A DNA stretch of 39,077 nt from Bacteroidota bacterium (GTDB lineage: Bacteria; Bacteroidota; Bacteroidia; Bacteroidales; FEN-979), in NCBI GenBank assembly GCA_026391755.1, contig JAPLDN010000344.1:1-39077 (forward strand). Reading direction: 5' to 3'. The stretch's first letter is position 1, and each line of letters opens with the position of its first letter. Both the position numbers and the translations under genes were made by a program. The notes under the pieces were generated by a model. That model did not search any database. It saw only the letters and a program-made list of their open reading frames with translations, and had not been told where the DNA came from. Shown here one piece after another: positions 1 through 39,077 of this stretch.

Positions 1-348
1 TTTTACCAGGGCCTTGTCGATTCCTATCGGCTTATCTTCCCCGGCTTTTATAATCAGACGCTCCCTCTTGTTTGTTGCTAACCTGTGATCGTTGGTAAAC
101 CGGATCTTCCCTGAAGTGGCGAAGCTGCATTCCATACAGAATTCGCATTTCCCAAGGTCAAGGCTGAAAGGCCCTGAAGTGATAGCTCCCGTGGGGCAGA
201 CAATCTCAGCCGATTTTTCTTCAGCAGGCGTAATATCGCTGCTTATCACGGGCCGGCCGCGGAACCCTTCGGGAATAACCGCCTTGCGAAGGTCTTTCAC
301 GTATTGCCGTCCGTGCTGATGAAATATTTTGAAAATACTTAAAGCCAT
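1..348 (-). CDS. Partial N-terminus of ferredoxin-domain/NuoB-like (HycG/EhrS-type) small subunit of the hydrogenase-related complex
   Basis: Reverse-strand reading from ATG at 348: MALSIFKIFHQHGRQYVKDLRKAVIPEGFRGRPVISSDITPAEEKSAEIVCPTGAITSGPFSLDLGKCEFCMECSFATSGKIRF...; ferredoxin-like CPTGAI and CxxCxxC; follows the large subunit; runs off the window edge. Confidence 0.7.
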   Translation of the reverse strand, partial: MALSIFKIFHQHGRQYVKDLRKAVIPEGFRGRPVISSDITPAEEKSAEIVCPTGAITSGPFSLDLGKCEFCMECSFATSGKIRFTNDHRLATNKRERLIIKAGEDKPIGIDKALVK

Positions 349-351
349 TTT

Positions 352-1857
352 TTACAGGTCATGTCCGCAATACGATAAATTAAAACTCTTGTTACATAAG
401 GGGAAATCGGAGATTTCCTGGTTCCTTACAGCCAGCGCCAACGACATCCAGTTATGGAATGAAGGGTCTTTTACCTTGTAATGAATGATCTTCCCGTCCT
501 GGTCTGTGACTGCGGAATGCATTATCTCGCCCCTCCAGCCCTCGGCCAGCGACAAGGCAAAGCTTGAATGCTGAAGTTTGAATTCATATAAAGGTTGAGC
601 CGGATCCCTTTCAAAATCATTTATACTTAGAAGACCCCTGATCAGCTGAATTGATTTCTCAACTTCCTGCTTCCTGAGCATGGCCCTGGCCCAGACATCC
701 CCCTGGTGAAGGGTTCCGGGCTCATAATCAGAATCGGTAAAGGCCTGGAAGGGATGCGACCACCTGATATCACGTTTGACCCCGCTGCTTCTGGCAGCCA
801 TTCCAACAGCACCTATCATCCCTGCCTGGCGTGCATTGATTTTTCCTATACCTTCAAAACGACTGAGGACGCTGGGGTTTGTGAACATCTCATGCGTGAT
901 CTGCCCGAATCTTTTTTCAACCTCTTCCAGGTTTGAAAGCAGGATTTTAATAAAACCTCCGCTTAAAGGATAATGGCCTCCACCTGTCCGAACGAGGCCT
1001 TTCCCGAAACGGTTCCCGCACCACGACTGGGTTGTATTGATAACGATGGTGCGCAGGGCTTCATTCACAACCTGTCCGAACTGATAGGCAATATCGGTGC
1101 AAAGTGCTGCCGTGTCGCCAATGTGGACAGCGATCCGTTCAAGCTCGAGCGCAATAATGCGTTCGCTTGGCACGACTGCAGCAGGTGTTATTCCTGCAAG
1201 GATTTCCAACAGCTGGGCATGGGCGATTGAGTGACCCACTGCGGTATCGCCTGAAATGCTCTCAGCCAATACGGCACGCTGTATTCCCGAATGCTTTTGC
1301 AGGAATAGTGATTCTATTCCCCTGTGCTGGAAACCCAGCTGAATCTCAAGGTGCAGGACTTTCTCCCCATTGCAGCAGAAGCGAAAATACCCCGGTTCGA
1401 TGATCCCTGCGTGGATGGGGCCTACGCCCACTTCATGGATGCCTTCGCCTTCGATGGAGAAGAAGGGATATCGGATATCCGATATCTGATATCTGACATC
1501 TGACATCTGATATCGTACCGGTTTCATCCAGGGATGCCCTGTGAATTTCACTCCATATTGTTCACTGATCTCTCGTTCATACAGATGAAATGAAGGATGT
1601 GAGACAGTTAGAGAATCAAGCACAGGAATGGGAGAGGATTGCTGTTCATGTGAAAGCAGTACCAGGAAATGATCACTGTCGGATGCGATGCAGCAGAAGA
1701 ACCTGAGTGCTGCGCCAAGCGGTACCGCGTGATATGTAACGCAGTGGCATCCCTCATCCGCCATCAATAAATTTATGTTATCCATGAATTCAGGATAACC
1801 GAGGAGAGGGATATCGGCGAGAGGAACAATAAAGGGGTTTGTATTAAGTATCAGCAT
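352..1857 (-). CDS. Fused NuoC/NuoD-like large subunit of a group-4 hydrogenase-related (Ehr-type) complex, without NiFe cysteine ligands
   Basis: EGEGIHEVGVGPIHAGIIEPGYFRF, LEIQLGFQHRGIE, KVKDPSFHNWMSLALAVRNQEISDFPLCNKSFNLSY typical of the HycE/HyfG/NuoD family; operon context. Confidence 0.85.
   Translation of the reverse strand: MLILNTNPFIVPLADIPLLGYPEFMDNINLLMADEGCHCVTYHAVPLGAALRFFCCIASDSDHFLVLLSHEQQSSPIPVLDSLTVSHPSFHLYEREISEQYGVKFTGHPWMKPVRYQMSDVRYQISDIRYPFFSIEGEGIHEVGVGPIHAGIIEPGYFRFCCNGEKVLHLEIQLGFQHRGIESLFLQKHSGIQRAVLAESISGDTAVGHSIAHAQLLEILAGITPAAVVPSERIIALELERIAVHIGDTAALCTDIAYQFGQVVNEALRTIVINTTQSWCGNRFGKGLVRTGGGHYPLSGGFIKILLSNLEEVEKRFGQITHEMFTNPSVLSRFEGIGKINARQAGMIGAVGMAARSSGVKRDIRWSHPFQAFTDSDYEPGTLHQGDVWARAMLRKQEVEKSIQLIRGLLSINDFERDPAQPLYEFKLQHSSFALSLAEGWRGEIMHSAVTDQDGKIIHYKVKDPSFHNWMSLALAVRNQEISDFPLCNKSFNLSYCGHDL
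1466..1514. repeat. Heptanucleotide tandem array, 7 copies of NGAYATC (ggatatc ggatatc cgatatc tgatatc tgacatc tgacatc tgatatc), inside the large-subunit CDS
   Basis: Direct reading; encodes YQMSDVRYQISDIRY on the minus strand. Confidence 0.95.
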
Positions 1858-1973
1858 GAATAGCGATAATTATATTAACGAGCATTTTACACAAGCCGCA
1901 TCAGGTGCAGCAAAGCGGAACCGTAGCGGCGGTGTAAAGATACGAGTGCAGACACGATCATCACGTTTTTCAA

Positions 1974-3413
1974 TCATTTCGGCAGGTTTTGAATAATATC
2001 ATTGATCAGATCCCTGAAAAAAGCCGGCTGGGAAAAACAGATAAAAATTACAAGGCCGAACAGCACAAATTGTGAAACTGTTTGCCAGGGATTTACCTTC
2101 TCATGAAGTTTGCCCGATGCAGTGCGTGGCTGTGAAAAGACAATATGTAAAACCCTTGTAAGCAGTGCATAAAGAACATAGCAAAGCAAAAGGGCGGCCA
2201 CGGCCAGGTACAGGTAATCCCCGTTTGCTACCATGGCTTTGAACAGCAGCAGTTCCGAAATAAACATCCCCGAAGGAGGGATGGCGGTTATACAAAGAAG
2301 TCCGAGCAAAAGGGCAGTTGCACCGGCAGGATAAAGATTCATGTAATTTCCCGATTCGTCAAGGTTGTAAGTACCCATGACTTTGTACGATTGCCCCATC
2401 TGGTAGAAAAGACCGGCTTTCGCAAAAGAGTGAAGAATGATATGCAGTATGGCTGCATAATATCCTATGCCGCCCATCCCAAGCGCAATAGCAACAATAC
2501 CCATATTTTCCAGGCTGGAGTAGGCCAGCATACGCTTGTTGTGCTTGGCTTTGAGCATGTAACCGGCTGAAATCAGGAGTGAGAGGAATCCTGAAAGAAG
2601 CAAGACATGGTTCATAAAAGGCAGGATGGGTGTAGCCGAAAACAGTGCGTAAATTCGGAAAATCGCAAGGAACCCAACATTCATGAGAGCAGTCGAAATA
2701 AAAGCGCTGATGGGCGGAGGAGCCACGGTATGTGCATCCACGGTCACAGTATGCATTGGAAAGAGTCCCATTTTAGTACTGTAACCCACGAGTACGAAAA
2801 CAAACGCGATCTTAAGATACAGAGGGTTGGCCATGCGGGCAATCTCAGTTATTGAAGAAAATGAAAGATGCAGCAGGCGGGCATCTCTCACTGTAAACCC
2901 CAGGAAAAGAATACCGATATATGCGAGGGCGATACCAATTGAACAAACAAAAACATATTTCCAGGTAGCTTCAAGGGCAATTGCTGTACGGTCATGGTAG
3001 ATAAGGGCAGCTACCGCAAGCGTCGTAGCTTCCACGAAGATCCAGACTGTCGTCATCCCGTTGGCGAGGTAAGCTCCCGTCATTGAAGCAATCAGGGCAA
3101 TCAGGGCCGCATGATAAATTGCATAAATTCTTGGCGGATCATTTTTTACATAAATGAATCCATGGTAAACTGTTGTAATACTTAATACAGAAAGCACCGA
3201 CTGCAGTAACAGTCCCAAGGTGTCGAATGTAAAATAATCAAGTATGGTCTCCCCCCTGTGTGTCCAGCAATAGATCGTAAACCCAATGTGAACAAGGGTA
3301 TAGAATGATGTAAGCGCCCGTGCCAGAGGTTTTGAATGGATAAGTCCAACCATCAATCCGATCACCAGGGAGATGGCGAAAAAGAGGATGAATATATTTG
3401 TAACGCTAATCAT
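1974..3413 (-). CDS. hyfF: HyfF/NuoN-like proton-translocating membrane subunit
   Basis: Proton_antipo_M-type protein (TKMGLFPMHTVTVDAHTVAPPPISAFISTALMNVG..., LHIILHSFAKAGLFYQMG); operon context. Confidence 0.8.
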   Translation of the reverse strand: MISVTNIFILFFAISLVIGLMVGLIHSKPLARALTSFYTLVHIGFTIYCWTHRGETILDYFTFDTLGLLLQSVLSVLSITTVYHGFIYVKNDPPRIYAIYHAALIALIASMTGAYLANGMTTVWIFVEATTLAVAALIYHDRTAIALEATWKYVFVCSIGIALAYIGILFLGFTVRDARLLHLSFSSITEIARMANPLYLKIAFVFVLVGYSTKMGLFPMHTVTVDAHTVAPPPISAFISTALMNVGFLAIFRIYALFSATPILPFMNHVLLLSGFLSLLISAGYMLKAKHNKRMLAYSSLENMGIVAIALGMGGIGYYAAILHIILHSFAKAGLFYQMGQSYKVMGTYNLDESGNYMNLYPAGATALLLGLLCITAIPPSGMFISELLLFKAMVANGDYLYLAVAALLLCYVLYALLTRVLHIVFSQPRTASGKLHEKVNPWQTVSQFVLFGLVIFICFSQPAFFRDLINDIIQNLPK

Positions 3414-3869
3414 CTTTCAAAATCGTTAAATCATCGGTCTGTTGCCTCAGGCGCATCACAAAGATCCCCAGTATGAGCAGGTAAATACGGCAAAGAATGA
3501 AACAATAAAGAACAGCAGGTTATAGGGGGTTGTATTCATTGAAAAGGAAACCACTATACTAAGCAACAGCCCCATGGTCACGAATAGCAGCGAATAGAAC
3601 GAGGGTAATGCTTTTTCGTGGACCCTTGCCACACCTGTCTTACGGATCACGGTAAATAAAAGGTAAGGTACCACGATCACTTTAAAGAGCAGGGTTTCAA
3701 TTGCAACAAAAAGTACCGTTGCCAGTGTGATCCTGTCAAGCTGCAAAAAAGATAAACCAAACAGCAGCAAGCCCTGCAGGCCAACAAGTCCTGCATATAT
3801 CCTGAACCTCTCGGTAACGCTGAGGTAGATCAGGCTGATCGCAAAGACGATGATGAGCATTGATGTCAT
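3406..3869 (-). CDS. hyfE: HyfE-like membrane subunit with an apparent 1-nt frameshift near 3475-3488 (in-frame ORF 3456..3869; C-terminus in the other frame to stop at 3406)
   Basis: ORF MTSMLIIVFAISLIYLSVTERFRIYAGLVG... between hyfC and hyfF. Shifted frame downstream reads LLILGIFVMRLRQQTDDLTILKDD*, with the stop overlapping the hyfF start (ATGATTAG). Confidence 0.65.
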
Positions 3870-3870
3870 G

Positions 3871-4839
3871 TCAGCGGATGAGGTTGCGGGTTAATAGTAA
3901 TACAAGGATAAAAGCGATCAGGGCGATGGAGCTCAGGGTCACGATGAACTGCGGATTTTTAGCCAGTTTTTTCCTTGCGCGGAAGGATTCCATGAGCCCG
4001 ATGGCAGCGGCGAATGCGGCCTGTACTAGCAGGAAGATAATACCATTCAGGAGGGTTGCCATCAGGTGAACCGTTAACGGTGAACCGTGAATGGCTGCAG
4101 TCACTAAAAACCAGTCATAGTTCACCGGCATAAAGAAATTGGCAATCAGTCCGCCGTATAATACGAACTTCAGGTTTGTACCTGTTTGTATGAAGGCAAG
4201 GTCGACCCCGCTGTAATCGAGGATCATCACTTCGTGGACCATGGTGAGTTCGAGATGAGTTTTAGGGTCATCGACAGGCATCCGGCTATTCTCGATCATT
4301 GCGATCTGCACCAGGAGGTAAATTGCAATGGCGCCTGCGATGAGGGAGAATTCACCCGCAAACTGGAAATGTGAAAAGATATCCTGCATTGAGAGATGGC
4401 CGGAAAGCAATGCCAGGGTGCCGAGCAGAATGAAAAATGCAGGTTCGGTAAGCATGGAATACAGGGCTTCGCGGTTGGCTCCCATCCCTTCGAAGCTGCT
4501 TCCGGTATCGAGTGCCCCGAGAATAAAAAGGAGTTTTCCCAGCGCGAGCAGGTATGCAAAAAGGATAAAGTCGCCTTCAAATCCAAGTACGGAAGACATG
4601 CCGGGGAAAGGCAGTAGCATCAGGGCACAGCAAATGGTAGCAAGGTAAACGGCAGGGGCCAGCCTGAAGATGAAACTGGTAGCGGTGCTAAATACGCTGC
4701 TTTTCCTGAACAGAAGGATAATGTTCTTCCAAGGCTGCAATATCCCCGGGCCTTTGCGGCCGCTGGCAATGCTTTTCACCCTGAGAATGATTCCCGGGAA
4801 AAAGATTGCAGATACTATAGCCAGCAGGGTTCCTGTCAT
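3871..4839 (-). CDS. hyfC: HyfC/NuoH-like membrane subunit
   Basis: NADH dehydrogenase subunit 1-like: FRLAPAVYLATICCALM, ENSRMPVDDPKTHLELTMVHEVMILDYSG. Confidence 0.85.
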   Translation of the reverse strand: MTGTLLAIVSAIFFPGIILRVKSIASGRKGPGILQPWKNIILLFRKSSVFSTATSFIFRLAPAVYLATICCALMLLPFPGMSSVLGFEGDFILFAYLLALGKLLFILGALDTGSSFEGMGANREALYSMLTEPAFFILLGTLALLSGHLSMQDIFSHFQFAGEFSLIAGAIAIYLLVQIAMIENSRMPVDDPKTHLELTMVHEVMILDYSGVDLAFIQTGTNLKFVLYGGLIANFFMPVNYDWFLVTAAIHGSPLTVHLMATLLNGIIFLLVQAAFAAAIGLMESFRARKKLAKNPQFIVTLSSIALIAFILVLLLTRNLIR

Positions 4840-6860
4840 ATCAGTTTCAGATAAAGAAGAGCAAAGATCAGGAGGATAAAAATAAAAGCATACAGCACGT
4901 AATGCCTGATATTCCCGGTTTGAAGCCGGGCCAGTTTTTTCAGTACCAGCCAGGACAGGTCGGTGAGCTTACCCAGGCTTTTGCTGAAAATATCGCTGGT
5001 TTGAATATGTATCGAACGTTTGTGCGGGAAGATATCATCGGCTGCAATGGCCCTGAATTCCTCCTTGTTTTGCAACACAGGCTGGGCCAGTTCGGAGAGG
5101 TTCCCGGCAAATGATGTCCCGGTATATTGCTGCCTTACGGTCCCTTCGGTATACCCGCAGCCCCAGGTGGGGCCGTACATTACTTCCCGGTTTTTCAGCA
5201 ATCGTAATCTTAACAAAAGAATTGCGGTTACAAGAGTTACCAGGATAAGCCCGAAAAGACTGATTTTATTTAATGCAGCGACTGGAAATATGCCTGCATG
5301 AAGAACACCCGGATGGAACTGTGTTTCAACAAGCCCGGCAATGGGAGTGATAAAGACAAGGGGCATAAGTCCGATCCCAAGTATCACAAAGGCAATCAGC
5401 AACTGGGGAAAGATCATATCCCGGGTAATAGTATCTGATTGTATATGGATGTCCTTTCTGGGGTTGCCGAGAAAACTAATGCCAAAAGCCCTTGAGAAGC
5501 TGAAAATTGCCAGTCCTCCTATCAGTGTAAGGCTGAGAATAATCAGCAGGAAGAGGATGGAAAGGTATTCGTTTCCCGCTGAAAGCCCTTTAAAAAATCC
5601 AACATAAAGAAGAAATTCCGAGATGAACCCGTTCAGGGGAGGAAGGGCGCATATAGCGGCCGAGCCGAAAAGGAACAAGCCTGCAGTGCGCGGAAGCGAA
5701 TGTACAAGCCCTCCCAGTTCTTCAATATTCCTTGTATGCGTTGCCCTGAAAACTGAGCCCGATCCATAAAAAAGAAGGGATTTGAACAGTGAATGGTTCA
5801 GGACATGGAGCAGGCTGCCGGTGAAGCCCAGGACGGTAAGAACAGGGTTATGCAACGCAACCCCGATGGATCCAAGGCCCATTCCCAGCCCGATGATCCC
5901 GATATTTTCAATTGTAGAATAGGCCAGAATCCGTTTAATGTCTTTCTGGGCTGTAGAAAATAAAATACCAAGCAATCCGGTGCCGGCCGAGACTATGAGC
6001 AGGACCAGGCCAATAGTATACCAGTCGGACTGTATTGACGTCAATACACGGAAAATGCCATAGATCCCCATTTTGATCATCACTCCCGACATCACCCCCG
6101 AAACATGGGATGGGGCAGCGGGATGCGCTTCGGGGAGCCAGGTGTGGAAAGGCATAAACCCTGCTTTAATTCCAAATCCTGCAAAGAACAGCAGGAAAAG
6201 GCCAATATTGTTGTGATTAGAAAACCAGGCTGGAAGTGCATCGAAGCTCATATTCCCGGTGCCGGCTTCAGTGATAAGGAATGCAATCAGCAGGAAAATA
6301 AAACCAATATGCATCTGGACAAGGTAATTGACCGCTGTTTTCAGGGTGGACCGTTTTTCAGCTTCAAATAATATCAGCATGAAAGATGAAACGGCCATCA
6401 GCTCCCATGCGATAAGGAATGATAGCCCGTCGCGTAATGTAAGGACTGCCAGCATGGAAAGATGAAGCCAGGTATAGCTGAAATAATGAAGTGAAAACTG
6501 GGCCGGGTTTTTTGTTTTTTCATATGCTTTGAGATAGCCCCTCGAGTAGAGCATTCCTGTAAAAACGGTGAAGTTCGTGACCAGTATGAAAAATGAACTG
6601 AGTTTATCAATGGCAAAACGTAACTCGCCAAGGTCCCCCTTGAATATCCAGGTTGAAGAAGAAAGAGAGGCTGACAGCGGGTTGCCTGAAACATTCCCGG
6701 CAATATCCACAGTACCGATAAATTGTAAAGCAGCAGGGACAGATGTTACAAGACTGATAAACAAGATCAGCGTGAGAGTATAGTAATACCGGTACTTTCC
6801 AGGGACTACCAGGATAAGAAATGAACCAAGTACTGCAGCAGGAATAAAGAATTGCTCCAT
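4836..6860 (-). CDS. hyfB: HyfB/NuoL-like proton-translocating membrane subunit
   Basis: 674 aa; GIKAGFMPFHTWLPEAHPAAPSHVSGVMSGVMIKMGIYGI, LLHVLNHSLFKSLLFYGSG, MYGPTWGCGY; 4-nt overlap with hyfC. Confidence 0.87.
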   Translation of the reverse strand: MEQFFIPAAVLGSFLILVVPGKYRYYYTLTLILFISLVTSVPAALQFIGTVDIAGNVSGNPLSASLSSSTWIFKGDLGELRFAIDKLSSFFILVTNFTVFTGMLYSRGYLKAYEKTKNPAQFSLHYFSYTWLHLSMLAVLTLRDGLSFLIAWELMAVSSFMLILFEAEKRSTLKTAVNYLVQMHIGFIFLLIAFLITEAGTGNMSFDALPAWFSNHNNIGLFLLFFAGFGIKAGFMPFHTWLPEAHPAAPSHVSGVMSGVMIKMGIYGIFRVLTSIQSDWYTIGLVLLIVSAGTGLLGILFSTAQKDIKRILAYSTIENIGIIGLGMGLGSIGVALHNPVLTVLGFTGSLLHVLNHSLFKSLLFYGSGSVFRATHTRNIEELGGLVHSLPRTAGLFLFGSAAICALPPLNGFISEFLLYVGFFKGLSAGNEYLSILFLLIILSLTLIGGLAIFSFSRAFGISFLGNPRKDIHIQSDTITRDMIFPQLLIAFVILGIGLMPLVFITPIAGLVETQFHPGVLHAGIFPVAALNKISLFGLILVTLVTAILLLRLRLLKNREVMYGPTWGCGYTEGTVRQQYTGTSFAGNLSELAQPVLQNKEEFRAIAADDIFPHKRSIHIQTSDIFSKSLGKLTDLSWLVLKKLARLQTGNIRHYVLYAFIFILLIFALLYLKLI

Positions 6861-6966
6861 CGCATCTGCAAAATAACGGCATTAAGCAGTTGTGAAGTTT
6901 ATTTGATAAGAGAACTTATAAACAAGGAGGTGTGTTAAACCTGATATGCAAAGAGGCAGTTGATGT

Positions 6967-7662
6967 CTAATAATATTTATCAACCTTGGGATTTCCCTTG
7001 CTGTCATAATAAGTCCACTTCCCGCTTTTTTTCCCGTTGGTCAAATATCCGTCGAAATCCTTCAGCCCGTTTTTATGATAACCCACCACCGGCCCGGTAT
7101 AAGGAGCCCCGTCAAGGAATTTTATCGCACCGCCCTTCAATCTTGTCCAGGGTACAGGTTCCTGCGCTTTTTCCACAACTGCTTCCGGGGCGCGGGCTTC
7201 ATGAGCTTTTGCAGGTTTTGGCGTCACGGCAGCTTTCTTTTCCGGAACTGCTGCGGCAACTGCTGCTGGCGCTGGAGTCGCTGGTTTAACAGAATCAACT
7301 AAGGTTCCCTCACTTGAAAGCAGCTTGCCATATTTATATGTTTCAACAGCCTGCTGCTGTCCGTTGTCTTGATAGTAGGTCCATGTACCATCTTTGACTC
7401 CTTCTTTGTAGTTTCCTTCCATTTTCTTTTGTCCGTTTGGGTAATAAAGGACCCACAAGCCTTCACGCAAACCTTTATCAATTCTTCCTTGCATAGCGAC
7501 CTTCCCGTTATTGTAATCTACTACCTCCCCCGTGAAGGGTTTATCTTTGTTGGCAAGGTAAAAAACGCCATTACGATCCTGCAACTGGCTAAAAGTCGCA
7601 ACATCGGAAGAACAGGCATAAAGAAATATCAGAATGCCGGAAATGAGTAAAATTTTTTTCAT
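6967..7662 (-). CDS. YwqK/MORN-like repeat lipoprotein
   Basis: Signal peptide MKKILLISGILIFLYACSSD starts at 7662; repeats YYPNGQKKMEGNYKEGVKDGTWTYYQDNGQ and YHKNGLKDFDGYLTNGKKSGKWTYYDSKG. The ORF-track start at 7788 is probably too far upstream. Confidence 0.75.
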   Translation of the reverse strand: MKKILLISGILIFLYACSSDVATFSQLQDRNGVFYLANKDKPFTGEVVDYNNGKVAMQGRIDKGLREGLWVLYYPNGQKKMEGNYKEGVKDGTWTYYQDNGQQQAVETYKYGKLLSSEGTLVDSVKPATPAPAAVAAAVPEKKAAVTPKPAKAHEARAPEAVVEKAQEPVPWTRLKGGAIKFLDGAPYTGPVVGYHKNGLKDFDGYLTNGKKSGKWTYYDSKGNPKVDKYY

Positions 7663-7923
7663 GACAGATGTTTTTAAGTTCAAACTACGATTTTTTTTAA
7701 ACTTACCCGGATTTCGTTTTTGGCTGAAATTTAAATAGATGAAGAAATAAAGCACCAAATTAATAATTATTAATAATTCTTTCCCCATTCAAAGAAACCA
7801 AATTTTAATGAAAGATCGATTATTTTCTTGCTGATTCGGGACCTCCGAATTCATACAAAATCGCAATATGTTGAAATTAAGTCTCTTAGCACTGATGTTA
7901 TACTACGATATGCTTAATAATAC

Positions 7924-7958
7924 AAAAAAGGCCGGCAATGAATAAATGCCGGCCTTTT
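7924..7958. terminator. Bidirectional Rho-independent-type terminator
   Basis: AAAAAAGGCCGGCA atgaataa TGCCGGCCTTTT perfect stem flanked by A and T runs, directly downstream of the tRNA. Confidence 0.85.
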
Positions 7959-7971
7959 CGGTGTTTCTCAG

Positions 7972-8043
7972 TAGCCCCGATAGGAATCGAACCTATATTT
8001 AAAGTTTAGGAAACTTCCGTTCTATCCATTGAACTACGGGGCC
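7972..8043 (-). tRNA. tRNA-Arg (anticodon CCT)
   Basis: Reverse strand GGCCCCGTAGTTCAATGGATAGAACGGAAGTTTCCTAAACTTTAAATATAGGTTCGATTCCTATCGGGGCTA folds as a cloverleaf; anticodon loop TTCCTAA; T-arm ATAGG TTCGATT CCTAT. Confidence 0.92.
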
Positions 8044-8053
8044 AATGGGGGTG

Positions 8054-8061
8054 CAAAGGTA
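8054..8061 (-). promoter_or_regulatory. Bacteroidota -7 element TACCTTTG for tRNA-Arg
   Basis: caaaggta on plus strand, 11 nt upstream of the tRNA 5' end; matches TAnnTTTG. Confidence 0.55.
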
Positions 8062-8068
8062 TAAAAAT

Positions 8069-10117
8069 TTATTTTATATCGCCTCCGTTTTGGGTCCCCT
8101 CGTCCGGAGTAACAAAAAACAAAGTACCATCAGGATTTTCTGCCATCAGTATCATTCCCTGGGAGTCGATCCCTTTTAATTTGCGGGGTGCAAGGTTCAC
8201 CAGTATACTCACCCGCCGGCCAATGATCTCTTCGGGTTTGAAATATGCGGCAATGCCCGAAACTACAATACGCTGGTCTATGCCGGTATCGATTTTAAGC
8301 TTAAGAAGTTTATCGGTTTTGGGAACTTTTTCAGCTTCCAGGATGGTTCCGACCCGTATATCCATTTTAGTAAAATCATCATAGACGATCTCCGGTTTCG
8401 CCGGTTTAAGCGAGGTCACAGCCTGGGCTGTTTCATTGGCTGCTTTGGTGTCCATAAGTTTCTGAACCTGTTTTTGAATGATCTCGTCGTCAATTTTATC
8501 AAATAATAAGGCGGGCGGATTTATTTTCTGCCCGGGTACCATCCAGTTACAAAGCAAGGCATCCTTCCAGCAGTAGGATCCCAGGTTAAGCGTTTGCCTG
8601 ATCTTTGCTGCTGAAAAAGGCAGGAAGGGTTCGGCAACGATAGACAATTCGGCACAGATCTGCAGAGAAACGTTAAGAATTGTTGCAACCCTTTCCTTAT
8701 CGGCCGGATACAATTTCCAGGGCTCATTATCGGTAAGGTATTTATTCCCAAGCCTGGCGAGGTTCATCATTTCAGCAAGGGCTTCACGGAAGCGGTAAGC
8801 ATACAGGCTGGTCGCTATCCTGGATGGAAAGAGTTTCATTTCAGCAAAAGCTGCAAGATCAGCAAGGGTAAACTCCCCTGGTTGGGGAACCTTTCCGTCA
8901 AAATATTTATGAGTCAAAACAATGGTTCGGTTGACGAAATTCCCGAGAATGGCAACCAGCTCACTATTGTTCTTGGCCTGGAAATCCTTCCAGGTAAAAT
9001 CATTGTCCTTGGTCTCGGGGGCATTTGAAGTAAGCACATAGCGCAGCACATCCTGTTTGCCGGGGAATTCTTCAAGGTATTCATGAAGCCAGACTGCCCA
9101 ATTCCTGGATGTCGAGATCTTGTCACCTTCAAGATTCAAAAACTCATTGGCCGGCACATTATCGGGGAGGATGTATGTGCCTTCGGCTTTTAGCATGGCC
9201 GGGAAGATAATACAATGGAATACGATATTGTCTTTCCCTATAAAATGCACCAGCTTGGTTTCAGGGTCTTTCCAGTATTTTTCCCAATCGGGCCTCAGTT
9301 CACGGGTGGCTGAAATATACCCGATAGGAGCATCAAACCAAACATACAAAACCTTGCCTTCAGCTCCTTCTACCGGGACTTTCACTCCCCAGTCGAGGTC
9401 ACGGGTCACGGCACGGGGCTGAAGCCCCTGTTCTATCCAGGATTTACACTGCCCGTAAACATTTGTTTTCCAGTCATCCTTATGCCCTTCAAGTATCCAT
9501 TCCCTGAGCCAGGGTTCGTATTTATCGAGGGGTAGGAACCAATGCCTTGTTTCGCGCATCACCGGCTGGTTGCCGCTGAGAACCGATTTCGGGTTGATGA
9601 GGTCGGTGGCATTCAGGGATGAACCGCATTTTTCGCACTGGTCACCATATGCTTTTTCGAACCCGCAGTTCGGACAAGTCCCGGTGATGTACCTGTCGGC
9701 AAGAAAATGGCCGGTGGCTTCGTCGTAATATTGTTGTGAGACCTTTTCGATAAACTGTCCCGCATCATACATTTTTCTGAAGAATGCCGATGCAGTTTCA
9801 TGATGCATGGGATTGGAAGTACGGGAGTAGATATCAAACGAAATACCAAAATCCTCAAATGATTTTTTGATAATTCCATGGTATTTATCCACTATTTGCT
9901 GGGGTGAAACTCCCTGCTGTAAAGCTTTGATTGTGATAGGCACTCCGTGTTCATCTGACCCCCCGATGAAGATCACATCCTCACCGTTCATCCGCAGAAA
10001 ACGGACAAAAATATCGGCAGGAATATAAACCCCGGCCAGGTGGCCAATATGAATCGGCCCGTTGGCGTAAGGAAGCGCAGAAGTTACAGTATAGCGTTTA
10101 TACTCCGGTTTCTCCAT
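8069..10117 (-). CDS. metG: Methionyl-tRNA synthetase with C-terminal tRNA-binding domain
   Basis: [61 protein letters not shown]-terminal [29 protein letters not shown]. Likely start 10117 (MEKPEYKRY). Confidence 0.97.
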
Positions 10118-10135
10118 AATCAGTAAAACAAGAAG

Positions 10136-10143
10136 CAAAGATA
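10136..10143 (-). promoter_or_regulatory. -7 element TATCTTTG for metG
   Basis: caaagata on plus strand 19 nt upstream of the preferred metG start; matches TAnnTTTG. Confidence 0.45.
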
Positions 10144-10169
10144 CGAATCAATTTTTTACATTTGTGCAT

Positions 10170-11069
10170 ATGATTCAGCCACCATACCTTAAGCGAGGCG
10201 ACAGGATCGCGATTGTAGCCCCGGCCCGGGCGATTTCCTTCGACGAAGTTCATCCGTCTATGAAATTATTCCAGAAATGGGGGCTTGAAGTCATCCTGGG
10301 ATCCTATGTTTTCAACATTGAAAACCAGTTTGCAGGCAGCGATGCCCAGAGGCTGAAGGATTTGCAGACCATGCTCGATGATGCCTCAATAAGGGCTGTT
10401 ATTTGCGCCCGTGGAGGTTACGGCATGGTTAGGATCATCGACAAGCTGGATTTTACCAAGTTCATGAGATATCCGAAGTGGATCGTAGGATACAGTGATA
10501 TGACAGTGCTGCATTCACATATTCACCGTCATTTCGGGATTGAGACACTGCATGCCACCATGCCCCTGAATATGCCGGAGCATCAGCTTGGCAGTACATC
10601 TGTAGAAACGCTCAGGAAGGCTTTGTACGGAGAGGAGATCATCTATTCCAAAAGAATTGGCGCTCTCGATCGCACAGGAGCCGGGGAAGGCATACTTGCC
10701 GGAGGCAATCTCTCGATTTTATACAGTCTTATGGGATCACATTCCCAGATCGACACCAGGGGGAAGATCCTTTTCATTGAAGATGTTGATGAATACCTCT
10801 ACCATATTGACCGCATGATGATGGGCCTGAAGCGAGCCGGGATGCTCAAAGATCTCAAAGGCCTGATCGTTGGAAGCATGCATGAAATGAGAGACAACAC
10901 CATACCCTTTGGCAAAACTTCCAGTCAGATCATTTTCGAGGCAGTTAAAGAATACAAATACCCGGTTTGTTTTGATTTTCCGGCAGGCCACTGTCCTGAA
11001 AATGTGGCTATGATCCTTGGACGCAGGGTGAAGCTGATCGTGGATGAAGAGGTGGAGCTGGGGTTTTAG
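10170..11069 (+). CDS. S66 family LD-carboxypeptidase (LdcA/MccF-like)
   Basis: YLKRGDRIAIVAPAR, ICARGGYGMVRIIDKLDF, WIVGYSDMTVLHSHI, ILFIEDVDEYLYHIDRMM. ATG at 10170 (ORF track uses GTG at 10164). Confidence 0.92.
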   Translation: MIQPPYLKRGDRIAIVAPARAISFDEVHPSMKLFQKWGLEVILGSYVFNIENQFAGSDAQRLKDLQTMLDDASIRAVICARGGYGMVRIIDKLDFTKFMRYPKWIVGYSDMTVLHSHIHRHFGIETLHATMPLNMPEHQLGSTSVETLRKALYGEEIIYSKRIGALDRTGAGEGILAGGNLSILYSLMGSHSQIDTRGKILFIEDVDEYLYHIDRMMMGLKRAGMLKDLKGLIVGSMHEMRDNTIPFGKTSSQIIFEAVKEYKYPVCFDFPAGHCPENVAMILGRRVKLIVDEEVELGF

Positions 11070-11128
11070 CGGGATTACTGGATAGCTGGATGACTGGATA
11101 GCTGGATAAGGGATAACGGGATGACTGG
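11068..11128. repeat. Short tandem array of ~8-nt units (agcgggat tactggat agctggat gactggat agctggat aagggat aacgggat gactgg)
   Basis: Direct reading; begins at the stop codon of the S66 peptidase gene. Confidence 0.85.
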
Positions 11129-11160
11129 TTATACGGAATCCAGGCCAAATAATTAAAACA

Positions 11161-11523
11161 ATGTCAAAGTCTTACGATCTCGGTAAAAAAGGCGAAGACC
11201 TTGCAGCAGAATACTTGCTGGCAAAGGGGATTACAATCCTTGCCCGCAATTTTCGTGCCGGAAAAGCCGAGCTCGACATTGTTGCCATCGACAAGGAAAT
11301 ACTTGTAATCGTTGAAGTTAAAACCCGCAACACCCGTTTTTTCGGTGAACCCGAAGAATGGGTAACACCTGCGAAGCAAAAACTCCTGATCAGGGCTGCA
11401 AATGCCTATGTGAAGTTCAGGGCATTTAAAGGCGAGGTAAGGTTTGATATAGTTTCAGTGATTGCGGATGAGCATGGTACTGAAATCCGGCACATCCCCG
11501 ATGCATTTTATCCAACACTCTAA
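11161..11523 (+). CDS. YraN/UPF0102 family endonuclease-like protein
   Basis: GKKGEDLAAEYLLAKGITILARNFRAGKAELDIVAIDKEILVIVEVKTR. Confidence 0.92.
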   Translation: MSKSYDLGKKGEDLAAEYLLAKGITILARNFRAGKAELDIVAIDKEILVIVEVKTRNTRFFGEPEEWVTPAKQKLLIRAANAYVKFRAFKGEVRFDIVSVIADEHGTEIRHIPDAFYPTL

Positions 11524-11536
11524 AATGTACATCGAA

Positions 11537-11571
11537 CTCATGCCTCATGGCTCATGACTTATGGCTCATCT
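11537..11571. repeat. Heptanucleotide tandem array, 5 copies CTCATGN (ctcatgc ctcatgg ctcatga cttatgg ctcatct)
   Basis: Direct reading; fills the gap between yraN and the RNase H stop codon. Confidence 0.85.
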
Positions 11572-12203
11572 CATTTCCTCCCGAAATCGGCAGGAATCTC
11601 GCCCCAGTATCCAGTTTCCCATTTCTTCACCGGGTTCTTCCAGGTATTGTTCCTGAGCCAGTTCAGGGCGCGTTCCACAAGATTGAAGAGCTCACGGTTT
11701 TTATCTGAAACCTCCAGTTTGGTATTAACCGCCCTTTTCTTAAGCCAGGCTATGGCAGTTCGGGAATCGGAATAAACGGGCCAGTCTGAATCCCTTTGTT
11801 TAAGGTAAGCCAGGGCGTGGACCACTGCAAGAAATTCGCCTATGTTGACAGTGCCTTCAGGGAATGGACCCACTCTGAACAATTCTGCACCCGAAGCGGT
11901 ATCAACACCACGATATTCCAGTATTCCCGGGTTGCCGCTGCAGGCTGCATCGACGCAAATACTGTCGGCAACTGGTTCACCTACCAGGGGATTACTGCAG
12001 ATGATCTTCTTCGGTACCTGAAGTCCTTTCTCCATATACTTGCGGGGATCGTCGCTGAATGCACTTTTGGCAAGGTCTTTCGTAAGGAACCCTTTGTATT
12101 TTGCCCCGTTAAACCCGGCCACCTGTTCTTTGCATTTATCCCATCCCTCGTAGATCCCGGGTTTCCGGCCGTTCCAGACGACGTAATATTTTGATTTTGC
12201 CAT
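11571..12203 (-). CDS. Ribonuclease H with N-terminal viroplasmin domain
   Basis: N-term KYYVVWNGRKPGIYEGWDKCKEQVAGFNGAKYKGF; RNase H core SICVDAACSGNPGILEYRGVD, GEFLAVVHAL, PVYSDSRTAIAWL. Confidence 0.92.
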   Translation of the reverse strand: MAKSKYYVVWNGRKPGIYEGWDKCKEQVAGFNGAKYKGFLTKDLAKSAFSDDPRKYMEKGLQVPKKIICSNPLVGEPVADSICVDAACSGNPGILEYRGVDTASGAELFRVGPFPEGTVNIGEFLAVVHALAYLKQRDSDWPVYSDSRTAIAWLKKRAVNTKLEVSDKNRELFNLVERALNWLRNNTWKNPVKKWETGYWGEIPADFGRK

Positions 12204-12253
12204 CGTTTCTATATCAGCCCAAAAATATGATTAATTTTGGACACTTACTTGAA

Positions 12254-12316
12254 CAGTGAATAGTGAACAGTGACCAGTTATCAGTCACCAGTCACCAGTC
12301 ACTAGTCACCAGTCAC
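12254..12316. repeat. Heptanucleotide tandem array, 9 copies, consensus CAGTCAC/CAGTGAA
   Basis: cagtgaa tagtgaa cagtgac cagttat cagtcac cagtcac cagtcac tagtcac cagtcac, ending 7 nt before an ATG. Confidence 0.95.
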
Positions 12317-12323
12317 CAGGAGA

Positions 12324-13823
12324 ATGTCGTCAATCAAGCGCCTTGCCTCACAAACTGCAGTTTATGGGATCCCTACAATCCTGGGACGATTCCTGCAGTA
12401 CCTCCTGGTCATACTGCTTACAAGGATATTCTCCAAGGCAGAGTACGGTACTATCAGCGTGTTTTATTCCTATGCCTCCTTTCTCATGGTAGTTTTGACC
12501 TATGGGATGGAAACTGCATTTTTCCGTTTCAGCGAAAAAGAAGAGGATAAAGACAGCGTCTTCAGTACCGGAATGATTTCATTACTGCTCACTTCGGCTT
12601 CTTTCATTTTCCTGGCCAGCTTATTTTCCGGAACAATTGCAGGATGGATTGATTATCCCCTGCAGGCAAAATACGTTATCTGGTTTGCCTGGATCCTCGG
12701 TCTCGACGCCCTGGTTGCCATCCCGTTTGCAAGGCTGCGCTCCCAAAATAAAGCTGCAAGGTTTGCGACTTTGAAAATGATCAATATTTTTACAAATATA
12801 GGACTGACCTTGTTCTTCATTGTAGCCTGTCCGTATGCCTGGAAGCATTATCCGTCGGTTCAGGGGGTTTTGGGCCTGGTTTACCGCCCCGACTGGGGAA
12901 TAGAATATGTTTTCATCGCTAACCTTGCAGCCAGCATAATTACCCTTGCTTTACTCCTGCCCATGTTGTTGAACATGAGATGGAAAATGCATAAGGTCTT
13001 ATGGAAACGAATGCTGTTTTATGCTTTTCCCTTACTGTTTGCAGGACTTGCCGGGATGGTGAATGAAACTTTCGACCGCCTCATGCTGAGATATCTCCTT
13101 CCGTATTCGAGGGAGCTCACCGAGGCACAGGTGGGGATTTACAGCGCCTGTTACAAGATATCCATCCTGATCACCTTGTTTGTGCAAGCCTATCGCTTTG
13201 CGGCAGAGCCCTTCTTTTTTGCCCATGCCAGGGAGAAGGATGCCAGGCAAACATACGCCCGCATCATGGATTATTTCATCATCGCAATTTCCACGGTATT
13301 CCTGGTCACCATGCTGTATCTCGACGATATCTTCATCCGCCTTATAGGAAAAGATTTCAGGGAAGGCAAAGCTGTCATCCCCGTTCTGATGCTTGCCAAC
13401 ATCTTTCTCGGGATCTATTACAATCTTTCCATCTGGTATAAGCTTACCGGGAAAACGATCTGGGGTGCCTGGCTTTCTTTGATAGGGGCGGTAATCACCT
13501 TGGTGTTGAACTTCTGGTGGATCCCACTTAGCCCCGACCACCTTATTCACGGGTATATAGGTTCGGCCTGGGCAACATTTATATGCTACGGATCCATGAT
13601 GGTGATCGCTTACCTGCTCGGACAAAAATACTATCCGGTACCTTACAGGATCTGGAAAGCAGCCGGCTATACCGGTTTTGCACTTCTTCTCTATCTGATC
13701 AGCGCTTATCTAAGTATCCAGCATCCAGTATCCCGCATCCTCTTTCATACCGGATTGCTTTTTGTTTTCCTGCTGACGGCTTTCCTAGTCGAAAAGCCTC
13801 GACTTGTCAAGGCTTCCGATTGA
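12324..13823 (+). CDS. Polysaccharide biosynthesis/oligosaccharide flippase family membrane protein
   Basis: SSIKRLASQTAVYGIPTILGRFLQYLLVILLTRIFSKAEYGTISVFYSYASFLMVVLTYGMETAFFRF; multi-TM; AGGAG RBS. Confidence 0.9.
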   Translation: MSSIKRLASQTAVYGIPTILGRFLQYLLVILLTRIFSKAEYGTISVFYSYASFLMVVLTYGMETAFFRFSEKEEDKDSVFSTGMISLLLTSASFIFLASLFSGTIAGWIDYPLQAKYVIWFAWILGLDALVAIPFARLRSQNKAARFATLKMINIFTNIGLTLFFIVACPYAWKHYPSVQGVLGLVYRPDWGIEYVFIANLAASIITLALLLPMLLNMRWKMHKVLWKRMLFYAFPLLFAGLAGMVNETFDRLMLRYLLPYSRELTEAQVGIYSACYKISILITLFVQAYRFAAEPFFFAHAREKDARQTYARIMDYFIIAISTVFLVTMLYLDDIFIRLIGKDFREGKAVIPVLMLANIFLGIYYNLSIWYKLTGKTIWGAWLSLIGAVITLVLNFWWIPLSPDHLIHGYIGSAWATFICYGSMMVIAYLLGQKYYPVPYRIWKAAGYTGFALLLYLISAYLSIQHPVSRILFHTGLLFVFLLTAFLVEKPRLVKASD

Positions 13824-13832
13824 GATTTTTAT

Positions 13833-13840
13833 TACCTTTG
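13833..13840 (+). promoter_or_regulatory. -7 element TACCTTTG upstream of dut
   Basis: Matches TAnnTTTG, 17 nt before the dut ATG. Confidence 0.5.
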
Positions 13841-13856
13841 CACCTCAAAATTCCCT

Positions 13857-14291
13857 ATGAGAATCAGGATAGTAAACAATTCCCGCCATCCTTTGCCGGC
13901 ATATGAAACCGCTGCTTCGGCGGGCATGGACCTCAGAGCTTTTATTTCCAATGAGATGATTCTGAAACCCCTCGAAAGAGCAATGGTACCTACGGGATTA
14001 TTTATTGAACTCCCGCTGGGATTTGAGGCCCAGGTAAGGCCCCGAAGCGGCCTGGCCATTAAAAAAGGTGTTACGGTACTGAATACCCCGGGCACAATAG
14101 ATGCCGATTACCGGGGTGAGATCAAGGTCATTCTCATTAATTTATCGAATGAGGATTTCATAGTTAAGGACGGGGACAGGATTGCGCAAATGATCATTGC
14201 AGCTCACGAAAAGGCCGAATGGATGCAGGTGGATAAACTGGAAGAAACAAGCAGGGGTGCCGGGGGATTTGGGCATACTGGAGAGAAGTGA
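13857..14291 (+). CDS. dut: dUTP diphosphatase
   Basis: [65 protein letters not shown] canonical motifs. Confidence 0.97.
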
Positions 14292-14313
14292 CCAGTGACC
14301 AGTCACTAGTCAC
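14286..14313. repeat. Heptanucleotide array, 4 copies (aagtgac cagtgac cagtcac tagtcac), same family as 12254-12316
   Basis: Direct reading; the dut TGA stop lies in the first unit. Confidence 0.9.
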
Positions 14314-14342
14314 TTAAAACAAAGGGTTGAACTATTAAAGAA

Positions 14343-16124
14343 ATGAAGCTGAAAAAATTTATAATAACATATATTTTTCTCCTGGCCAGCCTCAGCGTTG
14401 TTGCCGGTCCTGTTTTGACAATCCATGGTGAAGAGCCGGATTCAAGCAAGGCAAAACATGGGAAAAAGCATTCAGTCGACAAATCCCTTGTCGAAGTTGA
14501 AAATACAGCCCTCCTTATCGATGCCAAGAAGGAAGCATTGCTGGGGAATACCGATAAAGCTTTACAGCTGTTCACTTCCTATATCCAGCATTACCCCGGC
14601 GATGCCTCAGGTAAATTTGAACTCGCCAGGCTGCTTGCCTCACGGGAAAAATATGATGAAGCATATGACCTTCTGAAAGATGCCATCGGACTGGATCCCC
14701 AAAATAAATACTACCAGATATTTCTTGCCGAAGTATGCCAGCAATGCAAGAAGGAAAAAGAAGCTGTAAGCATTTATGAGAACCTGGTAAAGAAATATCC
14801 GGCGGAACTGGATTATTACTTTGAGCTGGCAGCACTTTATATGAATGTTGGCGAAGAAAAAAAAGCTGCTGAAACATACGACATTATTGAAGAAAAGGCA
14901 GGGGAAAATGAGGAGATATCCCTTCAGAAGGAGAAAATCTATCTTCACCTTGGGAATATTGCAAAAGCTGAATCTGAGTTGCAGAGCCTGATTAACGCTT
15001 TCCCCGATGAACCGCGCTATCTTTCAATGCTCGCCGAGTTCTACATGAGCAACAACCAGCAGGCTAAAGCCCTTGAGCTCTATAAGCGGGTTGCCGAGAA
15101 AGATCCAAACAATCCTTATATCCATATGTCGATGGCCGATTATTACCGTAAGACAGGGAACAAGGATAAAGCGTTTGAAGAACTTAAACTGGGCTTTGCA
15201 AATCCAAACCTTGATGTGGATACCAAAGTGACCATTTTACTCTCTTTTTATACCATCAACCAGATCTACGACCAGCTCAAGGAACAAGCCTTTGAACTGT
15301 CGCGCATCATGATCAGGACGCATCCCGATAATCCGAAAGCCTGGTCGATATACGGTGACTTGCTTTCACAGGATAAAAAGTATGCAGAAGCGAGGGACGC
15401 TTTTTTAAAGGTTATCAATCTTGATTCAAGCAAGTATGTTGTATGGGAAGAACTCCTCCGCCTTGAACTCCAGCTTAGCGAATACCAGTCTTTGTATGAT
15501 CATGGTAAAAAGGCCATAGAACTTTTTCCCGACCAGAGCATTGTGTATCTGTTCACCGGGCTGGGCGCTGTTCAGATGAAGAAATATGAAGATGGAATTA
15601 AAGTCCTGGATTACGGGGTGAGACTGGTGGTAAACAATGATGACCTTATCGCCCAGTTTTACATGTACCTGGGGGATGCCTGGCATTCCCTGAAGAACAC
15701 CGAAGAATCAGATAAAGCGTATGAGAAATCATTAAAAGCAAAGGATAACAATCCTTACGTTCTCAATAACTTCGCATATTACCTTTCAATCAGGGGAACA
15801 GATCTTGAAAGGGCTGAGAAAATGGCTCAAAAAGCCGTTGAACTCGATACGGCAAATTCTTCCTTTGAAGATACTTATGGCTGGGTCCTGTACAAACTGG
15901 GGAAAACAAAAGAGGCTAAAAAATGGATTGGAAAGGCTTTGGAGGATAAAGAAAACGTCAGCAGCGAGGTACTGGAACATTACGGGGATGTGCTGTATAA
16001 GCTTGGAGAACCTGAGAAAGCATTAGAATATTGGAATAAGGCTAAAACGAAGGGAGAAGGATCCGAATTTCTGAATAAAAAAATCAGCGAGAAAAAACTA
16101 ATTGAACATAATGGGAAAGAATAA
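14343..16124 (+). CDS. Tetratricopeptide repeat protein with signal peptide
   Basis: Multiple TPR units (ALELYKRVAEKDPNNPYIHMSMADYYRKTGNKDKAFEELKLG etc.). Confidence 0.9.
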   Translation: MKLKKFIITYIFLLASLSVVAGPVLTIHGEEPDSSKAKHGKKHSVDKSLVEVENTALLIDAKKEALLGNTDKALQLFTSYIQHYPGDASGKFELARLLASREKYDEAYDLLKDAIGLDPQNKYYQIFLAEVCQQCKKEKEAVSIYENLVKKYPAELDYYFELAALYMNVGEEKKAAETYDIIEEKAGENEEISLQKEKIYLHLGNIAKAESELQSLINAFPDEPRYLSMLAEFYMSNNQQAKALELYKRVAEKDPNNPYIHMSMADYYRKTGNKDKAFEELKLGFANPNLDVDTKVTILLSFYTINQIYDQLKEQAFELSRIMIRTHPDNPKAWSIYGDLLSQDKKYAEARDAFLKVINLDSSKYVVWEELLRLELQLSEYQSLYDHGKKAIELFPDQSIVYLFTGLGAVQMKKYEDGIKVLDYGVRLVVNNDDLIAQFYMYLGDAWHSLKNTEESDKAYEKSLKAKDNNPYVLNNFAYYLSIRGTDLERAEKMAQKAVELDTANSSFEDTYGWVLYKLGKTKEAKKWIGKALEDKENVSSEVLEHYGDVLYKLGEPEKALEYWNKAKTKGEGSEFLNKKISEKKLIEHNGKE

Positions 16125-16944
16125 AGGGTGTGGGAAAGTATTTTTGTCAGGCTTAACCGCCCTGATCGTTCTGTTTGCTGTATCCTGCAGCCCTGCGAGA
16201 AAGGCAATAAAGGCTCCGATCAGGGAAGAGGGAGCCGATTACCTGTTTAAAAAACTCAAAGAGCATGAGTTGAAATATACTTACTTCATGGGTAAATTCT
16301 CGGCCGAATACAAAAACAAGAAAAAAAGCACCTCATTCAACGGCCAGATCAGGATAAAAAATGACAGCGTGATATGGCTTTCACTGACCCCGGGCCTCGG
16401 CATCGAAGCTATGCGCCTCATCATCACACAGGATTCGGTTAAAATGATAAACAAACTTAACAATACGTTTTTCATAGGAAATTATGAAGCTGTGAACCGA
16501 TTTCTGAACACCAATATTGACTTCGACATACTACAGGCATACCTTCTTGGGAATGACCTCAGGTTTTATGAAGACGGGAAATTCAGGGTCACAATAGAAA
16601 ACAACGCCTATAAGCTTTCCACGGCGGCGAGGATGAAACTAAAGAAATATGTGAGGAACAGCCAGGAGAATGCCAGGGCTTTCATCCAGAATATCTGGCT
16701 TGATTCTGAAACGTTCAAGATCACCGAAGCGGATGTCAAGGAAATATCAAATGAAAAGATCAAACTTGAGGCTAATTACGGGGATTTTGAGAATATCGAC
16801 GGACAGCTGTTCCCCAAAGCCCTTGATGTGACCATCTGGGCGGATAATACAATTAAGGTGAAAGCTTCTTTTTCGAGGATCACCGTAAATGCTCCCTTGC
16901 AGTTCCCCTTTAAGATACCATCAGGATATACACAGGTCAAATAA
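16111..16944 (+). CDS. DUF4292-like lipoprotein
   Basis: Lipobox LIVLFAVSCSPARK; KYTYFMGKFSAEYKNKKKSTSFNGQIRIKNDSVIWLSLTPGLGIEAMRLIITQDSVKMINKLNNTFFIG; overlaps the TPR gene end. Confidence 0.75.
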   Translation: MGKNKGCGKVFLSGLTALIVLFAVSCSPARKAIKAPIREEGADYLFKKLKEHELKYTYFMGKFSAEYKNKKKSTSFNGQIRIKNDSVIWLSLTPGLGIEAMRLIITQDSVKMINKLNNTFFIGNYEAVNRFLNTNIDFDILQAYLLGNDLRFYEDGKFRVTIENNAYKLSTAARMKLKKYVRNSQENARAFIQNIWLDSETFKITEADVKEISNEKIKLEANYGDFENIDGQLFPKALDVTIWADNTIKVKASFSRITVNAPLQFPFKIPSGYTQVK

Positions 16945-16961
16945 CTACAGCTTCAAAAGGG

Positions 16962-18236
16962 ATGTATAGTAAAGTCCAGGGCCGGAAATCAGCATTCATC
17001 AGTTTACACCTGGTCCTGGTATTTTTATTGACCGTTGCGGCATTCGGGCAAGCCGATAAGGAAAAACTTCAGAAGACCAAGAAACAGCTGGAAGACGAGA
17101 TCCGCTACACAACGGAATTGCTGGAAAAGACTAAGGCAACCAAACAGGTTTCGATGGAGAAACTGAAAATCCTTAACCAGAGGATACACAGCCGTGAAGC
17201 TCTGATTGCCACCATCAACAAAGAACTGGGACAGATCGATATGAATATCCAGGTCGAAAATGTTGAGCTCGACAGAATGTCGAAACAACTTAAAGCCCTT
17301 AAAACGGATTATGCCCGGATGATTTACCAGGCGTATCGTACCATGAACGGCAGAAATAAACTGATGTATATATTCTCGGCCAGGGATTTCAACCAGGCCT
17401 GGCAAAGGATCAGGTACTACCAGCAATATTCGGAATACCGCCGCAGGCAGGCCGAACGGATTGAAAGTACAACCCATGTTATCAATGACCAAAGGAAAGA
17501 CCTGGAATCAAAGAAGCAGGAAAAACTCACTTTGTTTGAGACCCAGCAAAAGGAAAAAGTAAAGCTGGACCTGGAAAAACAGGACAAGGCCAAAACCGTT
17601 AAAGAACTCTCAAGCAAGGAGAAACAGCTCGTTTCTACACTAAAAACCAAGCAGCAGGCCGCTGCCCGCCTTCAATACGAGATTGAAAAGCTGATCGCAA
17701 CTGAGATCAGGGCGTCAGAAGAAAGGATGCAAAAAAACACGGGCAATGAAAAAAAGCCAACGGGACATATTGTTTCCGGCCCCGCAACGTATGAGATGAC
17801 CCCACGCGAAAAAGAACTCTCCAGTTCTTTTGCCTCAAACAGGGGACGGCTTCCGTGGCCCTGTGAAAAAGGCTTCATCTCCGGCACTTTCGGTGAGCAT
17901 GCACATCCTGTGCTTGAAAGGGTAAAGGTTAAAAACAACGGGGTGGATATAACCACCGAGCCAAATTCCCTGGTTAAAGCCGTTTTCAATGGCAGGGTTA
18001 GCAAAGTGATGTCGTTCCCTAACCTGAATAATGTGGTTATAGTTAGGCATGGAGAATACCTGACCGTATATTCTAACCTGGATGTTGTGAGTGTCAAGGA
18101 AGGGCAAGAAGTGACCACCCGCCAGGCTATAGGCAAGGTACACTATAATAATGAAGAACAAAAAACCGAGCTGCATTTTGAGATCTGGAAAGGCAAAATG
18201 ATCCAGAACCCCGAAAACTGGCTTGCCGGACGATAA
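16962..18236 (+). CDS. EnvC-like murein hydrolase activator (coiled coil plus degenerate LytM/M23 domain)
   Basis: Signal peptide, long coiled coil, C-terminal GFISGTFGEHAHPVLERVKVKNNGVDITTEPNSLVKAVFNGRVSKV...ELHFEIWKG. Confidence 0.88.
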   Translation: MYSKVQGRKSAFISLHLVLVFLLTVAAFGQADKEKLQKTKKQLEDEIRYTTELLEKTKATKQVSMEKLKILNQRIHSREALIATINKELGQIDMNIQVENVELDRMSKQLKALKTDYARMIYQAYRTMNGRNKLMYIFSARDFNQAWQRIRYYQQYSEYRRRQAERIESTTHVINDQRKDLESKKQEKLTLFETQQKEKVKLDLEKQDKAKTVKELSSKEKQLVSTLKTKQQAAARLQYEIEKLIATEIRASEERMQKNTGNEKKPTGHIVSGPATYEMTPREKELSSSFASNRGRLPWPCEKGFISGTFGEHAHPVLERVKVKNNGVDITTEPNSLVKAVFNGRVSKVMSFPNLNNVVIVRHGEYLTVYSNLDVVSVKEGQEVTTRQAIGKVHYNNEEQKTELHFEIWKGKMIQNPENWLAGR

Positions 18237-18248
18237 GCCCCTGGTATT

Positions 18249-19157
18249 ATGCACCATATTGGAGAATTTGCCGCCTTGCTTACTGCCTTCTTCTGGACGG
18301 TCACTGCGATCACATTCGAAGCGGCAAGCCGGAAGATCGGTTCAATGGTTGTAAATATCCTCAGGCTCATCATCGGTTTTTTCTTTCTCACTGTGTTCGT
18401 TTTTTTTTACCGCGGATATCTTTTCCCCGTTGACGCCAGCCTTCACAACTGGCTCTGGCTGTCATTGAGCGGGCTCATAGGATTTACTTTCGGAGACCTT
18501 TGCCTCTTCCAGTCTTTTGTACTTATCGGGGCCAGGGTTTCCATGCTTATCATGGCTTTAGCTCCCCCTATGACCGCCCTGTTTGCATGGATGGTCCTGG
18601 GGGAAAAACTGAGCCTTCAAAGCTGGATAGGGATGGCGGTGACAATGAACGGTATTGCACTCGTTGTCTTAAGGAGAAGCGGTGATGGAGAAAAGAATGG
18701 GCTGCTGAACATGCTTAAATTTTCATATCCGATCTGGGGTCTTCTTCTTGCTTTCGGAGGGGCTGTCGGACAAGCAGTAGGGCTGGTCCTGAGCAAGGTC
18801 GGAATGCAGGGATACGACACCTTTGCATCGACTCAGATCAGGGTAATGGCAGGCACGGCAGGTTTTGCAATAATCTATGCGTTTATGGGAAAATGGAAAG
18901 ACGTGTTCAGGGGAATATCAAAGGCAAAGCCAATGGCCATTCTCTCGATAGGCGCCTTCTTCGGCCCTTTCCTTGGGGTCTCGTTTTCACTTATAGCAAT
19001 AAAATACGCCGATACGGGCATCGCCTCAACGATAATGGCCATAGTCCCGGTGCTCATCATTCCGCCATCGATGATACTGTACAAAGAAAAAATCAGTTTA
19101 AAAGAAGTCATCGGCGCCATCCTCGCTGTTGGCGGAGTTGCAATTTTCTTTTTATAA
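18249..19157 (+). CDS. EamA/DMT family transporter
   Basis: ~10 TM; GLIGFTFGDLCLFQSFVLIGARVSMLIMALAPPMTALFAWMVLGEKLS. Confidence 0.9.
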   Translation: MHHIGEFAALLTAFFWTVTAITFEAASRKIGSMVVNILRLIIGFFFLTVFVFFYRGYLFPVDASLHNWLWLSLSGLIGFTFGDLCLFQSFVLIGARVSMLIMALAPPMTALFAWMVLGEKLSLQSWIGMAVTMNGIALVVLRRSGDGEKNGLLNMLKFSYPIWGLLLAFGGAVGQAVGLVLSKVGMQGYDTFASTQIRVMAGTAGFAIIYAFMGKWKDVFRGISKAKPMAILSIGAFFGPFLGVSFSLIAIKYADTGIASTIMAIVPVLIIPPSMILYKEKISLKEVIGAILAVGGVAIFFL

Positions 19158-19168
19158 TTGCATTGGGA

Positions 19169-19720
19169 ATGGAGACAAAAAGAAATACTGCTGTATATGA
19201 ACATAAGCCCGGGCTAAGGTTTTACCTTGGCGCATCAATAATTTTTTTGTCTTTTTTCATGGTGCCTACGGGGCTTCTTGTAACCCATCACATGCACAGG
19301 CATGCATTAAAAGCCATTATCCTTGGCTTCTTCTGGGTTAACGGCCCGCTCTGGAAAATCCTGGGTATCGGCATTATGGGAAAGGTGTCGTACTATTATA
19401 TAATCGAGCACCTCAAGATCCATTACAAACGGGTAATTGAGCCCAAGCCGGTTAGCAGGAAACGCTATTACATAGGGCTGTTCATGTTCACCCTGCCGTT
19501 TGTCCCTTCTTATGTAATGGCTTACGCACCCCACCTGCTTCCGGAACTGGCCTCATTGAGAGTATACGTCAATATTTTCTTTGACCTGGTATTCCTCTCC
19601 AGCCTGTTTGTGCTGGGAGGAGATTTCTGGGATAAGCTCAGGGCCTTGTTCAACTATTCAGCTAAAGCAAGCTTCCCGGGCGAGCCTAATTGCGAAGAAG
19701 AAACGCAAACCCCCGGATGA
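19169..19720 (+). CDS. Hypothetical multi-pass membrane protein
   Basis: METKRNTAVYEHKPGLRFYLGASIIFLSFFMVPTGLLV...; start at 19169 preferred over the ORF-track start 18893, which overlaps the transporter. Confidence 0.6.
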   Translation: METKRNTAVYEHKPGLRFYLGASIIFLSFFMVPTGLLVTHHMHRHALKAIILGFFWVNGPLWKILGIGIMGKVSYYYIIEHLKIHYKRVIEPKPVSRKRYYIGLFMFTLPFVPSYVMAYAPHLLPELASLRVYVNIFFDLVFLSSLFVLGGDFWDKLRALFNYSAKASFPGEPNCEEETQTPG

Positions 19721-19724
19721 ACTT

Positions 19725-19761
19725 AAAAAAGGCCGCCGCAATATTTTGCAACGGCCTTTTT
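19725..19761. terminator. Bidirectional terminator hairpin between convergent genes
   Basis: AAAAAAGGCCG...CGGCCTTTTT. Confidence 0.75.
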
Positions 19762-19792
19762 AGCTATGACAGATGCCCCTCCGGGGCTTCAT

Positions 19793-21970
19793 TTATAAAT
19801 TTAAACGCAGGTTCACAAAGAATTCCCTGCCAGGAGCCGGCTGGTATGAATTGTAATCCACCCCGTTATTGGGTTCGGTAAAACCGAAATACTGGGTATC
19901 GAAGACATTCTTAACATAAAAACCAAGATCGCCTCTAATCCATCCGAGCTTCCATTTATAATGCAGGTCAACATTCCAGAGGTTATACCCGCTCACCCAG
20001 GAACTTCTTACGCTTCCCGGCTGGTAGTAGGTTTGTCCGATAGTATAGTTGTTATAAATGGAATCATCAACCTGGATGCAGTATTTCGTCTGCCACTGGC
20101 AGGCTATACCGGCACTGAAATTCCTCAGGAAATTATAGGTGATCTCACCATACAGCATGTTCCTCGGTGAGTTTGGCAGCCAATGCCCTGCGGTGGAATC
20201 AGGGGACCTGTAGGTGAAATTGGAATAGGTATAAGCAGCATCAATGATAAGATTTTTAACGGGTGAATACGATACAAAAGTCTCAATCCCCCATTTTGTG
20301 CTCTTCCCCATATTCCCGTAGAAGGCAGTATTATTTCCGCGACCGGGGACGCTGTAACGGTAAAAATCATTATTCGACCAGATATCATAGAAAGTGACAT
20401 CGTAATGGAACACTTTGCCAACATCACCCCTTACCCCAAGGTCAATACCCTGTGAAGTCGAAGGTTTGATGAGATTGTTAAAACCACCATAAGCCTGGGG
20501 GTTATTATACAACTCATCATTTGAAGGGGTAAGGAAGCCGGTACCATAACTTGCAAAAACATTGAAAGGCCTGATGATATCCCAGGCAAGGCCGATACGA
20601 TAGGTAGGTTTATCGTAGGTTTTGCTCCCGTTCGGATTGATCGAATCAGGAACGGGAATGTTGCTCTGCAGGCTGCTGTAAACATTATCATAACGCAGGT
20701 TAACAAGAGCGTGGAGTTTTGGAGTAATATCGAGCTTGTCGATGAGGAACACACCTATGCTTCTTTGCCTGATGATCTGGTTGATCAGGATCTGGTCAAG
20801 GTCGAAACATTCGCGGCTCCAGTATGAATCAACACGGGTTGAGTCCCTGTTATATTCTCCGGGAACGGCAAACATATGTTCCGTAATGGTCTGGGTCTGG
20901 TAGTCTGCGCCAAGGCTAAGGAGATTCTTAACGCTGCTCTTCCCGAGGCGAAGATTATACTGGGCCGAAGCCCCCATATTGACATAAGGTTTGTAATCAT
21001 CCCCGTTGTTGGAGGTTTCCCTGTAATAATTTGATCGGGCAAAAGCCCTGGCAGTAATATCCTGGTTGTTGCAGATATCGAATTTAGCGATCAGGGCTCC
21101 GGTGAGGCGTTTGGTTTCGTGGAACTCGTTGTAAGGAACGGCATCGGTATTGGCAGCCCTTGGGCCGAAAGTCTCATACCGGTACATATTGATCCCTTCG
21201 GAATTCTGGTTAAAGTAATTGGTGTAAGTCAGCAACTGGGTGATCTGGACCTTTTCTGAGGGTTTCCAGTTGATCTTTTCACTGAAGTTATCACCCATGA
21301 ATGACTGGTGGTCACGATATCCATGGCCCTGCATATGCGAATATGACACGCGGTAGTTGATCTTGTCCTGGGTCCCGTCAACCTGACCGAGGATCTTCCA
21401 GTAACCATAAGAACCTGCTGAACCCATAAGAGTGGAATTAACGGGTTTGCTTCCCCCGTTATCGGTAATGATATTGACCACCCCGCCGGTTGCATTAGCG
21501 CCATACAACGAAGCAGCCAGGCCGCGCATGACCTCAACATTCTTCACCACGCTCCAGTCAACATCATACAGGTCGGGGCAATAACCACCCGGGTCGTTTA
21601 CAGGGATACCGTCGATCAATACCTGTATCCCCCTGAAACCGCTTTCGGAAAGAATACCCTGGCCACGGATATAAAGATGTACCCTTGAACCATCGGTGCC
21701 GTTTTCCACTTTTACACCCGGAACCAGGCGCAATGCCTCATCAGGGGCAATACTCTTGCTGAGCTCCTGCAATTGGGCTTTGTTGATAACAGTGATAGGA
21801 GCCGGTAGTTCCTTCAACGGAGTAACGGTGCGCATGGCGCTCACCATCACCTCGTCGAGTTTTACCGTGTCTTTGGTAAAGATGACTTTATCTGTTTTGT
21901 TTTTCTGGCCTATTCCCTGGAAAGCAAATGCGATAATCAGGAAAAGGCCTGTTAGTAATCGTGTTTTCAT
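19793..21970 (-). CDS. TonB-dependent outer membrane receptor
   Basis: Plug VMVSAMRTVTPLKELPAPITVINKAQLQELSKSIAPDEALRLVPGVKVENGTDGSRVHLYIRGQG; beta-barrel C-terminus APGREFFVNLRLNL. Confidence 0.93.
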   Translation of the reverse strand: MKTRLLTGLFLIIAFAFQGIGQKNKTDKVIFTKDTVKLDEVMVSAMRTVTPLKELPAPITVINKAQLQELSKSIAPDEALRLVPGVKVENGTDGSRVHLYIRGQGILSESGFRGIQVLIDGIPVNDPGGYCPDLYDVDWSVVKNVEVMRGLAASLYGANATGGVVNIITDNGGSKPVNSTLMGSAGSYGYWKILGQVDGTQDKINYRVSYSHMQGHGYRDHQSFMGDNFSEKINWKPSEKVQITQLLTYTNYFNQNSEGINMYRYETFGPRAANTDAVPYNEFHETKRLTGALIAKFDICNNQDITARAFARSNYYRETSNNGDDYKPYVNMGASAQYNLRLGKSSVKNLLSLGADYQTQTITEHMFAVPGEYNRDSTRVDSYWSRECFDLDQILINQIIRQRSIGVFLIDKLDITPKLHALVNLRYDNVYSSLQSNIPVPDSINPNGSKTYDKPTYRIGLAWDIIRPFNVFASYGTGFLTPSNDELYNNPQAYGGFNNLIKPSTSQGIDLGVRGDVGKVFHYDVTFYDIWSNNDFYRYSVPGRGNNTAFYGNMGKSTKWGIETFVSYSPVKNLIIDAAYTYSNFTYRSPDSTAGHWLPNSPRNMLYGEITYNFLRNFSAGIACQWQTKYCIQVDDSIYNNYTIGQTYYQPGSVRSSWVSGYNLWNVDLHYKWKLGWIRGDLGFYVKNVFDTQYFGFTEPNNGVDYNSYQPAPGREFFVNLRLNL

Positions 21971-22105
21971 TGTAAAATCTTTAAATGTTTATGATAGCAA
22001 AAGTTTGTTAATAATCCTGTGAGGATTAATACCGATCCCTGCGCCATAAAGCATGACATCATCGTAATCAGGTACGGAAAATCAAAGCGTTAGGAAAAAG
22101 GAAAT

Positions 22106-22606
22106 TCAGGCTATCTCGGGGGGAGGAGAGAATGGTATCAGCGGGTTACCGTCAAAATTTTCACTTACTAAGGGGTAAGTGATTCTTGTTGTTGATGGCG
22201 GATGAGCAAGTTCCATTGTTACCGGCAGCGCGATGCTAACAAGATGCTGAAGTAAATTTGTCGCTTTTTTCTTCTGCTGCATGCTATTCATGCCCGCAAT
22301 AAGGTTCTCTTCCCTTGTATCGCGGATGCAGTAGAAAGTTATGGTTTTCCCCTTTTTCACTTCCCGGGCAACATCATACAGGTTTCCCTGATACACGATC
22401 TCATGTTTGTCAACACGACGAAAAGCAGGATTAGCAGGGGGATTATAGATAGAGAATACCGAAAGCTGATGATCGAGGTACCCGTGTTCAAGCAGGCTTG
22501 TTACCTCCTTTTTAATCAGGTAGCGGCCAAACTCATACACGATATAATAGCCTGCCGTATTGAAGAGCATTGCAAACAAAACAAATATCGTCAGTGTTTT
22601 TTTCAT
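22106..22606 (-). CDS. Small membrane-anchored hypothetical protein, coupled to the TonB receptor gene
   Basis: MKKTLTIFVLFAMLFNTAGYYIVYEFGRYLIKKEV...; ATG overlaps the upstream gene's stop by 1 nt. Confidence 0.65.
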   Translation of the reverse strand: MKKTLTIFVLFAMLFNTAGYYIVYEFGRYLIKKEVTSLLEHGYLDHQLSVFSIYNPPANPAFRRVDKHEIVYQGNLYDVAREVKKGKTITFYCIRDTREENLIAGMNSMQQKKKATNLLQHLVSIALPVTMELAHPPSTTRITYPLVSENFDGNPLIPFSPPPEIA

Positions 22607-25600
22607 TACCTGCTGATCACCAGTTTCAGGGAAATAATGCCAACTTTCCTGTGGATGTTGACTATATAGATCCCTGAAGAAAGGGATGCAAAGTTAATAG
22701 TTTTTATTATCCTGCCTGAAACCATGATGTTATTTTCCTTATAGACCTGCTTCTGCTGCAGGTCTTCTGCCGTAATACCGATAGTTTCTTTAAGGGGTGC
22801 AAAAATATCCAGGGTAACATTATCCCGGGCAGGATTTGGGTATATCTTCACTGAAAAACCGCTCTTTTCCTCCCCTGTCCCAAGGCAATTCTTAAAAGTA
22901 AGCCAAACTGAGTCGGTTTTATAGCAGCCTGCGATGTTCATGGTTTTCAGGCGGAAAAGCCTTGTTCCAATACCACCTGCGATGGCGGTATCGATGATCA
23001 CCGTCGAGGCTGTGAGATTTCCCGGGGTCCACAGGTACGAATGAACATTCGTCGTATCGGCCCTGAGTGTGATAGTTTGCCAGTGGCAGACGGTGTCTTT
23101 TGGTAAAACACTGATCTCTGCAAGGGGGAGCCCGGCAATGGTTAGTTTTTTTGATTTGACATTGCGCCCGTATTCGCTGAAAGCTGTAAGGCTTAAGCTG
23201 GCTGAGCCAATAATGATATCCTGGCTGCCGGGAGTATAAACAGGGCCCGTAATCTTTGGGTCATTAAAAGTGCCGTCGCCCGAAGTAGACCACCTGAGGG
23301 AGTCATACAGCATCACTGTCGCTTGCAGGGTATAGTTTGAACCAGCACAGATCGTTTCGTCAGGACCAATAGAAATATAAGGCAGGATTGGAACCGGGAA
23401 GACAATATAATCGACCCATACCTGGTCGGACCCACTACTTTCGGCCAAATCTTTCTGATAGATCCACTTATAAGTATGCGCCCCCGCCGAAACAGGGAAT
23501 GAAGCCCTGGACCATGGGGTTTCTCCCGACCATTGCGATTGCAGGGTATTGTCGATATAAAACAGCAGAAAATCATAATCCAGTTCAGTGGAGGTTTTAT
23601 ACCAGAAACTTATGCTGTCGTCGGCGGAGGAGGTATAAGTGACAAACATCTGGCAGCTTTGCTCATCACTTATGTGTTTGGAAATGGCCGTGTAAAGGCC
23701 TTCATATGGATTGATATTAGTGATGTCCCAGGAAGCGTTCCCGGCAAAATGCCATGGAAATTTGGTAAATGTATTGGTCTCCCAGTCTTCGGCCACAGCG
23801 CCAATGATCCTGTAAAAATCTTTATGGCGGATGTATTTGCCGCTTTGAGCCGAAACATCCAGGATTGCACCGGCAGAAGTGGGAGCTGAATTGCTTACTG
23901 TAACAGTGTAATGAAGGTTTACAGTTTGTGAGGGATGGATGGTATCAGCAAAGACCGAGTCGTTGAGTACAGTAAGATAAGGGGATGATGTTAGCAGCCT
24001 GGCGTAGGTGCCGGGACAGGGATAATCACCCGCATTGGTTAGTGTTACAATAAGATCAACAGTTTCGCCGGGGTCGAACCTCCCGTTATTGTTTCCGCCG
24101 GGATCAAGAATGGTGATATTCACAATCTCCAGTCCGGGTGCATGTGCGAAGACGACAAAATGACTGTTCCAGGAAGTGTCGGAATTGCTAACGCTGATGT
24201 TGAACCGTATTTTCTGGTTGTACGGGATGGTGTCATTCACCTTGAAGGCAAAACCAGAAGGGACGGTTTCGGTTCCGCCGGCCGTAATAGTTGAATAAGG
24301 TTCCAGGGAATCGGTCATTATAATATACGGGGAGGGGGAAGTGACTTTTACTGTCAGGTTGTTTGAAGTCTGGTCCCCGATATTTTTCACCCCAAGGCTA
24401 AGGTGAAGAGAGTCGCCGAACTTAAGCAAAGCCTGATTCCCGGTAGAAATTTCAGACAATTCATTGGAATAATACATTACCCAGGGCTGGCCCGGGGCCG
24501 GACCAAGGTCAAAAGGGGAAGTCCAGGTCATTGTTTGACCTCCGGGCAGGCGGTTATCGGTCCATACGGGGTATACTTTCATATTCAGCGACTGTATCCC
24601 GATATAATCTCCAAAGTAATTAAAAGTTAGCCCGGGGATGGGGGAAGGAGTAAATGAAACATCACTGACCCTGAAGTCGGTGAAACTGTTCCCTCCGTCG
24701 TAGGACCAGGATACCCAAGTCTCTGCTTCAGCTGGAGATACATTGCGGTCGTCATAATAGATCACGCATATCCCTCCTGTTACTGCATCGACAGTGATCC
24801 AAGGGAAAAAATGCTGTTTGCCAAGGCCGGCTGCATCCTGGTTTACTTTCACAGGGACCGACCATGTAATCCCCTCATCCGCCGACTTGATAAGATATAC
24901 ATTGATATCGCTTCCGGTATTGATCCCGGGCGTTCCAACGTTGGCCCAGACCACATAAAGAGTTCCTCGGTTCGGACCGTTGCTGAGATCAACCGCCATG
25001 GAAGGAAAAGAATTTACCCGCATAGCTTTTGACGTCATGCTGCTACGTATTCCTTTGATATTCTGTATAATGCGCATGGAGGGCTGCCAGATCCCTCCGC
25101 CATCAAATGATCTGACAAACCCGATTGCATTTTCATCGCCTGGCCAGGTGTCGTATATGCTCCAGGCCATATATGCTTCCCCGGCCGGTCCGGTAGCGAT
25201 ATTGACACCATGATTTAATTTCAGTGCATTCACGTTATGGCTTACGGCAATCGGTGAAGTCCAGTGAAGCCCGCCGTCATTGCTTCTTGAAACCTGGATC
25301 TGGCCTGTGTCGGGTGATGCTGTGACGAAATTGGTCCATGCTGCATACAAATTACCCTGGAAGGCGCTGGAAAGGGAGTTGTCAATCCACAAATGGTTTT
25401 TATCGAGCAGTCCGTAAACATTGGCCGGGCCGGCAGCGACCTGTACGTCGTTCCAGGTGATCCCACGGTCATTACTGAAAGCAACACTTTGCCCCATGGT
25501 ACTATTGATCTTGCCTACATACCATCTTCCATCCCTGCTTATAGCTGTGGCAGGGTCGCCGTTGTTTGGTTTTCCGGCCCCGAAGTAGCGTCCTCCCCAG

Positions 25601-26028
25601 CTAAGTCCGTTATCTGAAGAACTGTAGGAATCGGCCCCGAAAAGGTTCCATGCCGAGCCTGAAGACCAGTCGGTGGAATTATTCGAATTCAGGATATTAT
25701 CCTCATCCTCAGGATCGATGAAAACCGAATTCTCGCTTTGGGTGAGGCTGGTACTGCTGGTCACCGGCACATCGGGAGAATCCTGGGGAAGAAGTGAGGC
25801 CGCCTGTATAACAGAAGAACCGGGTTTAGCAGCTACCCAGGGAATGGGCTTCTGGGGTTTAACATAGCCCTGCCTTACCATTGTTTTCCAGTACCCGATA
25901 TTATCGGCATAAGGAACCACGATTCCTTTTCCTGCAGGAGTGATTTCAGGAAGGTTTGACAACCTCTGGGCATAAGAAAACAAGCTGAAAACAAATAGTA
26001 TACCAAGCAGGCCGCAGCGCTTCTTCAT
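22606..26028 (-). CDS. Secreted Asp-box (BNR-type) repeat protein with MAM-like domain and T9SS C-terminal sorting domain
   Basis: Asp boxes SNDGGLHWTSP, SFDGGGIWQPS, SADEGITWSVP, SYDGGNSFTDF; C-term SVKIYPNPARDNVTLDI...SSGIYIVNIHRKVGIISLKLVISR. Start at 26028 (MKKRCGLLGILFVFSLFSYAQ). Confidence 0.85.
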   Translation of the reverse strand: MKKRCGLLGILFVFSLFSYAQRLSNLPEITPAGKGIVVPYADNIGYWKTMVRQGYVKPQKPIPWVAAKPGSSVIQAASLLPQDSPDVPVTSSTSLTQSENSVFIDPEDEDNILNSNNSTDWSSGSAWNLFGADSYSSSDNGLSWGGRYFGAGKPNNGDPATAISRDGRWYVGKINSTMGQSVAFSNDRGITWNDVQVAAGPANVYGLLDKNHLWIDNSLSSAFQGNLYAAWTNFVTASPDTGQIQVSRSNDGGLHWTSPIAVSHNVNALKLNHGVNIATGPAGEAYMAWSIYDTWPGDENAIGFVRSFDGGGIWQPSMRIIQNIKGIRSSMTSKAMRVNSFPSMAVDLSNGPNRGTLYVVWANVGTPGINTGSDINVYLIKSADEGITWSVPVKVNQDAAGLGKQHFFPWITVDAVTGGICVIYYDDRNVSPAEAETWVSWSYDGGNSFTDFRVSDVSFTPSPIPGLTFNYFGDYIGIQSLNMKVYPVWTDNRLPGGQTMTWTSPFDLGPAPGQPWVMYYSNELSEISTGNQALLKFGDSLHLSLGVKNIGDQTSNNLTVKVTSPSPYIIMTDSLEPYSTITAGGTETVPSGFAFKVNDTIPYNQKIRFNISVSNSDTSWNSHFVVFAHAPGLEIVNITILDPGGNNNGRFDPGETVDLIVTLTNAGDYPCPGTYARLLTSSPYLTVLNDSVFADTIHPSQTVNLHYTVTVSNSAPTSAGAILDVSAQSGKYIRHKDFYRIIGAVAEDWETNTFTKFPWHFAGNASWDITNINPYEGLYTAISKHISDEQSCQMFVTYTSSADDSISFWYKTSTELDYDFLLFYIDNTLQSQWSGETPWSRASFPVSAGAHTYKWIYQKDLAESSGSDQVWVDYIVFPVPILPYISIGPDETICAGSNYTLQATVMLYDSLRWSTSGDGTFNDPKITGPVYTPGSQDIIIGSASLSLTAFSEYGRNVKSKKLTIAGLPLAEISVLPKDTVCHWQTITLRADTTNVHSYLWTPGNLTASTVIIDTAIAGGIGTRLFRLKTMNIAGCYKTDSVWLTFKNCLGTGEEKSGFSVKIYPNPARDNVTLDIFAPLKETIGITAEDLQQKQVYKENNIMVSGRIIKTINFASLSSGIYIVNIHRKVGIISLKLVISR

Positions 26029-26049
26029 TGTATTTAATCTCAATAAGTA

Positions 26050-26057
26050 CAAATGTA
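26050..26057 (-). promoter_or_regulatory. -7 element TACATTTG for the Asp-box protein gene
   Basis: caaatgta on plus strand, 22 nt before the preferred ATG. Confidence 0.5.
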
Positions 26058-26082
26058 CGGAATAATTCAAGGGAAAGATTCG

Positions 26083-26090
26083 TAACTTTG
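26083..26090 (+). promoter_or_regulatory. -7 element TAACTTTG for the CBS/CorC gene
   Basis: Matches TAnnTTTG, 29 nt before the ATG. Confidence 0.5.
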
Positions 26091-26092
26091 GG

Positions 26093-26106
26093 GAGTCACC
26101 AGTCAC
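26093..26106. repeat. Two-copy heptamer (gagtcac cagtcac), CAGTCAC family
   Basis: Direct reading; between the -7 element and the ATG at 26119. Confidence 0.55.
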
Positions 26107-26118
26107 AAACAAAACACT

Positions 26119-27408
26119 ATGGTAATTGAAATCATAATATTATTCTTTCTTTTCCTGGTTAACGGCCTTTTTGTGATGACCGAGATAGCATTGGTTTCAT
26201 CGCGCAAGACAAGGCTTGAGCTTGATGCACAGTCGGGCGACAAAGGAGCGCTTATAGCGCTGGAGCATGTAAGCAAGCCTGCCCGGATCCTTTCCACTTT
26301 CCAGATTGCCATCACACTTATAGGCATCCTGACCGGTGTTTTCAGCGGGGCTGAGATATCCAGGGGATTTGCTGCATTGCTTGTTTCTGCAGGCGTTTCC
26401 CAATCCTTTGCCGGAACCCTGGCCCTGACGATCGTGGTGATCGTGGTGACCCTGGTATCCATGCTGATAGGCGAACTTGTCCCAAAACGGATTGGGCTAA
26501 TAAATCCGGAGGGGATATCCAAAGTGATGATACGGCCGATAGTCGCTATTTCCTACATCCTGAAGCCGGTTACCTGGCTACTCACGAAGCTGAGCGACCT
26601 CATCATCGGTTTTCTCGGGATAAAGACATCCGCAGACTCAAAAGTAACTGAAGAGGAGATCAAGGCGATGGTCCAGGAAGGAACAGATGACGGTGAAGTG
26701 CAGGAGATAGAGCAGGATATCGTGGAGAGGGTCTTTCACCTGGGCGACCAGAAGATAGGTTCACTAATGACCCATTATTCGGATATTACCTGGCTGGATG
26801 TTAACGAAAGCCTTGAAGTGAACTGGAAAAAGATGAGGGAAGAGGTACATTCGGTATACCCGGTTTGCCATGACGACCTGGATAATGTTCTGGGTGTAGT
26901 CTATATCAAGGACCTGTTTTTACATTCCCGGCCGGATGCAGAGCTGAACCTGAAGGATTACATCAAACCCGCCCAGCTTGTGCTGGAAACCCTTACTGCA
27001 TATGAGTCGCTGGAATTATTCAAGGAACATAAGATCCATTATGGCCTTGTCGTTGATGAATACGGTTCTATTGTGGGGATGGTGACTCTGAATGATATTC
27101 TTGAGGCCATCGTAGGGGATTTTAACGAGCCTGACCCAGATGAGCCCCAGATCAACCAGAGGGACGACGGGAGCTGGCTTGCCGACGGGCAGATGTCGTT
27201 CTATGAATTTGCTTACGAGTTCAACCTCCAGGGCTTCGATAAAACCAGGGTAAAATTCAACACCCTTGCAGGACTTGCCATAAGCATCCTCAGGCATATC
27301 CCGAAGCCCGGAGAAAAATTCTGCTTCATGGGATTTGAGTTTGAGATTGTCGATCTCGACGGTAACCGCATCGACAAGCTGATCATAAAAAAAGTGGCAG
27401 AATGTTGA
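26119..27408 (+). CDS. Hemolysin/CorC/CNNM family protein (DUF21 plus CBS plus transporter-associated domain)
   Basis: FLFLVNGLFVMTEIALVSSRKTRLE, EEEIKAMVQEGTDDGEVQEIEQDIVERVFHLGD, VVDEYGSIVGMVTLNDILEAIVGD. Confidence 0.93.
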   Translation: MVIEIIILFFLFLVNGLFVMTEIALVSSRKTRLELDAQSGDKGALIALEHVSKPARILSTFQIAITLIGILTGVFSGAEISRGFAALLVSAGVSQSFAGTLALTIVVIVVTLVSMLIGELVPKRIGLINPEGISKVMIRPIVAISYILKPVTWLLTKLSDLIIGFLGIKTSADSKVTEEEIKAMVQEGTDDGEVQEIEQDIVERVFHLGDQKIGSLMTHYSDITWLDVNESLEVNWKKMREEVHSVYPVCHDDLDNVLGVVYIKDLFLHSRPDAELNLKDYIKPAQLVLETLTAYESLELFKEHKIHYGLVVDEYGSIVGMVTLNDILEAIVGDFNEPDPDEPQINQRDDGSWLADGQMSFYEFAYEFNLQGFDKTRVKFNTLAGLAISILRHIPKPGEKFCFMGFEFEIVDLDGNRIDKLIIKKVAEC

Positions 27409-27418
27409 TCCCTGCCAC
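27394..27418. terminator. Probable terminator hairpin between convergent genes
   Basis: GTGGCAG aatgttgatcc CTGCCAC with an upstream A run; overlaps the CBS gene stop. Confidence 0.4.
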
Positions 27419-27441
27419 CTTCATTTCAATTATATGGATTT

Positions 27442-30400
27442 TTATTTCTCGATGACCAGCTTCCGGATAAAGGAACCTGCCTCGCTTTGTATCCTGATAT
27501 AGTAGATTCCGTCAGGGTTCCCAGTCAAGTCAATGAGCTTGCTGAATTTTCCGCTGACCAGCAGGTCTTTCTCTGAAAACACCGTTGATCCCAATGAATT
27601 GAACACATTGATTTCGACCGGAACAGCCGAATGAGAGTTGAATTCTATAGTGAATTTACCGCTGGCCGGGTTAGGGTATACCTCGAAGCCAGGTCCGTTT
27701 ATCTCACCGATACCGGCTGAGGCATAAAGGACAACCGTCTTTTCCATAGAAGCAGGTGCGTCGCCGCAGTCATTCCTGGCCTTCACGCTGATCTTCACGT
27801 TGCCCTTGTATTTGTTAGCCCATGTTGCAGTCCCTGTAAGAGCTCCGGTGATAGTGCCGGCGTCAGAAGGATCAATAATCCAGTCATACCCTGTGGCATT
27901 TGCAGCAGCCAGTGTTGTGAATTCAGTGGAAGAAACCCTGTTGGTATTCACGCTGTCGGGACCGCTTGGTTTTACAGCCGAAGCAGGAACTGCCACAATA
28001 ACAACTTCCGTGTTTTTAGTATCAGAACAACCATTTGTTGACTGGATGTTCAGTGTTACCGGATAAGTACCCGCTGCCAGGTAAGTATGGACAGGGTTCT
28101 GAAGATTTGAAGTATTGCTGCTTCCTGATGAAGGATCTCCAAAATTCCATGACCATGAGGTTATTATTGTGCCAGGATAAGTTGAGAGGTCGGTGAATGA
28201 AGTTGCTGAACCTTCGCAGCTGGCATCGTTTGCAAAGGCGGCAACAGGTTTCACATCCACATGTATGTATGCCGGTTTGATTTTAGTACTGGGGTTCATG
28301 CCCGCTTTTGAAACAGTGAGGGACACATCGTAGTCGCCAGGAGCAGAATAAATTATCGAGGAAGGATTTTTAAGGTTTGATGTACCTGGCGTTGCGCCCT
28401 GGAAAGTCCACTCCCAGCCACTCGGTGAGCCGGTTGAGAAGTCGGTAAAATCAACCGGTGAACCTGTACAGACAGAGGTATTGTTTGTAATGAAATCAGC
28501 GGCCAGGATTTGTTGAGCTACTGTGATAAATGAGGTATGGCGTTTAAAATCCTGTTTTGTTGCAACCACCATGATCTTTGTCCCGACCGGAAGGGCGGGG
28601 ATTGTTAAAGTGACAGGTCCTGATGCGCTTCCGAGTGCCGTTGTGATGATCTCATTGTTCATTGTGAGGGCGATGAAAGAGCTGTCGTTTGCAATGATTT
28701 CAACCGTTGTTGCCCCGACGTCAACCGTAGCAGGATGGTTTACCGTGAGTTCCATAGGAACCTCATCGGCGAGCTGCAAAAAAGCATCTCCGTGCATATG
28801 GAACAAGCGGAAGGTGATTTGCTTGTCGTCCGAATTGTATGGCCAGCCCGATTGTTGAAGGAAGTACTTGCCACCTGCATTTCCAAAAGCAGGAAGCATA
28901 CCCCGGGAAACAGGAGGAGTCCCATAATCGGGCATGAACTGGGGCCACAGATTGTCAAAGACTCCCCAGAGATAGGTGTCATTCACAAACGATAAGGAAG
29001 TCTCGGTTGGGCAGATCAGTCCAAGGGCGCCGGCATCATGACCGTTCTTTGTAAGGCCTTGGAATACTTCTGAAAAGCATTGGGAAGGGCAGCCCTGAGG
29101 ATTATGGAATGCACCTGTCTCGCAATTGATCGAGAATACAAAAGGAAGAAGTGTATTTGTCAGCTCGTTGATACTAGAGTCACTGTAGGAAGGTTCACCC
29201 CAACGGGTATAGTTCCCATGATCCCGGTGAAGAAGGACGAATGCACCTTCGTTTATCGCGTTATTGATCTTTGTGGCTGTTCCGTCAGTAAAGCCTCCAA
29301 GGTCCCCGGGGTTATCCGGGATATAATTCAATCCCGATGGACCGAAATAGGATATGACTGTGCTTGTATTCGGAGCGGTTGACCATGGGCCGGTATTATA
29401 ATTATTTGCAGGAGTATACAGGGCATTGATCCTTTGAACATGTTTCCCGAGCTTATTCTTCCAGAACCCTCCAACAAGTTCTGAACAGAGCTGAAACCAG
29501 CGGTCATCCTCCCATCCGAGGGCTGATATTGGGTGCATATAATAGCCGGTATCGGAAGGACGGTTTCTCTCAAAGTTCATGATACGGCCAACCATAATTC
29601 GTAATTCCGCTGAGTCATTAGCGCATATCCTCGAAAAAACAACATCGGGTAAATCATCACCGGTAACATCGGCATAGTAGTTATCCGAAGCATAATCGGG
29701 GTATCCATAGGGATGAAAATAAAGATGGGAGATGATATTTTTACTGGCATCGGTACCATAGTCACCAAGCAGAAGACATGCGACAGGTTTGATGGTCCAG
29801 TTTGCATACGCATCGGAAATAAATGCTTTTATTGCCGTTTCGGTATTACCGCCAACCTGGGTGAGTGAGAAAACCTTTGTAAGAATACCTTGCTGGTTAC
29901 GCCAGTTTTTAAGGGTGTCGGCCCAGCGGAGGAAATCAGGCCCGTCGGGGCTGATGATTATATATTCACATTCATTGCTGGCAGCAGATTTAGAAGTTCT
30001 TATCTGCTGCATTTTTTCGGGATAATTCACCGAAGGGAGAGAAGAAAAATTCAGGATATTATCGGCCATGATAGGATCCCAGTAAGGACTGCGGAATGCA
30101 TCATTCCCGTAAGCATGGCTTCCTCCCTCGAAAGTGAGGTTTATCCTGATGTTCTTGTACACCTTCAATTCCTTTGTTACCGGGTTATACTGGAAAGGTG
30201 TAATACCCAGAATGATCACATCGGTACCGCGGATCTGTTCCACCCTGGATATCTGTACCGGGTTTGCAGGATAGAACGCATTGGTAGCATAGGTTACCTG
30301 GTCTTTCCTGTAAACGATGTCTTTCTGAGTATCCAAAGGTGTTTGAGGGGCCCATGCAAGGTCAATTCCCTGAAAGGTTTCCACTTCAAAGTCAAGGATG

Positions 30401-30705
30401 TTTAAATGGGGAGTTGAGCCCTGGGGAATTGCAATATAACGGCCTGTACCCGGAAGGTCGGGTTTGCCTGCATCGTTGGAAAGAAACACCCCCGGAAGGT
30501 TGACTTTTTTTACAGGTTGCCCTTCGATTATAACAGGCTCAATGGAAAAATTATGGATGGAATATACAACCTGCACCATATCTGCTTTTGTCATGGTGAG
30601 GTTAAAACCCTGCCTGCTCCAGCTGTTGCTGAAACTAAAATTCTCTGCGTTCAGCGAAAGCGTAATACTTAAGAAGGTGGTAAGCAGGAATAAAGATCTT
30701 GTCAT
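27442..30705 (-). CDS. C25 (gingipain-family) cysteine peptidase with PKD domains and T9SS sorting domain
   Basis: Catalytic-type motifs VLLHRDHGNYTRWGE and SINCETGAFHNPQGCPSQCFSEVF; PKD SWSWNFGDPSSGSSNTSNLQNPVHTY; C-term FEVYPNPASGKFTIEF...LVIEK. Confidence 0.9.
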   Translation of the reverse strand: MTRSLFLLTTFLSITLSLNAENFSFSNSWSRQGFNLTMTKADMVQVVYSIHNFSIEPVIIEGQPVKKVNLPGVFLSNDAGKPDLPGTGRYIAIPQGSTPHLNILDFEVETFQGIDLAWAPQTPLDTQKDIVYRKDQVTYATNAFYPANPVQISRVEQIRGTDVIILGITPFQYNPVTKELKVYKNIRINLTFEGGSHAYGNDAFRSPYWDPIMADNILNFSSLPSVNYPEKMQQIRTSKSAASNECEYIIISPDGPDFLRWADTLKNWRNQQGILTKVFSLTQVGGNTETAIKAFISDAYANWTIKPVACLLLGDYGTDASKNIISHLYFHPYGYPDYASDNYYADVTGDDLPDVVFSRICANDSAELRIMVGRIMNFERNRPSDTGYYMHPISALGWEDDRWFQLCSELVGGFWKNKLGKHVQRINALYTPANNYNTGPWSTAPNTSTVISYFGPSGLNYIPDNPGDLGGFTDGTATKINNAINEGAFVLLHRDHGNYTRWGEPSYSDSSINELTNTLLPFVFSINCETGAFHNPQGCPSQCFSEVFQGLTKNGHDAGALGLICPTETSLSFVNDTYLWGVFDNLWPQFMPDYGTPPVSRGMLPAFGNAGGKYFLQQSGWPYNSDDKQITFRLFHMHGDAFLQLADEVPMELTVNHPATVDVGATTVEIIANDSSFIALTMNNEIITTALGSASGPVTLTIPALPVGTKIMVVATKQDFKRHTSFITVAQQILAADFITNNTSVCTGSPVDFTDFSTGSPSGWEWTFQGATPGTSNLKNPSSIIYSAPGDYDVSLTVSKAGMNPSTKIKPAYIHVDVKPVAAFANDASCEGSATSFTDLSTYPGTIITSWSWNFGDPSSGSSNTSNLQNPVHTYLAAGTYPVTLNIQSTNGCSDTKNTEVVIVAVPASAVKPSGPDSVNTNRVSSTEFTTLAAANATGYDWIIDPSDAGTITGALTGTATWANKYKGNVKISVKARNDCGDAPASMEKTVVLYASAGIGEINGPGFEVYPNPASGKFTIEFNSHSAVPVEINVFNSLGSTVFSEKDLLVSGKFSKLIDLTGNPDGIYYIRIQSEAGSFIRKLVIEK

Positions 30706-30771
30706 ACAGAGGAATGCATGATAAGTTAATATACGATATCGTGAAACACTCTTATAAATGGCGATCCGGGA

Positions 30772-32889
30772 TTATCTGACAATGAGTTTTGTTCTTGCTT
30801 TCAGGTTTGCACCCTCTATTTCGATAGTATAAACCCCCGTAGGGATCTGGGGCAGGTTCAAAGTAAGGGGCTCCGGTTCCGAAAGGCTCATTTTCTCCCA
30901 TGTTTTAACGATCTGCCCATAAGTATTGATCAAACGGATACTGACGCTGGAACCTAAAGCAGTTCCGGCTTTCAGGGTTACCTTTCCTGAACATGGATTC
31001 GGGTAAGCAGTTAAATTTACAATGTTCTGTTTATCCTGAATTCCAACAGTAATATTCTCGGTAAAGACCCAGAGTGAGGGGTCGCCAAGTAAATTGCAGT
31101 CATAATGACACCAGCGCTGGGCTCCCGGCTCAAACTCACCGGGAAGAGTCACCCATGGGGCCGTTTTAATTTTCGACATAAGATGGGCTGTGCCAATTTC
31201 ATGGATCTGGTCTGAAACGGTATCGTTATAAATTGCACTTACAAATTCCCTGTTCAGGTGGGCCGATGGCCCTTCTGTAGTACCCTGGTCAAACCATCCG
31301 TACCTGGAATTAAAAATGCCACCTGCCAGAAAATTCTCAATCAGCACCATTTTCTCGGCAATACAGTCGTTGGCATCGAAAGCGCCACAGTCGCATCCAT
31401 GGGTATACATCAGGGTGTAATTATGGGTGACGCCGTTCAGAGCATAGAAATTTGCATTGGTGACATCACCCAGATTAAGCCTCATAACATAAACCTGGTT
31501 GGCGTGACCTGCATGGTAAATGAACGATGGCCCATTGTTTATCCTGCTGAAAAGATCGCTAATGGTCCAGGTATAACCAACAGGACCACCGGGGCTGATA
31601 AGGGTATCGAATAACCTGTCGATATTGTTGTAGGCTGATGGAATGCCATGGGTAAAATAGCCGTTGTCGTCATGGTTATCAACCAGGAGTTCCAGGTAAT
31701 CCTGCCCCATAGTCCAGCGTGGGGTGGACGAATCCATAAATTCAGCTGCCAGAAGAGGTCGGGCCTGCTCGTTGGGTTTCTGGTGGGTGCGGTACCATAT
31801 CGTTTTATGAATGATGTTAGCTTGCTCCTGGGCTGTCCCAAAAGGGAGTCTTCCAACAGAAACATCGGGCAGCAGGTCAGCAGAATCTGCAACTTCGCCA
31901 TAAATTCCATTGGCATTCGCATCGTAATTTCCGTCCATTCCCGAATAATACAGGTCGGCAGGAATATCAAAGCTGGTATAGCCTGATCCTGAAATCACAT
32001 GACAATAGAAACCACGATTCGGAACAATGTCAACATCACCACCAAGAAGAGCATATTCGATGCCTTTCTGCTGGTATTCCCGTTTGATAAGGTTACGGAT
32101 CTTATCCTGGTTATCAATTCCGCTGATTGTTGAGTAGATGTTTTCGACAGTATAGATTTGCGCACTGATCCCCAGTGAGTCGTACATATGTACGAGAGGT
32201 GCGAACCCGGATGTAAAATTGTCTCCAGTAATTATGAGTATCTGGTACCCGTTGGAAGCGCTTTTTTTCGCAGGATAATGCTCAATCAATTCAGTATTCT
32301 GGGAGAATTGCCTGATCCTGTTCCTGACTTTTTCCGATGGGGAAAGATTTTTCAGGGCTTCTGCGGATGAGGACGATGTTTCGGTGGATATGGTTATTGT
32401 GACATCTGAATAATATCCGGCTTTCTGAAGATAAGGATAATATATCAAAGGAGTAAAAGTGCAGAGCGCAAAGGCATAACCGTTAAGATATGAAGTAGTA
32501 AGATTTCCTGTTGCCGTAAGAGGGTAAGCGTTGGAAGAGCTATATGCAGCTTCGTTTTTAAGAAATTTCCCATTATCTCCTTTTGATATCGGGCTGATAT
32601 CCTGTTGGGGCTGGATAATATAGTTCCCGGGCAATTCAACAAAACCCGAGACCTGCATAAGGATTTTTACAGCTGATTCTCCGGGAGGGAGCATTAGCGA
32701 GATTGCCTGCCAGGGCAGCATAGGTTCACCCGGCTTACCCGACAACAAGGTATGGTCAAATGAAATCGTCTGGAAGTTTCCGTTGCTTTTTATATCAGGC
32801 TTCCCGAAATGGTAGGTTTTGATTACAGTGCCGGCATATAATGAAAGGCTCAGGAAGCAGGCCAGGGAAAAGATGATATGTTTTTTCAT
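30772..32889 (-). CDS. C25 (gingipain-family) cysteine peptidase with T9SS sorting domain
   Basis: FIYHAGHANQVYVMRLNLGDV, LMYTHGCDCGAFDANDCIAEKM; C-term NLTAYPNPCSGKVTLKAG...LIVR. Start at 32889 (MKKHIIFSLACFLSLSLYAG). Confidence 0.9.
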   Translation of the reverse strand: MKKHIIFSLACFLSLSLYAGTVIKTYHFGKPDIKSNGNFQTISFDHTLLSGKPGEPMLPWQAISLMLPPGESAVKILMQVSGFVELPGNYIIQPQQDISPISKGDNGKFLKNEAAYSSSNAYPLTATGNLTTSYLNGYAFALCTFTPLIYYPYLQKAGYYSDVTITISTETSSSSAEALKNLSPSEKVRNRIRQFSQNTELIEHYPAKKSASNGYQILIITGDNFTSGFAPLVHMYDSLGISAQIYTVENIYSTISGIDNQDKIRNLIKREYQQKGIEYALLGGDVDIVPNRGFYCHVISGSGYTSFDIPADLYYSGMDGNYDANANGIYGEVADSADLLPDVSVGRLPFGTAQEQANIIHKTIWYRTHQKPNEQARPLLAAEFMDSSTPRWTMGQDYLELLVDNHDDNGYFTHGIPSAYNNIDRLFDTLISPGGPVGYTWTISDLFSRINNGPSFIYHAGHANQVYVMRLNLGDVTNANFYALNGVTHNYTLMYTHGCDCGAFDANDCIAEKMVLIENFLAGGIFNSRYGWFDQGTTEGPSAHLNREFVSAIYNDTVSDQIHEIGTAHLMSKIKTAPWVTLPGEFEPGAQRWCHYDCNLLGDPSLWVFTENITVGIQDKQNIVNLTAYPNPCSGKVTLKAGTALGSSVSIRLINTYGQIVKTWEKMSLSEPEPLTLNLPQIPTGVYTIEIEGANLKARTKLIVR

Positions 32890-32923
32890 TTCAATAATAC
32901 AGTTTTGATTAGTTTTCAGACAA

Positions 32924-32931
32924 CAAAGGTA
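32924..32931 (-). promoter_or_regulatory. -7 element TACCTTTG for the second C25 peptidase gene
   Basis: caaaggta on plus strand, 35 nt before the ATG. Confidence 0.5.
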
Positions 32932-33029
32932 CCTAAAAAGTTGCTTAATTGAACATATAATAAAAGGAGGCCGGCATGGATTGCTCCCGGGAAATGCCAT
33001 TCAAAGGTTTCGTCAGCGTGCTAGTGTTA

Positions 33030-34127
33030 TTACAACCTTGATAGCGCAAATGCATATGCTCCAAGGGAGACAGCGGCAGAAGTCCCAAGCCTTGAAATAC
33101 CGACCCCGATTTTCTTTTGAGGGTCGTACTGGACGGTAGTTTCAGAGAATGGGACCTGTATCCTGCCCGAGCCGGAGTATAGGAATTTCTTAAACTCTTC
33201 AGGTTCCTCGAGATTATATACTTCCACTTCAAGCCTGGGCAGGGGATGGCCGCTCATGGTAGCGAAAGGAAGGTTCATTTCCTCGACCAGTTTAGGCAGG
33301 AACAGGGGATAGGCCCCCGACAATCCCCCTCCGATAACCACAAGCCCGTCAACCAGGGTGATTGCGTTTGCAATGGTATCTGCTGCATCCGTGGCAAAGG
33401 ACCTGAACGCTTTGATCGCAGCTTCCTTATTGCCTGGCTTCTGCCCCAGTCCGATTGCACAAATTTCCTTGGGTTCCGGCACCGAACCTATATTCAAACC
33501 GGTAAGGCTGGCATATTCACGCTTCAACCCCCTGATACTGACACTTTCCTCTGCATCCCAGTTTTTATATGTGCGGTTGCGGGAGCGGTTGATCTCTCCC
33601 CCCGCTGAATTGTCCCCGAAAAGCAGGCTATTACGGCTTACAATCCCGCCTCCGAAACCTGTCCCGAAAGTAACCCCTAGCAGGTTCCTGTATACCTTAG
33701 GATTGCCTGCAGCACGCAACTTCGCATTGATTTGAGGCAGCAGTCCGAACATGGCTTCACCATAAGCAAACAGGTCCCCGTCGTTGAGAATGAATACCGG
33801 AATCCCGAACTGCTCCTGCAACATTGGACCGAGGGCAACACCACCCCTGAAAAACGGCAGGTTCTGGAGATCCCCTATGATCCCATTCTCATAATCGGCC
33901 GGACCGGGGAAAGCGAAACAAATTGCTGCGGCTTTATCATGGAGATCAGCCTGGACAAGCTGGAACCCCTTGATGATGGTTTTTAGTATTTCCTCGAGGG
34001 AATTGGCCTTGGACGGAAGGGTGATGGGTTCGACAATCTCTTTAACAAACTGGACTGCCGAAAACACCAGGTTGGTTCCCCCAGCATCGAGGGTCATTAC
34101 GATTCGCTTGTCGGTTTGGTAGTTCAT
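33030..34127 (-). CDS. ROK family sugar kinase
   Basis: IVMTLDAGGTNLVFSAVQF, ICFAFPGPADYENGIIGDLQNLPFFRGG, FILNDGDLFAYGEA, LLGVTFGTGFGGGIVSRN. Start MNYQTDK at 34127; the ORF-track start at 34163 lies in the repeat array. Confidence 0.88.
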   Translation of the reverse strand: MNYQTDKRIVMTLDAGGTNLVFSAVQFVKEIVEPITLPSKANSLEEILKTIIKGFQLVQADLHDKAAAICFAFPGPADYENGIIGDLQNLPFFRGGVALGPMLQEQFGIPVFILNDGDLFAYGEAMFGLLPQINAKLRAAGNPKVYRNLLGVTFGTGFGGGIVSRNSLLFGDNSAGGEINRSRNRTYKNWDAEESVSIRGLKREYASLTGLNIGSVPEPKEICAIGLGQKPGNKEAAIKAFRSFATDAADTIANAITLVDGLVVIGGGLSGAYPLFLPKLVEEMNLPFATMSGHPLPRLEVEVYNLEEPEEFKKFLYSGSGRIQVPFSETTVQYDPQKKIGVGISRLGTSAAVSLGAYAFALSRL

Positions 34128-34143
34128 ACGTTCTTTTTTTATC

Positions 34144-34213
34144 TGATATCTGACATCTGCCATCCGATATCCGATATCGGATATCTGATATCGGATATCG
34201 GATGGCAGATGCT
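34144..34213. repeat. Heptanucleotide array, 10 copies NGATATC-type, containing the 20-nt perfect palindrome gatatccgatatcggatatc
   Basis: tgatatc tgacatc tgccatc cgatatc cgatatc ggatatc tgatatc ggatatc ggatggc agatgct; abuts the polA stop codon. Confidence 0.95.
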
Positions 34214-37100
34214 AATGCGCCAGCAGCCAGTTCGCCCCGGTATTCATATCGATCTCTACAGGAACATCCAGCAGCAAAGCAGTCTTCATCCCGGCTGCAA
34301 CAATTTTTTTAACTTCATCAACTTCAGGCTGATAAACATCAAAAACAAGTTCGTCATGCACCTGGAGGATCATCCTTGATCTCAGTTTTTGATTTTCAAA
34401 CTTATCAAAAATTCTGATCATGGCAATTTTTATCATATCTGCAGCCGTTCCCTGCACCGGTGCGTTGATGGCATTTCGTTCGGCAAATCCGCGAACATTG
34501 GCATTTCCCGAATTGATGTCCCTGAGGTATCGCCTGCGTTTCATCAGGGTTTCCACATAACCGTTTGCACGGGCAAAAGCAATGGTATTGTCCATATACT
34601 TCCTGATCCCCGGATACTGTTCAAAATACTGTTTGATCACATCGCCGGCTTCCTTTCGCGACATCCCCGATCGTTCCGACAAACCAAAAGAAGAGATCCC
34701 GTATATAATCCCGAAGTTCACCATCTTGGCGTTACGGCGCATATCCTTGCTTACCTCCGCAAGAGGGGTGTTATAAATTTTTGCAGCCGTAGCCTGGTGG
34801 ATATCCTCACCGTTCTTAAACGCGGCTATCATATTTTTATCCCCGCTCATGGAAGCAATGATCCTGAGCTCGATCTGGGAATAGTCGGCGCTCAGTAAGG
34901 TAAAATTCTCATTTCTCGGCACAAACGCTTTGCGGATCTCACGGCCTTTCTCGGTACGGATGGGGATATTCTGAAGGTTAGGATTATTGGAGCTCAGCCT
35001 GCCCGTCGCCGCAACGGCCTGGTTATATGAAGTATGTATGCGGTTATCGCGAGGACTGACCAGCCCCGGAAGCACATCCACATAGGTCGACTTAAGCTTT
35101 GTCAGGGACCTGTATTCAAGTATCTTGCTGATGATGGGATGCTTTGCCTCCATCTTGCTCAGCACATCCTCGGAGGTCGAATTCTGCTTGTTCTTGGTCT
35201 GCTTGGGCTTGTCAACGATTTTTAAGCGGTCGTAAAGTATATCTCCAAGCTGTTTGGGAGAAGAAATGTTGAAGGTGGTGCCTGCATCCCGGTAGATCTC
35301 TTCGGTGATCCGGGCCACCTCTTTTTCGAGTTCTCCCGAATATTCGTTCAGTACCGATGAGTCAATACGCACTCCCTCTTTTTCCATGGACGCAAGCACG
35401 GGGATAAGCGGGATCTCGATCTCGTCGAAGAGTTTGCGCGTATCGCTTTCGGCCAGCATGGGTTCGAATACATTCTTCAGCTGAAGCGTCACATCTGCAT
35501 CTTCCGCTGCATATTCCTTCACCGTTTCCGTATCAACCGTGCGCATGCTTAATTGCCCGGAGCCCTTCTTCCCGATCAGGGTCTCAATCGAAACCGGTTT
35601 GTATTTCAGGTAGATCTCCGAGAGCAGATCCATATTATGTCGCATATCAGGCTGGATCAGGTAATGCGCCATCATGGTATCAAACATTGGCGTTTGCACA
35701 TCGACACCATACCATTTTAAGATTGCGATATCGAATTTCATGTTCTGTCCGACTTTCTCGATCTTCTGATCCTCAAGTACTTCTTTGAATTCCTGGACGA
35801 TCAGCTCGGTCTCGTGGTAATTCTCGGGGAAAGGGAGGTAATACGCTTCATGCGGCTTCACCGAAAACGACATCCCCACCAGCTCCGAATTGTTGGGATC
35901 AATGCCCGTAGTCTCCGTATCAAAGCAGAATGTTTTGCTCTCTTTAAGACTGCGGATGAGGTCATGGCGGGCTTCAGGCGTGGTGACAAGAAAATAGGTG
36001 TGGGGGGTGGATGAGATGTCGGATGTCGGATGGCTGATGTCGGATGGCGGATGGCTGATGGCGGATGGCAGATGACTGATGGCGGATGGCGGATGACTGA
36101 TGGCGGATGGCGGATGGCGGATGGCTGATGGCGGATGGCTGATGTCGGATGTCGGATGGCTGATATCCGATATCTGATATCTGACATCTTCTTTTTGAGA
36201 TTCTGCATCCTGAATCCCTGCTGCCCACTTGAAAACACGTTCTCCCAGCGCCCTGAACTCCAGTTCGTCGAACAAACGCTTCAGGCGCTGCTCGTCGGGT
36301 GCTTCCATGATCAGTTTCGAGGGTTCGAAAGCGATAGGGACATCAAGTATAATAGTCGCCAGGCTTTTCGACATCAGGGCCTGGTCTTTGAATTCAATAA
36401 CTTTTTGCCTCAACTTTTCATTAGCGACTTTTTCGGGATGCTCAACCAGGTTCTCCACCGAGCCGAATTCAGCCAGCAGCTTACGGGCCGTAACTTCACC
36501 CACACCAGGGATCCCCGGGATGTTATCCGAAGCATCGCCCCATAATCCCAGCATGTCGATAACCTGTTCGGGGCTGCTTACCCCGAATTTTTCACAAACT
36601 TCCTTCACGCCCAGTATATCCACATCACCCCCGAATTTTCCCGGACGGTAGATCAGTGTGGTAGCACTTACGAGCTGTCCGAAGTCCTTATCCGAAGTCA
36701 TCATATAAGTAATCCAGCCGGCCGCTTCAGCCTGCTTGGCGAGTGTGCCTATCACGTCATCCGCCTCGAAGCCATCCACAAAAAGAACGGGAATGTTAAA
36801 GGCGTGAAGAAGTTCGTGAATAAGTGGGAGTGAGGAAATTATGTCTTCAGGAGTTTCTTCGCGATGGGCTTTGTAAAATTCGTAATCTCCGTGGCGCACT
36901 GTTGGTGCAATGGTATCGAAGGCCACACCGATATGAGTGGGCTTTTCTTTACGTAAAACATCGAAGAGGGTGTTAGCAAATCCGAAGACAGCCGAAGTGT
37001 TAACGCCTTTGGAGCTTACCCTGGGATTGTTCTTGAAAGCATAATATGCCCTGTAGATCAGGGCCATAGCATCAAGCAGGAAGAGTTTATTGTCTGGCAA
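34212..37100 (-). CDS. polA: DNA polymerase I (5' nuclease, 3'-5' exonuclease, polymerase) carrying an inserted heptapeptide-repeat linker
   Basis: KLFLLDAMALIYRAYYAFKNNPRVSSKGVNTSAVFGF; FCFDTETTGIDPNNSELVGMSFS; LLSADYSQIELRIIASMSGD; LQVHDELVFDVYQ. Start uncertain: the track's ATG at 37154 lies upstream of a promoter-like element; TTG at 37100 is possible. Confidence 0.95.
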   Translation of the reverse strand: MPDNKLFLLDAMALIYRAYYAFKNNPRVSSKGVNTSAVFGFANTLFDVLRKEKPTHIGVAFDTIAPTVRHGDYEFYKAHREETPEDIISSLPLIHELLHAFNIPVLFVDGFEADDVIGTLAKQAEAAGWITYMMTSDKDFGQLVSATTLIYRPGKFGGDVDILGVKEVCEKFGVSSPEQVIDMLGLWGDASDNIPGIPGVGEVTARKLLAEFGSVENLVEHPEKVANEKLRQKVIEFKDQALMSKSLATIILDVPIAFEPSKLIMEAPDEQRLKRLFDELEFRALGERVFKWAAGIQDAESQKEDVRYQISDISHPTSDISHPPSAIRHPPSAISHPPSAISHLPSAISHPPSDISHPTSDISSTPHTYFLVTTPEARHDLIRSLKESKTFCFDTETTGIDPNNSELVGMSFSVKPHEAYYLPFPENYHETELIVQEFKEVLEDQKIEKVGQNMKFDIAILKWYGVDVQTPMFDTMMAHYLIQPDMRHNMDLLSEIYLKYKPVSIETLIGKKGSGQLSMRTVDTETVKEYAAEDADVTLQLKNVFEPMLAESDTRKLFDEIEIPLIPVLASMEKEGVRIDSSVLNEYSGELEKEVARITEEIYRDAGTTFNISSPKQLGDILYDRLKIVDKPKQTKNKQNSTSEDVLSKMEAKHPIISKILEYRSLTKLKSTYVDVLPGLVSPRDNRIHTSYNQAVAATGRLSSNNPNLQNIPIRTEKGREIRKAFVPRNENFTLLSADYSQIELRIIASMSGDKNMIAAFKNGEDIHQATAAKIYNTPLAEVSKDMRRNAKMVNFGIIYGISSFGLSERSGMSRKEAGDVIKQYFEQYPGIRKYMDNTIAFARANGYVETLMKRRRYLRDINSGNANVRGFAERNAINAPVQGTAADMIKIAMIRIFDKFENQKLRSRMILQVHDELVFDVYQPEVDEVKKIVAAGMKTALLLDVPVEIDMNTGANWLLAH
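36014..36188. repeat. Heptanucleotide tandem array, 25 copies NGATGGC/NGATATC, inside polA
   Basis: 175 nt read directly as 25 consecutive 7-nt units. Encodes heptad repeats such as PSAISHP/TSDISHP in the polA frame and near-identical peptides in the two other minus-strand frames (ORFs 35858..36238 and 35974..36228). Confidence 0.97.
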
Positions 37101-37115
37101 ACTAATGGTTTTTGG

Positions 37116-37123
37116 CAAAGATA
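37116..37123 (-). promoter_or_regulatory. -7 element TATCTTTG for polA
   Basis: caaagata on plus strand; matches TAnnTTTG; lies inside the ORF-track polA extension. Confidence 0.45.
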
Positions 37124-37214
37124 AAGGAATTAACCATAAAAAATTTCCCAACAAAACCTTGTTTATATTTTCTTTTTGCGGATGTCATTTCTCCGTATTT
37201 AAACATATACTTTT

Positions 37215-38573
37215 ATGCCGGTCAAAACATCTTCCATGATAAAAAAGAAACCTGCAGAAAAGAAGATCTTCGTGTTGGATACTTCAGTTATCCTTTATAA
37301 CCATGACGCGATCAGTAGTTTTGAAGACAATGATGTGGCAATACCCATCACGGTGCTTGAGGAACTCGACGACTTCAAGAAAGGCAACGACACTATTAAT
37401 TATGAAGCAAGGGAGTTCATCCGCATAATGGATAAACTTTCGGCCCGTTCCACACTTACCAAATGGATCTCCCTTGGCGGCACCAAGGGGGGCAAATTCA
37501 AGGTTGTGATGAATGAGCACAGCGACCTCGACGCCAACCGTGTGTTTGGCGAGAACAAGCCCGACCACTGGATCCTCAACGCCGCCCTGATGATGATGCA
37601 GGAAAACCCGGGGAAAAAGGTGGTGCTCGTTTCCAAGGACATCAACCTGCGTTTGAAAGCCAAGGCGTTGAATATTGCCTCGGACGATTTCCTTACGGGC
37701 AAGGTCAAGGATGTGGAAGGATTGTATGCCGGGAAAACCACGGTTGAGGGTCTCGAAAAAACAATCATTGACCTGATGTATGAAACCGGGTTTTGCCTTC
37801 CCGAAGATATAGGTGTAAAAAAGCCGCTCCCCAACCATTATTATATTCTGAAGAATGGGAAAAGTTCGGTGCTGGCGTTTTTCAATCCGGCGACCGAGCG
37901 GATCGAAAAGATAGAAAAACATTCGTGTTTCAAAATCACTCCCCGCAATGCCGAACAGGTGTTTGCATTTCATGCCATTCTCAATCCGGATGTAAAACTG
38001 GTCACCCTGCAGGGGATAGCAGGTACCGGTAAAACATTGTTGGCTCTTGCCGGGGCCCTCGAGCAGAAAAGATATTTCAAGCAGATTTACCTGGCCCGTC
38101 CCATTGTTCCATTAAGCAATAAGGATATCGGTTATTTACCCGGCGATATCAAGTCAAAGCTTGATCCCTATATGCAGCCGCTCTGGGACAACCTCAAGTT
38201 CATCCAGAACCAATACAACGAAAAGGACAAGGAATACAAGGTGATACAGGAAGCCGTTGAAAACGAAAAGCTCGTGATCACGCCCCTGGCTTATATCCGC
38301 GGACGGAGTATCTCGAATGTATGCTTTATCGTGGATGAGGCCCAGAACCTGACTCCTCACGAGATCAAAACGATCATTACGCGTGCAGGCGAAAACACCA
38401 AGATCATTTTCACCGGCGATATCCACCAGATCGATACGCCGTACCTGGATGCGCAGTCGAATGGGCTGTCGACGCTTATCGACAAGATCAGGAGTTCGCC
38501 TTTATATGCTCATGTGAAGCTTGAGAAGGGTGAGCGTTCCGATCTCGCGAATCTCGCGAATGAGTTGCTGTAA
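37215..38573 (+). CDS. PhoH family ATPase with N-terminal PIN domain
   Basis: PIN: KIFVLDTSVILYNHDAISSFEDNDVAIPITVLEELDDFKKG; PhoH: LVTLQGIAGTGKTLLALAGALEQ, CFIVDEAQNLTPHEIKTIITRAGENTKIIFTGDIHQID. Confidence 0.95.
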   Translation: MPVKTSSMIKKKPAEKKIFVLDTSVILYNHDAISSFEDNDVAIPITVLEELDDFKKGNDTINYEAREFIRIMDKLSARSTLTKWISLGGTKGGKFKVVMNEHSDLDANRVFGENKPDHWILNAALMMMQENPGKKVVLVSKDINLRLKAKALNIASDDFLTGKVKDVEGLYAGKTTVEGLEKTIIDLMYETGFCLPEDIGVKKPLPNHYYILKNGKSSVLAFFNPATERIEKIEKHSCFKITPRNAEQVFAFHAILNPDVKLVTLQGIAGTGKTLLALAGALEQKRYFKQIYLARPIVPLSNKDIGYLPGDIKSKLDPYMQPLWDNLKFIQNQYNEKDKEYKVIQEAVENEKLVITPLAYIRGRSISNVCFIVDEAQNLTPHEIKTIITRAGENTKIIFTGDIHQIDTPYLDAQSNGLSTLIDKIRSSPLYAHVKLEKGERSDLANLANELL

Positions 38574-38658
38574 CACTTCCAGCTTCCCAAAGCTGCTTGC
38601 CTGTCGCTCATATATACGCAACGTCGCTGCACCTTATCTGCGCTCAACTACATTGTTC

Positions 38659-38798
38659 CCAAAATTTCCTTAAACTCCCAGTTTCGCTTCGATAAGCCAA
38701 GGCGACTTTTGCGATATATTTCGCTCCTTACAACCAAGGCCGCTTATGTAAGTTGCTTCGCTGTCAACACCAAGTCAACTTTTACAAAATATTTCGCT
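38659..38798. repeat. Four degenerate ~29-nt units at ~37-nt period, each beginning CCAA and ending TTCGCT
   Basis: Units at 38659-38688, 38697-38725, 38734-38762, 38770-38798 (e.g. ccaaggcgacttttgcgatatatttcgct and ccaagtcaacttttacaaaatatttcgct). Confidence 0.6.
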
Positions 38799-38810
38799 TT
38801 CACCTGCCAT

Positions 38811-38993
38811 CGCCTGAGGTGGAATTTCCCTGTGAATGCCTTAGGAAATTTGCGTAGAAAAAATCAAAGTCTGAGCCGTAAAAATTCCTCCTCTTCGAGA
38901 CCCGCGAAGCGGGGCGGTATAGGAATTTTAGGCGAAGACTGCAGGTTTTTAGCAAATTTTCGTCAGCAGAACAGGGAAATTCCAGTTCAGGCG
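38811..38993. repeat. 183-nt long imperfect palindrome (stem-loop element)
   Basis: Terminal arms cgcctgaggtggaatttccctgt (38811-38833) and acagggaaattccagttcaggcg (38971-38993) match as an inverted repeat at 21/23; inner arms also pair; apex CCCGC-gaa-GCGGG. Confidence 0.85.
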
Positions 38994-39002
38994 AAGAAAC
39001 TT

Positions 39003-39077
39003 CTATTGCTCTTCGTATGCAACTGTAAGCATGGTTTGCCCGACGGCTTTGAGGGTGGATGCATCGATGGATGCGAG
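39003..39077 (-). CDS. C-terminal fragment of an unidentified protein
   Basis: Reverse strand reads LASIDASTLKAVGQTMLTVAYEEQ* from the window edge. Resembles the C-terminus of M28-type peptidases, but too short to be sure. Confidence 0.4.
   Translation of the reverse strand, partial: LASIDASTLKAVGQTMLTVAYEEQ

Follow-up and report, generated by a model that had tools for sequence, protein, structure and literature searches.

How does a tandem array of seven-nucleotide units come to lie, in frame, inside the gene of a large enzyme subunit, and does it serve the protein that carries it? The locus that raises this question was examined in the window, i.e., the whole stretch of 39,077 nucleotides analysed here (contig JAPLDN010000344.1 of the assembly GCA_026391755.1, Bacteroidales lineage FEN-979; hereafter genome G000), in seven congeners (G001-G007), and in other Bacteroidota. 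The features of the window discussed below are collected in Table 1.

Table 1 Positions of the repeat arrays and their host genes in the window
Feature	Position	Strand	Basis or remark
Large subunit of an energy-converting hydrogenase-related (Ehr/NuoCD-like) complex, 501 aa	352..1857	-	ORF, Pfam, structural relatives
Focal array, seven NGAYATC heptamers (plus-strand reading)	1466..1514	-	Residues 115-131, in frame
Perfect 20-nt palindrome within the focal array	1467..1486	.	By-product of palindromic unit
Octamer array CTGGATRR, intergenic	11067..11128	.	CTGGATRR family at same site in G002, G005 and G006
Heptamer array CTCATGG, between convergent genes	11536..11566	.	Other repeats in that gap in congeners
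Heptamer array CAGTGAN/CAGTCAC, intergenic	12249..12321	.	Inverted halves
Short heptamer array ATCCNGY	13713..13740	+	In frame near C-terminus of polysaccharide flippase
Inverted heptamer array AGTGACC/AGTCACT	14283..14316	.	Gene end
GATATC-family heptamer array	34137..34211	.	Between polA and next gene
polA (DNA polymerase I)	34212..37118	-	Pfam 5_3_exonuc, DNA_pol_A_exo1, DNA_pol_A
About 25 heptamers (GATGGC/GATGTC/GATATC plus spacer, plus-strand reading)	36012..36191	-	PolA linker between 5'-3' and 3'-5' exonuclease domains

A heptamer array in the linker of a hydrogenase-related subunit

The focal array is far beyond chance. Its units, read on the plus strand, are GGATATC (twice), CGATATC, TGATATC, TGACATC (twice) and again TGATATC, and the peptide encoded on the minus strand is RYQMSDVRYQISDIRYP. 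TRF gives a period of 7 with 6.9 copies, and identity at a lag of 7 reaches 38/42, against 25 for the best 42-position stretch in Markov windows (n = 100, 39 kb each). GAYATCNGAYATC occurs 25 times in the window vs. 0.04 expected, and three-unit matches to the focal pattern number 38 across the G000 genome (overlapping, on 19 contigs), with none for the reversed control. Letters, TRF, and lag-7 identity together confirm the seven in-frame NGAYATC units proposed in an initial annotation of this DNA. The perfect 20-nt palindrome described there is present as well, but follows from the unit: GATATC is itself palindromic, and a three-unit stretch of it forms a perfect palindrome whenever its two spacers are complementary (a chance of 1 in 4). 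The palindrome therefore adds no extra evidence, and we rejected it as a special signal. A coiled coil or other heptads at the protein level were also rejected; identity is 0.90 at a lag of 7 nt and 0.82 at 21 nt, and selection on the protein would not need identity at 7 nt.

Because 7 and 3 have no common factor, successive heptamers fall into each of the three reading frames in turn, and a gene can keep such an array only on a strand free of stops. For NGATATC the sole stop risk is TGA, created by a T in the spacer position. Over its three sense frames the focal array is free of stops, and the opposite strand has four. Among intergenic heptamer arrays (n = 96), 13 are open on both strands, 46 on one, and 37 on neither. 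This stop-codon filter explains the stop-free orientation, and targeting is not needed. The array had been described as lying in the same stop-free orientation as that of polA, which does not hold at the level of the unit: the sense-strand units are GATATC/GATGTC in the hydrogenase-related gene and GATATC/GACATC/GCCATC, the reverse-complement variants, in polA.

Within the host protein, Pfam places Complex1_30kDa at residues 68-113 and Complex1_49kDa at residues 269-410. Among solved structures, membrane-bound hydrogenase (6cfw_L) and formate hydrogenlyase (7z0s_E) are its nearest relatives, and structural homologues begin at residues 130-145. AlphaFold predicts residues 113-138 as coil with pLDDT <50 and a confident domain on either side. 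The end of the Pfam match, the start of the homologues, and the pLDDT agree with the proposed location of the array at the hinge between the NuoC-like and NuoD-like domains. As SGDT stands at the place of the relative's metal-binding CGIC motif, the subunit is probably not a hydrogen-making enzyme; without the CxxC nickel ligands, the product looks to be of the hydrogenase-related (Ehr) type and not a true hydrogenase. The distance from GHPW to HAG is 45 residues in G000 and in outgroups alike, the outgroup linkers being ordinary sequence such as RYPHNRADRTSVMDNYPFY. Since the lengths are equal, the array in G000 substitutes for linker sequence, adding no length.

A search of eight genomes of the genus with the large-subunit protein found an orthologue in six congeners besides G000. 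In five of these six, the corresponding linker contains a heptamer array or what is left of one, built from units that differ from those of G000: about 18 copies of GGATGCR in G003, four GGATGCA with three inverted CATCCCG in G006, AGGAAGC units in G005, AGGATGC/GGGATGC units in G007, and degenerate GGATGCN in G002. The linker of G001 is short and plain. In other Bacteroidota (L023, L024, L030, L036), heptamer arrays occupy a second linker of the subunit, after a helix ending at residue 412. A protein tree of the subunit joins G000 and G006 as sisters and places G003 elsewhere, with moderate support. The initial annotation had named a conserved segment shared by all orthologues as the finding that would overturn its reading; the orthologues have neither residues nor units in common, and a conserved functional segment was rejected. 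So was an artefact of a single assembly, as the same sites in independently assembled MAGs (L016-L021) contain arrays built from other units. As for the further proposal of a second independent insertion, a fresh insertion is unlikely where five of six congeners have arrays of other units, and turnover at an old array site would fit the history of the focal array better.

Arrays have periods of 7 and 8 and keep to gaps and linkers

Arrays were detected by lag identity, with statistics drawn from sampled stretches. In the stretches from G000, G003, and G006, periods 7 and 8 dominate and 14 and 16 appear as their multiples, vs. 0-3 arrays per set at periods 4-6 and 9-13; shuffled stretches yielded no period-7 array. 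Hydrogenase-gene loci in other Bacteroidota show the same dominance of 7 and 8. Array loci were sampled by their GATATC arrays, and only the unbiased subsets, in which array density is lower (38-75 per Mb), are free of that choice. Arrays are ~28 to 180 bp long. Their unit counts range from about 3 to 25 and above, and they shade into other units. Dispersed families in G000 are NGATATC (with GATGTC and GATGGC variants), GGATGCR, CATGAGC, CAGTCAC/CAGTGAC, and the octamer CTGGATRR; 23 of 54 G000 arrays fall in one heptamer class of 1172 possible, in a sample enriched for that family. All genomes are metagenome-assembled, and several contigs end at arrays, so assembly probably breaks at these 7/8-mer repeats. 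In G000, contigs C31, C47, C252, C290, and C379 terminate within or close to an array of heptamers or octamers.

Arrays inside genes make up 38 of 224 in a sample of three genomes where ~84% of the sequence is coding, with genes called by a simple finder of our own that gives approximate gene edges. Arrays tend to lie close to gene ends and are frequent between convergent genes, and many touch start or stop codons. Such positions would suit hairpin terminators or mRNA stabilisers, the coding arrays being spill-over, and transcript stabilisation has been suggested for cyanobacterial heptamer STRRs (PMC2670836). However, arrays are also found in divergent gaps and before start codons, most non-palindromic arrays lack a strong hairpin, and orthologous gaps of congeners hold unrelated repeats. 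Individual intergenic arrays may act as terminators or stabilisers, but we consider this an improbable account of the arrays as a whole. Phase variation, too, classically acts on tandem repeats within genes and ahead of start codons, and the many arrays at start or stop codons could be contingency loci, selected for changes in length that tune expression or protein linkers. Against this, the targets are housekeeping proteins (PolA, HisRS, MurG, IspG, AroA, PepA) that a 7-bp change would cut, the units are degenerate instead of pure, and no surface or restriction gene class stands out among the targets; selection of this kind is very unlikely.

Coding arrays were found in PolA, PepA, HisRS, MurG, an alanine racemase-MurF fusion, IspG, AroA, Lnt, a UvrA-like protein, and others. 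Domain positions from Pfam or structures were compared with 22 coding arrays in 18 proteins, and 15 of these arrays lie outside domains vs. 6.4 expected (P ~7e-5), which upholds the earlier claim of a repeat family at many sites that lands in interdomain linkers. Arrays within the domain models of IspG, AroA, and alanine racemase coincide, for those aligned, with insertions or unaligned gaps of solved structures. The linker of PepA has a 7-mer array in G000 and an 8-mer array in G003, and a loop of an amino-acid permease has arrays in both G003 and G006.

The strongest test of linker placement is polA across the family. In 29 genes, the linkers (5.6 kb) contain 25 arrays of period 7 and 11 of period 8. 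None of either period lies in the other 79.4 kb of these genes, and codon-shuffled linkers gave none. The polA of the window shares 84-87% identity with four congeners over almost its full length. In the PolA linker of G006 (L266 / L222-L223), a longer motif, CTGGCCTCGCTGCGCTCGGCCGATC (peptide ERSEASNPA), occurs three times among 7/8-mer-like sequence. The polA linkers of G007 and G001 (L239, L241) have a period of 12 bp, not 7 or 8, and these two genomes are also without the GATATC and CTGGATRR families.

Units turn over at shared sites and burst in single genomes

Counts of a given unit family are strongly patchy among genomes. GATATCN is found within the genus only in G000, G003, and G006 of the eight congeners; in a sample of 396 genomes from the phylum, it appears in 3 others. 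GGATGCR was counted 385 times in G003 and 1-17 times in each other congener. For AAATGGTG, G003 has 574 three-unit matches, the other seven congeners have 0-1 each, and other genera have few. The octamer CTGGATRR reaches 302 counts in G005, 237 in G006, and 62 in G000, and is absent (0) from G001-G004 and G007. One and the same intergenic site holds CTCATGG in G000, a GATATC-like array in G006, and CCAGCTAT-type octamers in G005 and G002. One unit at dozens of loci in one genome would not come from independent slippage of random seeds, so some copying in trans is needed, and we infer that repeat units spread in trans within the genome.

Taken together, the focal array is likely a non-adaptive (neutral or selfish) tandem-repeat tract of the 7-/8-bp class, produced by slippage or unequal exchange and by spread in trans, and tolerated where sequence is unconstrained. 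Repeats would grow locally by slippage (a presumed step) and unequal exchange, and would pass from array to array in trans within the genome, presumably by ectopic template switching or gene conversion. Selection would purge them except in unconstrained sequence, i.e., intergenic gaps and flexible protein linkers, and within genes survival would be limited to the stop-free strand and to lengths that keep the frame. A tolerant site would retain its repeat and have the unit swapped as new unit families burst, so that relatives differ at the same linker. The array is presumably of no benefit to the enzyme. For the preference for 7 and 8 over 5, 6 or 9, slippage alone is insufficient.

The dispersal of unit families, their bursts in single genomes, and the inverted or palindromic form of some arrays might instead indicate copies of a discrete mobile element (MITE or REP type) that a transposase inserts and that is made of heptamers by chance. 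RAYT genes are usually single-copy, and a single-copy Y1 transposase gene is indeed present in all eight congeners. However, array-poor congeners have the gene just as the others do, and no heptamer array lies immediately beside it in the loci read from G000 and the seven congeners, i.e., the repeat-flanked Y1 gene of REP/REPIN-RAYT systems was not seen in these genomes; we found no support for a RAYT mobiliser. Moreover, no fixed length or constant ends were seen among arrays, and the hydrogenase-related array left its linker equal in length to that of outgroups. Such an element is an unlikely source of the arrays. The Y1 transposase-like gene itself (L268-L275) is highly conserved, with similar flanks in all eight congeners.

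In the GATATC family, arrays could be driven by hairpin-templated (quasipalindrome) correction, in which one arm is copied onto the other, so that the palindromic unit is kept and variants are mirrored. In 22/22 mixed arrays, GACATC/GCCATC are split to one side and GATGTC/GATGGC to the other with GATATC between, giving a free-permutation product of 2e-13 that is overstated since local duplication also produces runs of like units. A strong inverted repeat occurs in 27% of GATATC arrays vs. 0.4% of random stretches. The mirroring of variants is a hint of hairpin formation, a step that simple slippage does not need. Yet the signal is weak in non-palindromic 7-mers and in 8-mers (3-4%), the arms are often unequal (19:1, 13:1), and the focal array itself has no mirrored variants. 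A hairpin layout general to all arrays was rejected, as it is clear only in the GATATC family, and as the driver of that family templated correction is conceivable but doubtful; it could be an added step of the neutral repeat turnover preferred here rather than an alternative to it.

A more speculative reading is that Bacteroidales of this family have a process that makes 7-/8-bp tandem repeats specifically, copies chosen units genome-wide in bursts, and continuously rewrites gaps and linkers, the limit to 7 and 8 being the footprint of one enzyme. If true, the linker peptides of essential enzymes would be set by whichever unit last burst. More generally, the data suggest that linker sequences of essential enzymes, e.g., DNA polymerase I, are written by a process at the DNA level and not by protein selection, which matters for interpreting fast-evolving linkers and for annotating metagenome-assembled genomes. 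To our knowledge, bacterial heptamer repeats have been reported piecemeal over decades, without a mechanism. The family offers a natural experiment, with dozens of related genomes, arrays of different units at the same sites, bursts in one species, and a clean limit to 7 and 8, and it makes both why the unit is seven and how the repeats spread testable.

Comparison with known repeat systems

By analogy, the Bacteroidales repeats appear closest to cyanobacterial heptanucleotide STRRs and, in genes, to Rickettsia palindromic elements (RPE). Cyanobacterial STRRs are degenerate 7-bp units that fold into a hairpin in the tRNA-Leu intron (P6b) and lie within functional genes (PMC3488679, PMC2670836), and a heptanucleotide STRR within rnpB of the heterocystous cyanobacteria Calothrix and Nostoc is credited to Vioque 1997, as cited in PMC2858038. 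The repeats of G000 likewise consist of tandem degenerate 7-bp units dispersed over many genome sites, and share with STRRs their lineage specificity, hairpin folding, and location in tolerant places of functional genes. Unlike the STRRs, which belong to another phylum, they include a parallel 8-bp class, many in-frame tracts in core protein genes, and replacement of the unit at the same site among congeners. RPE are in-frame repeats in many unrelated metabolic genes whose proteins tolerate them (PMC10969869), and in-frame repeats within diverse protein genes were found here as well. However, RPE are elements of about 150 bp in fixed families with conserved sequence and ends, whereas the Bacteroidales arrays, built of tandem 7/8-mers, vary freely in length (~28 to 180 bp) and lack fixed ends.

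TAACTGA heptamers have been described from Beggiatoaceae, cyanobacteria, and five Bacteroidetes as mostly intergenic and patchily distributed (MacGregor 2015, PMC4679880); only their stop-free strand can be gene-internal, and other heptamers occur alongside (PMC4679880). The mostly intergenic location, patchy distribution, and stop-codon filter recur here. In contrast to that one fixed unit, which in the best-studied genome lies mostly before start codons and in coding cases at protein ends, the Bacteroidales use many units and the linkers of essential enzymes. No rotation of TAACTGA was found among array consensuses in the sampled G000 stretches, and arrays occur in all gene contexts instead of being concentrated, in a single orientation, immediately ahead of start codons. 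The G-rich heptamers GGGAATC (Xanthomonas) and GGGGAYT (Nostoc) form dispersed arrays over-represented in non-coding DNA, as do the repeats studied here, and have been proposed to form G-quadruplexes, with a preference for four units (PMC4692102); GATATC, by contrast, has no G runs for a G-quadruplex. The Bacteroidales case thus combines traits of STRRs, TAACTGA repeats, and RPE and adds a second period of 8, turnover of units at fixed sites, and genome-specific bursts.

One locus of G000 (contig C379, L139 positions 500-650) has two hairpin-like GCGGCTTCGCCGC motifs among CTGGATRR octamers just past a stop codon, which may represent a REP-like element.

Follow-up and report, generated by a model that had tools for sequence, protein, structure and literature searches.

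An operon at the left end of the DNA analysed here almost certainly encodes a member of the Ehr (energy-converting-hydrogenase-related) complexes. All four nickel-binding cysteines of its large subunit are replaced, and in its relatives the ligands of the N2 cluster are gone from the small subunit as well, with the ion path of the membrane arm conserved. Judged from the sequences, it is an even call whether the complex forms a self-contained, ion-translocating Ehr subtype with a dismantled electron wire, which would work neither as a hydrogenase nor as an ordinary reductase of the ferredoxin:quinone or MBS type.

The window, i.e. the whole stretch of 39,077 bp, is one complete contig (labelled G000:C175) of a MAG of 435 contigs that is 87% complete. 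The operon, hyfB-hyfC-hyfE-hyfF-ehrL-[ferredoxin...], lies on the minus strand and occupies the left 6.9 kb. Its features were as follows.

1..348 (-): ferredoxin+NuoB fusion, N-terminal 116 aa only, cut at the contig end
352..1857 (-): ehrL-like large subunit (NuoC+NuoD / HycE-like fusion), 501 aa; from the ORF, Pfam, the HycE alignment and AF2
355..393 (-): former Ni-ligand motif L2, NKSFNLSYCGHDL, aa 489-501; from the ungapped HycE alignment
1228..1266 (-): former Ni-ligand motif L1, AESISGDTAVGHS, aa 198-210; from the ungapped HycE/MbhL alignment
1450..1530 (-): C/D linker of EhrL with an in-frame GATATC-type tandem repeat; low pLDDT at 117-128
1974..3413 (-): HyfF-like antiporter subunit, 479 aa; pump residues kept
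3408..3869 (-): HyfE-like subunit, disrupted; ORF 3456-3869, 137 aa, against 206 aa in relatives
3871..4839 (-): HyfC/HycD/NuoH-like membrane anchor, 322 aa
4836..6860 (-): HyfB-like antiporter subunit, 674 aa, the first gene of the operon

All four of the HyfB/C/E/F-like membrane subunits listed in an earlier note on this DNA were found, but the hyfE-like gene is broken. Compared with L034/L039, about 158 bp are missing from its interior and the reading frame is shifted, with the junction near 3480. The break reflects misassembly or a recent lesion, and the window's copy of the operon may therefore be misassembled or non-functional. Complete operons of the order hyfB(-hyfB2)-hyfC-hyfE-hyfF-ehrL-[253-aa subunit] were found in relatives across many genera.

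The large subunit and its former nickel site

The 501-aa ORF contains a Complex1_30kDa domain followed by a Complex1_49kDa domain (Pfam). Its AF2 model had a pLDDT of 89.6, with low confidence at residues 117-128, and the best PDB match was HycE from formate hydrogenlyase of E. coli (7z0s_E; TM 0.88/0.83).

Alignment in ungapped register placed LSDRVCGICGFAHS of EhrL against LAESISGDTAVGHS of HycE at L1, and DAPLIIGSLDPCYSCTDR against DFPLCNKSFNLSYCGHDL at L2. The earlier note had put SISGDTAVGHS at about residues 200-210, and this numbering was correct. It had also counted the L1 cysteine pair and the DPC cysteine as replaced. This was right as far as it went, but one cysteine short: all four Ni ligands are gone, being replaced by S202 and T205 in L1 and by S495 and G498 in L2. 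EhrL thus lacks the four-cysteine signature of group 4 [NiFe] hydrogenases (RxCGxC plus DPCxxC). The cysteine in its 'SYCG' corresponds to the S of DPCxSC, adjacent to the ligand position, and some relatives have S or A in its place.

The same non-cysteine pattern was kept in 111 related ORFs from Bacteroidota loci, among which, as among the 96 fusion sequences described below, several represent one species from two collections. This ruled out sequencing error. A local error whose correction would restore the CxxC motifs, named in the earlier note as a way to refute it, was therefore not borne out.

EhrL stops at the L2 motif and has no C-terminal tail. In NiFe large subunits, such a tail is cleaved by the hydrogenase maturation proteases. 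The quinone-site residues His38 and Tyr87 (Nqo4) were also absent, the EhrL loop reading GPIHAGIIEP and L1 reading ESISGDT.

Trees were built under LG+F+G4 with about 40 taxa, using partial MbhL and MbhJ sequences from printed alignments; Ehr was sampled from Bacteroidota, Pseudomonadota, Rhodococcus and Allomeiothermus only. In the large-subunit tree, the Ehr proteins split from HycE/HyfG, MbhL and NuoD with a UFBoot of 100, and the concatenated tree described below gave this split the same support. The comparison with these families had been proposed in the earlier note, and EhrL fell outside all of them.

A check for hyp maturation genes, suggested there as well, found five EhrL-positive genomes (G019, G020, G023, G041 and G054; 95-99% complete) without HypD and without a PF00374 hydrogenase. 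This indicated that NiFe maturation is not needed. HypD was absent from the source genome too, but as this genome is 87% complete and has a PF00374-type NiFe hydrogenase on contig C264, unrelated to the ehr operon, its own case carries no weight. The assignment to the Ehr type and not to the hydrogenases was upheld by the motif loss, the Ehr clade, the five genomes and the published Ehr definition.

In-frame simple tandem DNA repeats accumulate in the C/D linker of EhrL (about aa 111-135 in the window), which is short outside the genus. The GATATC-type repeat of the window was also present on contig C379:8-82 of the source genome. The linker of L037 has about six copies of MQDAGCG, and those of L034/L035 carry other inserts.

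The fused small subunit and the N2 cluster

In relatives, the last subunit of the operon joins a ferredoxin-like domain to a NuoB domain and is about 253 aa long. The NuoB-like subunit that the earlier note had assigned to the window is incomplete: ORF 1-348 (-) encodes 116 aa of the ferredoxin-like part and runs off the contig. Its NuoB half was not found elsewhere in the assembly, where only the two true complex I copies matched. Extension past the left window edge, as had been proposed, could thus be made only through the relatives, which supplied the remainder of the gene. Because the contig ends inside the fusion gene, the loss of N2 had been missed. An ordinary NuoB-like subunit had been assumed, but only the ferredoxin part lies in the window and the NuoB domain of the relatives has no N2 ligands.

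The fusion set consisted of 96 copies related to the window, 79 of which passed a filter for full length and distinctness. The ligand columns of the proximal [4Fe-4S] cluster, N2, were read against HycG, HyfI, MbhJ and the Variovorax fusion. In the N2-less clade, the first cysteine was replaced by D in 97/97, the third by D in 82/97, and the fourth by N in 92/97. Over the 96 copies, the first column had D in all, the second C in 56, A in 23 and other residues in the rest, the third D in 81 and A in 12, and the fourth N in 91. Most members conserve D/D/N itself, so the site may have acquired a different role and not merely lost the old one.

The state of N2 in the window had to be taken from six congeners, because the assembly does not contain the NuoB half of the window's fusion gene. 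These were 76-88% identical to the window in EhrL, and the closest was 95% identical in the shared ferredoxin part. Their N2 columns read D-A-A-N or D-T-A-N, with no cysteine in 6/6. The electron wire is, on these sequences, very probably cut in the window's genus.

When N2-less (n=97) and N2-containing (n=14) small subunits were compared, only C137D, A203T, C204D and C234N discriminated the two classes. Three of these positions are N2 ligands, and A203T adjoins the ligand position 204. At the level of sequence, the loss of N2 is a surgical change.

The ferredoxin domain, on the other hand, kept four cysteines (CPxxAI plus CxxCxxC) in 96/96 copies, which read CPTGAI and CEFCMEC in the window. 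We take these to be the ligands of the N6b-type [4Fe-4S] cluster in complex-I nomenclature. Their invariance suggested that a redox role persists. The ligands of the second, outer ferredoxin-domain cluster were missing in most N2-less members. The AF2 model of the fusion had a pLDDT of 89.6, which dropped to 58 in the former CxxC loop, and its best structural match was MbhJ (6cfw_J).

In the concatenated tree of large and small subunits, the N2-less Bacteroidota formed one clade (99), with the N2-containing L150 as its sister (100). The basal N2-less members, L065 and L102, retained both ferredoxin clusters. This indicated that N2 was lost once in the Bacteroidota clade, and before the outer ferredoxin cluster. 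L148, L152 and L155 lost the outer cluster independently and retained N2. A simple stepwise loss from three clusters to two and to one was therefore contradicted by the tree. The distant Ehr of Allomeiothermus silvanus represented a separate loss of N2, with T-D-E-S in the ligand columns. N2 was retained in the Ehr of Variovorax, Rhodococcus, Methylocalor, Burkholderia, Rhizobium and Bradyrhizobium.

The Allomeiothermus plasmid pMESIL01 (L124 10254-11126) encodes its own ferredoxin+NuoB fusion without N2 ligands.

The loss of N2 in Ehr appears undescribed, although priority is not certain. No description of an N2-less Ehr was found in the open-access literature, a scope outside which lies the paper of Marreiros et al. 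2013, reportedly the one that defined Ehr. In the portions available of PMC6349859, PMC10284858, PMC7894505, PMC10432482 and PMC7304191, Ehr is described from several phyla as a complex without Ni/Fe ligands and with its substrate unassigned, and loss of the N2 ligands is not mentioned.

Membrane arm, occurrence and related complexes

Between congeners, dN/dS was 0.03-0.22 for hyfB, hyfC, hyfF, ehrL and the fusion gene, as expected under purifying selection. The antiporter subunits (Mrp/Nuo-type) and NuoH-like anchor by which Ehr is recognized are encoded within the operon. More than 95% conservation was found for the ion-path residues E153, K232, K263, K309, H352 and K360 of HyfB, for E128, K214, K293, H328, K332 and E387 of HyfF, and for E132 and other charged ion-path residues of HyfC. 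Most of the conserved ion-path residues were identical in E. coli HyfB/HyfF/HycD or in Nuo subunits. The pump half and the scaffold of the large subunit are thus intact, and the redox half is stripped.

EhrL was present in 30/61 near-relative genomes. In an even sample of Bacteroidota, the fusion was detected at E<=1e-60 in 14/395 genomes. Ten of these 14 were covered in a first reading, and nine had N2 and one did not. MnhE was present in 1/30 EhrL-positive and 5/31 EhrL-negative genomes, counts too small for inferring replacement of Mrp. The source genome also carries two different canonical complex I (Nuo) gene sets, on contigs C313 and C214.

Beside the N2-less operons, no conserved dehydrogenase or maturation gene was found, and no neighbour was conserved beyond the genus. 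A gene for an excisionase-type HTH with PTS EIIA-2 heads 12/13 N2-containing Bacteroidota Ehr operons (L145-L149, L151-L157); this regulator gene was not found beside the N2-less operons. SulP (sulfate/bicarbonate-type) transporters adjoin the N2-containing operons of L147, L149, L154, L156 and L157, and of L150. Their adjacency in two separate lineages is a possible hint at inorganic anion handling.

Like described Ehr, including that of Geobacter, the complex combines a HyfB/C/E/F-like arm with a Ni-less NuoCD-like large subunit and, as seen in the relatives, a NuoB-like small subunit (PMC6349859, PMC10284858 and PMC7894505). Unlike these, the Bacteroidota subtype has a ferredoxin-fused small subunit, no N2 ligands and usually one [4Fe-4S] site. 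It shares gene order, the fusion and the Ni-less signature with the plasmid Ehr of Variovorax sp. PBL-E5 (L122) and with the N2-containing Bacteroidota Ehr (L150, L149, L145 and others), which differ in keeping the four N2 cysteines and mostly both ferredoxin clusters.

The MBS (membrane-bound sulfane sulfur reductase) of Pyrococcus furiosus, among Ni-less relatives the one studied best, is likewise a member of the complex-I superfamily that has lost the NiFe site and has no Nqo4 H38/Y87. MBS catalyses at a proximal [4Fe-4S] cluster held by three cysteines and keeps two of the four Ni cysteines, whereas the N2-less clade has neither the proximal cluster ligands nor the Ni cysteines (MBS facts from PMC7684303). 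Ligands of this catalytic three-cysteine cluster were absent from the relatives.

The closest resemblance in structure (7z0s_E, 6cfw_J) and operon logic was to formate hydrogenlyase and hydrogenase-4 (HycE/HycG, HyfG/HyfI) and to Mbh. These differ from the present complex by their Ni ligands, N2 ligands, cleavable C-terminal tail and required maturation genes. The proximal [4Fe-4S] cluster expected of group 4 [NiFe] hydrogenases had no counterpart in the relatives and the six congeners (the window's copy being cut), and the N2 ligands expected of complex I (Nuo) were lost in the relatives.

Two different Ehr-like operons, one with the ferredoxin fusion, lie side by side on Variovorax plasmid 3 (L122), near universal-stress and spermidine-synthase-like genes. 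YoaK and spermidine synthase neighbours recur at the Ehr loci of Burkholderia and Cupriavidus.

Possible modes of action

The distance from the remaining cluster to the old cavity was put at about 20-25 Å, as estimated from known complex-I cluster spacing. For 24 to 20 Å and zero driving force, the tunnelling estimate was about 0.04-10 per second. By this estimate, the rate would lie below the need of the pump, except at the short end. Electron supply to the former NiFe/quinone cavity would then be too slow to be of use, and the known H2, quinone or polysulfide chemistry is not expected. The loss of the N2 ligands also argues against ordinary ferredoxin/quinone activity at the N2 site.

The two antiporter-like subunits may still move H+/Na+ through the NuoH-like anchor. 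The peripheral arm would serve as a conformational module acting on the antiporter subunits, and its gate would be either its single cluster, through redox state or binding, or else a ligand occupying the former cavity. Such a complex would resemble an antiporter with redox or ligand gating more than a pump driven by redox chemistry. On the residues retained and lost, a gated or antiporter-like role that is not electron-driven seems the most likely one, and it is put forward tentatively. More doubtful still is its fuller form, an ion transporter from which NiFe and then N2 (at least twice) would have been removed with the pump kept, and in which the Asp/Asp/Asn site or a ligand-gated arm would control H+/Na+. 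By inference, we ranked the gated role first, followed by an electron-driven one that uses a new exit and then by conversion to a metal site.

The coupling of electron transfer at N2 to ion pumps far away from it is the central problem in complex I research. A clade with the pump arms, anchor and coupling scaffold but without the active site and N2 is a natural comparison for this coupling, the more so as the small subunits of the sister lineages are distinguished by little more than the cluster ligands. Ion movement by the N2-less complex would mean that coupling does not require N2. Were the complex to gate ions, it would be a missing kind within the superfamily.

The first alternative is that the ferredoxin-domain cluster exchanges electrons directly with a soluble partner or with a substrate bound between the ferredoxin and NuoB domains, and that the resulting conformational change drives pumping. 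This would agree with the invariance of the four cysteines of the N6b-like cluster, with both ferredoxin clusters in the basal L065 and L102, and with the intact membrane arm. However, the outer ferredoxin cluster, the usual entry point, is also lost in many members, no conserved electron-donor gene lies nearby, and the scaffold is shared with the N2-containing lineages, the ligands alone being different. We consider it rather unlikely.

The N2 site may instead have become a metal site without FeS, or a catalytic one (Asp, Asp, Asn and often Cys), e.g. for CO2 hydration or some other non-redox reaction coupled to ion flow. The replacement is uniform and not a random decay (D 97/97, D 82/97, N 92/97), and SulP adjoins some N2-containing Bacteroidota Ehr operons in the two lineages. 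In the window's genus, on the other hand, the third position is A and the second is A or T, Allomeiothermus reads T/D/E/S, and SulP was not seen with confidence beside N2-less operons. Such a conversion is improbable on this evidence.

Asp-ligated iron-sulfur clusters occur in other proteins, and D-C-D-N was found in 56/96 members, so an atypical [4Fe-4S] or [3Fe-4S] cluster might still sit at N2 with Asp/Cys/Asp/Asn ligands. The window's congeners, however, all lack the cysteine and have a single Asp there, and the AF2 confidence in the former CxxC loop is 58. This makes the proposal highly improbable.

A decaying relic without function would account for the disrupted hyfE of the window's contig and for the patchy occurrence (30/61 relatives; 14/395 phylum genomes at the strict threshold). 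It is slightly less credible still, and largely refuted by the signs of selection: a dN/dS of 0.03-0.22 for each of the genes tested, operons that are complete in many genera, and large sets of invariant residues.

The fold and operon resemble Hyc/Hyf, but the reading as a genuine group-4 NiFe hydrogenase whose motifs were garbled by sequencing errors was refuted by the conserved non-cysteine motifs of the 111 ORFs, the tree position outside the hydrogenases and the missing N2 ligands. The complex probably serves something other than H2 production, and annotation as formate hydrogenlyase or hydrogenase-4 would wrongly predict H2 metabolism in many Bacteroidota.
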